Shown here: piece after piece, positions 1 to 64,000 of the stretch | Layout: each line of letters starts with the position of its first letter | Position numbering within the stretch: position 1 is the first letter of the stretch | Assembly: GCF_947503465.1 (NCBI RefSeq) | Contig: NZ_CANNDN010000001.1 | Coordinates: 1,302,001-1,366,000 of the forward strand | Origin: an uncultured Tateyamaria sp. | GTDB taxonomy: Bacteria; Pseudomonadota; Alphaproteobacteria; Rhodobacterales; Rhodobacteraceae | DNA length: 64,000 bases | Direction of reading: 5' to 3' | The notes under the pieces: model-generated | The model's input: only the letters and a program-made list of their open reading frames with translations | Databases searched by the model: none | What the model was told of the DNA's origin: nothing | Position numbers and translations under genes: made by a program

Positions 1-1044
<1,044 letters not shown>

Positions 1045-1194
1045 GGTTTGTCCTCCCGGAATGTGTTTGGCCGCATGTGAGACCGGGCGAGACGGGTCTG
1101 TCAAATGGAAAGGGGCGGCGCTGGCAGCAGATCGTCCCCGTCCGGGAGGATTTTGGGGGGGTACGGAAGACCAGCGCACCAGCTGGAATGTCTC

Positions 1195-1257
1195 TGGGAT
1201 CAGAAACATCCTCGGGGGGTGGGCCAACAGGCCTGGGGGGCGCAGGCCGCCCCCTTT
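1195..1257 (-). repeat. Dispersed intergenic palindromic element, copy 1
   Basis: Read on the minus strand this is a GC hairpin (GGGGGC/GCCCCC arms) followed by CCCCCCGAGGATGTTTC. The same layout, a GC stem-loop then a C-run and an A/T box, recurs at 42487-42547 and 62088-62150. It lies between the dioxygenase stop and the frmA start and may act as a terminator. The rest of the 1045-1270 gap shows no gene. Confidence 0.55.
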
Positions 1258-1270
1258 GACGGCGGCGATA

Positions 1271-2143
1271 TCAGGCGCGGGCCAGAACGAAGTCGTGGGT
1301 GACTTCATAATAGGGGCCGTCCATCCCCGCCTCGGCTATTTTGGCCGCATCCTCGATCAGATCGAATTTGGCCATCAGGCTTTCCTTGACGCCAAAAACG
1401 GCGTCCGAATGGATGTAGGGATCGTCGGGGTCGAAGATGTGGGTGGTGAGGGTTTCGAACCCGTCCGCCTCGATGATGTAGTGCAGGTGCGCCGGGCGGT
1501 ACGGGTGCCGGCCCAGCGCGCCCATCAGCTTGCCCACGGGGCCATCGTCGGGGATGGGATAGTATTTCGGTTTAACACCCTTGAAGTGATAGTGCCCGTC
1601 CGCGCCCGTACGGAACACGCCGCGCAGGTTGAAATCGGGCTGTATCCCCTTTTGCTGCACGTCGTAGAACCCTTCGTCATTGGCCTGCCAGACATCGATC
1701 TTGGTCTGGTCGATGGGGGTGCCGTCCGTATCCAGGATGCGCCCCTTGACCAACATCGGGTCGCCCTTGCCATCGCGGCAGATGTTGTCGCCCATCGCCA
1801 TTTCGGGCGCGTCGGGCAGGTGGAAGGGACCCAGGACGGTGGATTCTGACGCGCCGGACGGTTTGCGGTTGTTGATGGCGTCGACCAGCATCGACACACC
1901 CAGCGTATCGCTGAGCAGGATGAACTCCTGCCGCCAGTCGGTGCACATGTGGCCGGTTTCGGTCAGGAACATGATCGCCTTGAACCACTCCTCGTCCGTC
2001 GGTTCGATCTCCTTCACGCAGGCGTGCATGTGACGCACGATCGCCTCCATCACCTGGGCCAGCCGTGCGTTGTCGGTCGTGGTGCGGGCGTTGACCACCT
2101 CGGCCGAGTTGTCTTCGGTGAAGTATCCGTCATGGGCGGTCAT
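1271..2143 (-). CDS. Hydroxyquinol 1,2-dioxygenase (intradiol ring-cleavage)
   Basis: Cleaves hydroxyquinol (1,2,4-trihydroxybenzene) between its ortho hydroxyls with O2 to give maleylacetate. The 290-residue protein has the two-part intradiol layout: a helical N-terminal dimerisation region (about 1-100) and a beta-sandwich catalytic domain. The non-haem Fe(III) ligands of the family are recognisable as Tyr160 (GFYDVQ), a Tyr at 194/195 (KYYPIPDDGPVG), and His219 and His221 (RPAHLHY). Hydroxyquinol rather than catechol specificity is inferred mainly from the neighbouring maleylacetate reductase. Its ATG overlaps the stop of the upstream monooxygenase gene (ATGA), so the two are translationally coupled. 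Confidence 0.88.
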   Translation of the reverse strand: MTAHDGYFTEDNSAEVVNARTTTDNARLAQVMEAIVRHMHACVKEIEPTDEEWFKAIMFLTETGHMCTDWRQEFILLSDTLGVSMLVDAINNRKPSGASESTVLGPFHLPDAPEMAMGDNICRDGKGDPMLVKGRILDTDGTPIDQTKIDVWQANDEGFYDVQQKGIQPDFNLRGVFRTGADGHYHFKGVKPKYYPIPDDGPVGKLMGALGRHPYRPAHLHYIIEADGFETLTTHIFDPDDPYIHSDAVFGVKESLMAKFDLIEDAAKIAEAGMDGPYYEVTHDFVLARA

Positions 2144-3915
2144 GCGATAGCCTCCTGTTGGGTGTTCCGGGCCAGGATCGCGCGCAGCACGCGGTCAAGG
2201 TCGGCCCTGGGATCGTCTGACAGGCCTTCGGCGCGCCAGGCGACATGGTGGTCGGGGCGCACAAGGACACAGCCCGCTTCGCCCACTTCGCGGGCACGGG
2301 CCCAATCGCCCGTGTGATCGATCAGCGGCTGGCGTGGCCCGATGACATGGGTCGAAAGCCGGATGCCCATGTCCGCGGCAACCTGTGTCGCCGCCTCTGC
2401 CCAGGCGCGACCGTTCAGGCCGGTGAGCAGCGCAAAGCCGCCCCCGGTCAAGTCGAGCGTCGAATGCCTGGCCCCCTGCGCATCATAGAGCCAGACATGC
2501 GGCAGCCGCGCCCCCGGCCACGTGGTGGGCTGGTAGTGCAGTTCGTGATCCAGATCGAAGGCCGGTTCCATCTGCCCGTCCGTCACCACCGCATCCGAGC
2601 GATAGCGCTGGTTCATCTCGACCCCGTGCGCGTCAAATTCGTATTTCTTGAACGCAATGGACTCGCGCAGGGCGGCCCGCTGGGCCTCGGCCTCGGGCGT
2701 GCTGTCGCAGCGCTTGTCCATGTTGGCCTGCATCACGTCCGGGTCGGTGTGGCCGATCAGGCCAAGGGCCTCGAAGATGGGGCCGAATTCGCCGATGGAC
2801 TGATTGGCGCGGGTCACGATCTGTTTCGCCACGGGCGCGCGTTCGGTGTTGTAGCTGTCCAAAAGCCCCGTGCCCGCCTGCCCCTTGAGCACGGCGGCGA
2901 GTTTCCAGGACAGGTTGAAGGCGTCCTGGATCGAGGTGTTGGAGCCCAACCCATTCGACGGCGGATGCCGGTGGGCCGCGTCGCCCATGATGAACACCCG
3001 GCCCTTGCTGAGTTGCGTGGCATAGGCGTCGTTCACCGTCCAGTAGCTGATGCCCTGCATTTCGATGTCGAGGTCCGGATCACCCACGAGGTCACGAATG
3101 ATTTTCTTGGCCTCGTCCTCATTCAGCTCGGGCCGTTCACCATCGATATCGTAGCCCCAGATGGCAAGCCATTCGGTCCAGGGGCGCACCATCCGCACAA
3201 CCCCCATGCCGATGCCGCCAACATTCGAACCCGGCTGCATGACCCAATAGAGAACGGATGGGCGATGGGCGACATGTTGGCTGAGGTCCGCCTTGAACAG
3301 CAGGTTGATGGACCCCGCGACGCCCATCTTGCCTTCGATGGGCAGACCGGTGTTTTCGGTGACTTGCGAATTGCCGCCGTCGGCGCCGACCAGATACCTG
3401 GACCGCACGGTAAACGTCTTGTTCGTGAGCCGATCAAGCAGCGTGGTTGTGACGCCTTCGCCGTCTGCCTCGTGGCTTTGGTATTCGCAGGACATGCGCG
3501 CCTGCGTCCCGCGCGAACAGGCGGTCTTGAACAGCAGCGGTTCCATGAAGGTCTGCGGCAGATCGTTCATCTTGCTGGGCGAAGACAGGTCGTGTTCGGC
3601 GCGGGACAGCGGGTGCGTGCCCCAGGTCTGGATGCGGCCCAGTTCCTCGCCCGTGAGGCTTTCGCAGAACACGTTCGACCCCATCAGGTCCTGTTCGGTG
3701 GCGTGCATGTAAGCCTCGTCCTCGACCTCGCGGCCCAGATCGCGCAGCACCTCCATCGTGCGCTGGTTGGTGATGTGCGCACGGGGGCTGTTGGCCAGCC
3801 AGCGATAGCGGTTCACCACCATGTTTTCGATGCCGTAGGTCGACAGAAGCGCCGCCGTGGCGGATCCGGCGGGGCCTGTTCCGATGATCAGGACGTCTGT
3901 TGTGATGTCGGCCAT
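2140..3915 (-). CDS. FAD-dependent aromatic monooxygenase (phenol 2-monooxygenase / TfdB-like)
   Basis: Group A flavoprotein hydroxylase that uses NAD(P)H and O2 to hydroxylate a phenolic ring. Its 591 residues match the length of TfdB-type 2,4-dichlorophenol hydroxylases. Seen are the FAD dinucleotide fold IIGTGPAGSATAALL near residue 10, the mid-protein motif FIMGDAAHRHPPSNGLG that contacts FAD ribose/pyrophosphate, and a thioredoxin-like C-terminal domain. With ring cleavage by a hydroxyquinol dioxygenase downstream, the likely product is hydroxyquinol, from resorcinol, hydroquinone or a substituted phenol; the actual substrate cannot be read from the sequence. It is the middle gene of the operon: 21 bp after the reductase gene and overlapping the dioxygenase gene by four bases. 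Confidence 0.87.
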   Translation of the reverse strand: MADITTDVLIIGTGPAGSATAALLSTYGIENMVVNRYRWLANSPRAHITNQRTMEVLRDLGREVEDEAYMHATEQDLMGSNVFCESLTGEELGRIQTWGTHPLSRAEHDLSSPSKMNDLPQTFMEPLLFKTACSRGTQARMSCEYQSHEADGEGVTTTLLDRLTNKTFTVRSRYLVGADGGNSQVTENTGLPIEGKMGVAGSINLLFKADLSQHVAHRPSVLYWVMQPGSNVGGIGMGVVRMVRPWTEWLAIWGYDIDGERPELNEDEAKKIIRDLVGDPDLDIEMQGISYWTVNDAYATQLSKGRVFIMGDAAHRHPPSNGLGSNTSIQDAFNLSWKLAAVLKGQAGTGLLDSYNTERAPVAKQIVTRANQSIGEFGPIFEALGLIGHTDPDVMQANMDKRCDSTPEAEAQRAALRESIAFKKYEFDAHGVEMNQRYRSDAVVTDGQMEPAFDLDHELHYQPTTWPGARLPHVWLYDAQGARHSTLDLTGGGFALLTGLNGRAWAEAATQVAADMGIRLSTHVIGPRQPLIDHTGDWARAREVGEAGCVLVRPDHHVAWRAEGLSDDPRADLDRVLRAILARNTQQEAIA

Positions 3916-3936
3916 GTGTTCCTCCCAAAACTGGCG

Positions 3937-4995
3937 TTAGCGCTGTGGCGGCGTGCCTTCCCAGGCGGCCTGCAGCAATGTGCGTATTCCGTCCCGCGTC
4001 ACTGGGGCGGGGTTCGGGTATGGTTTTTGCGTGGCAAGGTCTGCTGCGCGGTCAAGATCGGCTGCGCGCACGCCCAGATCGCGCAGCGCAAGAGGGGCGT
4101 TCATGCGCGTCGCGAAGGCATGCAGCGCGGGACCGGGTGCGGGTGCGCCGAAAATGTCGGTGACAGGGGCCAGCAACCCGGGAACGGCTTGCGCATTGTA
4201 GTGGATCGCATGCGGCAGGATGATCGCATGTGTGTCCGCGTGCGGCAGGTCAAGACTGCCGCCCAGCGTGTGACACAGCTTGTGATGCAGCGCCATCCCG
4301 ACCTGTCCCAGAACGGCGCCGCAGGCATAGGCCCCGCGCAACGTCCTTTCCCGGGCCACAGTGTCGGCGGGGTTGTCCAGGACCATCGGCAGGCCTTCGG
4401 CGAAGTGTCGCATGCCCTCGACCGCCAATGCGTCGCTGCGGTCCGTACGGTTCTGTGCATAAAGCGCTTCGGCGGCGTGGGCGATGGCATTCAGCGCCGA
4501 GGTCACGGTCATAGCGGCCGGCAGGGATGTGACCAGTTCGGGGTCATAGAGGATGACTTCGGGCTGTACCCGCGCATCGGTGAACGTGGTTTTGATCCCG
4601 TTTTCCGTTTGCCCGAGGATCGCCGTCGCTTCGGACCCGGCATAGGTGGTCGGGATCACGATCTGTGGCACATCGGTGCGGTATGCGATGGCTTTGCCCA
4701 ACCCGGTGGTCGACCCGCCGCCGATGGCGATCACGCAGTCGGCCTGCACATCCGTGAGGTGCCCGACCGCATCTTCGGTAACATTGACGGGGGTGTGCAT
4801 GGTGGCACGTGCAAAGATGCCCGCGGCCTTGTCGCCCAGCGCTTCGGCCACCTGCATGGCGCTGTCGCATTGCTGTGGCGTGGACAGGACCAACGCCTTG
4901 TGACAGCCCAGCCGGGCCACTTCATCGGCCACGGTGTGGCGCAGACCGGCACCAAACAGGACGCGGGTGGGTTGGAGGGTGGCGGTGCTGTGCAT
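3937..4995 (-). CDS. Maleylacetate reductase (iron-containing alcohol dehydrogenase family)
   Basis: Reduces maleylacetate to 3-oxoadipate with NAD(P)H, feeding the 3-oxoadipate pathway. The 352-residue protein has the Fe-ADH fold: N-terminal nucleotide-binding half with IAIGGGSTTGLGKAIA, and a metal-binding half with HKLCHTLGG and HAIILPHAIHYN, the His-rich stretches typical of maleylacetate reductases. It is the first gene of the minus-strand operon, followed by the monooxygenase and dioxygenase, so the three steps from phenol to 3-oxoadipate lie in one transcript. Its start faces the LysR gene across 68 bp. Confidence 0.88.
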   Translation of the reverse strand: MHSTATLQPTRVLFGAGLRHTVADEVARLGCHKALVLSTPQQCDSAMQVAEALGDKAAGIFARATMHTPVNVTEDAVGHLTDVQADCVIAIGGGSTTGLGKAIAYRTDVPQIVIPTTYAGSEATAILGQTENGIKTTFTDARVQPEVILYDPELVTSLPAAMTVTSALNAIAHAAEALYAQNRTDRSDALAVEGMRHFAEGLPMVLDNPADTVARERTLRGAYACGAVLGQVGMALHHKLCHTLGGSLDLPHADTHAIILPHAIHYNAQAVPGLLAPVTDIFGAPAPGPALHAFATRMNAPLALRDLGVRAADLDRAADLATQKPYPNPAPVTRDGIRTLLQAAWEGTPPQR

Positions 4996-5022
4996 ATCCG
5001 AAGGCTACCCGCCCTTCACGAT

Positions 5023-5058
5023 CATGTTGATACGAATTGAGAGGCAGAATATAACATG
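5023..5058. promoter_or_regulatory. Candidate LysR operator between maleylacetate reductase and LysR genes
   Basis: CATGTT (5023-5028) and AACATG (5053-5058) form an inverted repeat with A/T-rich sequence between them, centred in the 68-bp divergent intergenic region. This is where LysR regulators usually bind to control both genes. Its use is inference. Confidence 0.4.
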
Positions 5059-5063
5059 ATGCT

Positions 5064-6014
5064 ATGCAACTGGACCCCAATCACCTTGTGATGCTGGCCG
5101 CTGTCGTGGATGAGGGCGGTCTGACCCCCGGCGCACATGCCCTGGGCAAGTCGCAACCGTCCCTGTCGCGGACGCTTGCCGCCCTTGAGGCGCGGTTGGG
5201 CCAGCCGCTGTTCGAAAAGGGCCGCCGCCCGCTTGTTCCGACCGAGCTTGGGGCTGCGTTGGCGATGCAGGGCCGCATCATCCGGCAGGCCAGTGGCGAA
5301 GCGGCGACACAGGCCGATCTGTATATCGGCGGCAAGACGGGCGCGGTGCGCGTCGCGGGCACACCGGTGTTCATGGACGCGGTCATTGCCACCATGATCG
5401 CCGGGTTCCAGCAGGCGCATCCGAATGTGCGGATCGACCAAAGCTATGGCTATGCCGAGACGTTGATACGGGATGTGGAAAGCGGTGCCCTTGATCTGGC
5501 CATCTGCCCCCTGCCCCCGGGCGACTTGCCCGATCCGATCCAGTTCGAAGAGATCCTGCAGGGCCGCAATGTCATTGCCTGCCGCATGGGTCATCCGCTT
5601 GCCCGCAAACGCGCGCTGCGGCTCGAAGACATTGCGACCTATCCCTGGATCGCGCCACCCACCAACAGCCCGCTGTACCAGGACCTGCGCGCCATCCTGC
5701 ACGAGATCGAGGTCGAAGACGTCAAGGTCAGCTTTTCCGGCGGCTCGATCAGCGCGGTGCGCACTGTGCTGGAAGGGTCGGACAGCCTGACGATCCTGCC
5801 CTATTCCGTGTTGTTCATGATGCGGCAACAAAAGGCGCTGACTGCGCTGGACATCCGCATTCACCATGCGCCGCGCAACCTTGGGATCATCAGCCCGCGC
5901 GACCGGCCGGTGCGCCCTGCGGTCCGCCGGTTTCACCGTCACATCGCGTCAGAATTCAAGGCGCTGGCGCGGTCCATCTCCCACGCGCAGCAGAACTCTC
6001 TGTGGCGCGTCTGA
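5064..6014 (+). CDS. LysR-family regulator of the hydroxyquinol cluster
   Basis: 316-residue one-component regulator. The N-terminal winged helix-turn-helix is clear (HALGKSQPSLSRTLAALEARLG, residues about 26-47, quoted in part), followed by a periplasmic-binding-protein-like effector domain. Its divergent placement from the maleylacetate reductase/monooxygenase/dioxygenase operon is the standard LysR arrangement, so it probably activates that operon in response to a pathway intermediate. This is inferred from context. The chosen ATG begins MQLDPNHLVMLAAV, the usual LysR N-terminus. Confidence 0.87.
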   Translation: MQLDPNHLVMLAAVVDEGGLTPGAHALGKSQPSLSRTLAALEARLGQPLFEKGRRPLVPTELGAALAMQGRIIRQASGEAATQADLYIGGKTGAVRVAGTPVFMDAVIATMIAGFQQAHPNVRIDQSYGYAETLIRDVESGALDLAICPLPPGDLPDPIQFEEILQGRNVIACRMGHPLARKRALRLEDIATYPWIAPPTNSPLYQDLRAILHEIEVEDVKVSFSGGSISAVRTVLEGSDSLTILPYSVLFMMRQQKALTALDIRIHHAPRNLGIISPRDRPVRPAVRRFHRHIASEFKALARSISHAQQNSLWRV

Positions 6015-6089
6015 TCCGAGGTCATGCCTTTGCGGGAGCTCGCGACACGCGCGCCGCAATAGTCCGACTTTGCGCGATGCCGATGCGGT

Positions 6090-6633
6090 CGGGCCAGGTC
6101 GGCGAAACTGGTTTTCCCTGCACTCGGCGCGTCCGTTGTTTCAAATGGCGCGCCCGCGCCAAGCCTTGCGGCCAACGTCGAAGGGGCCCAGCTTGACAGA
6201 GGCGGCAGCATCGCGGCCGACGGGGGGGTGAAGACATCTTCGGGCACCGATAGGTGTTTTCCGATGGCTCAACGGCGACCGGGGCCGACATGCTCCATGA
6301 CTTTGCCGACCCGGGCGCAGCGTGTGTGACCCGCGTCACCGGGTTGGCAGGGGCTGGCCCTGCGTCTGCACTCCCTCGAACCGCGCAAGCCTGTGATCGT
6401 GGACGCGGCCCCGGTCGCAGGTTGGACGGTGACGGATCAGATGTGTTCCGCCGCCCCCACGGGACTGGAGCGACAGCCCGGACCCGGATGTCCCGCACGA
6501 GGTGTCGCTGCTGACGCTGGTCCGTCGGGACTTGCCGGATGTGGTGTCGCTGCAATTGGCGGTGGCAGGATCGGACCTGCCGATCACGATCACCGATCAG
6601 GCAGGCAGGACGGCCCACACCATGACAAGATAG
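6090..6633 (+). pseudogene. Frame-disrupted remnant of an unidentified gene
   Basis: No intact ORF of convincing composition exists between the LysR stop (6014) and the DUF3307 gene. Protein-like stretches do occur on the plus strand in successively different frames: around 6256-6340 (SDGSTATGADMLHDFADPG), 6342-6447 (LEPRKPVIVDAAPVAGWTVT) and 6463-6630 (HEVSLLTLVRRDLPDVVSL), the last ending at TAG 6631-6633. Joining them needs at least two frame changes, which fits a decayed gene. I do not recognise the family. Its end overlaps the 3' end of the DUF3307 gene on the other strand. Sequencing error is the alternative explanation. Confidence 0.35.
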
Positions 6634-6980
6634 GTCCATTGGTGCAGCGCCTGATCCAGACCGAATGCGCGCCAGAACCCGGCCTGGGCCGGGCCGTGAC
6701 CGGTATGTTCGGACCACCGCCCCTTGCCCCAGTCAATGTGAAAGTGAACCACCCATTCCGCAATCGCGACGCCAAAGGCCAGCGGCACCGGCACCCCCAC
6801 AAGCACCATCGCAACAAGCGAACCCACGGCGTGCAGGCCGGCATGCTGCAAGCGCCCGACATGCAGATACTGGCCGCGATTGGCCAGCATGCGCTGCGTT
6901 TGCAGATAGAAATCGGCAAACAGATGCTTTGCCTGCAGCAAAAACAACAGAACCAAGACAAAGGTAACCGGGTCAGTCAA
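6597..6980 (-). CDS. DUF3307 family small membrane protein
   Basis: A 127-residue hydrophobic protein with about four transmembrane segments. The N-terminal LLFLLQAKHLFADFYLQT and the following HAGLHAVGSL segment are the conserved parts of DUF3307 proteins, which have no established function. I place the start at TTG 6980, preceded by GAAAGG at a normal distance; the residues encoded further upstream do not look protein-like and no family member I know extends there. It is convergent with the remnant at 6090-6633 and divergent from the ABC/CNBD gene. Confidence 0.65.
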   Translation of the reverse strand: MTDPVTFVLVLLFLLQAKHLFADFYLQTQRMLANRGQYLHVGRLQHAGLHAVGSLVAMVLVGVPVPLAFGVAIAEWVVHFHIDWGKGRWSEHTGHGPAQAGFWRAFGLDQALHQWTYLVMVWAVLPA

Positions 6981-7200
6981 AAGGTGCCTTTCACATAGCC
7001 GCTGACCGCACCCTAGGATGCGGCGGACGCCGTCGCAATCCGTCACGTGGCGCAGGGCGACGACCCATTGATTTCCCGTAACCGCCCTTGATAGGTTAAC
7101 GCAGGGTGCATCGGCTGCCCGACTTCAGACGTGGACCGGCACCATAGAACGCTCCCTTTTTGGATTTATCTGGAAGTATTCAAAGCGTGATCAGCTGATC

Positions 7201-10143
7201 TTGCTGGTCGTCACCCTGACGCTGTTTCCGCTTCTGTATCTGACGCTGGAATTGCCAAAACAGATCATCAACGATGCCATCGGCTCCGGCTCTCCGACGA
7301 TTTCGGCCTATGGGTATGAGTTTGATCAGGTCACCTACCTGATGATGCTGTGCGGGGCCTTTCTGGTGGCGGTGCTGTGTCACGGCCTTCTCAAGATGCG
7401 GATCAACACAATGAAGGGTGTGCTGGCAGAACGGCTGCTGCGCCGCTTCCGTTACACCCTGATCGCGCGCATCCTGCGCTTTCCGCAACCCTATTTCGAA
7501 CGCACCAGCCAGGGCGAGCTGGTCAGCATGGTCACCGCCGAAAGCGAACCGATGGGCGGGCTGATGGGCGACGCGGTGGCGCAGCCCGTGCTGCAGGCAG
7601 GCCAGATGCTGACCATTCTGGGCTTTCTGTTCTTTCAGTCGGTGGCCTTCGGCTTTGCCGCCATTGCCCTGATCCCGTTGCAGGCGTGGCTGATCCCCAA
7701 GCTGCAACGCCAGATCAACCAGCTGAACAAGAAACGCGTGGTCCAGGTGCGTGCCCTGGCGGCGGAGATCGGCGAAGGCGCGGCCGGGGCCGGCACCTTG
7801 CGCGTAAATGGGGGCTGGCGATTTCGCATGGCCATGATCGGAAACCGGCTGGGCAACCTTTTTGCCATCCGTTTCCAGATCTACCAGAAAAAGTTCTTCA
7901 TGAAGTTCCTCAACAACTTCATCACGCAACTGACCCCGTTCTTCTTCTTTTCCATCGGTGGCTACCTTGTCATTCAGGGCGATGTGACCATCGGTGCGCT
8001 TGTGGCGGCCCTTGCCGCCTACAAGGATCTGTCGAGCCCGTGGAAAGAGCTGCTGGCCTATTACAACCAGACCGCGGACATGTCGTTGCGCTGGGAAACC
8101 ATCACGGAACGCTTTGCCCCGTCCGGCATGATCGATGACGACCTGTTCTATGCGCCAGCCCCCGCCGCGCCCCGGTTGAACGGCGACATCGTGCTGGACC
8201 AGGTGACGGTCCGCGACGGCGACGGCAATGCCGTGCTTGAGGACATCACCCTGTCTGTCCCCGCGGGGACAACCCTGGGCATCACTGCCCCTAATGACGA
8301 AGACCGCCGGGCCCTGGCCGAGGTGCTGACGCGCGAAACGCTGCCGACAAGCGGAACGGTCACGCTGGCCGGGCACGACATCAAGTCGCTGCACCAGGCC
8401 ACGATTGCCCAACGGATCGGCCACGCCAATTCCAGGCCCATCATGTTTCAGGGCAGTTATGGCCAGAACGTCATGATGCCGATGCGACTGGCCCCGCTGG
8501 CGGCCGCCGCGGAAACCGATTTCAGCCGCGAAGCGGTCCGCGCAGGCAACACCGCCGACATGCTGGACGCCCAGTGGCTGGACCCGTCCATCGCAGGTGT
8601 CAAAGCCAAGGAAGACCTGCGGGCATGGTGGTACGCCCTGATCGAAGGCAGTGGCAGCGGTGCCGCGTTGACGCGCCGGACCATGGACCAGACCTTTGAC
8701 GCCGACGCGCATCCCGAATTGGCGCAGGCCCTGATCGACCTGCGCCCCGAGGTGGCGGCTGCTGTGCAGGCCGCTGGGCTGGACCGGTTCGTGCACCGTT
8801 TCGACCCCGAGACCTACAACCCGGCGCTGCCCATTGCCGAGAACCTGTTGTTTGCCACGCCCCGCATCGCCCTGACGCCGGACGTGATCGAGGCCCGGCT
8901 CGACTTCCTGCGCCTGTTGCATGACCTGTCGCTGGCCTCGAACCTGGAGAACCTGGCGCGCAATATCCTGGAAATGCTGCGCCAGATCTTTGGACCCAAC
9001 GGAACCGATCACCCCCTGTTCCGCCGCGTCGGGCTGGAGACCGAGATTTACAACAGCGCGCTTGAATTGGTGGACCGCAAACCCGCCGGGTCCGAGATCA
9101 CGGATACGGAACTGTCCCTGTTGCTGAGCGTGCCCACGAATGTGACAGCCGAACAGGTGGCCGCCGCATTCCCGGACGACGTGCGGAACCGTGTGCTGAG
9201 CATGCGCACCGAACATGGCGCGACCCTGCGTGCGCAGATGGAGGACGTGTTTGTGCCCATCGCCCCCGACGCCCATGTGCATGGGGTGTCGGTGCTTGAA
9301 AACGCGCTGTACGGAAAGGTGTCGGACGGTGCAGGTGCACGGGCGGATGATCTGCGCCGCATCGTCGTGGAGGTGCTGACGGATGCGGGCGTGAACCAGC
9401 TGGTGCTGGAACTGGTGTTTGACGTGCCCATCGCCCTGGGCGGCGCCAATCTGCCTGCATTGTTTGCCGAACCCCTGTCGATCAGCCGGGCCACAATCAA
9501 ACGGCCCGATATCCTGATCCTGGACGAACCGATGTTCAGCTACGGCGACGACACCCGCGCCGGGTTGATCAAGAACCTGCGTGCCCTGCTGCCCGAGGCG
9601 ACATTGATTGTCCTGAGCACGGCGTTTGAAGAGGAAGACGCCTTTGACGCTCATGTCGAGGTTGTCCAGGGCCGTCTGCAAGGTGCCGAGGGCGCGCGGA
9701 GCGAGGCGGGCAGCGATGCAAGCGCCGACCTGGCGCGCAAGGTCGAAGCACTGCGGCAGGCGCCGATGTTCTCCGGGCTGAAACGCAAGCAACTGCGCCT
9801 TCTGGCCTTTGGCGCGCGCTGGTACACGGCCGATCCCGGCGAATATGTCTTTCACAAGAACGATGACCCGACCGATGGTGCCTACATAGTCACCGACGGA
9901 GAGGCCGATCTGCTGTTGCCCAGTGACGGTGCCGAAGACACCGTGATCGCCACTGTGGGGGCCGGCGCCCTGGTGGGTGAGCTGGGGCTGATCCGCAGCG
10001 AACCCCGCGCGCTTGATATGCGCGCCAAGACGGCCCTGACCTGCCTGCGGATCGGGGAAGAGGAGTTCATGGCCGTGGTCGAAAACGATGCGGCAACCGC
10101 GTTCCGCCTTTTGCAGGTTGTGGCGGGGTACGTGAAAACCTGA
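7201..10143 (+). CDS. ABC exporter-like protein with degenerate ATPase domain, large insertion and C-terminal cyclic-nucleotide-binding domain
   Basis: 980 residues from TTG 7201. Domains: type I exporter transmembrane region (about 1-300); first half of a nucleotide-binding domain (328-430) in which the Walker A position reads LGITAPNDEDRRAL, with no GxxGxGK(S/T); an unrelated insertion of about 310 residues (430-743); a signature-like IALGGANLPALFAEPL (744-759) in place of LSGGQ; an intact Walker B ILILDEP (771-777); STA where the switch histidine should be (806-808); and a cyclic-nucleotide-binding domain (about 856-975) with GELGLIRSEPRA, resembling a phosphate-binding cassette. It is therefore probably not a normal ATP-driven pump; a regulated flippase, a scaffold or a partner of an active ATPase are possibilities. 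The family-like N-terminus IERSLFGFIWKYS lies upstream from ATA 7144, with no ATG/GTG/TTG between the upstream stop (7069) and 7201, so the true start is uncertain. Confidence 0.85.
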   Translation: MLVVTLTLFPLLYLTLELPKQIINDAIGSGSPTISAYGYEFDQVTYLMMLCGAFLVAVLCHGLLKMRINTMKGVLAERLLRRFRYTLIARILRFPQPYFERTSQGELVSMVTAESEPMGGLMGDAVAQPVLQAGQMLTILGFLFFQSVAFGFAAIALIPLQAWLIPKLQRQINQLNKKRVVQVRALAAEIGEGAAGAGTLRVNGGWRFRMAMIGNRLGNLFAIRFQIYQKKFFMKFLNNFITQLTPFFFFSIGGYLVIQGDVTIGALVAALAAYKDLSSPWKELLAYYNQTADMSLRWETITERFAPSGMIDDDLFYAPAPAAPRLNGDIVLDQVTVRDGDGNAVLEDITLSVPAGTTLGITAPNDEDRRALAEVLTRETLPTSGTVTLAGHDIKSLHQATIAQRIGHANSRPIMFQGSYGQNVMMPMRLAPLAAAAETDFSREAVRAGNTADMLDAQWLDPSIAGVKAKEDLRAWWYALIEGSGSGAALTRRTMDQTFDADAHPELAQALIDLRPEVAAAVQAAGLDRFVHRFDPETYNPALPIAENLLFATPRIALTPDVIEARLDFLRLLHDLSLASNLENLARNILEMLRQIFGPNGTDHPLFRRVGLETEIYNSALELVDRKPAGSEITDTELSLLLSVPTNVTAEQVAAAFPDDVRNRVLSMRTEHGATLRAQMEDVFVPIAPDAHVHGVSVLENALYGKVSDGAGARADDLRRIVVEVLTDAGVNQLVLELVFDVPIALGGANLPALFAEPLSISRATIKRPDILILDEPMFSYGDDTRAGLIKNLRALLPEATLIVLSTAFEEEDAFDAHVEVVQGRLQGAEGARSEAGSDASADLARKVEALRQAPMFSGLKRKQLRLLAFGARWYTADPGEYVFHKNDDPTDGAYIVTDGEADLLLPSDGAEDTVIATVGAGALVGELGLIRSEPRALDMRAKTALTCLRIGEEEFMAVVENDAATAFRLLQVVAGYVKT

Positions 10144-10149
10144 TCACGT
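10130..10149 (+). terminator. Weak hairpin at the end of the ABC/CNBD gene
   Basis: ACGTGA (10130-10135) pairs with TCACGT (10144-10149), overlapping the stop codon. There is no T-run, so termination is doubtful and read-through into tamA is possible. Confidence 0.25.
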
Positions 10150-10242
10150 TTCCGCCCATCGCGACATATCCGGTGGAACCTGTGCCGCATGTTTGGCATT
10201 GACGTCAGGAAGGCCGCGCGTTGCGCGTGGTGGGGTGCCACG

Positions 10243-12027
10243 ATGTATCAGAAAGTCTGCCGCGTATGGGCAGTATGTGCTGCCATGCTTGGCATATCCG
10301 GGGGGGCGTGGGCCCTGACGGTGGACGTGCGCGCGCCCGACGCGATAACCGAGGATATCCGCACCGCATCACTCAGCGCCGCATTGCTGAACGAGGACGG
10401 CCCCGTCCGGCCCATTGATGTGATCAGCGCCGCGCAGGCCGACTATGCCCGTCTGATCGCGCTGCTTTATGATCAGGGGTATTTCGGCCCCACCATTTCG
10501 ATCACCGTCGACGGACGCGAAGCGGCAAGCCTGTCGCCCGTGTCCGCGCCCGCCGCCGTGAACACGGTGGTCGTCACGGTCGATCCCGGCAAGGTGTTCA
10601 CCTTTGGCACCGTAGCCGTGCGGCCCACGGCCCCCGGCACAGACCCCACACCCGAGGCCCAGCCGGGTGAAACCGCCAATGTCACGGCTTTGCGCACCGC
10701 CACCGCGAACGGGATCGAGGGATGGCGCCAGCAAGGTCACGCCAAGGCGGCCGTGGACAGCCAGCAGATCACCGCGAACCACCCTGCGGGGACGTTGAGC
10801 GCCGATATCCGCCTGGCGCCCGGTCCGCGCCTGCGTCTGGGCAGGATGAGCATCGAAGGCGACAGTGCCGTGCGCGAAAAGCGCATCCGCGAGATCGCAG
10901 GCTGGCCCAGCGGCGAGGTGTTCGACCCCGACACGCTCGACAAGGTCGAAAAACGTCTGCGCCGCACCGGCACCTTTGCCAGCGCCAGCCTGTCCGAGGC
11001 GGAAACCGCCAATCCGGACGGCACGCTTGACGTGGATTTGCAGATCACCGACCAGTTGCCGCGCCGCTACAGCTTTGGCGCCGAATACGGCACCACCGAC
11101 GGGTTCAGCGTCAGCGCGCTTTGGCTGCATCGCAACATCTTCGGCGGGGCCGAACGGCTTCAGATCGAGGGCGAGATCAAAGGCGTGGGCGGCGATACCG
11201 AAGGCGTGGACTTTCGCCTGGGTGCCCAGATTTCCCGCCCGGCCACGTGGCGCACGGACCTTGAGGCGGTCCTTTTGGCCGAGATCGAGCAACGCGATGA
11301 CCCGAACCTGTTTGCCCGCACCGGACGGCTTGAGTTCAGCACCATCTATTTTGCCAGCGAAGACCGTGAATACAGTTATGGCGTCGGGCTGCAACGTGCC
11401 AAGACACGCGATGATCTGGGGGAACGGGACTACACAATCCTGACCTTCCCCTTCACGGCCAAGTTCGACCGCCGGGATAACTCCCTGAACGCGACCTCCG
11501 GCTATTTTGCCCAAGCCGGTATACGGCCCTTCGTCAATCTCGAAGGGACGAGCGACGGTGTCGTGACCACGCTTGATCTGCGCACCTATCGGAAACTGGG
11601 CGACCGCATCGTGTTGGCCGCGCGTGGCCTGTTCGGGTCCGTGGCAGGGCCGTCCATCGAAGAGGCACCGGCCGATTTCCTGTTCTTTTCCGGCGGCAGC
11701 GGCACGGTGCGCGGGCAGGATTACCAATCGCTCGGCGTCGAACTCAGCCCCGGTGTGACCATCGGCGGGCGGTCCTTTGTGGGGCTTTCGGGGGAAATGC
11801 GCGTCAAAACCGGTGAACGGCTGTCGGTCGTGGGCTTCTACGACGCGGGCTATGTCGGATCCGAAAGTTTCTTTGACGGGTCGGGCGAATGGCACACGGG
11901 CTTTGGTGCGGGTGTCCGCTACGACACCGGCATTGGCCCCATCCGGTTTGACGTAGGTCTGCCCGGGTCCGGCCCCGGCGACAGTTCGGGCGTGGAAATC
12001 TACATCGGAATAGGACAGGCCTTTTGA
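10243..12027 (+). CDS. tamA: TamA, Omp85-family outer-membrane component of the translocation and assembly module
   Basis: Outer-membrane beta-barrel protein that, with TamB, helps insert a subset of outer-membrane proteins and is implicated in phospholipid traffic between membranes. From ATG 10243 it is 594 residues: a signal peptide (MYQKVCRVWAVCAAMLGISG, cleavage near AWA), POTRA-type domains (to about residue 270), then a 16-strand-type barrel containing FFSGGSGTVRGQDYQSLG, the conserved inner-barrel RGQ/RGY loop, and a C-terminal IGIGQAF ending in Phe as in outer-membrane barrels. An in-frame ATG at 10189 would add 18 residues before the signal peptide and is less likely. The stop overlaps the tamB start. 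Confidence 0.9.
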   Translation: MYQKVCRVWAVCAAMLGISGGAWALTVDVRAPDAITEDIRTASLSAALLNEDGPVRPIDVISAAQADYARLIALLYDQGYFGPTISITVDGREAASLSPVSAPAAVNTVVVTVDPGKVFTFGTVAVRPTAPGTDPTPEAQPGETANVTALRTATANGIEGWRQQGHAKAAVDSQQITANHPAGTLSADIRLAPGPRLRLGRMSIEGDSAVREKRIREIAGWPSGEVFDPDTLDKVEKRLRRTGTFASASLSEAETANPDGTLDVDLQITDQLPRRYSFGAEYGTTDGFSVSALWLHRNIFGGAERLQIEGEIKGVGGDTEGVDFRLGAQISRPATWRTDLEAVLLAEIEQRDDPNLFARTGRLEFSTIYFASEDREYSYGVGLQRAKTRDDLGERDYTILTFPFTAKFDRRDNSLNATSGYFAQAGIRPFVNLEGTSDGVVTTLDLRTYRKLGDRIVLAARGLFGSVAGPSIEEAPADFLFFSGGSGTVRGQDYQSLGVELSPGVTIGGRSFVGLSGEMRVKTGERLSVVGFYDAGYVGSESFFDGSGEWHTGFGAGVRYDTGIGPIRFDVGLPGSGPGDSSGVEIYIGIGQAF

Positions 12028-15000
12028 TGCGGCACCTGATTTACATGCTCCTTGTCCTTCTGTGGCCCCTGGCGGCGCTGGCCCAGGACGAAGAGGATCG
12101 CGGGTTTATCGTGGGTCTGCTGGAAAGCAGCCTGGGTGGCGAAGGGCGCACCGTGCGCATCGACGGCTTTGCCGGGGCGCTCAGCAGCCGCGCCACGATC
12201 GAACGGATCACCATTGCCGACAGCGAAGGCATCTGGCTGACGCTGGAAGATGTGGCGATGCAATGGAACCGCAGCGCGCTGTTCCGCGCGACAATCGATA
12301 TCGAGGAACTGCGCGCCGCGCGTATCGACCTGCCCCGCCTGCCCGTTGCGCGACCCAATGACCTGCCCGCGCCCGAGGCCGCACCCTTTGCCCTGCCGGA
12401 CCTGCCCGCCGCGATCCGCATCGCGCAGTTGAACCTGTCCGAAGTGGTACTGGGCGCGCCGGTCCTGGGCGAAGCGGCGGTGCTGACCGTTTCGGGTGCC
12501 GCCGAACTGGCCGGCGGAGCCGGCAGCGCGCAGCTGGCCGCGCGGCGCACGGATGGGCCGCGTGCAGCGTTCGACCTCAATGCGGCATATGCCAACGACA
12601 CGCGCGACCTGACGCTGGACCTCGGGCTCAGCGAAGGGGCCGAGGGCCTTGTGTCCGGCCTGCTCAACATCCCCGACCGGCCCAGCCTTGATCTGTCCGT
12701 CGCAGGGGCAGGCGCGCTCAGCGATTTCAACGCCACGCTGGATCTGCGCACGGACGACACGCCGCGGCTGGCCGGAACCCTTGCGCTGCAAAGTACGGAA
12801 GACGGGCCGATGGCCTTTGACGCGGCCCTGGATGGGGATGTCACCGCGTTGATCCTTCCGGAATACCGGTCCTTCTTTGGACCCGACGTCGGGTTGACGG
12901 CGCGCGGCAGCACGGATGCGGACGGGGCGCTGACGCTTGAGGATTTCGCACTGGACACGCGGGCCCTGCAATTGGCGGGCGAGGCGGCGCTGAACGGCGA
13001 TGGCTGGCCGAGCTTTCTCGATATCTCGGGCACGCTGGCTGATCCCTCCGGGGATCCGGTCGCCGTGCCCGGCGCGGATGGCACCACGTTGTCCGGTGCA
13101 GAACTGGTCATTGATTTTGATGCCAGCCAAAGCGATGCGCTGGTTGCGCGGATCACGGCAACCGATCTGGATGCGGCGGGCAACGGGGTGCAAGAGGTTG
13201 CGCTGACCTTTGACGGAACGCTGAGCGGGGCGGTGGGCACCATCGGCGCATTGGCGGGGCGGGTTGACTTTGACGCAACCGGGGTCGCGCTTGCCGACCC
13301 CGCGCTGTCCGATGCGGTGGGCACGGCGCTGTCAGGTGGACTGGACGTACGATATGCAGAGAACGCGCCGCTTGATCTGGCGGCGATGTCCATCGCATCC
13401 GCGGCGTGGGTGATGACGGGTGCCGCGCAGATCGATGGGTTTAGCGATGGGTTGGAGACCGAATTCGACACGGCGCTGGTAACACAGGACCTGTCCGCCT
13501 TTGCAGGTCTTGCGGGGCTGGACCTGTCGGGGGCCGGGCAGGTGTCGCTTGGCGGCTCTGCGGCGCTTGGGGGCTTTTTTGATATCGAGATCGCGGGGCA
13601 GACCCGCGATCTGGCCGTGGGCATCGCACAGGCCGACACGCTGCTGTCCGGGCAGACCGACCTGACGGTCGCCGCGCGCCGCGACACAACGGGCACCTTC
13701 GTGGACCGGTTGACGCTGGAAAACGCGGCGCTGGAGCTGACGGCCAGTGCCGATCTGCGCACCGGCGGCTCGGTCGCCCGCTTCAATGCGGCGCTGGCGG
13801 ATGTGGGACAGGTGACCGAAGCGGTGTCAGGCCCCATCACGCTGGACGGGACAGCCACGCAAACCGGCGACATCTGGGACATCAGCACGGGCTTGTCCGG
13901 TCCGTTGGAGACCACAGCGACCGGGACGGCACGGCTGTCGCCTGACGGCACCGGTGTCACGCTGAACGCGACCGTGGGCGATATCGCGGCACTGGTGCCA
14001 CAGGTCGACGGGGACATCGCCCTGACCGCCACGGCCAACCAGACCGATGGGGCCTGGCAGTTCGACACGCAGATTGACGGCCCCGCCGACGCCCGCGCCG
14101 CGATCACGGGCCTGTTGGATGATGGCCGCCTGACGGCGCGCTATGACGTGGCGGCACCGGATCTCGCCGCCTTTGCGCCGGGCGTGCCTGGGGGGGCCAC
14201 GCTGGTGGGCGATGTCCGGCAGACGGCCACGGGCTGGGCCTTTGACACCGATGTGACAGGCCCCTACGCCAGCAGCGGCCGCGTTTCGGGCACATTTGAC
14301 CAGGTCCTGGTAACGGATTTTGACCTTGCCCTGCCCAATGTGGCGGCGGTGGCACCGGGGATAAACGGCACCCTGGCCCTCGACGGGACGCTCACGCAGA
14401 CGGCCCGGGGATGGGACGTTGTGACCGACCTTGCCGGACCTTACAGCAGCAGCGGGCGGGTCAGCGGGGCGCTTGCGGATGGCGTTGCCTCTGCGCGCTA
14501 CGCCCTCAGCGTGCCCAATATCGCGCCGCTTGTGCCCGGCCTGAACGGTGGCGCATCCATTGAGGGCACGGTCCAGCAGGTGGGGACGGATTACGACATC
14601 GACGCCCGGATTGCGGGGCCGTCGGGCACAACGGCCACGGCATCCGGGCGGGTTGCGTCAGATGGCAATCTGAACCTGAACACCCAGGGTCAGGTGCAGT
14701 TGGGTCTTGCCAATCCCTTCATCGCGCCCCGGACGATCATCGGCTCCGCCGGCTTTGACCTGGCCGTGAACGGGCCGCCTGCGCTATCTTCGGTGTCCGG
14801 CCAGATCACGACGCGGGGTGCACGGCTCGCGACCCCGAACCTGCCGGCCTCCATCTCGGATCTCAGCGGGTCGGTGCGCCTTGCGGCGGGTCAGGCCGCA
14901 CTTGATTTCACGGCGGCCATCGCCGAAGGCGGCAGCGTCGGCATCGCGGGTCCAATCACGCTGAACGGCAGCTATCCGGCCCAGTTGGGGGTGACCCTGA

Positions 15001-15956
15001 ACAGTGTCGTGCTGCGCGATCCGGCCCTCTATACCACCACCGTCGATGGCAACATCGCGTTGAGTGGACCACTGACAGGCGGGGCTGCGATTTCGGGGCA
15101 GATCAATCTGGGGGAAACCAACGTGCAGGTGCCATCGACGGGCATTTCCACATTTGGCGCCATCCCGGACATCCGGCATATCGGGGCCACCCGCCCCGTC
15201 ATGCGCACCCGCGCCCGCGCGGGCCTTGGCCCGAAGGACGAACAGGCAGGTGGCGGCGCCGCCTTCCCGCTTGATCTGACAATCAACGCGCCCAACCGCA
15301 TCTTTATCCGTGGTCGCGGCCTTGATGCCGAACTGGGCGGGCAGTTGCGTCTGTCCGGGACAACCGCCGACATCATTTCGACCGGACAGTTCGACCTGAT
15401 CCGGGGACGGCTGAGCATCCTCGCCCAGCGTTTCACCCTTGATGAAGGCCGCGTGACGCTGCAGGGGCGGTTCGAGCCGATCCTGCTGTTTGTCGTGGAA
15501 ACCGACACCGCGACCGGGACGGCGCGCATCATCGTGGACGGGCCTGCCGACGATCCCGAGGTCCGGTTCGAGTCCACGCCCGAAGCGCCCGAGGACCAGG
15601 TGCTGGCACAGATCATCTTTGGCCGTGACATCAGCCAGCTGTCGGCTTTTCAGGCGCTGCAACTTGCCAGCGCCGTGGCCAGCCTTGCCGGGGCCCGTGG
15701 CGAAGGGGTGGTGTCGCGATTGCGCGGGTCATTTGGTCTGGACGACCTTGATGTGACGTCGGACGGCGAAGGCAACACCGCCGTGCGGGCGGGCCGCTAC
15801 CTGTCCGAAAACATCTATACCGATGTGACGGTTGGCGGGGCCGACGGGCCCGAAGTGTCCCTGAACATCGACCTGACGCCCAACATCACGGCGCGCGGCA
15901 CGGTCGGGGCGGATGCCAATACCGGCATCGGTATCTTCATCGAAAAGGACTACTGA
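12024..15956 (+). CDS. tamB: TamB, translocation/assembly module inner-membrane-anchored protein (DUF490)
   Basis: Long periplasm-spanning partner of TamA. 1310 residues with an N-terminal uncleaved-type signal anchor (HLIYMLLVLLWPLAALA), a very long beta-rich region of repeated short strands (AsmA-like, probably a lipid-conducting groove as in bridge-like proteins), and the conserved C-terminal TamB/DUF490 domain (about residues 950-1310). The last part includes GQFDLIRGRLSILAQRF, LAQIIFGRDISQLSAFQAL and the terminal strand ITARGTVGADANTGIGIF. Its ATG overlaps the tamA stop, so the two are coupled. The length is within the usual 1200-1500 for alphaproteobacterial TamB. Confidence 0.92.
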   Translation: MMRHLIYMLLVLLWPLAALAQDEEDRGFIVGLLESSLGGEGRTVRIDGFAGALSSRATIERITIADSEGIWLTLEDVAMQWNRSALFRATIDIEELRAARIDLPRLPVARPNDLPAPEAAPFALPDLPAAIRIAQLNLSEVVLGAPVLGEAAVLTVSGAAELAGGAGSAQLAARRTDGPRAAFDLNAAYANDTRDLTLDLGLSEGAEGLVSGLLNIPDRPSLDLSVAGAGALSDFNATLDLRTDDTPRLAGTLALQSTEDGPMAFDAALDGDVTALILPEYRSFFGPDVGLTARGSTDADGALTLEDFALDTRALQLAGEAALNGDGWPSFLDISGTLADPSGDPVAVPGADGTTLSGAELVIDFDASQSDALVARITATDLDAAGNGVQEVALTFDGTLSGAVGTIGALAGRVDFDATGVALADPALSDAVGTALSGGLDVRYAENAPLDLAAMSIASAAWVMTGAAQIDGFSDGLETEFDTALVTQDLSAFAGLAGLDLSGAGQVSLGGSAALGGFFDIEIAGQTRDLAVGIAQADTLLSGQTDLTVAARRDTTGTFVDRLTLENAALELTASADLRTGGSVARFNAALADVGQVTEAVSGPITLDGTATQTGDIWDISTGLSGPLETTATGTARLSPDGTGVTLNATVGDIAALVPQVDGDIALTATANQTDGAWQFDTQIDGPADARAAITGLLDDGRLTARYDVAAPDLAAFAPGVPGGATLVGDVRQTATGWAFDTDVTGPYASSGRVSGTFDQVLVTDFDLALPNVAAVAPGINGTLALDGTLTQTARGWDVVTDLAGPYSSSGRVSGALADGVASARYALSVPNIAPLVPGLNGGASIEGTVQQVGTDYDIDARIAGPSGTTATASGRVASDGNLNLNTQGQVQLGLANPFIAPRTIIGSAGFDLAVNGPPALSSVSGQITTRGARLATPNLPASISDLSGSVRLAAGQAALDFTAAIAEGGSVGIAGPITLNGSYPAQLGVTLNSVVLRDPALYTTTVDGNIALSGPLTGGAAISGQINLGETNVQVPSTGISTFGAIPDIRHIGATRPVMRTRARAGLGPKDEQAGGGAAFPLDLTINAPNRIFIRGRGLDAELGGQLRLSGTTADIISTGQFDLIRGRLSILAQRFTLDEGRVTLQGRFEPILLFVVETDTATGTARIIVDGPADDPEVRFESTPEAPEDQVLAQIIFGRDISQLSAFQALQLASAVASLAGARGEGVVSRLRGSFGLDDLDVTSDGEGNTAVRAGRYLSENIYTDVTVGGADGPEVSLNIDLTPNITARGTVGADANTGIGIFIEKDY

Positions 15957-15985
15957 ACCGGGCCTGTTCATTGCGACCGGATTAT

Positions 15986-16003
15986 TGTATCCACTTGGAT
16001 ACA
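15986..16003. promoter_or_regulatory. Perfect 18-bp inverted repeat, probable GntR operator
   Basis: TGTATCCA-CT-TGGATACA lies 17 bp upstream of the GntR start codon. Its size and symmetry fit the operator of an FCD-type GntR regulator, pointing to autoregulation and control of the downstream membrane protein gene. Confidence 0.65.
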
Positions 16004-16019
16004 GTATCGAGGATGGCGC

Positions 16020-16655
16020 ATGACAGATCGCGACATGTCCCAGGGCGAAACGGCCTATGCCCAGCTTTTGGCAGCCATCCGGCGCGGAGAGTTCGGTCCG
16101 GGCGACAGGCTGCGCGAAACGGATGTGGCAGAGCGCCTGACCCTGTCCCGGACCCCCGTACGCGAAGCGCTGCGCCGGCTTGAGGCGGACGGGATCGTCG
16201 AACATCGCCCCCGACTGGGCGCCGTGATCCGGCAGCTCAGCCATACCGAACTGGTCGAGCTGTACGAGATGCGCACCTTGCTGGAGCGCACCGCCGCCGA
16301 AATGGCCGCGAAACACGCGGCCCCGGCGGAAATCGAGGCGCTGCGCGACATCAACGCAAGCTTCGCGCTCAGCGCTCCGGCAGAGGCTGCCGCGCTGAAC
16401 CAGGATTTTCACCGCGGTATCTACCACGCCACGCGCAACCGTTTTCTGCTGGATGCCGCACGCGCGCTGAACAATGCGCTGATGTTGATGGGGTCGACCA
16501 CCCTGGCCGACAGCGACCGGATCAAGGTGGTGACGGCGCAGCACGACGCCATCCTGGACGCAGTCGCGGCAGGCGACATCGCGGCGGCGGGCATGGCGGC
16601 AGAGGCGCATTTGCAAACCTCGCTGCGCTACCGGTTGCGGACCCTGGCGCGGTGA
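16020..16655 (+). CDS. GntR-family regulator, FCD (FadR-like) subfamily
   Basis: 211-residue regulator with an N-terminal winged helix (LRETDVAERLTLSRTPVREA, about residues 36-55; the RTPVREALRRLE core is diagnostic) and an all-helical FCD effector domain (about 75-205) with the family-type DFHRGIYHATRN metal/ligand segment. A perfect inverted repeat sits just upstream. The stop codon overlaps the start of the AbrB-type membrane protein, so the regulator and transporter are one operon. The ligand is probably a small carboxylate, as for many FCD proteins, but it cannot be deduced. Confidence 0.88.
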   Translation: MTDRDMSQGETAYAQLLAAIRRGEFGPGDRLRETDVAERLTLSRTPVREALRRLEADGIVEHRPRLGAVIRQLSHTELVELYEMRTLLERTAAEMAAKHAAPAEIEALRDINASFALSAPAEAAALNQDFHRGIYHATRNRFLLDAARALNNALMLMGSTTLADSDRIKVVTAQHDAILDAVAAGDIAAAGMAAEAHLQTSLRYRLRTLAR

Positions 16656-17665
16656 TGCGGGTCGCGCTTACCTTTGCGATTGCCGGCCTCGGCGTGGGAT
16701 TGTTCCACGTCTTGGGGTTGCCGCTGCCATGGCTGCTGGGACCCATCTTTGCCTGCCTGATCAGCGCGCTGCTGGGGGTGCGCATGGGGGCGATCAAACT
16801 GGTGAACGAAGGGATGCGCACCGTGCTTGGTGTCGCTGTCGGGGCCACATTCACACCGGTGCTGTTGATGTCCATGCTGGGCATGTGGCCCACGCTGCTG
16901 CTGATCCCGGTCATGACCATTGTCATCGGGTTGATCGGCGTGCCCTATTTCCGCAGGCTCTGGGGCTTTGACTTTGCCACCAGCTACTATTCCGCCATGC
17001 CCGGCGGGCTTCAGGACATGCTGGTGTTCGGCGAGGAAGCGGGCGGCAACCCCCGCAGCCTGTCACTGATCCATGCAACGCGGGTGATGGTCATCGTCGT
17101 GGCCCTGCCCTTTATCCTGCAGGGGCTCTGGGACGCCGACCTGAGCAACCCGCCGGGGGTACCTGCGGCGACCCTCGGGCCGGATCAGCTTGGGCTGATG
17201 ATCCTGGCGGCACTGATCGGATGGCGCGGGGCCAAGGCCATCGGCATGTTCGGCGCCTCGATCCTCGGCCCCCTCATCGTGGCCGCCGCACTGGCGCTTG
17301 CGGGCCTGTTGCAGCACCGACCCCCGGCAGAGGCGATCTGGGCCGCGCAGTTCTTTATCGGCATGGGGGTGGGCGTAAAATACACCGGCATCACCATGGT
17401 CGAAATTCGGCGCGACCTGGCGGCAGGCCTGGGCTTTTGCGGCATCCTGATCGTGCTGACGGTGATCTTTGTCGAAGGGATCTATGCCGCGGGCCTCGCC
17501 CCGGGGATGGAGACATTGCTGGCCTTCGCCCCGGGCGGACAGGCGGAACTGACCGTGCTTGCCCTGATCGTGGGGGCGGACGTGGCCTTTGTCATCGCAC
17601 ACCATGTCCTGCGCATCTTCGTGGTCATCCTTGGCGCGCCGCTTTTTGCGCGGCTGTTCACCTAG
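16652..17665 (+). CDS. AbrB-family (AmoA-like, pfam05145) integral membrane protein
   Basis: 337-residue protein with about ten transmembrane helices in two similar halves, as in the AbrB duplication family (often mis-named ammonia monooxygenase). The conserved GLPLPWLLGPIF and YYSAMPGGLQDMLVFGEEAG motifs are present, and the second half repeats a related AFAPGGQAELTVLAL pattern. The family is thought to transport small molecules; substrates are unknown. GTG 16652 overlaps the GntR stop; ATG 16655 is the alternative. It ends four bases inside the convergent TetR gene. Confidence 0.82.
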   Translation: MMRVALTFAIAGLGVGLFHVLGLPLPWLLGPIFACLISALLGVRMGAIKLVNEGMRTVLGVAVGATFTPVLLMSMLGMWPTLLLIPVMTIVIGLIGVPYFRRLWGFDFATSYYSAMPGGLQDMLVFGEEAGGNPRSLSLIHATRVMVIVVALPFILQGLWDADLSNPPGVPAATLGPDQLGLMILAALIGWRGAKAIGMFGASILGPLIVAAALALAGLLQHRPPAEAIWAAQFFIGMGVGVKYTGITMVEIRRDLAAGLGFCGILIVLTVIFVEGIYAAGLAPGMETLLAFAPGGQAELTVLALIVGADVAFVIAHHVLRIFVVILGAPLFARLFT

Positions 17666-18273
17666 TCCCGGATGATCCGGCGCGCGATATCGGCCATCAA
17701 GCCCGCTTCCTGCGCCTGCGTCAGAACCACGTCATGCTTGCCGTCGATCTCGAGAAACGCGTGCCCGTGCACAAACATGTGCAGCATCAGGCTGCGGCGT
17801 TCAATTTCGGCCTCAGGGGTGCCGCCTGGCATCACCGCCCGCACCTCGCGCTTGACCACGTCAAAGCACGCCTCGCCATGTTCCTGCAATTCGGGATCAT
17901 CGTCATGGCCCTTGGTCAGACCGAACATCAGGCGGAACACGCCCGGTTCGGCGCGGGCAAAGTTGGCATAGCACAGGCCCAGTGCCGTGATGGACGCCAA
18001 CGCATCGCCCGTGGCACCGGTGGCCGCGTCATCCATCTGGTCGCGCATGCGGTCAATCCCGGCCAGCGCAACCTCGCGCACAATCTCGGCCCGGTCGTGA
18101 AAATGCTTGTAGGGCGCGGCAGAGCTCACACCAGCGCGGCGCGCGGCCTCGGAAATCGAAAACCCGTCGGCACCCTTCTCTTCGACCAGAATACGCACAG
18201 TTTCAATAAGATGCGCACGCAGATCACCATGGTGGTACTGCGATCTTGGGGCCTTGTCGGTCGCCTGCTCCAA
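17662..18273 (-). CDS. TetR-family repressor with WHG-type C-terminal domain
   Basis: 203 residues. The DNA-binding domain (about 15-60) reads ISEAARRAGVSSAAPYKHF, a canonical TetR helix-turn-helix. The C-terminal part (about 85-195) resembles WHG/TetR_C_33 ligand domains, with LCYANFARAEPGVFRLMFG. It is transcribed away from the RND efflux operon, with the shared promoter region carrying AAGTAAG repeats, so it most likely represses the pump and is released by a pump substrate. Its 3' end overlaps that of the AbrB gene. Confidence 0.87.
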   Translation of the reverse strand: MEQATDKAPRSQYHHGDLRAHLIETVRILVEEKGADGFSISEAARRAGVSSAAPYKHFHDRAEIVREVALAGIDRMRDQMDDAATGATGDALASITALGLCYANFARAEPGVFRLMFGLTKGHDDDPELQEHGEACFDVVKREVRAVMPGGTPEAEIERRSLMLHMFVHGHAFLEIDGKHDVVLTQAQEAGLMADIARRIIRD

Positions 18274-18298
18274 CTTTTTTCGCCTCGCTCCCTTGCCA

Positions 18299-18350
18299 AA
18301 GTAAGTGGCTATTACATATGTCGTCTGATATAAGTAAGCACCCCTTACTT
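18299..18350. promoter_or_regulatory. AAGTAAG repeats, probable TetR operator for the RND pump
   Basis: AAGTAAG occurs at 18299-18305 and 18332-18338, and its inverted copy CTTACTT at 18344-18350, giving a perfect 7-bp-arm inverted repeat with a 5-bp spacer plus a further half-site. It lies between the TetR start and the adaptor gene start. Confidence 0.6.
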
Positions 18351-18369
18351 CCTGTCAAGGAGGGACACC

Positions 18370-19536
18370 ATGCCGAACCGTCGCGCCAACGATACACCGA
18401 AACCGCCGCTTTGGAAGCGCACCCTGCGCGGGATCGTCACGCTGACCGGGACCGCGTCGGTCATCGCAGTGGCCGCCGGAGCCGTCTGGCTGGGCAGTGC
18501 CACCCTTGCCACCCGCGCCGCCGCCGTGGACGCGCCGCCCCCCGCACCGGTCAGCACTGTCGCCGCGATGCGCGTGGCCCCAGCAGACAGCATGACAATC
18601 ACCCGCGCCTTCCACGGACAGGTCGAGGCCGCGCAAACCGTGAACATGAGTTTCGAGCAGAGCGGTCGCCTGAACGTCCTGAACGTGGACGAAGGCGACC
18701 GCGTCAAGGCGGGGCAGGTCCTGGCGCGGCTCGACACCCGTATCCTGATGGCCGACCGCAGCCGCCTGATGGCGTCCCGCGACGCCCTTGAGGCGCAGGC
18801 CGAACTGTCGCAACGCACCACGGACCGGCAAAAGGAACTGCGCAATCGCGGCTTTGCCTCTGACCAGGCGGTGGACAATACCGCGTTGAACCTGGCCGCA
18901 TTGCAGGCCCAGATTGCCGAGGTGGACGCCGCCATCATGCAAGTCGACGTGCGGCTTAGCCAGACCGAATTGCTGGCCCCGTTCGATGGCATTGTCGGGG
19001 CGCGTCACGTGGATCCTGGCGCCATCATGGCCGTGGGCACACCGGTGCTGGACATCCGCAAGGACAGCGCGCCGATCTTCCGCGTCGGCATTGATCCCAA
19101 GCTGGCGGGCCGCGTTGCGCAGACACAGGCCACCGTCACGCTGGACGGCGCGGCGTACGACGCCCGCTTTGTCGGCTTCCGCCCCGATCTTGATGCACAG
19201 ACCCGCACGCGCACCGCCCTGTTCGAGGTGCGGACCGACGATCCCGTCTACCTTGCCTCGGGCACGCTGACGCTGAGCAGCGAACTGGACCAGTCCGGCT
19301 ATGCGGTGCCGCTGCGCGCGTTGCGTGACGGGGTGCGCGGCCTTTGGACTGTCATGGTGCTGACCCCCGGCAAAGATGACCTGCACACCGCCGCCGCCGC
19401 CGCCGTCGAAGTGTTGCACGTCGAAGGCGACACCGCCTTTGTCCGGGGCACATTGCAGGGCGACGCGATGATCGTGCCCGATGGCACGCACCGCCTTGTG
19501 CCCGGCGATCAGGTCCGCATCCAAGAGGCGCAGTGA
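18370..19536 (+). CDS. RND efflux periplasmic adaptor (membrane fusion protein)
   Basis: 388-residue HlyD/AcrA-family adaptor linking the inner-membrane RND pump to an outer-membrane channel. It has an N-terminal membrane anchor (TGTASVIAVAAGAVWLGS), a lipoyl-like half motif around FEQSGRLNVLNVDEGDRVKA, a helical hairpin rich in Gln/Arg (about 135-190), the returning lipoyl half LLAPFDGIVGARHVDPGAIM, then beta-barrel and membrane-proximal domains. A strong GGAGG precedes the ATG. It overlaps the permease gene by four bases. No TolC-like gene follows, so the channel must be encoded elsewhere. Confidence 0.9.
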   Translation: MPNRRANDTPKPPLWKRTLRGIVTLTGTASVIAVAAGAVWLGSATLATRAAAVDAPPPAPVSTVAAMRVAPADSMTITRAFHGQVEAAQTVNMSFEQSGRLNVLNVDEGDRVKAGQVLARLDTRILMADRSRLMASRDALEAQAELSQRTTDRQKELRNRGFASDQAVDNTALNLAALQAQIAEVDAAIMQVDVRLSQTELLAPFDGIVGARHVDPGAIMAVGTPVLDIRKDSAPIFRVGIDPKLAGRVAQTQATVTLDGAAYDARFVGFRPDLDAQTRTRTALFEVRTDDPVYLASGTLTLSSELDQSGYAVPLRALRDGVRGLWTVMVLTPGKDDLHTAAAAAVEVLHVEGDTAFVRGTLQGDAMIVPDGTHRLVPGDQVRIQEAQ

Positions 19537-22500
19537 TGGAAACCCTCACCTTCCGCCAACCGCGCCTTGTGGCCCTCGCCCTGCTGGTCATCATCGCTGC
19601 CGGCCTGTCGTCGCTACTGGCCATCGGTCGGCAGGAAGATCCCACAATCACAAACCTGTTCGGCACCGTAACCACGGTCGTACCGGGTGCGGACCCCGCG
19701 CGGGTCGAGGCGCTGGTGACCCAACCCATCGAAGACATCCTGCGCGAAGTTTCCGAAGTCGATGTGATCGAAAGCACCTCGTCCACCGGCATCTCCATCG
19801 TCACGGTCGAACTGGGCGTGACCGTACCCAACGACCGGATCGAAACCGTCTGGGCCGAGATCCGCGACGATCTGGCCGACCTGTCCCCCACCCTGCCCGC
19901 TGACGCGTTCGAACCCGAATTCGACACGGATCGCAGCAGCGCCTACGCCGCCATCGCGGCCCTGTCGGCAGAGCGCGGCATTCCCACAACGATCCTGGGC
20001 CGCTATGCCCGCGACCTGGCCCAGGATCTGCGCAACATCCCCGGTACCGAACTGGTCGAGTTGTTCGGTGCGCCCGAGGATGAGGTGCTGGTCACGTTGG
20101 ACCCCGTGACCACCGCCGCGCTCGGCCTGACGGCAAATGACGTCTCCCGCGCCATCGCCCAGGCCGATGCAAAAGGCCCCGCCGGACGTGTGCGCCCGGC
20201 GGGGTCCGACCTGCTGATATCCGTGGCCGGCGAGGTCGAAGCGCTGGACCGCCTGGGCGAGATCGTGGGGCGCCGGTCCGACACGGGCGCCGTCACCTAC
20301 CTGTCCCAAGTGGCCGACATCACGCGTGGCCCCCGCACACCGCAGGCCGAAATGGCGATCTACAATGGCAAGCCCGCGATCCTTGTCGGCGCCAAGCTGG
20401 AAAGCGGCTTGCAGGTGGACAAATGGGCCGCCTTCGTCCGGGACGAGATTGCCGACTACCAGTCCAACATCCCGCAGGGCGTCACGCTGGACCTCAGCTT
20501 TGATCAGTCGGGCTATACCGCTGACCGGCTCAAGGAGGTCGGCCTCAACATGGCCATCGGCGTCAGCCTTGTCGTTGGCGTTCTGCTGATCACCCTCGGC
20601 CTGCGCTCTGCCATGATCGTGGCGCTGATCCTGCCGGTGGTGACCCTAGCCACCCTGTTCACGATGAATTTCATCGGCCTCGCCATCCACCAGATGAGCG
20701 TCACGGGCCTGATCGTGGCCCTTGGCCTGCTGGTCGATGCCGGCATCGTCATGACGGACGAGGTGGGCCAACGGCTTGAAAAAGGCATAAGCCGCGTCAA
20801 GGCCGCCGGTCAGTCGGTCAAGCGCCTCTTCGCACCGCTTCTCGCCTCGACCGTGACAACGGCGCTGTCCTTCACGCCCCTGATCCTGTTGCCCGGCCCT
20901 GCGGGCGATTTCGTGGGCTCCATCGCCATCGCCGTGGTGATCATGCTGGGCTGGTCCTTTGTCGTCGCGATCACGCTGACCCCGGCCATCGCCGGGCACC
21001 TGCTGCCCGCGAACGGCACGCGCGGCGGCATGAAGGGCGGCGCATTGGGCCGCGCCTTTGCTGCCTCGCTCCGCTGGTCCGTCACCAACCCTGTCCGATC
21101 CATCGCCCTGGCGCTGGTTCTGCCCGTCACCGGTTTCCTGTCCATGCCAACACTCACGGCACAATTCTTTCCCGGCGTGGACCGCGACCAGTTTTATATC
21201 GAGGTGGACCTGGCCCCCGGTGCAGGCATCGCGGACACCCAAGGCGTGGTGGCCCGGCTGGACGCGCGGCTGACAGCCGACGACCGGATCGAACAGGTCA
21301 TGTGGGTCATGGGCCGCTCTGCCCCGCCCTTCTATTACAACATCGTCGGCGCGCGCGAAAACGCGCCCGGCCATGCCCACGCGCTGCTGACGACCCGATC
21401 TGCGCAAGCGACCGAGGCCGTGCTGCACGACCTGCAGGGTGATCTGGCCCTCACGGCACCCGAAGCGACAATCCTTGTGCGCGGCCTGGTCCAGGGGCCA
21501 CCCGTGAACGCCCCCGTCGAAATCCGTCTGGTCGGCAATGACCTCGGCGCCTTGCGCGAAACCGGTGACGAAGTCCGGCGCATCATGTCCGGCGTGGACA
21601 GCGTCCTTGTCACCCGCGGCACCATCGGCGGCGGCGCGCCCAAGGCCGTGGTGACGGTGAACGAGGCGCAGGCGCAACTCCTGGGCCTCGACCTGCGCCA
21701 GATTGCCGGTCAGATGCAGGCCGGGCTCGAAGGGGTCACCGGCGGCTCCATGGTGGAAGGGGACGAGGAACTGCCCATTCGCGTCCGTCTGGGCGATGCC
21801 ACACGCGAATCGTTGCAAGCCATCCGCGACCTGCCGATCCTACGGCCAGACGCGGCACAACTCTCGGCCCAGGGCCGCTGGCCTGCCCTGCCGCTGTCGG
21901 CCGTGTCCACGATCGAATTGCAACCCGCTGCCAGCAGCATCACGCGCCGCAACGGCGAACGGGTCAACACGGTGCAGGCGTTTATCCTGCGCGATGTCCT
22001 GCCCGAGGAAGCGCTGGTCGACGTCCAGGCCGCTCTCGAGGCCAATGGCTTCGCAGTGCCCGACACCATGCGGCTCGAACTTGGCGGCGACAGCGACGCG
22101 CGGGCCGACACGCTCAGCGACCTGCTCGCGTCGCTTGGCCTGATCGTCACGCTCTCCATCGCGGCCATCGCGCTGACATTCAACAGCTTCCGGCTGACGG
22201 CTGTGGTGCTGGTCGTGTCGGGCCTGTCCGCTGGCCTGTCCCTGCTGGCGCTTGCAATCTTTCAATACCCGTTCGGGATCAACGCCATCATCGGGGTCAT
22301 CGGCTCGATCGGGGTGTCGATCAACGCGGCCATCATCATCCTGACAGGTCTGCAAGACGACGACGCGGCAGCCTCCGGCGACAAGGACGCCATGGTCGAT
22401 GTGGTCATGGGCTCCAGCCGCCATATCGTCTCGACGACAATCACCACCTTCGGCGGCTTCCTCCCGCTGATCCTCGCCGGCGGCGGCTTCTGGCCCCCGT

Positions 22501-22679
22501 TTGCCATGTCCGTCGCGGGCGGCGTGCTGTTGTCCACCGTGGTCAGCTTCTACTTCACACCGCCGGTCTTTGCCCTGATCCACCGCGTGCGGCGCGCCCC
22601 CGCAGCGCCCGCGCAACAGGACGACACCAAAGACACCCCATTCGTGCTGCACCCGCCCTTCAGCCAGGCTGCGGAATAG
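19533..22679 (+). CDS. RND-family efflux permease (AcrB/HAE-type)
   Basis: 1048-residue proton-driven pump, the usual RND length, with two repeats each of one plus five transmembrane helices and two large periplasmic loops. Helix 4 reads GLLVDAGIVMTDEVGQR, where AcrB has a VDDAIVV-type sequence: the first of the two proton-relay aspartates is kept and the second is Ala. The periplasmic VVPGADPARVEALVTQPIED segment is typical of the family. It is coupled to the adaptor gene and controlled with it by the divergent TetR protein. Exported substrates (drugs, solvents, fatty acids) cannot be deduced. Confidence 0.9.
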   Translation: MMETLTFRQPRLVALALLVIIAAGLSSLLAIGRQEDPTITNLFGTVTTVVPGADPARVEALVTQPIEDILREVSEVDVIESTSSTGISIVTVELGVTVPNDRIETVWAEIRDDLADLSPTLPADAFEPEFDTDRSSAYAAIAALSAERGIPTTILGRYARDLAQDLRNIPGTELVELFGAPEDEVLVTLDPVTTAALGLTANDVSRAIAQADAKGPAGRVRPAGSDLLISVAGEVEALDRLGEIVGRRSDTGAVTYLSQVADITRGPRTPQAEMAIYNGKPAILVGAKLESGLQVDKWAAFVRDEIADYQSNIPQGVTLDLSFDQSGYTADRLKEVGLNMAIGVSLVVGVLLITLGLRSAMIVALILPVVTLATLFTMNFIGLAIHQMSVTGLIVALGLLVDAGIVMTDEVGQRLEKGISRVKAAGQSVKRLFAPLLASTVTTALSFTPLILLPGPAGDFVGSIAIAVVIMLGWSFVVAITLTPAIAGHLLPANGTRGGMKGGALGRAFAASLRWSVTNPVRSIALALVLPVTGFLSMPTLTAQFFPGVDRDQFYIEVDLAPGAGIADTQGVVARLDARLTADDRIEQVMWVMGRSAPPFYYNIVGARENAPGHAHALLTTRSAQATEAVLHDLQGDLALTAPEATILVRGLVQGPPVNAPVEIRLVGNDLGALRETGDEVRRIMSGVDSVLVTRGTIGGGAPKAVVTVNEAQAQLLGLDLRQIAGQMQAGLEGVTGGSMVEGDEELPIRVRLGDATRESLQAIRDLPILRPDAAQLSAQGRWPALPLSAVSTIELQPAASSITRRNGERVNTVQAFILRDVLPEEALVDVQAALEANGFAVPDTMRLELGGDSDARADTLSDLLASLGLIVTLSIAAIALTFNSFRLTAVVLVVSGLSAGLSLLALAIFQYPFGINAIIGVIGSIGVSINAAIIILTGLQDDDAAASGDKDAMVDVVMGSSRHIVSTTITTFGGFLPLILAGGGFWPPFAMSVAGGVLLSTVVSFYFTPPVFALIHRVRRAPAAPAQQDDTKDTPFVLHPPFSQAAE

Positions 22680-22800
22680 GCACACAGACGAAAACACAAA
22701 CCCAACCGCACCGTGCGGGGCGGTTCCCTCCCCTACCTGCTTGCCAAACCCGCCGGAGTAACGAACACTCACAGGCAGAACACAAAAAGGGGAGACTTCC

Positions 22801-24378
22801 ATGAAACTCACATCCTTCCTGTCCGCCGCCCTCCTGCTGTCGTCGACAGCGCTGGTCAGCGCCGAGACACTGAAATGGGCACGTGCGGGCGATGCGCTGA
22901 CGCTTGACCCGCATTCCCAGAACGAAGGGCCGTCGCACACGATGCGGCACCAGATGTACGAACCGCTGATCATCCGCGACACAACCGGCGCGTTTGAACC
23001 GGCGCTTGCCACCGAATGGGCGCCCAAGACCGATGATCCCAACGTCTGGGTCTTCAAGCTGCGCGAAGGGGTCACCTTTCACGACGGGTCAGATTTCACC
23101 GCCGAAGACGTCGTGTTCAGCTATGACCGCGCCAAGCAGCCCAATTCGGACATGAAAGAGCTGATCGGCTCGATCACCGAGGTGCGTGCGACAGACGACT
23201 TCACCGTCGAAATCGTCACGGATGGCCCGAACCCGATCCTGCCCTCGAACCTCACCAACCTGTTCATCATGGACAAGGGCTGGACCGAGGCGAACAACAC
23301 CGTGAATGTGCAGGACTTTGAGGGCGGCGAGATCACATACGCCACCACCAATGCCAATGGCACCGGGCCTTATGTGCTGCAAAGCCGCGAACCGGACGTG
23401 AAGACCGTCATGACCCGCAACGAAAATTACTGGGGCATCGACCAGTTCCCGATGGAGGTGACGGAAATCGTCTACACCCCCATCCAGAACGCCGCGACCC
23501 GAGTGGCGGCCATGCTGTCGGGTGAGATCAACTTCCTTCAGGACATGCCTGTCCAGGACCTTGAGCGCGTGAACGCCGCCGATGGTCTGGTGGTCAAGCA
23601 GGCACCGCAGAACCGTGTCATCTTCTTCGGTATGAACCAGGGCGCGGACGACATCGAAGCGGACAACATCGACGGCAAGAACCCACTGGCCGATGTGCGC
23701 GTGCGCAAGGCGATGTCGATGGCGATGAACCGCGATGCGATCCGCCAGATCGTGATGCGCGGCCAGTCGCAGCCCGCGGGCATGATTGCACCGCCTTTCG
23801 TCAACGGCTGGACGGCGGAAATGGACGCCGAATCCTCAACCGACATCGACGGGGCCAAGGCGCTGCTGGCCGAGGCGGGTTATGCCGACGGGTTCTCGAT
23901 CCGTCTTGACTGCCCGAATGACCGCTACATCAACGACGAGGCGATCTGTCAGGCCGCCGTGGGCATGCTGGGCCAGATCGGCATCACCGTGAACCTCGAC
24001 GCCAAGCCCAAGGCCCAGCACTTCCCGCTGATCACCGACGGCAAGACCGACTTCTACATGCTGGGCTGGGGTGTTCCGACCTACGACTCGGAATACATCT
24101 TCAACTTCCTCGTCCACGGGCGGGAATCGGACATCGGCACGTGGAACGGCACCGGCTTTGACAACGACGACCTGGACGCCAAGATCAAGTCGCTGGCCTC
24201 CAACACCGATCTTGAGGCGCGCAACGCCGACATCGCCGACATCTGGCGCGTCGTGCAGGACGAAGCGCTGTATATCCCGCTGCACCACCAGGTCCTGAAC
24301 TGGGGCATGGCCGAGGGCATGGGGATCGAGGTTGATCCCGAAGACCAGCCCAAGGTGAAATACTTTACCGTGAACTAA
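22801..24378 (+). CDS. Peptide/nickel-type ABC transporter substrate-binding protein (SBP_bac_5)
   Basis: 525-residue DppA/OppA-family periplasmic binding protein with signal peptide MKLTSFLSAALLLSSTALVS, then the family start LKWARAGDALTLDPHSQNEG and LREGVTFHDGSDFTAEDVVFS. It has no adjacent permease or ATPase and is closed by its own terminator. It is paralogous to the binding protein at 34870, sharing for example CPNDRY and a GMLGQIGITVNLDA / GMLAQVGITATLDA pair, so it may use the permeases at 38488-42482 with a different ligand. That sharing is inference. The 121 bp before it carry only a weak ACCGC/GCGGT hairpin and an AGGGGAG-like ribosome site (AAAAGGGGAGAC). Confidence 0.9.
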   Translation: MKLTSFLSAALLLSSTALVSAETLKWARAGDALTLDPHSQNEGPSHTMRHQMYEPLIIRDTTGAFEPALATEWAPKTDDPNVWVFKLREGVTFHDGSDFTAEDVVFSYDRAKQPNSDMKELIGSITEVRATDDFTVEIVTDGPNPILPSNLTNLFIMDKGWTEANNTVNVQDFEGGEITYATTNANGTGPYVLQSREPDVKTVMTRNENYWGIDQFPMEVTEIVYTPIQNAATRVAAMLSGEINFLQDMPVQDLERVNAADGLVVKQAPQNRVIFFGMNQGADDIEADNIDGKNPLADVRVRKAMSMAMNRDAIRQIVMRGQSQPAGMIAPPFVNGWTAEMDAESSTDIDGAKALLAEAGYADGFSIRLDCPNDRYINDEAICQAAVGMLGQIGITVNLDAKPKAQHFPLITDGKTDFYMLGWGVPTYDSEYIFNFLVHGRESDIGTWNGTGFDNDDLDAKIKSLASNTDLEARNADIADIWRVVQDEALYIPLHHQVLNWGMAEGMGIEVDPEDQPKVKYFTVN

Positions 24379-24396
24379 GCCTCGGAAACGATGGAG

Positions 24397-24426
24397 AAAG
24401 GCGGCGCTGACAGTTCCGCCTTTTTT
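24397..24426 (+). terminator. Rho-independent terminator after the binding-protein gene
   Basis: AAAGGCGG (24397-24404) pairs with CCGCCTTT (24416-24423) around an 11-base loop and runs into six T residues. The 147 bp from here to the LysR stop hold nothing else that I see. Confidence 0.85.
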
Positions 24427-24573
24427 GTGTCCGGTCGGCGGGCAAAACCGACCCTCGCAACACGCAGCCCAAGCGATTCCGTGCAGAAAACCGAGCGATG
24501 CGTCGCAAGGTCAAACGCGCGTGGCATCGATCGGCGCTCGCCACCAAAGCACCGCCATCGTTGGGTGCGTCCG

Positions 24574-25443
24574 CTAGAGACCTTCGTTTTCAATGTGATC
24601 GATCAATTTGTTGATCGAAACACCCGGAACGTCCCGGTCATAGATGGCGACATAGCTTGCCTCAGGTTCGATTGCCGCGCGGAACAGGGACACCAGGGCA
24701 CCCTGTCGGGCAAATTGCCACGCCAATTCAGTCGGCAGCAGCGCAACAGCGTTTCCCGCCAACACAGCGGACAGCACAAGGTTGGCATCCCCGACCCCAC
24801 GAAACGATATGCCGGACGGAACATCCAAACCCGCCAAGGCGAATTCCTGCGGCCAGAAGTTGTATATTGCCTCATGCAGCAACGTCGCGTCCTCGAGGTC
24901 CGCCACGGATGTCGGGCGGCCCAGCGCCTCGTAGGTATCTGGGCGGCAAAACGCACTCCAACCGGACCGACCGATCGCGCGGCCCGGCACCGGGGTGTCG
25001 CAAAACCGGATGGCCACATCGACATCGTGCAGATCAACGGGGGCGTCATAGCTGGCGGCCACACGCACATCGACCTCGATCCCGGGATGTGCGTCCCAAA
25101 AGGACCCGAGATGCGGGATCAACCGATGCGACAGAAAAGCGGCCGGTGCGCTGACAACAAGCGAGGTGTCGCGCGCCGCGCGGCGCATGGCCCGGCAATA
25201 GGCAGAGATCCGGGTCAGTGGCGGCTCTACCGTTTGGAACAGGGTACGGCCTGTCGGCGTCAGAACAGGGGTTCTCACGTTGCGGTCAAACAGGGCCGTG
25301 CCGAACCAGTCTTCCAAAATCCGAATCTGCTGGCTCACCGCAGACGTGGTCACACCAAGGGACTTTGCCGCGTCCTTGTGTCGGTCCGACGCAGCAAGCA
25401 CGGCAAATACGCTCAGGGCGCGCAAGGGCGGCATATCAGGCAC
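24574..25443 (-). CDS. LysR-family (GcvA/AmpR-like) regulator
   Basis: 289 residues from GTG 25443, which has GGGGAAA at a proper distance; ATG 25434 is the alternative, and longer readings add improbable sequence. The helix-turn-helix is clear (SLGVTTSAVSQQIRILEDWF), followed by FDRNVRTPVLTPTGRTLF as in GcvA-type LysR proteins, and a substrate-binding domain. It is divergent from the thioredoxin-like/GAF/YceI/esterase operon across 151 bp that contain an inverted repeat, so it is the likely regulator of that operon. Confidence 0.85.
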   Translation of the reverse strand: MPDMPPLRALSVFAVLAASDRHKDAAKSLGVTTSAVSQQIRILEDWFGTALFDRNVRTPVLTPTGRTLFQTVEPPLTRISAYCRAMRRAARDTSLVVSAPAAFLSHRLIPHLGSFWDAHPGIEVDVRVAASYDAPVDLHDVDVAIRFCDTPVPGRAIGRSGWSAFCRPDTYEALGRPTSVADLEDATLLHEAIYNFWPQEFALAGLDVPSGISFRGVGDANLVLSAVLAGNAVALLPTELAWQFARQGALVSLFRAAIEPEASYVAIYDRDVPGVSINKLIDHIENEGL

Positions 25444-25453
25444 AGAGTTTCCC

Positions 25454-25468
25454 CGTAGAATACCTACG
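25454..25468. promoter_or_regulatory. Inverted repeat CGTAG-N5-CTACG upstream of the LysR gene
   Basis: CGTAGAATACCTACG sits immediately before the LysR start, in the region shared with the divergent operon. It is a plausible autoregulatory LysR site. Confidence 0.4.
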
Positions 25469-25594
25469 TGCAAGAACAGCCCACCTTTATTCTTATTTGA
25501 AATCACGTTGATGTGAGCGCCCTTGGGCAAGATTTCCTTCGCAGGATGGGCGTCAGGCTGCACCCCTGACGTCATCAGCCGAAGGAGCTTTCCG

Positions 25595-25996
25595 ATGATC
25601 CACCTCACAAGACGCAGCACCCTGGCCGGACTTTGCCTCGCCCCGTTCGCGGTCCGGGCACAATCCGCAGACCAGATTGCATTTCACTTCTACGGGGCGC
25701 AGAACTGTCCACCGTGCATCGCCTTCAAACGGGCGGGCCTGCCGATCGTTCAGGCCGCGGGCGACGCGTCCGGGTTTTCCGTGATCGAGAACATGATCGC
25801 GCGCACGCAGGATATCGGCGACGTGGGCATCTATGGCCCGGCGGATCCGCTGCTGCGTCAGGCAGGCGGGCAGCTGAACAGGATCTACCCGCCGCTCTTC
25901 ATCGTGACGCGGGGCGACGACATCCTGTCAGCGCGCGAAGGCGACTGGCGCAGCGCGCTTGCAGATGCCGAAGCCGCATCCAAGGCGAAGACGTAG
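25595..25996 (+). CDS. Exported thioredoxin-fold protein with CPPC motif
   Basis: 133-residue protein. The start at 25595 (GAAGGAG upstream) gives MIHLTRRSTLAGLCLAPFAV, a Tat-like signal with an RRST core, then a short thioredoxin-like domain with YGAQNCPPCIAF; the CPPC motif is residues 38-41. A periplasmic thiol-disulfide or redox-sensing role is likely from the motif. The cis-Pro region is probably IYPPLFIVTRGDD. It is the first gene of a four-gene operon divergent from LysR, two bases before the GAF gene. No precise family name can be given. Confidence 0.7.
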   Translation: MIHLTRRSTLAGLCLAPFAVRAQSADQIAFHFYGAQNCPPCIAFKRAGLPIVQAAGDASGFSVIENMIARTQDIGDVGIYGPADPLLRQAGGQLNRIYPPLFIVTRGDDILSAREGDWRSALADAEAASKAKT

Positions 25997-25998
25997 GC

Positions 25999-26610
25999 AT
26001 GAATACCGTTCAGCATCCCGGGCGGCGCAGTGTTGTGGGCATGACGTTGGCCTTTGCATGTGCTGGCCCGTCTTTTGCACATGGCGGGGCACGCAATGCC
26101 TTTGCGCCTGTCCTTGCTGATCCTCTCATGTCCAGCGATCAAAAGCTGGACGCGGTGCTGACGTTGCTGGTCAGGCACCTGCGGACCGATCGCGCCTTCA
26201 TCTACATGCGGGACCCCGACCGGCGCATGACGGCCTACACGCATCTTGCGACCACACGGCCCGGCTGGGGGCGCTTCGCCCTGAACGCGTGGTCTCCAGA
26301 GCCGAACCCCGACACCCTGACCGAACCGATGCTGAAAAGCGCGTTTCACAGCGATCAGGTGCATTACATCGATGACATCGAGACCGCCCCTGCAGGCATG
26401 ATCAACCGTGCCCTGGAACGCTCCTATTTCGGGCACCGCGCCCTGATCCACGCCCCCCTTCACCAACAGGCCAGGTTCTACGGCATCCTGGAAACCGCCA
26501 TGAAGGACACCCCGCGCATCTGGTCGCCTCAAACCCGCGACCTGATCCACTGGCTGCAACCACAGGTCGCCCGTCTTTGCAGCCTTTATCTTTCTGCCAA
26601 CCCAACCTGA
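25999..26610 (+). CDS. GAF-domain protein with an export signal
   Basis: 203 residues. The N-terminus GRRSVVGMTLAFACAGPSFA looks like a Tat or Sec signal, and the remainder (about 45-200) is a single GAF domain (LLVRHLRTDRAFIYMRDPD ... HAPLHQQARFYGILETA) without any output domain. GAF domains normally sense small ligands in the cytoplasm, so an exported, stand-alone one is unusual. It sits between the thioredoxin-like and YceI genes with gaps of 2 and 14 bp. A sensor or binding role in the envelope is inference. Confidence 0.65.
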   Translation: MNTVQHPGRRSVVGMTLAFACAGPSFAHGGARNAFAPVLADPLMSSDQKLDAVLTLLVRHLRTDRAFIYMRDPDRRMTAYTHLATTRPGWGRFALNAWSPEPNPDTLTEPMLKSAFHSDQVHYIDDIETAPAGMINRALERSYFGHRALIHAPLHQQARFYGILETAMKDTPRIWSPQTRDLIHWLQPQVARLCSLYLSANPT

Positions 26611-26624
26611 AAGGACACTCTCCC

Positions 26625-27206
26625 ATGAAATCCCTGTTTCGCCATGTTGCGACATCCTTTGTCGTCGCCTGCTTCGGCCTGTCGGCCTACGCAGCGGAAA
26701 CCTTCACCTTCGATCCGGGCCATTCGCAGGTGGTGTTTTCCTGGAACCATCTGGGCCTGTCAGAGCAATCCGGCAAGTTCGCGGGCTTTGGCGGCGAGGT
26801 CACCCTGGACGAAGCCGCGATCGAAAACAGCACGGTCCGCGTCGAAATCGTTGCCGAGAGCCTGCAAACCGGGAACCCGGAATTCGACGGCCACCTCCGC
26901 TCGGACGAGTTTTTCGATGTCACGGTGCATCCTGACATTTCCTTTGTTTCCACATCCGTCAGACGCACCGGGCCAAACACAGCCGAAATTGCCGGGGATT
27001 TGACAATCCGTGGCGTCACCAGACCGGTCACGTTGGATGCGCAGTTGAACTTCATCGGAGAGCATCCAACCAAGGGTCACCGGGCCGCCGGGTTCAAGGC
27101 CACGACCCGCGTGTTGCGCAGCGACTTTGGCCTTGGGGCCTTTGCGCCGCTGGTGTCGGATGAAATCGACATCGTCATCGCCACAGAACTGGCCGCGACG
27201 TCGTGA
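26625..27206 (+). CDS. YceI-family periplasmic lipid-binding protein
   Basis: 193-residue secreted protein of the YceI family, whose members form lipocalin-like beta-barrels that bind polyisoprenoids or similar lipids. Signal peptide MKSLFRHVATSFVVACFGLS with cleavage near AYA; the mature part begins FTFDPGHSQVVFSWNHLG, the family hallmark, and continues with FDGHLRSDEFFDVTVHPDI and GDLTIRGVTRPVTLD. The ATG at 26625 has AAAGGA upstream. It is third in the LysR-linked operon and overlaps the esterase gene by four bases. Confidence 0.9.
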   Translation: MKSLFRHVATSFVVACFGLSAYAAETFTFDPGHSQVVFSWNHLGLSEQSGKFAGFGGEVTLDEAAIENSTVRVEIVAESLQTGNPEFDGHLRSDEFFDVTVHPDISFVSTSVRRTGPNTAEIAGDLTIRGVTRPVTLDAQLNFIGEHPTKGHRAAGFKATTRVLRSDFGLGAFAPLVSDEIDIVIATELAATS

Positions 27207-27979
27207 AGCCATGCAGAATTCTGGTGTGTGCGGTCCTTTGGGCCGCGCACACCGCCATTGCCGTATCGGCGTGTTCGGAAACGTCGGACTGCGCCGTGGC
27301 GGGCGGCACATATCGCATCCTTGAGGCCGAAAAGCCGTCCGGCACGCTGATCTTTGCCCACGGCTACAAGGGGTCCGCCGGGCAGGTCATGCGCGGGCGA
27401 CTAAAGACCTTCGCGTCAAAGAACGCCCTCAATCTGGTGGCCTTGCAATCCGCAGGCGACGATTGGGCCATCCCCAATGCGCCGACGGACGGCAACTTTG
27501 TTCCCCGGGACGAGGTCGCCTATGTCAAAGCGGTGTTCGATGATCTGGAGATGCGATTTGATCTGGATCGGTCATCATTTGTCCTTGCCGGGTTTTCCGC
27601 AGGCGCGATGCTGGTGTCCACTGTCGCCTGCCGGTCCGAGTTGACCCCGCACGCCTTTGTCGCAATTGCCGGCACGGCCTGGGCACCGATGCCGGGCGCT
27701 TGTGTGAAAAACGACACCCGGTTCCTTCATATCCACGGCCTGAATGACACGGTCGTCCCGATGGCAGGTCGGCCGGTTGCCGACGCCCACCAAGGGGACG
27801 TGCGGCTGTTTCTGAAGACGCTGGCTGCGTCCCGACCGCGTCACGCGGAAACAGCTTTCTCCCAACCCGTCGCATGCGACAGCTTTGAAACGATTGCAGG
27901 AACCGAAACCTACCTGTGCCTGACGCGGGATGGGCACGGGTTTCGGCCTGACTATCTGACGGTCGCCCTGCCCGGTTGA
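27203..27979 (+). CDS. Secreted alpha/beta-hydrolase, LpqC / polyhydroxybutyrate-depolymerase-like esterase
   Basis: 258 residues from GTG 27203. Signal-like N-terminus (LVCAVLWAAHTAIAVSA), oxyanion region FAHGYKG, nucleophile elbow AGFSAGAML (catalytic Ser), probable acid in HGLNDTVVP and His in RDGHGF complete a catalytic triad. It resembles LpqC/PHB-depolymerase family esterases; the true ester substrate is unknown. It is the last gene of the operon, translationally coupled to the YceI gene and followed by a bidirectional hairpin before the convergent MarR gene. Confidence 0.8.
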   Translation: MKPCRILVCAVLWAAHTAIAVSACSETSDCAVAGGTYRILEAEKPSGTLIFAHGYKGSAGQVMRGRLKTFASKNALNLVALQSAGDDWAIPNAPTDGNFVPRDEVAYVKAVFDDLEMRFDLDRSSFVLAGFSAGAMLVSTVACRSELTPHAFVAIAGTAWAPMPGACVKNDTRFLHIHGLNDTVVPMAGRPVADAHQGDVRLFLKTLAASRPRHAETAFSQPVACDSFETIAGTETYLCLTRDGHGFRPDYLTVALPG

Positions 27980-27997
27980 CGCACGCTGTCTGCGTCA
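27977..27997. terminator. Hairpin between convergent esterase and MarR genes
   Basis: TGACGCA (27977-27983, including the stop codon) pairs perfectly with TGCGTCA (27991-27997) around a 7-base loop. A second small hairpin GGGCA-CCT-TGCCC follows. There is no T-run; it is probably a bidirectional terminator. Confidence 0.5.
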
Positions 27998-28067
27998 GGG
28001 CACCTTGCCCGCTGGCGCATGGCCTGGTCGCGCAGGCGCAACATCTGTCCAATCCCGACGGATTGGG

Positions 28068-28610
28068 TCACGCAGCGGTTTGCTCATGACATATCTGTTC
28101 CGCTTCCTCCGGCCAAAGCGGCAGCGACAGCAGCGCACACTGCAGGCCGCGTTCCGTGACGCGATGATGGGCACAGGTCTTGCAAAGGCCAAAGGGACGG
28201 CCGCCGTTTTCACGCAGCTGACGTGCAAGGAGCGCTGAAAGGCTGTCACCAAGCCGGGTCTGCTCGATGTCCGGCATTGTGTTAATCGCCGCTTCCAGTG
28301 CCCTGCTGCGGCCTGCCAGGGCGCGGCCCGCCTCGGTCAGTTCATAGGAAATCGACCGCTTATCTGTCTCTGACCGCCGCTCGCGGACATAGCCCTTGCG
28401 GGCCAGGGCCTTCAGCGTCTGTGACGTCGTTCCCCGCGTCGTGCCCAGATAATCGGCCACATGGGACGGCGCGCGAGAGAAGCGGTTGGCGCGCGACAGG
28501 TAATCCAGCGCGGCAACTTGCGCGGGGTTCAATGCGTCGTCCCAGGTTTCAGAGGCGTCCAGACGCGCAAGGCGGGTGATGAGCGCGCGAATTTGGTCAG
28601 GGTGCGTCAT
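28068..28610 (-). CDS. MarR-family regulator with a C-terminal four-cysteine motif
   Basis: 180 residues from ATG 28610, with AGGTG upstream; a TTG start at 28631 would place the codon inside the operator. The winged helix is clear (HVADYLGTTRGTTSQTLKAL; the wing contains ERRSETDKRSISYELT). The C-terminus carries Cys143, Cys146, Cys158 and Cys174 (CxxC-x11-C-x15-C, with His148/149 beside it), a spacing suited to zinc or an iron-sulfur cluster, so metal or redox sensing is possible. It is divergent from the secreted protein at 28700, with a long inverted repeat between them, and convergent with the esterase gene. Confidence 0.85.
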   Translation of the reverse strand: MTHPDQIRALITRLARLDASETWDDALNPAQVAALDYLSRANRFSRAPSHVADYLGTTRGTTSQTLKALARKGYVRERRSETDKRSISYELTEAGRALAGRSRALEAAINTMPDIEQTRLGDSLSALLARQLRENGGRPFGLCKTCAHHRVTERGLQCALLSLPLWPEEAEQICHEQTAA

Positions 28611-28619
28611 GGTCACCTG

Positions 28620-28676
28620 ATAGCGACTCAATACTACTATTGCAACAACTCCGCCTCACTGGTATCGAGTCGCTAT
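28620..28676. promoter_or_regulatory. Long inverted repeat, probable MarR operator
   Basis: ATAGCGACTCAATAC (28620-28634) and GTATCGAGTCGCTAT (28662-28676) are inverted copies matching at 14 of 15 positions, with a 27-bp spacer. They flank the MarR/secreted-protein promoter region and end 23 bp before the ATG at 28700. This is the most symmetrical intergenic signal in this part of the window. Confidence 0.7.
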
Positions 28677-28699
28677 TATATATTCCAAAGGAGCCCCAC

Positions 28700-29449
28700 A
28701 TGACCCGAACCCTTCTCACCTCTGCCTGCGCGGTCCTGCTTGCAGGCGCAGCTTTCGCCGACGGAAACCACGCGATTCACCAGGATGGTGCAATCGTGTC
28801 GCAGCCGGACAGCACGCAAGTGGCCGCCTTCGACATCCTCGCCGCCCATGCCCATCGCGATGGCCGTCTCGTGACCTTCCACATGACGACGAACGGTGTC
28901 GCCGGGGCAGAGCAACCAGAGCCCACCGGTGCCCTCGGCGGCGCGCCGGTGTCGTCCTACGTCTGGCCCACATCGCTTGACCCCGCGACAGTCGGGTTCG
29001 AAGGCGGCACCGGCATCCTCGCCTTGGCCGCCACCAGCCACCCCGATTTCGACGACACGCCGCTTTTTGACGAAAACAACGACGGCGACCCGGGCAATGA
29101 CGGCCTGCTGTGGCACAGTCACTGGGTTGTCCTGACACCCACCGAAGGCTGTGGCGCGGGTGCGCTCGGCGTCCGCGATATCCCCGAGGGCACCAGCCCC
29201 GCCATGCCCGCGACGTGGCCGGGCCTGCCGATCTTTATCGACAGCCCCGGATACACGCCGGTGTTCGACGGTCCCGAAATCGCCATCACAGTGCCCTTCG
29301 CCGATCCGAACGTGGTGAATGGGGCAAGCTATGACGGCGTCACCTCGGCCTTGCGGGTGAATGCGAGCATCCATGCGCCATTGCTTTGCGTCACCGACAT
29401 CTTCGATATCGCCTCCGGCGACCTGAGCCTGCCGGGCAGCTTGAACTGA
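28700..29449 (+). CDS. Secreted protein of unknown function with an Asp/Asn-rich calcium-type loop
   Basis: 249 residues from ATG 28700 (AAAGGAG upstream). Signal peptide MTRTLLTSACAVLLAGAAFA, then a beta-rich domain with no family that I recognise. The loop FDENNDGDPGNDG around residue 138 resembles a calcium-binding DxNxDG loop, and HSH follows it shortly after, which could also bind metal. Two Cys residues (in TEGCGAG and LLCVTD) could form a disulfide. It is probably controlled by the divergent Cys-rich MarR regulator. A metal-related role is inference from these two features only. Confidence 0.6.
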   Translation: MTRTLLTSACAVLLAGAAFADGNHAIHQDGAIVSQPDSTQVAAFDILAAHAHRDGRLVTFHMTTNGVAGAEQPEPTGALGGAPVSSYVWPTSLDPATVGFEGGTGILALAATSHPDFDDTPLFDENNDGDPGNDGLLWHSHWVVLTPTEGCGAGALGVRDIPEGTSPAMPATWPGLPIFIDSPGYTPVFDGPEIAITVPFADPNVVNGASYDGVTSALRVNASIHAPLLCVTDIFDIASGDLSLPGSLN

Positions 29450-29456
29450 TGGGTTT

Positions 29457-29480
29457 GGGCCGCGCGCGAGGGTGCGGCCC
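29457..29480. terminator. Hairpin between convergent genes
   Basis: GGGCCGC (29457-29463) pairs with GCGGCCC (29474-29480), just after the stop of the secreted-protein gene and before the DUF4336 gene end. There is no T-run. Confidence 0.5.
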
Positions 29481-29552
29481 GCCCACTCACAGCAGTGGCA
29501 CTGCGCCGGGCGTGATGGGCATTTCCCGGTCGCTGATGGCCTTGGTCAACAC

Positions 29553-30221
29553 TCAACCCAAGGCGTCAATCAGCTGCAAGGCCTGCGCGCCAAGTGCATC
29601 ACCGTGGATGATGGACCCGTGACAGGGAATGATGCGCGTCGGCGCTGCCGTGGCAACCTGCCCCGCAAGCCACGCGCGATACGCGGACCTGTCGCCAATA
29701 CCAAAACGGGGGAACGTCCCAAGAAGCCGTGGCGCATCGCTGACCGTGTCAGACGCCGCCTGTTCGCCACAGAACGCGTCGGTGACAATCCAGATCATGT
29801 CCGATCCTGTGCGCAACGCGATCCAGATCTCGCCGGTCTTCAACCCATTTGGAACGACGACGCGGGCCAAGGGCGGCAGGCCCAGGTCCGCATCCTCGCA
29901 CGCGGCAAAGGACAAGGACGTCTGTGTCTCCAGCCTCGGCCTGGCGGCGGTGGAACAGATCAACTGTGCGTCCGGGAATGCCGCACAATATTCGGCCAAT
30001 CCCTTGTGGTGATAATGGTTGGGTGCCAACAGATATGCCACCGGCCCCAGCGCCTCCAGACTGTCGCGCGCAGCCATGCCAAGCCCGGCAACCGGACTGT
30101 AAAGGCAAAGACCACCGTCCCGCAGCCGGATCGCCGTGCACCGCAAATTGCCCTTCCGCGCCGAATGGACCAGCCCGTCCGCGCCATCGACCGGCCGAAA
30201 CGCTGACAGTGTCTTGCTCAT
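29553..30221 (-). CDS. DUF4336 family protein (metallo-beta-lactamase-fold-like)
   Basis: 222 residues. The pattern LLAPNHYHHKGLAEYCAAFP in the first half and IIPCHGSIIHGD near the end resemble DUF4336 proteins, which look like metallo-hydrolase folds with a modified metal site (here NHYHHKG rather than HxHxDH). No reaction is established. The start at 30221 overlaps the stop of the upstream membrane protein gene; earlier codons give sequence unlike a protein. It is last in a TetR/membrane protein/DUF4336 operon. Confidence 0.7.
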   Translation of the reverse strand: MSKTLSAFRPVDGADGLVHSARKGNLRCTAIRLRDGGLCLYSPVAGLGMAARDSLEALGPVAYLLAPNHYHHKGLAEYCAAFPDAQLICSTAARPRLETQTSLSFAACEDADLGLPPLARVVVPNGLKTGEIWIALRTGSDMIWIVTDAFCGEQAASDTVSDAPRLLGTFPRFGIGDRSAYRAWLAGQVATAAPTRIIPCHGSIIHGDALGAQALQLIDALG

Positions 30222-30682
30222 CCTCGGTCCACGTCGCTGCGAAAGCAGAACCACCAGACGATCAGTGCGGCAACGACCATCTCCAGCCAGGCCAATGGCA
30301 GTGCTGCCAGCAGAATGCCGATGGTGGCAAGGTACATGTTGAACAGCCCCAGCCAGAGGATGCCAAAGATCGTGACCCAGACGCCCGTGCCCGCAATCAG
30401 GGCGGTGCGGGTGGTGCCGCCGAACTGGCGAAGGGCAAGCCAGGGTATGAATGTCGCCGCCAGAACCAGGATCGTGTCCCACAGCCCCCAGATCAGGAAC
30501 ACGGGCAGGTTCATCGGCGCGATATCCGGCACCTCCGGAAAGGCATCGCGCATCATCGGCATCACGAACACGAAGTAACGAAAGACTTCGGAGATGTTGA
30601 TCCAGATGAAGTTGGCGGCCAGCGCATGGAAGAACGGCGCACGCGCAAAGGATGGCGCATCTGGTTGGGTGGTGAATGTCAT
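30218..30682 (-). CDS. Small four-helix membrane protein, unknown function
   Basis: 154 residues with about four hydrophobic helices (around FRYFVFVMPMM, LIWGLWDTILVLAATFI, ALIAGTGVWVTIFGILWLGL and LEMVVAALIVWWF). I do not recognise a family. The ATG at 30682 overlaps the TetR stop and its own stop overlaps the DUF4336 start, so the three genes are translated as a coupled unit. It may form a membrane partner of the DUF4336 protein. Confidence 0.65.
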   Translation of the reverse strand: MTFTTQPDAPSFARAPFFHALAANFIWINISEVFRYFVFVMPMMRDAFPEVPDIAPMNLPVFLIWGLWDTILVLAATFIPWLALRQFGGTTRTALIAGTGVWVTIFGILWLGLFNMYLATIGILLAALPLAWLEMVVAALIVWWFCFRSDVDRG

Positions 30683-31272
30683 GACATCGTGCCCTTCAAA
30701 ACGGTCAGAAAGGTTTCGACAGCCCGGCGCAGGTCCCCTGCGTCGCCGGTTGTGCGGGACATCGACCAAAGGCCATTGGCGAACACCACACAGACATCGG
30801 CCAGATGGGCCGGGTCAGCTGTTGTCGATCCGCGCGCGGTCATCTCGTTGCGCAAAGCGGCCTCGAACCCGCTGCGCAGGCGGGCGGTGTGGCGCGCCAC
30901 CTGTGCGCCTACCTCCGGGTCGTGGGGCGCGACCTCGGTCGCTGAATTGGCGACGAAACAGCCCGGTCCGGGCAGGCCTGCCGCTTCGCCCGCGCTGATC
31001 TGGATTTCGAAATAGGCGGCGATGCTGGACAGATCGGCAGTGTCGGCCTCGACAACGGAGAATGCCGGAGTGACGACCGACGCCTGATAGGCGTCGAAAC
31101 AGGCGATGAACAGGTCCCGCTTGCCGCCGAAGGTCTTGTAGATGCCATGGCGGCTGACAGCAGTCGCCTTGACCAGATCGTCCATCGACGTCGCGTGGTA
31201 CCCGTGCCGCCAGAACTGCGCGAGCGCCCGTTCAGTCAGTGCGTTTTGCGTGAATGAGGCGGATCTGGGCAT
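30679..31272 (-). CDS. TetR-family regulator heading its own operon
   Basis: 197 residues. The helix-turn-helix region reads SMDDLVKATAVSRHGIYKTFGG, as in AcrR/NemR-like TetR proteins; the C-terminal half has the PGCFVANSATEVAPHDPEV signature of that group. It is the first gene in front of the membrane protein and DUF4336 genes, with two palindromes at its start codon, so it probably represses its own operon. NemR-like proteins often sense electrophiles through Cys; here a Cys lies in GPGCFVA. The ligand is unknown. Confidence 0.86.
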   Translation of the reverse strand: MPRSASFTQNALTERALAQFWRHGYHATSMDDLVKATAVSRHGIYKTFGGKRDLFIACFDAYQASVVTPAFSVVEADTADLSSIAAYFEIQISAGEAAGLPGPGCFVANSATEVAPHDPEVGAQVARHTARLRSGFEAALRNEMTARGSTTADPAHLADVCVVFANGLWSMSRTTGDAGDLRRAVETFLTVLKGTMS

Positions 31273-31303
31273 GGCTTAAGCCATAGCAGAACAATCGTTC
31301 TGC
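31271..31303. promoter_or_regulatory. Two palindromes at the TetR promoter, probable operators
   Basis: ATGGCTTAAGCCAT (31271-31284) is a perfect 14-bp palindrome touching the start codon, and GCAGAAC-AATC-GTTCTGC (31286-31303) is a perfect inverted repeat directly behind it. Both are well placed for TetR autorepression. Confidence 0.6.
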
Positions 31304-31346
31304 ATCAACGTGTTTTCTCCGCGCCTCCCCCTGATGTTACCTCCGC

Positions 31347-32126
31347 TCAGGCAGGGGGCAGTCCGAATTGCGTGCGAAAGGCGCGGTCGAACACAGTCGC
31401 TGGCAGCCAGGTGCTGAGACGGCGCAGCCTGCGTGCCTCCTTTCCTGCGTCCGTGATCGCGGGCGGGTGTCGCATGGTGGCAAGACGCAATACGCAACGG
31501 GCAACGACAGCCGGGTCGTCGGCCATGGACAGGCTTCGTTCCACCGCCTGTTGAACCGCGCCTGCAGCACTACCGGGTGCCGTCGCCGCAAAGACCGTGT
31601 TGGACCCGATCGATGTCCGCATGAAGCCGGGCCGAACCGCCAGCGACCGCAGGCCCGTGCCGCGCACTTCATGATCGAGAGAGGTGGAAAACCCCTGAAG
31701 CGCATGTTTCGTGGCGGCATAGACCCCCATATAAGGCGCAGGCAAAAAGCTCGTGACCGAGCAGATATTGACGATCCTGCCCCGGCCCGCGTTGCGCATC
31801 GGCGGCAGGACAGTGCGGGCCATGCGCATCGCACCAAAAAGATTGGTCTCGAACGCGGCGCGGTTTTCATCCTCCGAAAAGGCGTCGAAGGCACCGATCT
31901 GGGCAAAGCCCGCATTGTTCACCAGCAAGTCGACGCGACCATGCCGGTCCACCACCTCGGCCACAAGGGCGGTGCAGGACGCGGCGTCGGTGACATCAAG
32001 GCGGGCAAAGCCCTCTTGCTTCCGGCTTGTGCCGATGACAGTCGCACCGGCCGCGCTGAGCGTTTTTGCGATGGCGGCACCAATGCCGCTGGACGCTCCG
32101 GTGACGATGGCGATGTGATCTTTCAT
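31347..32126 (-). CDS. Short-chain dehydrogenase/reductase (SDR)
   Basis: 259 residues, classical SDR. NAD(P)-binding TGASSGIGAAIAKTL (9-23), NNAG (about 70), catalytic Ser in CSVTSF and YAATK (Tyr/Lys), then PGFMRT. The substrate is not predictable; Ser-Arg-Lys near residue 35 (GTSRKQ) suggests NADP preference. It lies 10 bp after the sigma-factor gene on the same strand and so may belong to that transcript. It is followed after 74 bp by the TetR gene. Confidence 0.85.
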   Translation of the reverse strand: MKDHIAIVTGASSGIGAAIAKTLSAAGATVIGTSRKQEGFARLDVTDAASCTALVAEVVDRHGRVDLLVNNAGFAQIGAFDAFSEDENRAAFETNLFGAMRMARTVLPPMRNAGRGRIVNICSVTSFLPAPYMGVYAATKHALQGFSTSLDHEVRGTGLRSLAVRPGFMRTSIGSNTVFAATAPGSAAGAVQQAVERSLSMADDPAVVARCVLRLATMRHPPAITDAGKEARRLRRLSTWLPATVFDRAFRTQFGLPPA

Positions 32127-32135
32127 GATGGCCCC

Positions 32136-33365
32136 TCAGCTTTGCAGAAGCCGCGCCTTGCGGGCAGCAAGATAAGTGCGTGCGGCGGAATCGTCGGACA
32201 GGCCAATGGCCCGGTCAAAGGCATCGCGCGCCGGTTCGATGTCACCAAGGCGCACCAACACATGCGCGCGCGTCGCCCACCAGGGCTGATAGGATTTGCG
32301 CGCACCTTCCGGAATGGCATCAAGCGCAGCCAGTGCCGCCTTCGGCCCTTCGGTCTCGGCCAGAACGGCGGCCTGCCCGGTCCGCGCGCCGATGGTGGGC
32401 GCCACATGCACCAACCCGGCATAAAGCAGCGCAAGCTCGGACCAGTCGGTGGTGCCCGTGCGACGGCGCGCGGCATGAACCGCCTGTATCGACGCCTCCA
32501 ACTGATAGCGTCCCAGGCTGGCATGGCGTGCCGCGTTGCGCAGCGCCTTCTCGGCGTCGGCCAGCAGGGCGGCGTCCCAAAGGGCGGTATCCTGCTCCTC
32601 CAGCGGGATCAGCGCGCCGGTCATCGCATCGGTTCGCGCGGGGCGGCGCGCCTCGGCAAACAGCATAAGCGCAAAGAGGCCATCCGCCTCGCCGGTGTCC
32701 GGAAACCCGGCGGCAACAAGGCTGGCAAGCCAGATCGCCTCCTGTGCGAGGCCCGCCGCCTTGGGATCGCCCGCCGGAATGCCGTTGTATCCGACCGCAT
32801 AGGCGCCGTAGATCGCGTTCAGCACATCGCCCATCCGCTCCTCGAAATCGCGTCCCTCCGGCAGATCGAAGGTGATCGCGGCGGCCTCAATCTTGGCCTT
32901 CACCCGGGTCAGGCGCTGGCCCAACGTGCCCGGCGGCATCAGGAACACCGACGCCATGCGCCGCGCGTCAAGGCCCAGCACCGCTTGCAGCATCAGGGGC
33001 GCGCGCAGGCCCGGGTCGATCGCGGGATGGGCGCAGATGAACATCAGCGGGATGCGCGGATCGGTGGTGGGGGCGGATATGGCGGCGCGTTCTTCGGCCA
33101 TGCGGGTCAGTTCCTGTTCATAGATACCGGGCAAGGCACCGGTCCGCGCCCGGTCAATGGCGCGGTTACGGGCGGTGCGGGTCAGCCACGCTTCGGGATT
33201 GTCGGGCACGCCGGTGGCGGGCCAGGTCTCCAAGGCCCGGGTCAGGGCATCCGACAGCGCATCCTCGGCATCGGCCAGCGATCCCGTGCGCGCCACAAGC
33301 CGGGCGACCAGCCTGCCATAGGACAGGCGGGCCACCCGTTCGACCGCACGGGCCGCCTCGGTCAT
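32136..33365 (-). CDS. ECF42-type RNA polymerase sigma factor with C-terminal TPR-like extension
   Basis: 409 residues, about twice the length of an ordinary ECF sigma factor. Region 2 reads LVARTGSLADAEDALSDALT and WLTRTARNRAIDRAR; region 4 is about 115-175 (LDARRMASVFLMPPGTLGQR); the remaining about 230 residues are helical and contain tandem TPR-like segments (RYQLEASIQAVHAARR, PWWATRAHVLVRLGDIEPA). This architecture beside a DGPF protein is characteristic of group ECF42, where the C-terminal extension, not a classical anti-sigma factor, controls activity. The ATG overlaps the stop of the DGPF gene. Confidence 0.9.
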   Translation of the reverse strand: MTEAARAVERVARLSYGRLVARLVARTGSLADAEDALSDALTRALETWPATGVPDNPEAWLTRTARNRAIDRARTGALPGIYEQELTRMAEERAAISAPTTDPRIPLMFICAHPAIDPGLRAPLMLQAVLGLDARRMASVFLMPPGTLGQRLTRVKAKIEAAAITFDLPEGRDFEERMGDVLNAIYGAYAVGYNGIPAGDPKAAGLAQEAIWLASLVAAGFPDTGEADGLFALMLFAEARRPARTDAMTGALIPLEEQDTALWDAALLADAEKALRNAARHASLGRYQLEASIQAVHAARRRTGTTDWSELALLYAGLVHVAPTIGARTGQAAVLAETEGPKAALAALDAIPEGARKSYQPWWATRAHVLVRLGDIEPARDAFDRAIGLSDDSAARTYLAARKARLLQS

Positions 33366-33715
33366 GCGTCGCGCATGATGACGGGGCGCACCTCGACTGC
33401 GCCGCTGGACGCCGCCGGGTTGCGCGCCGCCCAATCAAGCGCGGTGTCAAGGTCGGGCACGTCGATGACATAGAAACCACCCAGCTGTTCCTTGGTGGCG
33501 GCATAGGGCCCGTCCTGCACCTCGCGCCCGCCGTCGGTCATGCGAATGGTCGTGGCCGTGTCGGACGGATGCAGCGCCTCGCCCCCGACCATGATCCCGG
33601 CGTCCATCAGCGCGCGCGTGTAAGCGCCCCAAAGTTCGCCATCGGCCGCGGCGCGCACGGCGTCGGCGTCGGGATGATCGGCGGGCGGGGTGTAGTTCAT
33701 GATGATGTATTGCAT
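33362..33715 (-). CDS. DGPF-motif (YCII-related) protein, partner of the ECF42 sigma factor
   Basis: 117 residues from ATG 33715. The family motif is seen as VQDGPYAATKEQLGGFYVID, with the DGPF-type core at DGPY. It has a ferredoxin-like YCII fold. Such genes are regular neighbours and targets of ECF42 sigma factors; their biochemical role is unknown. It is translationally coupled to the sigma factor gene. Confidence 0.88.
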   Translation of the reverse strand: MQYIIMNYTPPADHPDADAVRAAADGELWGAYTRALMDAGIMVGGEALHPSDTATTIRMTDGGREVQDGPYAATKEQLGGFYVIDVPDLDTALDWAARNPAASSGAVEVRPVIMRDA

Positions 33716-33740
33716 GGGTGTCTCTCCTTGGATTGCAATG

Positions 33741-34325
33741 TCAAAAGCGGGCGACGACCGGCAACAGCGCCGTCGGCGTCTTGTCGGCGCTGCACATGTC
33801 GTTGTCGGCGGGGCGGACACCGAAATAGACACCCGTCGCATCCATGGCGAAAAGGTCATGATCCTCGCCACAGTCCGCAACGGGCCGCCACGCCGCGCAG
33901 CCGGTCTCCGATATGTCGGTCTCAAGATTGTAGGTCAGGCCACACTCCGCCATGCCCATCGCCGCCACGATCTCCGGATTGTCGATCAGCAGCGTCACAT
34001 GCTTCCAGTCTTCATGGAAGACACCGTGAAACGCGCCCGCGACCGCTTCGGACGGCTGTCCGATCTCGAACGGGCCACCGGTGCGGAACTGGAAGGTGCG
34101 CATCGTCATGGCCGGATCCAGCGCGTGGGTAAAGATCAGGTGCCACTGGCCGTTGGCAAAGGTGAATTCGCGGGTGCCAAAGCCGCCATACCATGCCTCG
34201 GGTGCCGCACTGCGATAGGTGCCTGTGACGGCCTCCACATCCGCGCGCGGCAGGAAATCCTGCGCTGACACGGCGGTGCCGCACACAAGCGCGGCGGTGG
34301 CAAACAAGGTGGTCTTGAAGAACAT
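33741..34325 (-). CDS. Secreted protein of unknown function
   Basis: 194 residues with signal peptide MFFKTTLFATAALVCGTAVS (cleavage near AQD). The mature domain is compact with several Cys (in AECGLTY, TGCAAWRP, ADCGEDHD, DNDMCSA), which suggests disulfides. I recognise no family. It lies 25 bp upstream of the DGPF gene on the same strand, so it could be the first gene of the DGPF/sigma/SDR transcript. Confidence 0.65.
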   Translation of the reverse strand: MFFKTTLFATAALVCGTAVSAQDFLPRADVEAVTGTYRSAAPEAWYGGFGTREFTFANGQWHLIFTHALDPAMTMRTFQFRTGGPFEIGQPSEAVAGAFHGVFHEDWKHVTLLIDNPEIVAAMGMAECGLTYNLETDISETGCAAWRPVADCGEDHDLFAMDATGVYFGVRPADNDMCSADKTPTALLPVVARF

Positions 34326-34869
34326 GAGTCGTCTCCTCTGTCTGGACAAAGCCTTGGGCGGCTTCAAAAGGAAGACGGATGAGAAGGGGCGGATTTCTAC
34401 ACGTGCGCCAGAATTCTTTGACCAGTCTTGTCGCCGCAGGGATCGCGGCCAACGCGTGGCCAAATCGATGTCACGGCAACGCCGCGATGGCCGCCGCTTG
34501 GCGGGATATGACGGAACCTGCCCTTCAGCGCCCATGAATGCCCTGCCTTGCCAGACCGCAGGGGGGCGATCCCACCCCTGTTCACAGCACCGTAGGACAG
34601 GAACGCACATCTTGCCCCAGACGGACGTGTTTGCACCAGCCGGATCGGCGGCCCGGTCGAGCGGTCTGGCGACAGGAGCGATCCAAGCACCATCGGTCCA
34701 AGCGACACGGGCGGCGCGGCGTCGGCGCGACCGGGTGCAGGGGCGCGGAACTGGCGTCTGCCGGGGATTTGAACCGCACCTCGATGGAACAACCCCGCCC
34801 TTCCCTTTTGAACCCCGCTGGGGTCTAGTATCCGACAAAAGTCTGTCTCGCGCCCACGAAAGGATGCCC
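34326..34869. other. 544-bp region without a recognisable gene
   Basis: It holds the divergent promoters of the secreted protein (minus) and the peptide-binding protein (plus). In-frame extensions on either strand give Arg/Pro/Gly-rich sequence typical of shadow frames. A segment near 34762 (GGGGATTTGAACC) resembles the reverse complement of a tRNA T-arm, but no tRNA can be folded. An AAAGG-type ribosome site lies just before 34870. Confidence 0.6.
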
Positions 34870-36432
34870 ATGTTCCGCCACAGCCTCACCATTGCCCTTG
34901 CGCTCGCCGCTGCCCCTGCCCTCGCTGAAGAGTTCAGATGGGCCGAAACCACCGACCCGCAGACGATGGACCCGCATGCCGTCAATTCGGCCGCCGTACT
35001 GGGCTTTCTCAACAACGTCTACGAAGGGCTCGTGCGCCGCGACAAGGACATGAGCATTCAGCCCGCCCTTGCCACCGCATGGGAACCCATCGGTGACGGT
35101 GAAGGGTGGCGGTTCACCCTGCGCCAGGGCGTGACCTTCCACGACGGCGCCGCCTTCAACGCCGACGACGTGATCTTTTCCTACCAGCGCGCCAGCGATG
35201 AAGCGTCCGACACGCGCAGCTGGTTCGCGCCTGTGTCCGAGGTCATCAAGGTCGACGACTACACCGTTGACATCATGACCACGGCCCCCAACCCGATCTT
35301 TCCCGACAGCATCGCCAACTGGATGATGATGGACAGCGGCTGGGCCGAGGCCAACAACACCACCCTGCCCGACAAGGAAAGCGGCAACTACGCCACGCTC
35401 AACACCAACGGCACGGGCGCGTTCATGGTGACCGCACGCGAGCCGGGCCTGCGCACCGTGCTGGAACCCTATGGCGACTGGTGGGATACGGCGGAACACA
35501 ACATCACCCGCGCCGAACTGACGCCCATCCAGAACCCGGCGACAGCGGTGGCCGCTCTCCTGTCCGGTGACGTCGACATGATCAACCCGGTGCCGATCCA
35601 GGACGCCCAGCGTCTCGCCGCGGCGGGCAACGTGCAGGTGATCCAGGGGATCGAAGCGCGCGTGATCATGCTTGGCTTCCCGCACGAAGCGGATGCGCTG
35701 AAATACTCGTCCGAAACCAGCAACGCCAACCCCTTTGCAGACGCCCGCGTCCGCCAAGCGGTGGCCCACGCGATCAACGTGCCCGCGATCCTGCAAACCA
35801 TCATGCGCGGCAATGCAGAGGCCGCCAGCCAACTGGTCAGCCCCGCCATGCGCGGCTTTTCCGAAAGCCTCGCAAACCGCCCGGCCTATGACCCGGATCA
35901 AGCCAGGGCGCTGCTGGCCGAGGCCGGGTACGAAAACGGGTTCTCCTTCGGCCTCAAATGCCCCAACGACCGCTACCTGAATGACGAAGCCGTCTGTCAG
36001 GCGGTCACCGGCATGCTGGCACAGGTCGGCATCACCGCCACGCTGGACGCAATGCCGGTCCAGAACTACTGGCCCGAACTGCGCGCCGACAATTACGACA
36101 TGTACCTTCTGGGCTGGTCCCCCGGCACGTTCGATGCCGAACACCCCATCCGCTTCCTCGCCGCGACACCCAACGAGGAAAAGAAGCTGGGCAGCTGGAA
36201 CTTCGGCGGCTTCTCGAACGCGCGGGTGGATGAACTCCTGCCCCTGATCCAGTCCGAGATTGACGATACCAAGCGCCAGGCCATGCTGGATGAGACAACC
36301 AAGATCCTGCAGGACGAGGTGGCGTATGTGCCCATGTACGTCCAGCCGCTGGTCTGGGGGGCAAAGGCCAATGTCGACCTGACACAGCGCCCGGACAACT
36401 TCTTCATCCTGCGCTGGGTGACGGTGAACTAA
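34870..36432 (+). CDS. Peptide-type ABC transporter substrate-binding protein
   Basis: 520 residues, SBP_bac_5 family. The start at 34870 (GAAAGG eight bases upstream) gives the signal peptide MFRHSLTIALALAAAPALA; ATG 34864 is too close to that site. The mature sequence has WAETTDPQTMDPHAVNSAAV and LRQGVTFHDGAAFNADDVIF. It is probably the main binding protein for the permease-ATPase operon at 38488-42482, from which it is separated only by the OmpA-family gene on the other strand. It is a paralog of the protein at 22801. Confidence 0.9.
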   Translation: MFRHSLTIALALAAAPALAEEFRWAETTDPQTMDPHAVNSAAVLGFLNNVYEGLVRRDKDMSIQPALATAWEPIGDGEGWRFTLRQGVTFHDGAAFNADDVIFSYQRASDEASDTRSWFAPVSEVIKVDDYTVDIMTTAPNPIFPDSIANWMMMDSGWAEANNTTLPDKESGNYATLNTNGTGAFMVTAREPGLRTVLEPYGDWWDTAEHNITRAELTPIQNPATAVAALLSGDVDMINPVPIQDAQRLAAAGNVQVIQGIEARVIMLGFPHEADALKYSSETSNANPFADARVRQAVAHAINVPAILQTIMRGNAEAASQLVSPAMRGFSESLANRPAYDPDQARALLAEAGYENGFSFGLKCPNDRYLNDEAVCQAVTGMLAQVGITATLDAMPVQNYWPELRADNYDMYLLGWSPGTFDAEHPIRFLAATPNEEKKLGSWNFGGFSNARVDELLPLIQSEIDDTKRQAMLDETTKILQDEVAYVPMYVQPLVWGAKANVDLTQRPDNFFILRWVTVN

Positions 36433-36439
36433 AGGGAAA

Positions 36440-36465
36440 ACGGGCGGGGATGTGACCCCGCCCGT
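36440..36465. terminator. Strong bidirectional hairpin between convergent genes
   Basis: ACGGGCGGGG (36440-36449) pairs perfectly with CCCCGCCCGT (36456-36465) around a 6-base loop, 8 bp after the binding-protein stop and 10 bp before the OmpA-gene stop. Confidence 0.75.
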
Positions 36466-36474
36466 CCATCTGAC

Positions 36475-38361
36475 TTACTGACCGCGCAACAGCGGCGTGA
36501 TCTTCCGCACCGCCACGCGCCGGTTCAGACGCTCTGCCGCGTTGGTGCGCACCTTTAGGTTCGACTCGCCATACCCCTGAACCACCAGGTTTTCCGGCGG
36601 AATTGCGAAATACTCGGTCAGCGCGAGCGCGGTCGACTCTGCCCGACGATCAGACAGGGCCAGGTTCATGGCCGCACCGCCCACGGCGTCCGTATGACCC
36701 TCGATCAGGAACACCGCACCCGGATCAACCGCAATCTCATCCGCAATCAGACTGCCGATCTCGGCCAAATCACGCGCTTCCTCGGGCGCAATCACAGCCG
36801 ACCCACTGGCAAAGTTCACAGCCTCCACGTCGATCTCGGGCACAAGGTTCCGCACCGCCCGGATTTGCCGGATCTGTTGCAGCGCAAATGTGCGGTTCGT
36901 CGGGTTCTCAAGCGCCGCGAGCGCCGCGCGCAACTCGTCGTCGTCCCCGGCGCGTATCGCCGGTCGCACAGACACATCCGCGAGGGTCGCCACATCAACC
37001 GGCTGCACCTGCTGCGTGTCGTCAAACAGCATGATCTCCCGACCATCGGGCAAGATGCGTGTCCGCATCAGGGTCTGACCACTGGCCGAGCGGATGGTGA
37101 CGACGCGCGATCCATCCTCGCGGTTCACGATGGTCCGGGTCGACCCATCGGCAAACTCCTCGGTCGATACGCGCACGCCGGGACGGCGCAGCAATTCGTC
37201 ATCGTTCTTGAGCACGCGGTAGCGACCCTGCCCGTCCTGCACGACCACCCGATCGTCCGCAGCCACAACCACATCGTCATCCTGGTTCAAGATGGTCACG
37301 GCAGCCGCCACGCCCAACGCGCCCAGTGCGAATTTCTCGAACTTGGACAGGCCGTCATCGTCATCGGTGACGGCTTCGGCACTCGAAAACTCCTCGCTCG
37401 ACGACCGTGTGCTGTCTTCGGTCACGGTTTCCACGTCCGCCTCGGTGCCGGCGTCATCCGAAACAGGGGCCGCAGCAGCCTCGGTCTCGACCTGCGTATT
37501 CGCCGCTTCGGTGGTCTCTACCGTGTCTTCCTGCACAACCTCCGGCTCGGCCTCTGCTTCTGCTGCCTCGGTGGTGGCCGCGTCAGTGTCCCCGGCGGTC
37601 GCGTCGGCACCCTCATCCGTAGGGGTCTCTTCTGCCGGGGTCTGCGCCACCTCATCGGCGGGCGCGTCCTCTGCCGGGCGCTCGGCAACGTCGTCGGTTG
37701 ACGCATCCTCGCCCACCGTTCCGGCCACGGTCCCGGTCGCGCCGTCCTCGGCAGGCGTCTCGACAACCGCCTCCGGTGACGCATCCTCTGTCGGTGTCTC
37801 GACCACGTCCTGGGCCGGGGCGTCCTCAACCGGCGTTTCCGCAACGTTTCCGGTCTGCGCCTCCTCCGTGGGCGTCTCAGCCACCGCCTCGGCGGGCGCG
37901 TCCTCCGCAGCGGTCTCGGCGGTGTCCTCAGCGGGCACGTCTTGCACGGCGGTCGCGGCGGTGTCCTCAGCGGGCACGTCTTGCACAGCGGTCTCGGCGG
38001 CGTCCTCAGCGGGCGCGTCTTCTACACCCGTCTCGGCTGTGGCCTCGGCGGGAGCCTCCTCGGCACCCGTGTCCGCGACCTCGTCCGACGGAGCCTGCTC
38101 AGCAGGCGTTTCCGCACTCTCTCCGGTGGCAGCCGCCTCCGGCTCAACCGCCGCCTCGGCCCCGGCGTCAACTTCCGCCTCAACCTCGGCCTCGGATTCA
38201 ACTTCCGCCTCAACCTCGGTCTCGGCGACGCAAGACGCCACACCCTCAGTCACAACCTGCGCTTCGCCTTCGGCACATGCCGCCGCGTCCTGCGCAAAAA
38301 CCGGGGGGCTCCCAAGCGTAAGCGCGGTGATGGATACTGTCTGCATCAAACGGGAAAACAT
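36475..38361 (-). CDS. OmpA-family protein with 13-residue acidic repeats
   Basis: 628 residues from ATG 38361. Signal peptide MFSRLMQTVSITALTLGSPP; a Glu/Ala-rich stretch (about 47-80); thirteen tandem 13-residue repeats with consensus AETPxEDAPAxDV (83-251); further acidic linker; a hydrophobic helix FALGALGVAAAVTIL (about 350-370); a beta-rich middle region; and a C-terminal OmpA/Pal peptidoglycan-binding domain (about 510-620, with FLIEGHTDAVGGAAMNLALS and LSDRRAES). The helix makes an inner-membrane or lipid-associated location possible, with the flexible acidic arm outside. The upstream in-frame ATG (38439) adds improbable sequence. It lies between the two halves of a peptide transporter locus on the opposite strand. 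Confidence 0.82.
   Translation of the reverse strand: MFSRLMQTVSITALTLGSPPVFAQDAAACAEGEAQVVTEGVASCVAETEVEAEVESEAEVEAEVDAGAEAAVEPEAAATGESAETPAEQAPSDEVADTGAEEAPAEATAETGVEDAPAEDAAETAVQDVPAEDTAATAVQDVPAEDTAETAAEDAPAEAVAETPTEEAQTGNVAETPVEDAPAQDVVETPTEDASPEAVVETPAEDGATGTVAGTVGEDASTDDVAERPAEDAPADEVAQTPAEETPTDEGADATAGDTDAATTEAAEAEAEPEVVQEDTVETTEAANTQVETEAAAAPVSDDAGTEADVETVTEDSTRSSSEEFSSAEAVTDDDDGLSKFEKFALGALGVAAAVTILNQDDDVVVAADDRVVVQDGQGRYRVLKNDDELLRRPGVRVSTEEFADGSTRTIVNREDGSRVVTIRSASGQTLMRTRILPDGREIMLFDDTQQVQPVDVATLADVSVRPAIRAGDDDELRAALAALENPTNRTFALQQIRQIRAVRNLVPEIDVEAVNFASGSAVIAPEEARDLAEIGSLIADEIAVDPGAVFLIEGHTDAVGGAAMNLALSDRRAESTALALTEYFAIPPENLVVQGYGESNLKVRTNAAERLNRRVAVRKITPLLRGQ
37609..38115 (-). 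repeat. Thirteen tandem 39-bp coding repeats
   Basis: The repeats encode the 13-residue units of the OmpA-family protein. Adjacent copies 4 and 5 share the run AVQDVPAEDT (only one residue differs between the two units), so recent duplication is likely; outer copies are more diverged. Confidence 0.8.
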
Positions 38362-38487
38362 CTCAGACCTCCTCTGCTGTCCTGACGACCAACCCGTCAG
38401 CACCAGCCAAGGTTCCCGCCGCCATCTGCTTGACCCCACCCGACCGTGGCCCGATAAACGAACGATAGCCCCAACTCAGGACGCCCG

Positions 38488-39468
38488 ATGCTCTCCTTCA
38501 TCCTCCAACGCGTCGCGCAATCCGCCCTTGTCCTTCTGGTCGTCGGGCTTGTCGCCTTCGCCATGTTCCGCTTTGTCGGCGATCCCATCGACAACATGCT
38601 GGGCCAGGAACGCACGATCGAGGACGTGGAACGCCTGCGCGCGCAGCTTGGCCTCGACCAACCCTTCGTCGTGCAATACGTGCGCTACCTGCAAGAGGCG
38701 ATACAGGGCAATTTCGGGGTCAGCTTCCGACAAGGCCGCCCCGTCGCCGACATCCTGCTGGAACGCGCGCCCGCCACGCTGGAACTGGCCGCCGTCAGCG
38801 GCTTCCTCGCGATCAGTGTCGGCATCGGCCTCGGGGTCTTTACCGCGATCCGACGAAACGGCTTTGCGGCCAACGCCATCATGACCGTGTCCCTGATCGG
38901 GGTGTCGCTGCCCACCTTCCTCATCGGGATCCTGCTGATATACCTGTTCTCGGTGGAACTAGGCTGGCTCCCCAGCTTCGGCAGGGGCGAAACGGTGCGC
39001 ATCGGCAACTGGACCACCGGCTTTCTCACCACCAGCGGCCTACAGGCGCTGATCCTGCCCTCGATCACCCTCGGCCTTTACCAGATGACGCTGATCATGC
39101 GGCTGGTCAGGTCGGAGATGCTTGAGGTTCTGCGACAGGACTACATCCGCTTCGCCCGCGCCCGCGGGCTCAAGGAACGGGCCGTCAACTTCCGCCACGC
39201 CCTGAAAAACACGCTTGTGCCGGTGATCACGGTCACGGGCCTGCAACTGGGCAGCATCATCGCCTTCGCCATCATCACCGAAACGGTGTTCCAGTGGCCC
39301 GGCGTGGGTCTCTTGTTCATCAACGCCATCCAGTTCGTCGATATCCCCGTCATGGCCGCCTACCTCATGCTGATCTCGGTCATGTTCGTGGGCATCAACC
39401 TGATCGTCGACCTGCTCTATTTCGCCATCGACCCGCGCCTGCGCGTGGACCGGGCGGGGGGACATTAA
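38488..39468 (+). CDS. Peptide ABC transporter permease (DppB-like)
   Basis: 326-residue inner-membrane permease with six helices. The N-terminal MLSFILQRVAQSALVLLVVG and the cytoplasmic coupling loop (EVLRQDYIRFARARGLKERA, the EAA-like motif) are those of DppB/OppB. It starts 126 bp from the divergent OmpA-family gene. It is the first gene of permease-permease-unknown-ATPase, with one base before the next ATG. Confidence 0.92.
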   Translation: MLSFILQRVAQSALVLLVVGLVAFAMFRFVGDPIDNMLGQERTIEDVERLRAQLGLDQPFVVQYVRYLQEAIQGNFGVSFRQGRPVADILLERAPATLELAAVSGFLAISVGIGLGVFTAIRRNGFAANAIMTVSLIGVSLPTFLIGILLIYLFSVELGWLPSFGRGETVRIGNWTTGFLTTSGLQALILPSITLGLYQMTLIMRLVRSEMLEVLRQDYIRFARARGLKERAVNFRHALKNTLVPVITVTGLQLGSIIAFAIITETVFQWPGVGLLFINAIQFVDIPVMAAYLMLISVMFVGINLIVDLLYFAIDPRLRVDRAGGH

Positions 39469-39469
39469 G

Positions 39470-40417
39470 ATGACTGACGCGACACAGCCCAAACCCAAGG
39501 CCCCCACCCGCCTGCACCGCTGGGCCGACAGCGATTTCATCTACCAGTTCAAACGCTCCCCCGTCGCGATCTTCAGCTTCACGGTGGCACTTCTGCTGGT
39601 GCTCAGCGCGATTTTTGCCCCCCTCATCGCGCCCTACAACCCGTTCGATCCCGCCTCGCTCAACCTCATGAACGGCTTTTCGCGCCCCATGACGCCCAAC
39701 GCCTTCACCGGCGACAGCTTCTGGCTGGGCACAGATGATCAGGGCCGCGACGTGTTCTCCACCATCCTCTACGGCATGCGCATCTCGCTCTTCGTGGGCG
39801 TGGCGGCGGTCCTCTTTGCCCTGATCCTCGGCATCACACTCGGCCTGCTGGCAGGCTATGTCGGCGGCTGGACAGAAACGATCATCATGCGCATCGCCGA
39901 CGTGCAATTGACGTTCCCCAGCATCCTCGTCGCCATGCTGATCTTCGGCATCGCCAAGGGTGTCACCCCGGTCGAGTACCGCGACCAGATGGCCATCTGG
40001 GTCCTGATCATCGCCATCGGCCTGTCGGACTGGGTCCAATTCGCCCGCGTCGTGCGCGGCGCGACCTTGGTGGAAAAGAGCAAGGAATATGTCCAGGCCG
40101 CCCGCCTGATCGGGCGCTCAGGCCCGGCCATCATGGTCAAACACATCCTGCCCAACGTCCTCTCGCCGGTCCTCGTGATCGCCACCATCTCGCTGGCCCT
40201 CGCCATCATCGCCGAAGCCACGCTCTCCTTCCTCGGCGTCGGCGCACCGCCCACACAACCGTCCCTCGGCACCCTCATCCGCATCGGCCAGGGCTTCCTG
40301 TTCTCGGGTGAATGGTGGATCCTCTTCTTCCCCGCCTGCACGCTTCTGATGCTCGCGCTCAGCGTCAATCTGCTGGGAGACTGGCTGCGCGACGCGCTGA
40401 ACCCGAGGTTGCGGTGA
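39470..40417 (+). CDS. Peptide ABC transporter permease (DppC-like)
   Basis: 315 residues. A cytoplasmic N-terminal tail, FIYQFKRSPVAIFSFTVALL as first helix, then the DppC-type LGTDDQGRDVFSTILYGMRI and the coupling loop KEYVQAARLIGRSGPAIMVK. It pairs with the DppB-like protein as the heterodimeric channel. Its stop codon shares a base with the start of the low-G+C gene that follows. Confidence 0.92.
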   Translation: MTDATQPKPKAPTRLHRWADSDFIYQFKRSPVAIFSFTVALLLVLSAIFAPLIAPYNPFDPASLNLMNGFSRPMTPNAFTGDSFWLGTDDQGRDVFSTILYGMRISLFVGVAAVLFALILGITLGLLAGYVGGWTETIIMRIADVQLTFPSILVAMLIFGIAKGVTPVEYRDQMAIWVLIIAIGLSDWVQFARVVRGATLVEKSKEYVQAARLIGRSGPAIMVKHILPNVLSPVLVIATISLALAIIAEATLSFLGVGAPPTQPSLGTLIRIGQGFLFSGEWWILFFPACTLLMLALSVNLLGDWLRDALNPRLR

Positions 40418-40776
40418 TGGTAGAGGACTCTTTGATAAATCTCCGAGAAACGATTTTCGTCAACATGGAGACTTTCGCTGACGGCTCATACGTCCAAACA
40501 CTGGGAACCGACAACCTCACATTGATATGGGAAGACTGGACCGATTTCGATTGCGCATGGATGTCCGCGCCTGTGTTCACAGATCAAGAGGTTTCCGCAT
40601 GCCTAGCTTACACCAAAGCACTGTCTGACTTCGATGAACTGGACATTGAAGATACCACCTATGTCCAAGGCCTCAGATCAATTCCTCAGTACAAAAGCGT
40701 CGAAGCGTTCGCCAAGATCGCTTTTGAAGTCATGAACAAACGTGGGCCAAGACCTGCCTTGGAAGGAACGCAGTGA
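40417..40776 (+). CDS. Low-G+C gene of unknown function embedded in the peptide transporter operon
   Basis: 119-residue acidic protein (DWTDFDCAWMSAPVF, ALSDFDELDIEDTTYV) with no signal peptide, no membrane segment and no family that I recognise. Hand counts of three 60-base lines give about 49% G+C, against about 62% in the dppC-like gene, and codons ending in A or T are common. It fits exactly between its neighbours: the ATG shares a base with the dppC-like stop and its own stop overlaps the ATPase GTG. It looks like a later insertion that kept translational coupling. Its small size and acidity recall immunity-type proteins, but no toxin gene is present, so this is a weak guess. Confidence 0.7.
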   Translation: MVEDSLINLRETIFVNMETFADGSYVQTLGTDNLTLIWEDWTDFDCAWMSAPVFTDQEVSACLAYTKALSDFDELDIEDTTYVQGLRSIPQYKSVEAFAKIAFEVMNKRGPRPALEGTQ

Positions 40777-42482
40777 CCCACCTCCTCAACATCTCCGACC
40801 TCTCGGTCCACTACCCCACCCGCAAGGGCACCTTCGTTGCCGTCAACGGCGCCGACCTCACCGTCGCCCCCGGCGAAATCCACGGCCTCGTCGGCGAATC
40901 CGGCGCGGGCAAATCCACCATCGGCGCTGCCGTCATGGGCCTCATCGACCCACCCGGGCACATCGCCGACGGCACCGTCAGCTTCCGCGACGAACAGATC
41001 AGTGGCCGCGACGCCGCCGGTATGCGCGCGCTGCGCGGGGCCAAGATCTCCATGATCTTCCAGGACCCGCTCACCTCGCTCAACCCGCTCCTCACGGTCG
41101 AAGATCAGCTGACCGAAACGATTGAGGCACACCTCAAACTCGGCGACAAGGCCGCCAAGCAACGCGCCGTCGACCTGCTCGACCGCGTCGGCATCCCCGA
41201 CCCCGCCGAACGGGTCAAACAATACCCGCACCAGTTCTCCGGCGGCATGCGCCAGCGCGTGGTGATCGCCCTCGCCCTCTGCTCGGAACCCGATGTCATC
41301 ATCGCCGACGAACCGACCACCGCCCTCGACGTCTCCATCCAGGCGCAAATCCTCGACCTGATCAAGGAACTGGCCCGCGAACGGCAGGTGGGTGTGATCC
41401 TGATCACCCACGACATGGGCGTCATCGCCGACACCACCGACCGGGTGACAGTCATGTACCAGGGGTCAGTGGTTGAAACCGGAACCACAGCCCAGGTCAT
41501 GGGCGCGCCGACGCACGACTACACCAAATCCCTCATCGCCGCCGTCCCCCGCGCCACGCTCAAGGTCCACCGCTTCCCGCAACTCTCCTATGGCGGTCGC
41601 GACACCCGCTTCGCCATCGAAGACCTCGCGCGCAACTGGCCCACGCCCCCGAAATCCAAGACGGGCACGCTGGTGCAGGTGGAGGGCATCACCAAAACCT
41701 TCGTCCAGCGCGGCTCGATCATCCCCGCCTGGCGCAAGATGTTCACCGCCGTGGATCGCGTCAGCTTCGACATCCGCGAAGGCGAGGTGTTCGGCCTCGT
41801 GGGCGAAAGCGGCTCCGGCAAATCCACCGTCGCCCGCATGATCGCCACGCTCTATGAAACAAATGGCGGCCACATCCATTTCGACGGCACCGACATCACA
41901 CAGCTTGGCAGCCGCGAAGAACGCGACGCCTACCGCCGCCAGATCCAGATGATCTTCCAGGACCCGTTTTCCAGCCTCAACCCACGCATGCGCGTGGACG
42001 CCATCGTCGCCGAACCGGTCCTGCACCACAAACTCCTGAGCGGATCAGCCGTGCAAACCCGCGTCGATGAACTGCTGGACCGTGTCGGCCTCGGCGCAGA
42101 CGCAGGGCGCAAGTACCCGCACGAATTCTCGGGCGGGCAACGCCAGCGCATCTCCATCGCCCGCGCGCTCGCCACCCAACCACGGTTCCTCATCTGCGAT
42201 GAACCCACCTCCGCGCTCGACGTCTCGATCCAGGCGCAGGTCCTGAACATCCTCAAGGACCTGCAGGAACATCTCGGGCTTACCATGCTCTTCATCAGCC
42301 ACGACCTGCCCGTGGTCCGGCAAATGTGCGACCGCGTGGGCGTGATGCGACAGGGGCAAATGGTCGAAGTCGCGGACACAGAACAGCTGTTCGCCGCACC
42401 ACAGGCACCCTACACCCAGGAACTGCTCAGCCTCATGCCCAAACTCGAAGGGCTCTCCACCGAAGGGCTCGAAAACGCCTGA
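40773..42482 (+). CDS. Fused two-domain ABC transporter ATPase (DppD-DppF-like)
   Basis: 569 residues, containing both ATPase subunits of a peptide importer in one chain. Domain 1: Walker [10 protein letters not shown] (41-49), signature SGGMRQRV, Walker [13 protein letters not shown]. Domain 2 (from about residue 300): Walker [10 protein letters not shown] near 344, [19 protein letters not shown], and each with a switch His (ITHD, ISHD). Each domain ends in the oligopeptide-transporter C-terminal extension ([22 protein letters not shown]). GTG 40773 has AAGGA upstream and overlaps the preceding stop. With the two permeases and the binding protein at 34870 it makes a full importer. Confidence 0.92.
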
Positions 42483-42486
42483 CCCC

Positions 42487-42547
42487 TTCTTTCGGCCAAA
42501 AATATCCTCGGGGGAGCGCGAGGGGGCAGACAGCCCCCTCGTCCACC
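42487..42547 (-). repeat. Dispersed intergenic palindromic element, copy 2
   Basis: GAGGGGGC-AGACA-GCCCCCTC forms an 8-bp stem (42520-42540); read on the minus strand it is followed by CCCCCGAGGATATTTTTGGC. It lies between the convergent ATPase and MFS genes and may terminate both. Related copies: 1195-1257 and 62088-62150. Confidence 0.6.
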
Positions 42548-42578
42548 AAAATCGTGTCGCCGCAAGGCGGCCTCAGGA

Positions 42579-43796
42579 TCACCGCCCCATCTTCAGGGAC
42601 AAGGCCCAGGCCAGCAGGGTCAGCACCACAAGCACCAGAACGGACACCGCCCACCCCTGTGCCTCGAACACGCGCCCGATGACAAAGGCGCCGGTCATCC
42701 CACCCAGGTAGTAACTCGCCAGATACAGCCCGTTGGCCGCCGCATGATCATGCTGTACCGTGCGGCCCACATACCCGGTGGCTACGGACTGGGCAAAGAA
42801 CAACCCCGCCCCCACCAACGCCAACCCGATCAGGAACAGCACCAGCACCGGGGTCAGCAGCAACAACAGACCCACCGCAGACAATGCGATGCCGATGTCA
42901 AAACTCACCCGCGCGCCCCACCGCATGACCGATGCCGCCGCCAAAGGGGTGGTCAGGATCGCAGGTGCAAACACGAAATACACTAAACCGATCATGGTCT
43001 GCGGCAGATCAAACGGCGCCTGCGCCAGAATGAAATTGGCATAGGTAAACGTGGCCACGAACACGAACAGCAGGATGAACCCGATGCCCACCATGGCCAC
43101 GAGGCGCGGATTTCTCAAATGATCCAGCCACGCTTCGATGACAGAGGTGCCATCAGCCACGCCATGCCCATGGCTGTCCCGCGCCCCGATATATAGATAG
43201 GCAATCAACGCACCCGCCAGGTTCAGCGCCGCAAATCCGTAAAAGCTTTCGGCCAACCCGATATTGCCCGCAATCTCCGACGCCAAAAGCCGCCCGAACA
43301 GGTTCGACGCCACATTCCCGGTGATATAGGCCGCCATCGCCCCGCCCACGGCGGTCAGCGAACATTCCTCGCTCAGATAGGTCAGCGTCAGGGTGAACGC
43401 GGCGGACATGAACACGCCCTGTGCCACGCGCAACAGGGTAAAGGTGGTCAGGTCCGGTTGCTGCGCCAGCAGCATGGTCGGCACGCTCAAAAGGGCCAGA
43501 CAGACCCAGATGCCCCGCTTGCGGTCGATGCGTCGGGCAAACACCGCCACCACCAGCGATGCCAGCGCCATCCCGATGGTCGACGCATTGACGGCAAAGC
43601 CCATCGCCGCAGGCGACACCCCATAGGTCTTGACCAGCGTGGGCAGCAACGCCTGGCTGCCAAAGAGGTCAATCAAGGTCAGAAACGCAATCAGCGCGAT
43701 CATACCCGACCGGCGGATCACCATGCGGCGATCCTCCGGCGTCTTCTCGGCCAGTTCCGGGGCCAGCCCGGTCATTTGAGCCGTCACAGCCATCAC
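42579..43796 (-). CDS. Major facilitator superfamily transporter
   Basis: 405 residues with about twelve transmembrane helices, starting at GTG 43796 (or ATG 43793), with GGAG upstream. It has the MFS inter-helix 2-3 loop in the form FARRIDRKRGIW, and resembles drug/metabolite exporter branches. The substrate is unknown. A 24-bp palindrome lies 78 bp upstream of its start. Confidence 0.85.
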   Translation of the reverse strand: MMAVTAQMTGLAPELAEKTPEDRRMVIRRSGMIALIAFLTLIDLFGSQALLPTLVKTYGVSPAAMGFAVNASTIGMALASLVVAVFARRIDRKRGIWVCLALLSVPTMLLAQQPDLTTFTLLRVAQGVFMSAAFTLTLTYLSEECSLTAVGGAMAAYITGNVASNLFGRLLASEIAGNIGLAESFYGFAALNLAGALIAYLYIGARDSHGHGVADGTSVIEAWLDHLRNPRLVAMVGIGFILLFVFVATFTYANFILAQAPFDLPQTMIGLVYFVFAPAILTTPLAAASVMRWGARVSFDIGIALSAVGLLLLLTPVLVLFLIGLALVGAGLFFAQSVATGYVGRTVQHDHAAANGLYLASYYLGGMTGAFVIGRVFEAQGWAVSVLVLVVLTLLAWALSLKMGR

Positions 43797-43873
43797 ACAA
43801 TTCTCCAGCAGTGCATCATGGTTAAGAAGTGGTTAGCGCGCCCTGTAACTCATTGAAAATGAAAGAAACGGCA

Positions 43874-43897
43874 TGTTTGTCCCCGCGGGGACAAACA
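43874..43897. promoter_or_regulatory. Perfect 24-bp palindrome between the bicupin and MFS genes
   Basis: TGTTTGTCCCCG is followed directly by its exact reverse complement. It lies 27 bp after the bicupin stop and 78 bp before the MFS start (both genes minus strand). It could be a terminator stem for the upstream operon or an operator for the MFS gene; the A/T-rich ends favour a protein-binding site. Confidence 0.5.
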
Positions 43898-43924
43898 CAA
43901 GACCGGGCCACGGCGCGCACCTGG

Positions 43925-44800
43925 TCACCCGCCGTGATGGGCCTGCACGCCGACCTGTGGCACGCCTTCGGTCTCGGTGATGGGCTCAACCACGCCAAAA
44001 AACAGCTCGGCCGGGACATCGCCTGTGTTCTCCCAGTAGGCCTGCGCGCCGCCACCCAGATGCGCGCCTTCTTCGGCCACAAGGGTCACGGGTGCTGCCG
44101 CGTCCGAACGGTGCTCGGTCACGGCCCCCTGCCAGACCCAGACCTGCAACGGCTCGCCTGCGGCGACAAAGCTGGGCAGCACCCCGCCGGGTTCGATCAC
44201 CGCACGGTAGGTCGACAGGGCCAGCCCGTCGCCCTGCGCGCCATCATAATGCGCCTCGATATCGACCAGGCCCAGTAGCTCCAGCACCGCGCCCGATTGC
44301 GCGGGCAGATCGAACGCCTGTTGGGTGGGCACATCCGACATGACCGTCGTATCCCCGCCCGCATTGAACACGTCAAAGGCAATCAGACGGACATCCTCGG
44401 GCCCTTCGTTCAGCCACCAGTGGGTGACATCGCCCTCCTCCAGGCTCAGGCCCCCGGCGCTGTGACGTATCCGGTCGCTGGCGTCGCTGCGATACTCGTA
44501 AATCTCGCCCGTGAGGGTGTAGACGATGGCGGGGCGGTCGACATGGCTGTGGATCGGCACGATGCCGGTGTCCGCCGAAATGGTCCACGACCGGGTGCGC
44601 AGGTTGTAGCCCGCGATCTGGTCCAGACCCTCATCCGCAAGCGGCGCGTTTGCAATCGCCACGTTCGAGATATTGTTGGCCCCCGAAGGCCCTTCAAGCC
44701 CGTTCAGGACACGCGTCTTCACGCTGTCCAGATCAAAGGCAAAAGCAGAGGTGCCGAGCGCCGCGATTGCGAGCCCGAGTGTTGCAGTGCGAAGTGTCAT
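43925..44800 (-). CDS. Periplasmic bicupin-like protein
   Basis: 291 residues with signal peptide MTLRTATLGLAIAALGTSAF. Two cupin-like halves are visible: the first with GIVPIHSHVDRPAIVYTLTG and EEGDVTHWWLNEG (His-x-His and downstream Glu/His as in metal cupins), the second less conserved (VIEPGGVLPSFVAAGEP ... QVWVWQGAVTEH). The function is unknown; the first half probably binds a divalent metal. It starts 4 bp after the patatin gene and so forms an operon with it and bdhA. Confidence 0.7.
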   Translation of the reverse strand: MTLRTATLGLAIAALGTSAFAFDLDSVKTRVLNGLEGPSGANNISNVAIANAPLADEGLDQIAGYNLRTRSWTISADTGIVPIHSHVDRPAIVYTLTGEIYEYRSDASDRIRHSAGGLSLEEGDVTHWWLNEGPEDVRLIAFDVFNAGGDTTVMSDVPTQQAFDLPAQSGAVLELLGLVDIEAHYDGAQGDGLALSTYRAVIEPGGVLPSFVAAGEPLQVWVWQGAVTEHRSDAAAPVTLVAEEGAHLGGGAQAYWENTGDVPAELFFGVVEPITETEGVPQVGVQAHHGG

Positions 44801-44804
44801 TGGA

Positions 44805-45902
44805 TCAATCCTTTCTGGATTTCAACTCGACCATGTTGGCCCCGCCATGGGGCGCGCCAAAGTCGTCAAACATGTCCCGCAGATCCAGCGTGCTTTCTTT
44901 CTCGATCTTGTCGAAATTCGCTTTCAGCCAGCGATCGGCATGTTCACGCCCCAGATCGCGCAAATGGATCAGGAACGCCCATTCCGAGTTCAGTTTCGAG
45001 GACGCATCCAGTGCCAGCATGTCGTCGCACCCGTCGATCATGTGCATGTTCATGCGCCGGTATTCATTGTCCGACAGCGCGCCATCCTCGATCAGCCGGT
45101 GGATCAGGTCGATGGTGCGCAGATCGCGCAGCAGCGAGGCATTGAACGTGATCTCGTTCACCCGGTTCTGGATGTCGCGCGCGCGGCGCGGCGTGCCGGG
45201 ACGTTTCAGCGGGTTGATCTGGACAATCACGATGTCCGACGACGGCGAATGATCGATGAACGGGAACAGCACCGGGTTGCCCATGAACCCGCCATCCCAA
45301 TAGGGCGTGCCGTCGATCTCGACCGCCTTGAACATGGACGGCAAGCAGGCCGAGGCCATGACCACATCCAGGCTTACCTCGTGCCGGTGGAACACACGGG
45401 CGCGCCCCGTCTCGACGTTCGTGGCCGAGATATAGAGGCCCATGTCATCGCAATTGGCGACCTTGTCGAAATCGATGAAGTCCTCGACCACATCGCGCAG
45501 CGGGTTGAAGCCCCAGGGGTTCAGATCATAGGGCGAGGCCATGCGGCTGAGCATGTCGGACCACAGGTATCCCGGCGACGCATCCAGCGACCACGACCCC
45601 ATCATCATGTCGAGCGGCGTGCGCTTGATCGGGCTGCCCTGGCCCGCGCGGCTGACCGCGCGCCAGAAATCTTCCAGCGCCTGGCGCGCGCCGTTTGCGC
45701 CGCCGTCATACATCCCCTGCGTCGCGACCACGGCGTTCATGGCCCCGGCAGAGGTGCCGGAGATGCCTTCGACCCACAGCCGGTCCTCTTCGAACATGCG
45801 GTCCAGCACACCCCAGGTGAAGGCCCCGTGCGACCCGCCGCCCTGCAGGGCGAGGTTGATGGATTTTTCGTGGCGTTTGGCGCGCCCGTTTGTATCGGCC
45901 AT
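44805..45902 (-). CDS. Patatin-like phospholipase / lipid acyl hydrolase
   Basis: 365 residues. Patatin Ser-Asp dyad: oxyanion GGGSHG (21-26), nucleophile Ser51 in GTSAG, and Asp in DGGFMGNPV. The C-terminal half (NPLKRPGTPRRARDIQNRVN) resembles the DUF3734-type tail of alphaproteobacterial patatins. It lies 11 bp after bdhA, a neighbourhood that has suggested roles in polyhydroxybutyrate or lipid turnover. That role is inference. A longer in-frame reading into the bdhA frame is not a real extension. Confidence 0.9.
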   Translation of the reverse strand: MADTNGRAKRHEKSINLALQGGGSHGAFTWGVLDRMFEEDRLWVEGISGTSAGAMNAVVATQGMYDGGANGARQALEDFWRAVSRAGQGSPIKRTPLDMMMGSWSLDASPGYLWSDMLSRMASPYDLNPWGFNPLRDVVEDFIDFDKVANCDDMGLYISATNVETGRARVFHRHEVSLDVVMASACLPSMFKAVEIDGTPYWDGGFMGNPVLFPFIDHSPSSDIVIVQINPLKRPGTPRRARDIQNRVNEITFNASLLRDLRTIDLIHRLIEDGALSDNEYRRMNMHMIDGCDDMLALDASSKLNSEWAFLIHLRDLGREHADRWLKANFDKIEKESTLDLRDMFDDFGAPHGGANMVELKSRKD

Positions 45903-45913
45903 GTCCCCGGCCC

Positions 45914-46690
45914 CTACTGCGCGACCCAGCCACCGTCGACGGGCATGGCAATGCCGGTGACGGAGGCTGCGGCCTCGGAGGCAAGGAAAGTGCAGACCGC
46001 ACCCAGCTGTTCGACGGTCACGAATTCCTTGGTGGGTTGTGCCGCTAGCAGAACGTCGCGCTTCACCTCTTCTTCGGTGATGCCGCGCGCCCGTGCCGTG
46101 TCGGGGATCTGCCCTTCGACCAGCGGGGTCAGCACGTAGCCGGGGCAGACCGCATTGACGGTCACGCCGTCCTGCGCGGCCTCGAGCGCCACGGTCTTGG
46201 TAAGGCCGACGATGCCGTGCTTGGCCGTGACATAGGCCGACTTGAAGGGCGAGGCGACCAGCCCATGGGCCGACGCCACGTTGATGATGCGCCCGAACTT
46301 GCGGGATTTCATGCCCGGCAGGGCCGCGCGGATGGTGTGAAAGGCCGACGACATGTTGATCGCGATGATCGCGTCCCATTTGTCCAGCGGGAACTCCTCG
46401 ACCGGGCCCACGTGCTGGATGCCCGCATTGTTCACAAGGATGTCGACCGCGCCGAACATGGTTTCGGTGGTGGTAACAAGGTCCGCAATCTCGTCCGGCT
46501 TGGTCATGTCCGCCCCGTGATAGGCGACTGTCCCCGCGGATTTGCCATCCAGCGCGGCGCGTGTGGCTTCAATCTCGTCCGCGTCTCCGAACCCGTTGAG
46601 CATGATGTTGAAGCCCTGCGCGGCAAAGGCTTCGGCGATGCCCAGCCCGATCCCGCTGGTCGATCCGGTGATGATGGCGGTACGTGTCAT
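45914..46690 (-). CDS. bdhA: 3-hydroxybutyrate dehydrogenase
   Basis: Oxidises (R)-3-hydroxybutyrate to acetoacetate with NAD in the cytoplasm, the last step of polyhydroxybutyrate use. 258 residues, SDR fold: GSTSGIGLGIAEAFA (9-23), NNAGIQHVGPVEEFP, VASAHGLVASPFKSAYVTAK (Ser, Tyr, Lys of the active site) and VCPGYVLTPLVEGQIPD. The IQHV and SAHGLVASPFKSAY segments are typical of BdhA rather than other SDRs. It heads the bdhA-patatin-bicupin operon. The 191 bp upstream, to 46882, show no gene. Confidence 0.92.
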   Translation of the reverse strand: MTRTAIITGSTSGIGLGIAEAFAAQGFNIMLNGFGDADEIEATRAALDGKSAGTVAYHGADMTKPDEIADLVTTTETMFGAVDILVNNAGIQHVGPVEEFPLDKWDAIIAINMSSAFHTIRAALPGMKSRKFGRIINVASAHGLVASPFKSAYVTAKHGIVGLTKTVALEAAQDGVTVNAVCPGYVLTPLVEGQIPDTARARGITEEEVKRDVLLAAQPTKEFVTVEQLGAVCTFLASEAAASVTGIAMPVDGGWVAQ

Positions 46691-46881
46691 GGTCCATTCC
46701 TCTGAGAAATGCTGCGACGCGGCGAATGGCGTCTGTCAAAGAGGTAAGAGCATTTCGCACGTGCAGCAATGGTTGCGCTTACACGCTCTCTGTCACGTGA
46801 GGTTTACTGCCATGTCTTTCGAGAATCTGCGGAGATTTGCCGGGGACTGCATGGATTCTAGGCAGTCGCCCAGAGCAATTG

Positions 46882-47676
46882 TTACAGTGTCGGGTCCGTG
46901 GTCGGCCCGACATCCAGCCGCGTGACGTGATCGGCCATGCCCGCCGGAAAATGCTGGCGCACCAGCGGGTCATGCCCCGGCACCACCAGTTTCGGCGCGC
47001 TGGCCAGCGCCCGGATCGTGTCGAACCCGTCCAGCATGTCCTGCATGTCCACCACGATGGGAAACGGGATACCGTGCAGGAAGTTGCCGTAGAAATGCGC
47101 CGCGTCCGAGGCCAGCACCAGCCACCCGGCCTGCGTGCGGATGCGCACCGCCTGCATCCCCTTGGTGTGCCCGCCGATGCGGTGCACCGTGATGCCGTCC
47201 GCAATCTCGCTGTCGCCGTCGTGGAACGTGACCTTGCCGGAATACAGCCGCTGCACCGCCGTCACCACATGGCCCACGGTGAAGGGCGCGCGCAGGACGT
47301 CGTGACACATGCAGGGGCCGGTGGCATAGGCCATTTCCGCCGCCTGAAGGTGCAATTGCGCGTTGGGAAACAGGTGCAGGCCGCCCGCATGATCGAAATG
47401 CAGGTGGGTGACGATGATCTCGGTCACGTCTTCGGGCCCAAGGCCGAACGGTTTCAGCGCCGCGCCCGGATCAATGCGGATGGGGCGGCCCCGCGCCTGG
47501 CCCTCGGCCGCGTCAAAGCCCGTGTCCACAAGAATCACCCGGTCGTCGCCCCGGATCAGCCAGATGTAGAAATCGATGGGATCCGGCGCGTCGTGATTGT
47601 CGTCGAACATGTAATTGTCGCCGCGCACCCGTGCCGTCTGTTCGGCGTATTTGATGGCGTAGACCTCGTAGGTCAT
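46882..47676 (-). CDS. Metallo-beta-lactamase-fold hydrolase, N-acyl-homoserine-lactonase-like
   Basis: 264 residues. The di-zinc motif HLHFDHAGG (His91, His93, Asp95, His96), a later His in GGHTKGMQ, Asp in LASDAAHF and His in PGHDP make the complete metal site of AttM/AiiA-type lactonases. Length and layout fit that subfamily, but its members also hydrolyse other lactones, so quorum quenching is only one option. It overlaps the monooxygenase-fold gene upstream and is divergent from the dehydrogenase operon at 48076, whose sugar-acid-like enzymes would fit a catabolic lactone. Confidence 0.82.
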   Translation of the reverse strand: MTYEVYAIKYAEQTARVRGDNYMFDDNHDAPDPIDFYIWLIRGDDRVILVDTGFDAAEGQARGRPIRIDPGAALKPFGLGPEDVTEIIVTHLHFDHAGGLHLFPNAQLHLQAAEMAYATGPCMCHDVLRAPFTVGHVVTAVQRLYSGKVTFHDGDSEIADGITVHRIGGHTKGMQAVRIRTQAGWLVLASDAAHFYGNFLHGIPFPIVVDMQDMLDGFDTIRALASAPKLVVPGHDPLVRQHFPAGMADHVTRLDVGPTTDPTL

Positions 47677-47966
47677 CTTTCGACCTTTTCGAATGTTTTC
47701 AGGGTCTTGTTTGCGATCATGTCCGCGATCCTGGGGCCCGTTTCGAGATAGTGCGGCATCTGCTGATGCGCCTCGAACGCGGCGAGGTCATCGTAAAGCT
47801 CGTACAGGAACACGGTGTCGGGCTGGGACGGGTCCGTGCACACGTCGAATTGCTGGCAGCCCGGTTCGTCCCGGACCGAACAGCGCGCGTTGTTCAGGAT
47901 ATGCGGCATGAACGCATCCTGCGTGCCCGGTTTGAGGTCGAAGACAACGGTGACGGCGTAGGGCAT
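47673..47966 (-). CDS. Antibiotic-biosynthesis-monooxygenase-fold (ABM) protein
   Basis: 97-residue dimeric alpha/beta-barrel protein of the ABM/YgiN type, with FDLKPGTQDAFMPHILNNA and DTVFLYELYDDLAAFEAHQQ (the family His near the end of this helix) and the ending PHYLETGPRIADMI. Such proteins are quinol or polyketide oxygenases, or isomerase-like helpers in catabolic operons. Start at ATG 47966; it is the first gene before the lactonase, which it overlaps by four bases. Confidence 0.85.
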   Translation of the reverse strand: MPYAVTVVFDLKPGTQDAFMPHILNNARCSVRDEPGCQQFDVCTDPSQPDTVFLYELYDDLAAFEAHQQMPHYLETGPRIADMIANKTLKTFEKVER

Positions 47967-47998
47967 TTTCGAAGGTCCTATCTGCGTATTTGATTGCT

Positions 47999-48026
47999 TA
48001 TGCGTTAATGTATACACAAACGCATA
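47999..48026. promoter_or_regulatory. Nested palindrome, probable GntR operator
   Basis: TATGCGTT (47999-48006) and AACGCATA (48019-48026) are perfect inverted arms around the smaller palindrome TGTATACA (48009-48016). The site lies in the region shared by the divergent ABM/lactonase and dehydrogenase operons. The core fits FCD-type GntR operators, and such a regulator ends the plus-strand operon. Confidence 0.6.
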
Positions 48027-48075
48027 TCCGAAGCGAGTCGCTTCTGAACACGTTATGCCAAAAGGGACCCGCGCC

Positions 48076-49152
48076 ATGACACCTGAGTTCAAGATCGCCG
48101 TTTTTCAGGGGGATGGCATCGGGCCAGAGATCATGGCCCCGACCGTCGCGCTGCTGGAGAGCCTGGCCGCGGGCAGCGGATATACGTTCGATTTTCAGGA
48201 CTACCCCGCCGGGGCCGCGCATTACGCCAAGACGGGCGAGAGCCTGCCCGCCGCATCCATGGACGGCGCGCGGGCAGCGGATGCCATCCTGTTGTCGGCC
48301 ATGGGTCTGCCCAGCATCCGCTATGACGACGGGACCGAGATTGCGCCGCAGATCGACCTGCGCAAGGCGCTGACCCTGTTTGCAGGCGTGCGCCCCGTGA
48401 CCATCCGCCCCGGCCAGCCGACGCCTTTGGCAACGGACAAGCCCGTGGATTTCGTGCTGATCCGGGAAAGCACGGAGGGGCTGTTCTACACCCAGGGGCG
48501 CGGTGAGGTTGAGGCCGACGAGGCGCGCGAGACGTTGCGCATCACGCGCGAGATTTCAGAGCCGCTGTTCCGCTTTGCCTTTGACTTGGCCGAGGCGCGC
48601 AAGGCGGCAGGTACGGGGCCGGGCAAGGTCACCTGCGTGGACAAGGCCAATGTGTTCCGCGCCTTTGCCTTTTTCCGCGAGATGTTTGATGCCGAGGCGG
48701 CGAAGCGTCCGGGGATCGAAGCCGATCATGCCTATGTCGACGCCACGGCGTTGTGGATGGTCGAACGCCCGTGGTCCTTTGACGTGATGGTGACCGAGAA
48801 CATGTTTGGCGACATCCTGTCTGATCTGGGGGCCGGGTTGATGGGCGGTTTGGGGTTGGCACCCTCTGCCGATATCGGGGCGGATCATGCGGTGTTCCAG
48901 CCGTGCCACGGGTCTGCACCCGACATTGCGGGCCAGGGCGTGGCGAACCCGATCGCGATGATCCTGTCCGGGGCCATGATGCTGGAATGGCTGGCCGGCC
49001 GGCATGATGTGCCTGCGATGGCTGCCGATGCGCTGCGCCTGCGCAGGGCGGTCGATGCCGTGGTGTCCGAGGGCCGCGTGCTGACCCGTGATCTGGGCGG
49101 GTCTGCCGGTACGGCGGATGTGGTCCGGGCGGTCGAGGAGGCGCTGGCATGA
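48076..49152 (+). CDS. Isocitrate/isopropylmalate dehydrogenase family enzyme (tartrate-dehydrogenase-like)
   Basis: 358 residues from ATG 48076 (AAGGGA upstream; ATG 48055 has no such site). NAD-dependent beta-decarboxylating dehydrogenase family: FQGDGIGPEIMAPTVALLE, RESTEGLFY, the metal-site region ENMFGDILSDLGAGLMGGLG (Asp ligands), and HGSAPDIAGQGVANPIAMIL. Adjacent catabolic genes, and the absence of leucine genes, suggest a tartrate/malate-type or other 2-hydroxy-acid substrate rather than isopropylmalate. The stop overlaps the Gfo/Idh start. Confidence 0.85.
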   Translation: MTPEFKIAVFQGDGIGPEIMAPTVALLESLAAGSGYTFDFQDYPAGAAHYAKTGESLPAASMDGARAADAILLSAMGLPSIRYDDGTEIAPQIDLRKALTLFAGVRPVTIRPGQPTPLATDKPVDFVLIRESTEGLFYTQGRGEVEADEARETLRITREISEPLFRFAFDLAEARKAAGTGPGKVTCVDKANVFRAFAFFREMFDAEAAKRPGIEADHAYVDATALWMVERPWSFDVMVTENMFGDILSDLGAGLMGGLGLAPSADIGADHAVFQPCHGSAPDIAGQGVANPIAMILSGAMMLEWLAGRHDVPAMAADALRLRRAVDAVVSEGRVLTRDLGGSAGTADVVRAVEEALA

Positions 49153-50165
49153 TACGTGTCGCCTGCGTCGGGGCAGGTTATTTCAGTCAGTTTCACTATG
49201 GAAGTTGGGCGCGGATGGAGGGCGTCGATGTGGTGGGGGCCTGCGATCTGGATGCGGAGAAGGCCGCGGCCACGGGCGCACCGCCCTTTGAGGATCTGGG
49301 TGCCATGCTGGTGGAGGCGGCCCCTGATCTGCTGGATATCATCCTGCCGCCCCCGGCCCATGCCGCAACCATTCGCGCGGCCCTGACCGCCGGGATCAAG
49401 TGGATCATCTGCCAGAAGCCGTTTTGCATGGATCTGGAGGAAGCCCGCGGGATTGTGGCCGAGGCGGAGGCTGCAGGTGCGCGGCTGGTCGTACATGAGA
49501 ATTTCCGCTTTCAACCGTGGTATCGGGCCATCAAGGCCGCGTTGGAGGCCGGGGCGATTGGCGACGTGCTGAACGCGACCTTTCGCCTGCGTCCCGGTGA
49601 TGGCCAGGGGCCAGGGGCCTATCTGGACCGCCAGCCCTATTTCCAGCAGATGCCCCGGTTCCTTGTCCACGAAACGGCGGTGCATTGGGTCGACACATTT
49701 GCCTATCTCTTTGGCCCGGCGCAGGCCGTCTATGCCGATCTGCGGCGCATCAACCCGGTGATTGCGGGCGAGGATGCGGGCCACGTGATTTTTGACCACG
49801 GCCCGGTGCGGGCGCTGTTTGACGGGAACCGCCATCTGGATCATGTGGCCGACAACCTGCGCTGCACCATGGGCGAGGCGCTGATCGAGGGGACACGCGG
49901 TGTGCTGGCCCTGCACGGGGACGGGTCCGTGACGCGGCGCGGGTTTGGGTCTGATAAGGTCAAGACGGTGCTGCCACCGGACACGTGGGACGGGTTTGGC
50001 GGCGATTGCGTACATGCGCTGCAATCTCACGTGGTGCGGGCCATGACGGACGGCACGCCGGTGGAGAACGAGGCGCGCGACTATCTGCGGGTCATCGCGG
50101 TCAAGGATGCGATCTATGCCTCGGCCCGTGACGGTCGCAAGCTGTGGTTGGAGGAGCGCGCGTGA
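49149..50165 (+). CDS. Gfo/Idh/MocA-family oxidoreductase
   Basis: 338 residues. N-terminal Rossmann fold VACVGAGYFSQFHYGSWARM (GAGxxS nucleotide site), EKPF-like lysine motif in the form CQKPFCMD, and a C-terminal alpha/beta domain with FLVHETAVHWVDTFAYLFG. Family members oxidise sugars, inositols or sugar acids with NAD(P). It is coupled at both ends by overlapping start/stop codons and so acts in the same pathway as the dehydrogenase before it. The substrate is not deducible. Confidence 0.87.
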   Translation: MIRVACVGAGYFSQFHYGSWARMEGVDVVGACDLDAEKAAATGAPPFEDLGAMLVEAAPDLLDIILPPPAHAATIRAALTAGIKWIICQKPFCMDLEEARGIVAEAEAAGARLVVHENFRFQPWYRAIKAALEAGAIGDVLNATFRLRPGDGQGPGAYLDRQPYFQQMPRFLVHETAVHWVDTFAYLFGPAQAVYADLRRINPVIAGEDAGHVIFDHGPVRALFDGNRHLDHVADNLRCTMGEALIEGTRGVLALHGDGSVTRRGFGSDKVKTVLPPDTWDGFGGDCVHALQSHVVRAMTDGTPVENEARDYLRVIAVKDAIYASARDGRKLWLEERA

Positions 50166-50827
50166 TGGGTGCCATGAGCAATGTGGAACGGGCGGTCGCC
50201 GCGTTGCGCCAGATGATCTTTTCCGGTGAATTGCCACCCGGGTCCGACCATCTGGAAAGCGAACTGGCCGACAGGTTGGGCATGTCGCGCACGCCCGTGC
50301 GCGAGGCGGCGTTGATGTTGCAGGCCCAGGGGCTGGTCGAAATGCGGCCACGGCGCGGCATTCGCATCAGCCCGGTGTCCGCGTCGGACATGGCCGAAAT
50401 CTACGACATCCTGACCGAGCTGGAGAGCCTGGCCGCCGCGCGGGCCGCCGAAGCGGAATATTCCAGGAACGATTTGAAAACGCTGGCCACGGCCATTCGG
50501 GACATGGAGTCCGCGCTGGCCGCCGATGACCTGCGCGCCTGGGCCGAGGCCGACGACCGGTTTCACCGCGAACTTGTCCGGCTGGGCGGCAATGCGCGGC
50601 TGAGCATGGTGGTGTCGGTGATGCGCGACCAGGTGCGCCGCGCGCGCGCGACGACCCTGTTCATGCGTCCCAAGCCCAACCAGTCAAACGAAGATCACCG
50701 CCGGGTGTACCAGGCGATTGCCGAACGGGACCCGCAGACCGCGCATGATGTGCACCACGCGCACCGGCAGGCCGCGCGTGACATGCTGGTGGCCCTTCTG
50801 GACAAGCACCAGTTCTACGGCCTTTAG
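50165..50827 (+). CDS. GntR-family regulator, FCD subfamily
   Basis: 220 residues from ATG 50165, overlapping the Gfo/Idh stop. Winged helix ELADRLGMSRTPVREAALML (RTPVREA diagnostic) and an FCD domain (about 85-215). As the last gene of the dehydrogenase/Gfo-Idh operon it probably controls that operon and the divergent ABM/lactonase pair through the nested palindrome at 47999. Convergent with, and overlapping by four bases, the IclR gene. Confidence 0.88.
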   Translation: MGAMSNVERAVAALRQMIFSGELPPGSDHLESELADRLGMSRTPVREAALMLQAQGLVEMRPRRGIRISPVSASDMAEIYDILTELESLAAARAAEAEYSRNDLKTLATAIRDMESALAADDLRAWAEADDRFHRELVRLGGNARLSMVVSVMRDQVRRARATTLFMRPKPNQSNEDHRRVYQAIAERDPQTAHDVHHAHRQAARDMLVALLDKHQFYGL

Positions 50828-51603
50828 GACGTGTGCAGCTTGGTCAGCTCTTCGGACCCGCGCCGCAGGGCCGGCAGAAAGTCGATCAGGTCCGCAAGGC
50901 TGCGGCGCTGGATCGGGGCGTGGGCCGAGAGTGTCGCCAGCAGCTTGCCCTGCCCGTCCCAGACCGGCACCGCGACAGCAGCCATGCCGGACATGAATTC
51001 CTCATTATCCGTGGAATAGCCGCGCAGCCGGGTTGTTTCCAACTCGGCCTTGATGCGGTCCAGATCGGTCAGGGTGCTGTCGGTATGCGCCTCAAGCGGG
51101 CGGGTTGTCAGCACGGTGCGCAGGATATGGGGCCGCAGGGTCGACAGGTACATCTTGCCCGATGCGGTACAGTGGAACGGCACCTGGCTGCCGATGGGCA
51201 ATTGAATGCGCAGGGGCCATTCGGTTTCCACCCGGTCGAGATAGGTCATCCCCTCGCGGTCGGCGGTTGCCAGATTGCACGTCTCGCCCACCGCCTCGGC
51301 CACGCCGCGCAGGATGGTCAGACGCGCGGTGCGCAGGTGTTCGGACGACATGGTGCTGACGGCCAGCGCCCGCAGACGCGGCCCCGGGCCATAGCTGCGC
51401 CCATCCAGATCGCGCTGCAGGAACCCCTCGCTCTCGGCCGTTTGCAGCAGCCGGTGCACGGTGGGTTTCGGCAGACCCAATGCATCGATCAGGTCTGTCG
51501 GTTTGACGGCCACCCCGCGCTTGGCAACCTCCTCCATCACCATCAGCAACCGCAGATTGGTGGGGATTTGGCTGTCCTTGCGGGGGCGGTGATCGTCAGG
51601 CAT
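50824..51603 (-). CDS. IclR-family regulator
   Basis: 259 residues: N-terminal helix-turn-helix (PTDLIDALGLPKPTVHRLLQ) and the IclR effector domain (SGKMYLSTLRPH near residue 150, VPVWDGQGKLLATLSAHAPI near 215). It lies 14 bp downstream of the TRAP permease gene on the same strand, so it probably regulates the TRAP system and perhaps the GMC oxidoreductase. Confidence 0.88.
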   Translation of the reverse strand: MPDDHRPRKDSQIPTNLRLLMVMEEVAKRGVAVKPTDLIDALGLPKPTVHRLLQTAESEGFLQRDLDGRSYGPGPRLRALAVSTMSSEHLRTARLTILRGVAEAVGETCNLATADREGMTYLDRVETEWPLRIQLPIGSQVPFHCTASGKMYLSTLRPHILRTVLTTRPLEAHTDSTLTDLDRIKAELETTRLRGYSTDNEEFMSGMAAVAVPVWDGQGKLLATLSAHAPIQRRSLADLIDFLPALRRGSEELTKLHTS

Positions 51604-51617
51604 GTGTCACACTAGGG

Positions 51618-52979
51618 TCATTTGGCAAGCTCGACCAGGTACAGTGCCAGTCCCGGTACCAGCGACACCAGAATCCACACCGTGATCAGAGCGAACAGAT
51701 AAGGCACGGTATAGCGCAGCAACTTGAAGTAGGGAACGCCCGTTACACCTGACGCCACGTAGAGGTTGAGCCCGTAGGGCGGCGTGATGAAGCCGATGGA
51801 TGCGCCCACGAGGAAAATCACCGCAAAGTGGATCGGGTCCACGCCGATATTGGCCGCAATCGGCGCAAGGATCGGCGCAAGGATGATCGTCACCGGCAGC
51901 GATTCCAGCACCATGCCAAAGATGAACACGATGGCCATGGCCGTGAACAGAATGGGATAGAACCCGCCCATGGACGTCACGAAGTTGCCGATGACCTCTT
52001 GGGCACCCAAAAGCGACAGGATCTGCTGCATCACCACCGAAATGGCGATCAGGGGCGCAAGGATACCCGTGATCTGGGCCGAGCGCATGACGATGCCGGG
52101 GATCTGCGGGATGGTGAACCCTTCGACCACCAGCATGGAGAGGGTGGACTTTTGCGACCAGTCCTTGGTCTGGTCCATCCTGAACACCTTGCTCAGCACC
52201 CAGCTGACCAGGCCCGCGATGATCCCGAAGCCAACGGTCACACCCGCCGCCTCGGTCGGCGAGAATTTACCGGTGTAGATGCCCCAGAGCACCAGACCGA
52301 TGGCAAAGAAGCCAAGCCAGGCGCCAAGCGCCGTCTTGAACACCCGGAATGGCGACAGGGCAATCAGATAGCCCCAGCCATTGCGCCAGCAGATGATGAA
52401 ACAGGCCAGCATCATGCCCAGAACCATCAGCGCGCCGGGAATGATCCCCGCCACGAACAGGTCCGAAATGGGCAGGTTCATCAAAAAGCCGTAGACGATG
52501 AAGATGATCGAGGGCGGGATGATGATCCCGACCGTGCCGCCCGCCGCCGCCGTGGCCGCGGAAAAGCGTTCGTCATAGCCGCCCTTGACCATTTCGGGGT
52601 GCAGCATCGAACCGATGGTGGCCGTGGTGGCCGAGTTGGAACCCGAGATCGCCGCAAAGAGGCCGCAGGCCCCAAGCGAGGCCATGGCAAGGCCGCCCCG
52701 GATCCAGCCCAGGCAGGCATAGGCAAAGTCCGACAGCCGCCGCGCAATCCCGGACCGGTTGATCAGGTCCCCCGTCAGGATAAAGAGCGGCATGGCAAGC
52801 AGGGCAAAGCCGTCGGTAAACACGTCCTGAAGGGCCGCACCCATGTTCAGAAGCTGCAAATCCAGCACGTAGGACATGCCGATCACCCAATAGGCGATGA
52901 CAAGAAAGACCGGCACGCCCATCATGAACAGGAGGGTGACGGCGATGGAAATCACGGTGATGAGGGTTGGATCAGACAT
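51618..52979 (-). CDS. dctM: TRAP transporter large permease (DctM-like)
   Basis: 453 residues with about twelve helices. DctM signature stretches ISGSNSATTATIGSMLHPEM, GGTVGIIIPPSIIFIVYGFL and IGFITPPYGLNLYVASGVTG are present. It is the sodium-coupled membrane engine of a tripartite uptake system for an organic acid or related anion. Its start overlaps the stop of the small permease gene by one base. Confidence 0.94.
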   Translation of the reverse strand: MSDPTLITVISIAVTLLFMMGVPVFLVIAYWVIGMSYVLDLQLLNMGAALQDVFTDGFALLAMPLFILTGDLINRSGIARRLSDFAYACLGWIRGGLAMASLGACGLFAAISGSNSATTATIGSMLHPEMVKGGYDERFSAATAAAGGTVGIIIPPSIIFIVYGFLMNLPISDLFVAGIIPGALMVLGMMLACFIICWRNGWGYLIALSPFRVFKTALGAWLGFFAIGLVLWGIYTGKFSPTEAAGVTVGFGIIAGLVSWVLSKVFRMDQTKDWSQKSTLSMLVVEGFTIPQIPGIVMRSAQITGILAPLIAISVVMQQILSLLGAQEVIGNFVTSMGGFYPILFTAMAIVFIFGMVLESLPVTIILAPILAPIAANIGVDPIHFAVIFLVGASIGFITPPYGLNLYVASGVTGVPYFKLLRYTVPYLFALITVWILVSLVPGLALYLVELAK

Positions 52980-53647
52980 CAGTCGCCTCCGATCACAGCG
53001 GCTTCGATCATCTCGTCCCCGTTGCGGTATTTCTTGAGATCAGCGGAAAAGTTTTCGAACACACGCGCCGTCAGAAGGATGAAGGCGATGGGCACGGTGC
53101 CCAGGAACCACCACTGCATGATGTTGTCGGTGCCCAGCATGATCGCAAAGTTGGCCGCGGCCCGCACGGTTTCCTGCGATGTGGTGACAACCACGATCCA
53201 GGCAAAGCCGAACCATAGGACCGCATCCAGCACCAGCAAGGCCAGTTGCATCCCGCGCGGCGCCGCCTTGCGGAATTCGGCAAAGGCGAGGTGTGTGCGC
53301 AGCTTGACGTTATAGCTGCACCCGACCCACGTCATGATGAGAAACAGGAAAGGCGGCAGCGTCGTGGACCAGGCCGGTTGCCCGTTCAGGTAAAACCGCT
53401 GAATGACGCCCGCAAAGATGATGTAGCCGATGGCAAGATAGGCCACGACCATGACGGCCGGTTCCAGGTTGCGTTCCACGATCGGTGCAACCCTGTAGAT
53501 GAAGGCGACAAGCAATCCACCCAGCAGGGTCGCCATGAAGCCCAGCGGCCACATGCCCGAATTGCCGCGCAGCGCGGTCTGCAACTCGAACGAGTCACCT
53601 GTCATCAGGGCGGAGATGATCTCTCCCATGCCCGTGATCATATCCAT
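52979..53647 (-). CDS. dctQ: TRAP transporter small permease (DctQ-like)
   Basis: 222 residues with four predicted helices, the usual four of the family; length is a little above the common 160-200, with a longer N-terminal part. The family LAFAEFRKAAPRG-type cytoplasmic loop is visible. It joins DctM to form the membrane complex and lies between the binding protein and DctM genes. Confidence 0.88.
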   Translation of the reverse strand: MDMITGMGEIISALMTGDSFELQTALRGNSGMWPLGFMATLLGGLLVAFIYRVAPIVERNLEPAVMVVAYLAIGYIIFAGVIQRFYLNGQPAWSTTLPPFLFLIMTWVGCSYNVKLRTHLAFAEFRKAAPRGMQLALLVLDAVLWFGFAWIVVVTTSQETVRAAANFAIMLGTDNIMQWWFLGTVPIAFILLTARVFENFSADLKKYRNGDEMIEAAVIGGD

Positions 53648-53715
53648 GATGCACCTCCCTCGTGCGTGGCTGTTCCGCTCCGACGTCTTGCGCGATCAGG
53701 ATGCGGAAATCCACG

Positions 53716-53794
53716 CCGCACTGCTGCGGCATGGATTAACGCCTGGGCGCAACACGCCCAGACCATTGATTTACATGAAAATCCGCTTGCGGAT
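53716..53794 (-). other. Three small hairpins between the TRAP binding-protein and permease genes
   Basis: CCGCA-CTGC-TGCGG (53716-53729), CTGGGCG-CAACA-CGCCCAG (53743-53761) and ATCCGC/GCGGAT (53781-53794) all lie in the 146-bp gap. Such intercistronic stems commonly protect the upstream message, so the binding protein would be made in excess over the permeases. Confidence 0.5.
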
Positions 53795-55026
53795 CAGCCA
53801 CGCCACCAGCGACGGGGCTCGACATTCTCGGCCAGGGTGTGCGGGTTCTGACGCACGCCGTCATAGATTTCCTGGTAGGTGTCGATACCATCGGCCCAGC
53901 CGTTGATCCGCTCGCGCCACTGCTCCCACAGCTGCGGCTGGAACTCGGGCGAGCATTGCTCTTCCGCTTTCTTGATCTCTGCGTCGGACAATGCGGCCAC
54001 GCGCACGTTGTTCTGGGCAAAGATCGTGTCCGGACCCTGATGCGGATGCGAGAAGCCGACGGTGTTGACCAGTGCGGCCTCGTTTGCGGCCTGCACGTGC
54101 ACCTGTGTCAGGTACGACGCTTCCATGACGGCATCCTGCAGTTCGCCACCCAGGTTGTCGAAGCTTTGGGCGTTCATCGCCGTATGTTCGGTGCCGCAGA
54201 AGAAACGCAGGTCCACACATTGGCTGACGACGGGCGACATGTTGGCATATGCCACGGCCGAGGCCCATGTTTCCGCACCGTCGATCAGGCCCTGCTTCAG
54301 ACCATCAAGGGTTTCTTCCCATGCCACCGGAACGGGGTTCAGACCCAGGGCGTTCATCGCGATCCGGCCCAGCTGTGTGCCTGTCACGCGGTTCTTGGTG
54401 CCGCGCAGTACGTCGATGTTCTCGACCGTGGGCTTGTCTTCCCAGGCCAGACCCAGCTGGATGCCGCGCAGTTCCGCGTGGGTAAACAGGAACTTCAGGC
54501 CGTGGCGCTTTTCGAACGGGTCACGCAGGATGCGCTGGCTGTCGGGGCTGTACATGAAGTAGTACTGGTCGGCCCGGCTGCGGAACATGTAGGCATAGTC
54601 CAGCACGTTCAGATAAGGCGCACCACCGGCCGAGTTCTGGGTCGACGCGGCATAGATGTCGACGATGCCCTGTTGCGCCTTTTCCACGCAGGACAGCTGA
54701 CCGCAGATCTGGTTGTTGCCGATGAATTCGATGCGGATTTCGCCATCGGTCCGTTCTTCGAGGTCGCGGGCGAATTCGAGACACCCGGCACGTTCGATCA
54801 GCAGGTTCTGCTGGTTAAAGCCGGCGGCGCCGAACTTCAGCACGTGCTTGGGCTCTTTCGCGAACCGCTTTTCATAAGTGGATTCCGCGGCTGCCGCCAG
54901 GTTGGCAAGGCTCATCGCACCACCAAAGCTACCCGCTGCAAGCAGCGTGGAGCTGAGGCCGTAGCGCCCTGCAACACGGAACAGATCGCGGCGCGAAATG
55001 CCCGCGAGGTTCTTCGAAAGTTTCAT
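53794..55026 (-). CDS. dctP: TRAP transporter substrate-binding protein (DctP-like)
   Basis: 410 residues from ATG 55026 (GGGAGG upstream). A Tat-type signal is visible (SRRDLFRVAGRYGLSSTLLA), unusual but known for TRAP binding proteins. The mature part has VLKFGAAGFNQQNLLIERAG, TDGEIRIEFIGNNQICGQLS, and the DctP helix motif GLKQGLIDGAETWASAVAYA. It captures the ligand in the periplasm for DctQM. The ligand may be that of the GMC oxidoreductase gene transcribed divergently 110 bp away. Confidence 0.9.
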   Translation of the reverse strand: MKLSKNLAGISRRDLFRVAGRYGLSSTLLAAGSFGGAMSLANLAAAAESTYEKRFAKEPKHVLKFGAAGFNQQNLLIERAGCLEFARDLEERTDGEIRIEFIGNNQICGQLSCVEKAQQGIVDIYAASTQNSAGGAPYLNVLDYAYMFRSRADQYYFMYSPDSQRILRDPFEKRHGLKFLFTHAELRGIQLGLAWEDKPTVENIDVLRGTKNRVTGTQLGRIAMNALGLNPVPVAWEETLDGLKQGLIDGAETWASAVAYANMSPVVSQCVDLRFFCGTEHTAMNAQSFDNLGGELQDAVMEASYLTQVHVQAANEAALVNTVGFSHPHQGPDTIFAQNNVRVAALSDAEIKKAEEQCSPEFQPQLWEQWRERINGWADGIDTYQEIYDGVRQNPHTLAENVEPRRWWRG

Positions 55027-55135
55027 GCAATCCTCCCTGATTTGCATTATTGAGACGTTTTATCTCAGAAAAGGCTAGCGCAGCCAAAACAATCTGCCTA
55101 GTCTTTTTTTGACTTTAGTGAAGGGAGGGGCCGTT

Positions 55136-56731
55136 TTGGAAGCCGATTATGTCATCGTGGGTGCCGGAAGTGCCGGCTGCGTGATCGCGAATCGTCTGAG
55201 CGCGGACCCGAACACCAAGGTTGTGCTGCTTGAGGCGGGGGGACGGGACTGGAACCCGTGGATCCATATCCCGGTCGGATATTTCAAGACGATCCACAAT
55301 CCGAATGTCGACTGGTGTTACAAGACCGAACCCGATCCGGGGCTGAACGGACGATCCATCGAATGGCCGCGCGGCAAGGTGCTGGGCGGGTCGTCCTCGC
55401 TGAACGGATTGCTCTATGTCCGGGGCCAGGCGCAGGACTATGACCGCTGGGCGCAGATGGGCAATCGCGGCTGGGGATGGGACGACGTGCTGCCCCTGTT
55501 CAAGCGGTCCGAAAGGAACGAACGCGGCGCGGATGAATTTCACGGAGACGAAGGCAACCTTTCGGTTTCCAACATGCGCATCCAGCGCCCGATCACCGAT
55601 GCATGGGTCGCTGCGGCCCAATCCGCAGGCTACAAGTTCAACCCCGACTACAACGGCGCCGATCAGGAAGGTGTTGGTTTCTTTCAATTAACTGCGCGCA
55701 ACGGGCGGCGGTGTTCCTCTGCGGTGGCGTTCCTCAACCCGGCCCGCAGCCGCGAAAACCTGAATATCGTGACCCACGCCCAGGTTGAAAAAATCGAATT
55801 GGACGGCACCCGTGCAACCGGGGTGTCCTATCGCGATCGCGGGGGCAATTGGCAGGTGGTCAAGGCCCGCAAGGAAGTCATCCTGTCGGGTGGGTCCATC
55901 AACTCTCCGCAACTGCTGATGTTGTCGGGCATCGGCGAGGCTGAACAGCTGCAAGAGCACGGGATCGACGTGGTCGCAAACCTGCCCGGTGTGGGCAAGA
56001 ACCTGCAGGATCACCTGCAGGCACGGCTGGTCTACAAGTGCAACGAACCGACGCTGAATGACGAGGTGTCCAGCCTCCTTGGGCAGGCCAGGATCGGCCT
56101 CAAATACCTCATGTTCCGGGCCGGTCCGATGACCATGGCCGCCAGCCTTGCGACCGGGTTCATGAAGACACGGGATGACTTGGAAACCCCCGATATCCAA
56201 TTCCATGTCCAGCCCCTTTCTGCGGAAAATCCCGGCAAGGGTGCTGACCCATTTTCGGCCTTCACCATGTCGGTTTGCCAGTTGCGGCCCGAATCGAAGG
56301 GCGAGATTCGGTTGGTCAGCAAGGACGGACGGACATATCCGAAGATCATTCCGAACTATCTGAGCACCGAAACCGACTGCCGCACGGTTGTCGAAGGGGT
56401 GAACATCGCCCGCAGGATTGCCCGGCACGCGCCGCTGACCTCGAAAATCTCGGAAGAATACCGGCCCCACGCGGACCTGCCGATGGACGATTACGACGCG
56501 ACCCTGGATTGGGCCCGCAACAACACCGCATCCATCTATCACCCGACCGGCACCTGCAAGATGGGGTCCGACAAGGGGGCCGTTGTCGATGATCAGTTGC
56601 GCGTGCACGGCATTTCCGGCCTGCGCATCGCCGATTGTTCGATCATGCCCGAGATCGTGAGCGGCAACACCAACGCCCCCGCCATCATGATCGGCGAGAA
56701 GGCGTCCGACCTGATCCGCGCCAGCGCCTAG
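55136..56731 (+). CDS. GMC-family flavin oxidoreductase (choline-dehydrogenase-like)
   Basis: 531 residues from TTG 55136, which has AAGGGAGGGG just upstream; a TTG at 55109 is possible but poorly placed. FAD site YVIVGAGSAGCVIANRLSAD, GMC signature 1 GKVLGGSSSLNGLLYVRG, signature 2 near GGSINSPQLLMLSGIGEAEQ, and the catalytic His in YHPTGTCKMG. It oxidises an alcohol group. Being divergent from the TRAP operon it probably acts on the imported compound. Convergent with the MmgE/PrpD gene, overlapping by four bases. Confidence 0.9.
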   Translation: MEADYVIVGAGSAGCVIANRLSADPNTKVVLLEAGGRDWNPWIHIPVGYFKTIHNPNVDWCYKTEPDPGLNGRSIEWPRGKVLGGSSSLNGLLYVRGQAQDYDRWAQMGNRGWGWDDVLPLFKRSERNERGADEFHGDEGNLSVSNMRIQRPITDAWVAAAQSAGYKFNPDYNGADQEGVGFFQLTARNGRRCSSAVAFLNPARSRENLNIVTHAQVEKIELDGTRATGVSYRDRGGNWQVVKARKEVILSGGSINSPQLLMLSGIGEAEQLQEHGIDVVANLPGVGKNLQDHLQARLVYKCNEPTLNDEVSSLLGQARIGLKYLMFRAGPMTMAASLATGFMKTRDDLETPDIQFHVQPLSAENPGKGADPFSAFTMSVCQLRPESKGEIRLVSKDGRTYPKIIPNYLSTETDCRTVVEGVNIARRIARHAPLTSKISEEYRPHADLPMDDYDATLDWARNNTASIYHPTGTCKMGSDKGAVVDDQLRVHGISGLRIADCSIMPEIVSGNTNAPAIMIGEKASDLIRASA

Positions 56732-58038
56732 ACCGGTGGTGTAATCAACGCGGTCAGGTCCGTCAGGGGCTGATCGCTGTTCGCCATACGGCTTCGCATG
56801 CTCCACAGCGCGTCCGTGCGCCGTGCCGGCAGGGCCGCGCACATGATGCGGAACTTTTCCTCGACCTCGGCCAATGACATGGGCACCTCCTGCGGGCCGC
56901 CACGAGGTTCCGTGTCGCCCGAGACCAATGTCCGTCCGTCCTTGAGGTGCAGCGTCAACGCGGCTGTCCGTTTCTGCGGAAAATGCGCGGTGTGGTGATC
57001 GGTGGCCCGCACCGAGATACGCCTCAGCACGTCCTTGACATCCCGCGCGTGCAGGGCGGCCCCCTCAATCGCGGTCGGGCCGATCTGGCCGTGCACCAGC
57101 ATCGTCGCCACCGGGAAGGGCAGCGCATATTGCGCTTGCGAGGTGGTGTCGGGCATGCCGGGAAACAGGGCGGCGGCGGCCTCGAATGTCTCGATCTCGA
57201 TCCGGGTGACATCGTCCGCCCGCAGGTCATGCGCCAGCCGCAGGGTGCGCATTGCGTCAATGGCGGGGTGGGCCCAGCGGCAGACCGGATAGGGCTTGAT
57301 ATAGTTGCGCGTGATCGTCCAGTCGGTGCCCAGCGTGTCCCAGTGTTCGGGGGCCTCCTCGATCGTGATGGCGGGCGCGCCGGTGAACCCGGCCTGTGCC
57401 ATCAGCACCGCCATCACACCCGTCATCGCCCCCATGCCGGACCCGTCATGCAGCATGGTGGGGTTCGCAATCTCGCGCATCATCTGGCTGCGGGGGCCGT
57501 GATATTCGGCAATGCCCAGCGCGTGGCGGGTCTGGTCCCGTGACAGCCCCAACAGCCGCGCACCCAACGCCGCCACCCCCAGCGCGTTCCACGCGCCTGA
57601 CGTGTGGTAGTCACTGACAGTGGCATGCAGCGCGACGCCTGCCCGCGCGGCCACCTCATAGGCCATGATCAGCGCATCCAGGGCCTCGGCCCGTGTCAGA
57701 TCCGGGCGCAGGCTGGCAAAGGCAAAAAGGGCGGGCACAACCGCGCACCCGATATGCCCCTTGGTCGGGTTGAACCCGTCATGGGCGTCCAGGTTGTCGA
57801 TCTGCGTCGCGGCGGCAAAGGCGGCACCGGGCAGGCCACAAGACCGCCCGTCAAACAGCAGGGGCGCGCCCTGCCCCGCGCCCATATGGTCGGCGGCAAA
57901 ATCGCGGGCGATGCGCCCCGCCGCCCCATCGGCGGCGCCGGCGGCCACACCCAGCGTGTCGATCAGAAGGGTCGCCGCAACGTCCCGCACGGTGTCGTCG
58001 CAGCCGAGCGGCGCGTGAATGAAATCAAACATGTCCAT
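56728..58038 (-). CDS. MmgE/PrpD family protein (2-methylcitrate-dehydratase-like)
   Basis: 436 residues from ATG 58038; earlier TTG 58056 is possible. The family pattern AHDGFNPTKGHIGCAVVPAL and IGPTAIEGAALHARDVKDVL is visible; the first contains the conserved His-rich loop that in MmgE/PrpD proteins lies at the active site. Members include 2-methylcitrate and iminodisuccinate/cis-aconitate-type enzymes. Neither propionate genes nor an aconitase adjoin, so the substrate is unknown. It follows the LacI gene by 49 bp and may be part of that transcript. Confidence 0.82.
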   Translation of the reverse strand: MDMFDFIHAPLGCDDTVRDVAATLLIDTLGVAAGAADGAAGRIARDFAADHMGAGQGAPLLFDGRSCGLPGAAFAAATQIDNLDAHDGFNPTKGHIGCAVVPALFAFASLRPDLTRAEALDALIMAYEVAARAGVALHATVSDYHTSGAWNALGVAALGARLLGLSRDQTRHALGIAEYHGPRSQMMREIANPTMLHDGSGMGAMTGVMAVLMAQAGFTGAPAITIEEAPEHWDTLGTDWTITRNYIKPYPVCRWAHPAIDAMRTLRLAHDLRADDVTRIEIETFEAAAALFPGMPDTTSQAQYALPFPVATMLVHGQIGPTAIEGAALHARDVKDVLRRISVRATDHHTAHFPQKRTAALTLHLKDGRTLVSGDTEPRGGPQEVPMSLAEVEEKFRIMCAALPARRTDALWSMRSRMANSDQPLTDLTALITPPV

Positions 58039-58087
58039 GGGGCCATCAAGGCGCAACAGGCCGCCGCCTGCATGCCCGTTCGCGACA

Positions 58088-59101
58088 TCAGCCGCTGCGC
58101 CACATCGCGGCGGGTTCGTGCAGGGTCTGCAACTGGTCGGCGGGCACGCCCTGCACCCGGTCGATCAGCAGGCGGGCCAGTTCACGACCGGTCGCCACCA
58201 GGTCTTCGCCCACGGTGTCGATCCGTGGATAGAGCGTCGGCAGGATCTGGGTCGTTTGCCGGCAGATCAGGTCATAATCGCGGCCCAATACCTGACCCTG
58301 ATCCGCCATGCCCCCCATCAGGGCCAGCGTCGCCAGTTCATTGTTGCTGATGATCGCATCAAATGGATCAGCGCGTTGCGCAAGGGACTGACCAAAGGCG
58401 CGGGCCGTGTCGGTCGAAATCAGGATACCGGTCTCGGTCGCCACCTCGCCGGTCATGCCGTGCCGGGCCAGGGTGCGGTGAAAGCCGCCTGTGATCTTGG
58501 CAAAGTTGGTGGTGGCGTCATCCTCGGCCAGCAGCACGAACCGCTTGCGCCCGCGCGCGATCAGACGGTCCACCGCCATCTCGACATAGCGTTCGGCGTG
58601 GAAGTCGTGAAAGGCATGGGCGGCGTAGAACTCGGTCCGCCCATGCGACACAAATGGGAAATCCGCATCGATCAGCATCTGGACCCTCGGGTCGCGCGCG
58701 CTCGTGTGCGTCAGGATGATGCCGTCAGAGGTGCGGTTTTGCAAAACATAACGCACCGACTCTTCGGGTGTGGCGCCTTGCAGGTCGGGGATGACGTTCA
58801 GGTGGTACTTGGATCCGGACAGATGCGCGCCGATCCCTTCGATCATCTGGCGGGTGTAGTCGATGGTGTTCTTGGCAGGTGACAGCACAAGGGTCAGCAC
58901 GTTGGTCTGGCCGGTGCGCAAGCGTACGCCCGCGCGGTTGGGGACATAGCCCACGTCGGCCGCGGCCTGCGCGATCTTGTCCCGCGTTTCCTTTTTCAGA
59001 CGCGAGCCATCGCGCAGCGACAACGACACGGTTGACAGGCTCAGGCCCGTGATCTCGGCAATTGTCTTCAGCGTGGGTGGTTTGCGGGTCGGGTCGGCCA
59101 T
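58088..59101 (-). CDS. LacI-family transcriptional regulator
   Basis: 337 residues from ATG 59101. LacI helix-turn-helix LKTIAEITGLSLSTVSLSLR at the N-terminus, hinge region (GYVPNRAGVRLRTGQTNVL) and periplasmic-binding-protein-like sugar domain. It is divergent from the sugar ABC operon; the shared 275-bp region contains TTGCA-TCGT-TGCAA-type sites. It most likely represses the transporter and glycoside hydrolase genes until the substrate is present. Longer in-frame readings run into the operator region and are not supported. Confidence 0.9.
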   Translation of the reverse strand: MADPTRKPPTLKTIAEITGLSLSTVSLSLRDGSRLKKETRDKIAQAAADVGYVPNRAGVRLRTGQTNVLTLVLSPAKNTIDYTRQMIEGIGAHLSGSKYHLNVIPDLQGATPEESVRYVLQNRTSDGIILTHTSARDPRVQMLIDADFPFVSHGRTEFYAAHAFHDFHAERYVEMAVDRLIARGRKRFVLLAEDDATTNFAKITGGFHRTLARHGMTGEVATETGILISTDTARAFGQSLAQRADPFDAIISNNELATLALMGGMADQGQVLGRDYDLICRQTTQILPTLYPRIDTVGEDLVATGRELARLLIDRVQGVPADQLQTLHEPAAMWRSG

Positions 59102-59180
59102 GGCCTGCCTGGTTGGATGTCGGAATACTGTCCCGGGTATCAGAGCAGGCCGGGCCACGCCAATCAACAACGAATCGGGG

Positions 59181-59292
59181 TGCATCGTTGCAATTTTTGG
59201 CACACATATCTTTCTGCATTGCAGCAAAATACTGAATTTTATTGGATTTTCGGAAATCTGATGTCGCGAAAAAATTTGTTGCATCGTTGCAA
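59181..59292. promoter_or_regulatory. Repeated LacI-type operators
   Basis: TGCATCGTTGCAAT occurs at 59181-59194 and TTGCATCGTTGCAA at 59279-59292, both with the TGCA/TGCA symmetry of LacI-family sites. A related CTGCATTGCAGC lies at 59213-59224. They flank an A/T-rich stretch suitable for the promoter of the binding-protein gene. The spacing of the two main copies is 98 bp, which would permit looping. Confidence 0.65.
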
Positions 59293-59376
59293 TTATCTGC
59301 GACCATTTATGGCAGGTTCCGTTCGGATTGCTGTGCAGGCGACCGGACCAACGACGATCCAATGGGAGGACACCAC

Positions 59377-60735
59377 ATGACCGCAACCAAAGGCCTGATG
59401 GCCCGCCTGGCGACCGGCACAGCACTCAGCCTTGTGCTGGGCGCAACCGCCGCCATGGCCGACGACATCCGCTTCTGGACAACCGAAGAACAGCCCGAGC
59501 GGCTGGCCAAGCAGCAGGAAATGGCCGCACAGTTCGAAAAGGCGACCGGCACGTCGGTCGAAGTGATCCCGGTGTCCGAGACCGAGCTGGGCACACGGAC
59601 CACCGCCGCCTTCGCCGCCGGTGACCTGCCGGATGTGATTTACCATTCGCTGCAATACGCCCTGCCCTGGGCCGAAGCGGGCATTCTGGACACAGAGGCC
59701 GCGACCGAAGTGGTCGACAGCCTGGGGCGCGACACATTCGCGGCCGGTCCCTTGTCGATGGCGGCCTATGACGGCGACATCGCGTCGGTGCCGGTGGACG
59801 GCTGGACGCAGATGATCGTCTACCGTGCCGACCTGTTCGAGGAAAAGGGCCTCGCGCCGCCCAGCACCTTCGCCAATGTCGAAGCAGCACTTGCCGCGCT
59901 GCACAACCCGCCGGAAATGTACGGATTTGTGGCCGCCACCAAGGTGGACGAGAATTTCATGAGCCAGGTTCTGGAACATGTGTTCCTGGCCAATGGCGTC
60001 AGCCCGGTTGGCGACGGCGGCTTCCAGGACCTGGACGTGCAGGCCACCACCGAAGTGCTGGATTTCTACAAGGCCATCGCCGAAGCCTCCCCGCCCGGGG
60101 AACTCTTCTGGAAGCAATCGCGCGAGATCTATTTCGCCGGTGATGCCGCGATGATCATCTGGTCGCCCTTCATTCTGGACGAACTGGCCGGTCTGCGCGA
60201 CAGCGCCGCGCCCACCATCAACGACGATCCAACCACCAAGGAACTGGCCGCCAAGACCGGCATCGTGACCAACTTTGCCGGGCCGTCGAACCCGGATGGC
60301 GCCGCATGGGGTGACGTGCGGTACTTTGGCATTACCTCTGACGCGAACACCGAAGCGGCGCAGGCCTTTGTCGAATTTTCGATGAACGACGGCTATATGC
60401 AGACGCTGTCCATCGCCGCCGAGGGCAAGTTCCCGGTGCGCACGGGCACCGCGGATGAGCCGGGCAAGTTTTCGGCCGCGTGGTCGGAAATCCCGGTTGG
60501 CGTGGACCGCAAGGCCCCCATGAAAGACCTCTACTCGGCAGAGATGCTGGACGAGATCGTGGGCGGGCTGAAAGTGGCCCAGCGCTGGGGTGTCGAGGAG
60601 AACCAGCTGGCGCTGGCGTCCAAGATGATCAACAGCCAGGCGGTCAACCGCATCGTGCGCCAGTATATCGACGGCGAAGTCGACGCCGCTGCGGCCATCG
60701 CGGCCATGAACAGCGAATTGGCCGCAATCCAGTAA
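59377..60735 (+). CDS. Sugar ABC transporter substrate-binding protein
   Basis: 452 residues from ATG 59377 (GGGAGGA upstream), signal peptide ending near AAMA. Extracellular solute-binding protein family 1: FEKATGTSVEVIPVSETEL, DLPDVIYHSLQYALPWAEAG and a Trp-rich ligand cleft (SVPVDGWTQMIVYRADLFEE). It delivers an oligosaccharide or glucoside to the two permeases downstream. No ATPase is encoded before the window end; a shared MsmK/UgpC-type ATPase may lie beyond or elsewhere. Confidence 0.92.
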   Translation: MTATKGLMARLATGTALSLVLGATAAMADDIRFWTTEEQPERLAKQQEMAAQFEKATGTSVEVIPVSETELGTRTTAAFAAGDLPDVIYHSLQYALPWAEAGILDTEAATEVVDSLGRDTFAAGPLSMAAYDGDIASVPVDGWTQMIVYRADLFEEKGLAPPSTFANVEAALAALHNPPEMYGFVAATKVDENFMSQVLEHVFLANGVSPVGDGGFQDLDVQATTEVLDFYKAIAEASPPGELFWKQSREIYFAGDAAMIIWSPFILDELAGLRDSAAPTINDDPTTKELAAKTGIVTNFAGPSNPDGAAWGDVRYFGITSDANTEAAQAFVEFSMNDGYMQTLSIAAEGKFPVRTGTADEPGKFSAAWSEIPVGVDRKAPMKDLYSAEMLDEIVGGLKVAQRWGVEENQLALASKMINSQAVNRIVRQYIDGEVDAAAAIAAMNSELAAIQ

Positions 60736-60752
60736 GCCCTCCCATAGGCTTC

Positions 60753-60776
60753 GAGGGGGCGGGTCGCCCTGCCCTC
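60753..60776 (+). other. Imperfect hairpin between binding-protein and permease genes
   Basis: GAGGGGGCGGG partly pairs with CCCTGCCCTC. It lies in the 75-bp gap after the binding-protein stop and probably lowers permease expression relative to the binding protein. Confidence 0.35.
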
Positions 60777-60810
60777 TCACCTCCCCGCACCCTCATTTTC
60801 GAGACATCCC

Positions 60811-62043
60811 ATGACGGTCCCTTCCCCACCGACCACCCGAGGTGCGCTTGAGCGCCGCGAGGCGCGGCTGGCCTGGTCCCTGCTGCTGCCCACGATCACG
60901 ATCGTGAGCCTTGTGATCATCCTGCCGCTGCTGGCGATCTTCTGGATCAGCTTCAAACCCGTGGGGCTGGCGGACCTGCGCCCCGTGGCCCCGGTGATCC
61001 GCGAAAGCCTGCGCGAGCGGTCGGGCGAGATGGTGATCGAATACCGCGTGCGCAACTCGTCCCAGCAGAAAGAGATCGTGGGGTTGGGGTTCACGGACAG
61101 GCTGCATGATGGCGTGACGCTGGGCACGTTGCCCGACGCGTGTTCGGTGGATAGCGGTGTGCTGCGCTGCGACTTTGGCGATGTAGAGGGCGGGTTCAAC
61201 GAACGCATCCGTATCCCCGTGACCCTAGATGGCGACCCGGAGGCGCTGGAAGATATCGTCGAAGGCTCCGCGCCCGCAGGCTATGGCACCGGCGACAACA
61301 TCCTGACCAATGCCGAGTTCACCTTCGACAACTTTGCCCGCATCTTTGACGGGGACGAGTTTTGGTCCGTGCTGTGGGCCACCGTGTTCTACACCGTCTT
61401 CGGCACCATCGGGGCGCTGGTCGTGGGCCTGTTTGCGGCGCTCCTGCTGAACAAATCCTTCCGCGGCAAGGGCGTGCTGCGCGGGCTGTACCTGTTCCCT
61501 TATGTCTCGCCCATCATCGCGGTCGCCTTCACCTGGGTGACGCTGCTCGACCCCTTTTCGGGCTCGCTCAATGCCCTTCTGATCCAGATGGGTGTGGTTG
61601 AGGCCCCCATCAATTTCTTCGGCCAGCGCCCCCTGGCCCTGATCATGGTCACGGTGTTCGAGATCTGGCGCTATTTCCCGCTGTCCTTCCTGTTCATCCT
61701 GGCCCGCATGCAGTCCATCGACACCGACATGTACGAGGCCGCCGACATGGACGGCGCGTCGCCCTTCCAGAAGTTCTGGTACCTGTCCCTGCCCATGCTG
61801 CTGGGCATCCTGTCGGTGCTGTTCCTGCTGCGGTTCATCTGGACCTTCAACAAGTTCGACGACATTTTCCTGCTGACCGGGGGCAATGCGGGCACGCGCA
61901 CGCTGACGGTGAACGTGTATGAACAGGCCTTTGCCATCTCGAATATCGGCGCGGGCGCGGCGGTGGCGGTGGTGATCTTTGCCACGCTGCTTTTGTTCAG
62001 TTTCTTCTTCTTCAAGTACATCAGCCAGGAGGAAGGGCTGTGA
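60811..62043 (+). CDS. Sugar ABC transporter permease with DUF11-like periplasmic insertion (MalF-type)
   Basis: 410 residues, about 100 more than usual. After TM1 (LLLPTITIVSLVIILPLLAI, about 25-45) comes a periplasmic insertion (about 50-185). Within it, residues 73-140 look like a DUF11-type beta-sandwich (IEYRVRNSSQQKEIVGLGFT, DRLHDGVTLGTLPDACSVDS), with Cys111 and Cys120 able to form a disulfide. The core continues with five more helices and the coupling loop DTDMYEAADMDGASPFQKF. Large periplasmic loops exist in MalF, but a DUF11-like fold here is unusual. Pairs with the permease at 62162. Confidence 0.87.
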   Translation: MTVPSPPTTRGALERREARLAWSLLLPTITIVSLVIILPLLAIFWISFKPVGLADLRPVAPVIRESLRERSGEMVIEYRVRNSSQQKEIVGLGFTDRLHDGVTLGTLPDACSVDSGVLRCDFGDVEGGFNERIRIPVTLDGDPEALEDIVEGSAPAGYGTGDNILTNAEFTFDNFARIFDGDEFWSVLWATVFYTVFGTIGALVVGLFAALLLNKSFRGKGVLRGLYLFPYVSPIIAVAFTWVTLLDPFSGSLNALLIQMGVVEAPINFFGQRPLALIMVTVFEIWRYFPLSFLFILARMQSIDTDMYEAADMDGASPFQKFWYLSLPMLLGILSVLFLLRFIWTFNKFDDIFLLTGGNAGTRTLTVNVYEQAFAISNIGAGAAVAVVIFATLLLFSFFFFKYISQEEGL

Positions 62044-62087
62044 TGTTGGGTGCCGCAAAACAAGTTTGCGTCTCGCCTGCGGCGGGC

Positions 62088-62150
62088 GGGGCTGAGGGGC
62101 GCTGCCCCTCGGCCTGCGGCCTCACCCCGGCATATTTTGCGAACAATGAA
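62088..62150 (+). repeat. Dispersed intergenic palindromic element, copy 3
   Basis: GAGGGGC-GCT-GCCCCTC stem followed by CACCCCGGCATATTTTGCG. It lies in the 118-bp gap between the two permease genes, so it is inside an operon here and may act on the transcript rather than terminate it. Related copies: 1195-1257 and 42487-42547. Confidence 0.6.
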
Positions 62151-62161
62151 GGGACGGGGCG

Positions 62162-63376
62162 ATGAGCATGATCCGTCAAGGTTCTGTGACCGGAGCCGTG
62201 ATCGGGCTGTTCTGGGCCTTTGTCATGGCGATCACAGTGTCAGTTACCCTGTCCTTTGCCTCGGGCCTCGGGTTTCGGCCCGGCAGTCTGGGGTGTCTGA
62301 TCCTTGGAATCGGTGGTGGTTTGGCCCTGGTGTATCTGCGCGATGCGCGGATGGTGATCGGTGGGTTTGTGCTGCTGTGCGTGGCCCTCATGGTGACGCC
62401 GTTGTCGCCCATCCTGTTTGGCGAGACCGTGCCGGTCCTGTGGCAGGTGGTTGCTGCCGTGTCGTTCGGTGTCTTCACCATCTGGCCGCTGAACGTGATG
62501 CTGGTCGAGGCACATCCAGGCCCGCTGACCCGCCACGCGTTCGAGGACGCGGTGATCCGGTTTCTGACCGGGTTCGGCTACATCGTGTTCACCGCTGTCG
62601 TGCTGATCCCGTTCTATGTCATGGTCATGACCAGCCTGAAGTCACAGCAGGCTCTCCTCAGGAACCCGCTGGACTTCTCGATCGAGCTTGAGCGCGGCTG
62701 GGACCTGTTCCGCAGCTATGCGGAGCTGTTTGGGCAATTCAATTTCGGCAGCTACCTGTGGACCAGCTTTTATGTCTCGGTCCTGACGGTCCTTATCACC
62801 CTGCTGTTTTCCGTGCCCGGTGCCTACGCCGTGGCGCGTCTGCGCTTCCAGGGGCGGGCGGCGTTTTCGCGCTCCATCCTGCTGATTTACATGGTGCCGA
62901 TGATCGTGCTGGCCCTGCCCATCTACATCGTCTTTTCCATGACGGGTCTGCGCAACACCATTCCGGGGCTGTTGATGATCTATCCGGTCACCACCATTCC
63001 CGTCGCCCTTTACATGCTGCAGGGCTATTTCCGCGGCCTGCCGGTCGAGGTCGAGGAGGCGGGGCTGATGGACGGGCTGTCGCGCCTGCAGGTGATCTGG
63101 AAGATCACCTTGCCCCTGTCGCTGCCTGCGATGGTGTCGGTGTCGCTGTATGTCTTCATGATTGCCTGGAACGAATTCCTGCTGGCCTTCATGCTGCTGG
63201 ACGATCCGTCGAAGTTCACCCTCACGCGGGGGGTGGCGATGCTGAACTCTTCTGAAATTCCACGCCAGCACCTGATGGCAGGCGCCGTGATCGCGACATT
63301 GCCGATCATGGCCCTGTTTTTGGGGCTGGAACGGTTCATGACAAAAGGGCTGACCGCCGGGTCGGTAAAAGGATGA
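62162..63376 (+). CDS. Sugar ABC transporter permease with extra N-terminal membrane domain (MalG-type)
   Basis: 404 residues. The MalG-like core starts near residue 132 (RFLTGFGYIVFTAVVLIPFY), with the coupling loop VEVEEAGLMDGLSRLQVIWK. Before it are about four additional hydrophobic helices (residues 8-110) not found in ordinary MalG-type permeases of about 280 residues. Its role may be assembly with the enlarged partner permease. The stop overlaps the glycoside hydrolase ATG. Confidence 0.88.
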   Translation: MSMIRQGSVTGAVIGLFWAFVMAITVSVTLSFASGLGFRPGSLGCLILGIGGGLALVYLRDARMVIGGFVLLCVALMVTPLSPILFGETVPVLWQVVAAVSFGVFTIWPLNVMLVEAHPGPLTRHAFEDAVIRFLTGFGYIVFTAVVLIPFYVMVMTSLKSQQALLRNPLDFSIELERGWDLFRSYAELFGQFNFGSYLWTSFYVSVLTVLITLLFSVPGAYAVARLRFQGRAAFSRSILLIYMVPMIVLALPIYIVFSMTGLRNTIPGLLMIYPVTTIPVALYMLQGYFRGLPVEVEEAGLMDGLSRLQVIWKITLPLSLPAMVSVSLYVFMIAWNEFLLAFMLLDDPSKFTLTRGVAMLNSSEIPRQHLMAGAVIATLPIMALFLGLERFMTKGLTAGSVKG

Positions 63377-64000
63377 TGCGAGACATGACATCGGCCGAGA
63401 TGCGCGACGAAGAGGCGCGCGCGATCCTGAAACGCAACGACAAGGGCGGCTATACCATCCCCACCTCGGGCCTCTACCCCTATCAATGGAACTGGGACAG
63501 CGCTTTTGCCGCGGTGGGTTTTGCCGAATTCGATGTGGACCGCGCCTGGGCCGAGATCGAGACGCTGTTTTCCGGCCAGTGGGACAATGGCATGGTGCCC
63601 CATATCCTGTTCCACGTGCCCGATGACGGGTATTTCCCGAACCATGATGTGTGGCAGGGCACGGGGCCAATCCCGTCCTCGGGCATCAGCCAGCCGCCCG
63701 TGGCCGCGACCATGGCGCGGATGGTGCTGGACAAGGATGCGCAGGCGGGGCGCGCGCGCATGGCGACGCTGTTTCCCAAGATGGTCGCATGGCACCGCTG
63801 GTTCATGGACTGGCGGCTGGATCGCGGCGCGGTTTGCATCACCCACCCGTGGGAGGCAGGCCGCGACAATGCCCCCGACTGGGACGCGGCCATGGCAGCG
63901 ATCACCCCCAACGGTGTGGGCGACTACACCCGCCGTGACACGACCCATGTGGACAGTTCCATGCGGCCCACGAAATACGACTACGACCGCTATATCTGGC
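63373..64000 (+). CDS. GH63 / MGH1-like glycoside hydrolase, 3' end beyond the window
   Basis: 209 residues seen from ATG 63373, which overlaps the permease stop; ATG 63385 is a possible alternative. The (alpha/alpha)6-barrel family stretch is visible: LYPYQWNWDSAFAAVGFAEF, FSGQWDNGMVPHILFH and ISQPPVAATMARMV, then WEAGRDNAPDWDAAM. These resemble mannosyl-/glucosyl-glycerate hydrolases and related GH63 enzymes, which cleave a glucoside in the cytoplasm. Together with the transporter it suggests uptake and cleavage of a compatible-solute-type glucoside; that substrate is inference. Confidence 0.8.
   Translation, partial: MMRDMTSAEMRDEEARAILKRNDKGGYTIPTSGLYPYQWNWDSAFAAVGFAEFDVDRAWAEIETLFSGQWDNGMVPHILFHVPDDGYFPNHDVWQGTGPIPSSGISQPPVAATMARMVLDKDAQAGRARMATLFPKMVAWHRWFMDWRLDRGAVCITHPWEAGRDNAPDWDAAMAAITPNGVGDYTRRDTTHVDSSMRPTKYDYDRYIW

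Follow-up and report, generated by a model that had tools for sequence, protein, structure and literature searches.

The gene at positions 7144 to 10143 (+) of the window, the whole 64,000-nucleotide stretch of DNA analysed here, encodes a full-length conserved relative of the type I (MsbA/ComA-like) ABC exporters in which the Walker A motif, the LSGGQ signature and the switch His are missing clade-wide. On sequence comparison, the protein belongs to a large family without a name that brings together an ABC protein with a tripled segment and a cyclic-nucleotide-binding domain (CNBD), and the genetic coupling of these two parts is old. Based on these findings, we propose, giving the reading an even chance, that this is an exporter-derived membrane regulator or gated passage, independent of ATP and switched by the ligand of the CNBD, and probably expressed at a low level through an AUA/AUC start codon. 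The peculiarity that the preliminary description of this DNA had picked out is real; unseen there were the extent of the CNBD coupling, which runs through a large family, and the apparent rare start codon.

Domain layout and the ATPase site of clade A

The frame is open throughout, and its translation gives a product of the Tateyamaria type with 999 residues; Tateyamaria are the closest named relatives of the window sequence (source assembly, 4.1 Mb). Scanning genome contigs yielded 444 relatives, and the best 80 of the 444, about 61-90% identical, were used; 79 full-length orthologous loci align to residue 1, and the window protein, these 79 loci and L007 make up the 81 sequences of clade A. 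A further clade A gene in a metagenome-assembled genome (L102) is split by a frame break, and was left out of the start and alignment counts as a frame in two pieces. Pfam assigns ABC_membrane (PF00664) to residues 41-290 (E 9.9e-17; 61.9 bits against a cut-off of 28), a partial ABC_tran match to residues 365-453 (E 3.1e-6) and cNMP_binding (PF00027) to residues 897-982 (E 2.1e-15), and no Pfam peptidase domain was matched in the window protein. The fold of the nucleotide-binding domain (NBD) is retained in the predicted structure, which together with the ABC_membrane domain agrees with descent from a type I exporter; the NCBIfam model of the MsbA lipid A flippase (TIGR02203) scored 108 bits, below its cut-off of 602. 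Translation and Pfam thus bear out the reading frame, domains and coordinates first described, with residue numbers that run about 19 lower than ours, seemingly counted from the TTG at 7201.

The N-terminal elbow and transmembrane domain (TMD; residues 1-325, 7144..8118, +) is delimited by the ABC_membrane match, the model helices and conservation, and 156 of its 325 positions are invariant among 67 sequences. Mean conservation in clade A is 0.881 for the loop at the Walker A position, 0.865 for the TMD, 0.838 for the CNBD and 0.63-0.68 for the insert. This very high TMD conservation would speak for a path taken by a substrate or for a tight partner. The insertion of 310 residues reported earlier is real and lies within the NBD, and its nature can now be specified: by hhalign it consists of extra tandem copies of the NBD's own Q-loop-to-signature segment, namely unit 1 from the Q-loop onwards (residues 422-545, 8407..8778, +), unit 2 as an extra copy (residues 546-699, 8779..9240, +) and unit 3 running into the signature (residues 700-790, 9241..9513, +). 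For units 2 and 3 hhalign gives 97.7% (7.6e-12); control c3 has just 9 columns, which weakens 4 of the 13 pairs used as controls.

The Walker A position (residues 379-391, 8278..8316, +) has no P-loop and carries A-P-N-D-E-D-R-R instead; the Lys position, residue 388, is Arg in 81/81 clade A sequences and Lys in none, and the preceding residue is Asp in 81/81. The alignment of homologs that had been suggested as a check therefore shows the loss of the Gly-rich Lys motif to be kept in every clade A orthologue examined, and the homologs that do possess a Walker A at the same position (L166 and L182) are more distant relatives, which bear out the alignment and do not refute the loss. The signature region (residues 765-769, 9436..9450, +) reads LGGAN in place of the canonical LSGGQ, and LGG(A/Q)N...P-A across the alignment of clade A, from which LSGGQ is absent. 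Likewise, the reported replacement of the switch His by STA (residues 825-827, 9616..9624, +) is confirmed by the clade A alignment, with His at aligned position 826 in 0/81 and one residue later, at 827, in 2/81.

Walker B is a different case. The ILILDEP sequence (residues 790-796, 9511..9531, +) is present in the window protein as described, with both the Walker B Asp and the catalytic Glu, but its being intact is a lineage-specific trait, as Glu is found in 9 of 81 orthologues only. The other sequences have Asn (17), Ser (13), Lys (12), Gln (10), Asp (8), Arg (7), Thr (3) or Gly (2) at this position, while the Walker B Asp position holds Asp in 53/81 and Glu in 27 more. The argument from an intact Walker B fails because the catalytic Glu is not conserved. 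Since the loop that replaces Walker A is itself conserved, the site is not in random decay; it looks rebuilt, and the Walker A loop of clade A repurposed.

The cyclic-nucleotide-binding domain and the wider family

The C-terminal CNBD (residues 862-997, 9727..10134, +) rests on the PF00027 match given above. Its phosphate-binding cassette GELGLIRSEPRA (residues 945-956, 9976..10011, +), which had been noted from the start, is present, and G945, E946, L947 and R955 are each found in 81/81 clade A sequences. The earlier suggestion of a regulatory role fits a genuine CNBD whose pocket residues are invariant, while the cAMP/cGMP-gated lipid flippase suggested beside it is a conjecture. With nine class III cyclase domains encoded in the own genome, cAMP or cGMP is a plausible ligand. 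HetC, the one characterised ABC exporter with a CNBD that the literature search brought up, provides a warning by analogy that such domains can bind ppGpp, as its CNBD bound ppGpp with no cAMP effect in the part of the report available (PMC10986499).

The insert profile matches 131 of 385 sampled alphaproteobacterial genomes (E 1e-10), and the only annotations encountered in family records were "ABC transporter transmembrane domain-containing protein", "ABC transporter ATP-binding protein" and similar. A literature search, with subscription papers mostly outside its coverage, returned no paper on the family or on its ATA/ATC start. Among 44 loci with flanks, the CNBD is fused in 10, separate, downstream and on the same strand in 33, and absent from one (L188). 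In 32 loci the separate domain begins at a distance of -3 to 148 nt beyond the ABC frame, and in L115 at 606 nt; it retains the cassette Glu in 32/33 and the Arg in 33/33. At least one glycosyltransferase of the neighbouring cluster occurs at 31/34 non-fused loci versus 0/10 fused loci, as counted in the fetched flanks by BLAST searches whose queries came from L116 and L197. Most non-fused relatives have these glycosyltransferase genes and a histidine phosphatase gene as neighbours, as a rule in divergent orientation, and the set is present with annotation on a Rhizobium plasmid. The conserved cluster beside the ABC-CNBD pair (L116, L115, L197 and others) may be an uncharacterised alphaproteobacterial glycan locus.

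Two further observations concern the surroundings of family members. An oppD-like gene (oligopeptide-type ABC importer) lies nearby in 10/44 loci. On plasmid pAB510d of Azospirillum sp. B510 (L258), positions 8001-11144 hold a family relative as one annotated CDS of about 1047 residues, adjoining another ABC ATP-binding gene, a substrate-binding protein and permeases.

The ATP sites of the relatives form a series. In the family alignment, from which L126-L129 and L136 were left out as repeats or partial sequences, a quick tree can be explained by a single ABC-CNBD fusion. GKS and DE are retained in L182, which branches early among the fused sequences, while Lys is missing from all 17 that branch later and is replaced there by Arg (15), Cys (1) or Ala (1). 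The P-loop Lys position of the 45 non-fused members is occupied by Lys in 27 and by Arg in 16. In typical ABC proteins the residue after this Lys is Ser or Thr, and the usual magnesium ligands are this Ser/Thr and the Walker B Asp. In the non-fused members the following residue is Asp or Glu in 42/45 and 39 have another residue in place of the Walker B Asp, therefore both magnesium ligands are mostly lost; the Glu that follows is present in 29 and the switch His in 22, and L166 is the only one of the 45 to combine Lys, Ser/Thr, Asp and Glu. This pattern could reflect a swap of magnesium ligands in which Walker A acquired an acid and Walker B gave up its Asp. Because the relatives with a separate CNBD also have odd ATP sites, the loss of the site is not unique to the fused branch.

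The same pattern bears on the idea that the clade A protein is still an ATP-driven exporter with a non-standard site, in which Arg stands for Lys and the Walker B Asp is kept. The odd sites found class-wide, with an acid after the Lys or Arg in nearly all non-fused members, the predicted intact NBD fold and the acidic residue at the Walker B Asp position in most clade A sequences all speak for it, but the P-loop glycines, the Lys, LSGGQ and the switch His have been lost together and the catalytic Glu has mostly gone as well, and we regard this explanation as quite improbable.

A probable rare start codon

The gene seems to start at the ATA at 7144..7146 (+), on the grounds of alignment to orthologues, the spacing of a Shine-Dalgarno-like site and purifying selection on codons 2-17. 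In the window, no ATG, GTG or TTG occurs from the upstream stop to codon 19. The start position in 80 loci (the window and 79 others) is ATA in 58, ATC in 19, ATG in 3 (L048, L052 and L058) and ATT in none, so that, by comparison, a start other than ATG/GTG/TTG is kept in 77/80 orthologous loci, whereas Ile within these genes is encoded by ATC (74%), ATT (23%) and ATA (3%). The loci are related by descent, therefore binomial values overstate the significance of this bias; the start codon has changed at least 15 times on the tree, never to ATT. A canonical codon is lacking from the upstream stop to codon 17 in 47/80 loci, and the other 33 have an ATG start or some ATG/GTG/TTG in this interval.

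A Shine-Dalgarno-like stretch containing TGGA (7131..7140, +) lies upstream of the ATA, and over the 80 loci the best anti-Shine-Dalgarno site peaks at -7 (49/80), with a mean energy of -4.67 at the start versus -0.35 at canonical codons at 18-37 and -2.00 at random internal codons. Codons 2-17 are under purifying selection (pN 0.096, pS 0.77). A second sample of 30 loci, from a search drawing nearly one genome per genus and overlapping the 80, gave ATA in 16, ATC in 12 and ATG in 1, plus L209, which has ATA at this position and an in-frame ATG three codons upstream; two of its loci, L209 and L200 (ATC), were read separately. The rare start therefore has exceptions, namely the three ATG starts and the upstream ATG of L209. 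For the Ruegeria TM1040 gene, the RefSeq annotation places the start at a TTG that follows the ATA by 17 codons, by which the conserved N-terminus is lost.

The start resembles the type of infC, against which IF3 discriminates, and IF3 control may apply by analogy. The first conserved residue of infC is encoded by ATC in 19/19 same-genus genomes, the scope of this reading, other loci being unread or different. In the part of the report available, infC starts at ATC in Streptomyces and ATT in E. coli, and a conserved rare start, GTC in sigR, was shown experimentally to be held down by IF3 (PMC5472188). N-terminal proteomics of Ruegeria pomeroyi, as far as the accessible part of that paper goes, reported starts at ATG/GTG/TTG and made a canonical codon a requirement for its corrections (PMC3305630), therefore this dataset neither supports nor refutes an ATA start. 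If the assignment is true, a gene unrelated to infC has kept an AUA/AUC start across about two dozen genera or more.

Possible partners, proposed mechanism and known systems

A divergent gene for a DUF3307 membrane protein (6597..7046, -; PF11750) is a neighbour kept across genera, found in 82/82 clade A loci of at least 8 kb (two being second fetches), and its product may be a partner of the clade A protein. Downstream lie a tamA-like Omp85 gene (10189..12027, +) and a tamB-like gene (12024..15956, +), which, of the loci read, only those of Tateyamaria have beside the clade A gene. Elsewhere in the window, positions 1271-5040 (-) encode an intradiol dioxygenase, a FAD aromatic hydroxylase and an iron-type alcohol dehydrogenase, which we take to be maleylacetate reductase-like, opposite a LysR gene at 5064-6014 (+); this looks like an aromatic (hydroxyquinol-type) degradation operon.

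Matches were found in 28 of 61 genomes, with two in each of 20 same-genus genomes (own included), and a second match accompanies 31 of 36 A-bearing genomes, judged by eye and two of them weak or partial. The paralogue B of the same genome (L111) is 50% identical. Its counterpart L119 is flanked by ilvD, a CAAX protease gene, accD and folC, the last three also detected by BLAST at L177 and L181, and the B sequences read start with ATG. In 6/6 B sequences, a label assigned by hand that includes L112, which branches before the A/B split in the tree where L178 falls inside B, the Walker A Lys, the catalytic Glu and the His at 826 are missing, and the cassette keeps its Arg with Asp in place of Glu, so that its binding may differ.

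These companions allow two other explanations. The protein could be the inert half of a heterodimeric exporter, to which it contributes a degenerate site and CNBD control while an unlinked ABC half-transporter supplies the working ATP site. A single degenerate site is a well-known feature of some exporters, according to the part of the source available (PMC7756269), and the own genome, with 150 of 190 candidates scored, lists at least 115 ABC_tran matches, the clade A gene itself not among them, so that partners exist. However, among the matches listed from those 150 of 190 candidates the nearest ABC_tran (C1:1342845) lies at a distance of about 31 kb, no further ABC gene is annotated next to the one in TM1040, although the Azospirillum relative does adjoin such genes, and the frequent companion B is itself without the Walker A Lys, catalytic Glu and switch His; we consider this arrangement unlikely. 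It is a little less likely still that A and B form a dimer that senses two nucleotides as a signalling platform and moves no substrate: the two often co-occur, both are dead and their cassettes differ (E in A, D in B), but 5 of the 36 A-bearing genomes hold no second match, and the conservation of the TMD points to a substrate path or tight partner.

We therefore return to the ATP-independent regulator or gated passage. The protein would dimerise like an exporter without running on ATP, and the CNBD ligand, cAMP/cGMP or another nucleotide, would replace ATP as the conformational switch, its signal being relayed through the enlarged helical part of the NBD to the very conserved membrane domain; the outcome would be a nucleotide-sensing membrane regulator or a gated passage. 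The ancestor was probably an exporter of glycans or glycolipids with a separate CNBD partner. As the gene starts at AUA/AUC, a class against which IF3 discriminates, its expression is probably held low. More tentatively, and with some doubt, we suggest that after the fusion the ATP site became a conserved non-nucleotide loop, that the CNBD ligand alone moves the TMD, and that the start codon couples the protein level to IF3.

The family could serve as a natural experiment on whether the scaffold of an ABC exporter is able to function without ATP when another nucleotide controls it, through a graded series of relatives from the near-canonical L166 and L182 to those without a P-loop. The start would be a long-lived non-canonical bacterial start codon outside infC that a RefSeq annotation missed, and therefore IF3-dependent control of a new gene is testable in Ruegeria or Phaeobacter.

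Among known systems, the type I or B-family exporters MsbA, ComA, PCAT1 and TM287/288 share the TMD family and the predicted NBD fold, whereas the clade A protein is without P-loop, signature and switch His and has extra NBD segments and a C-terminal CNBD. The wider alphaproteobacterial family has the insert profile and the CNBD partner in common with it, but the non-fused members mostly carry Lys or Arg followed by Asp or Glu, a separate CNBD gene and glycosyltransferases nearby. HetC of Nostoc, a peptidase-type exporter, also bears a cNMP-type domain on the ABC exporter chain; its CNBD and C39 peptidase are N-terminal and an ATPase residue is essential in the part of the report available (PMC10986499), while the protein described here has a C-terminal CNBD, no Pfam peptidase match and no ATP site. 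Finally, infC and sigR resemble this gene in a non-ATG/GTG/TTG start kept in orthologues behind a Shine-Dalgarno site, as given in the accessible part of that study (PMC5472188), and differ from it in that the start here is AUA/AUC and stands in a membrane-protein gene.
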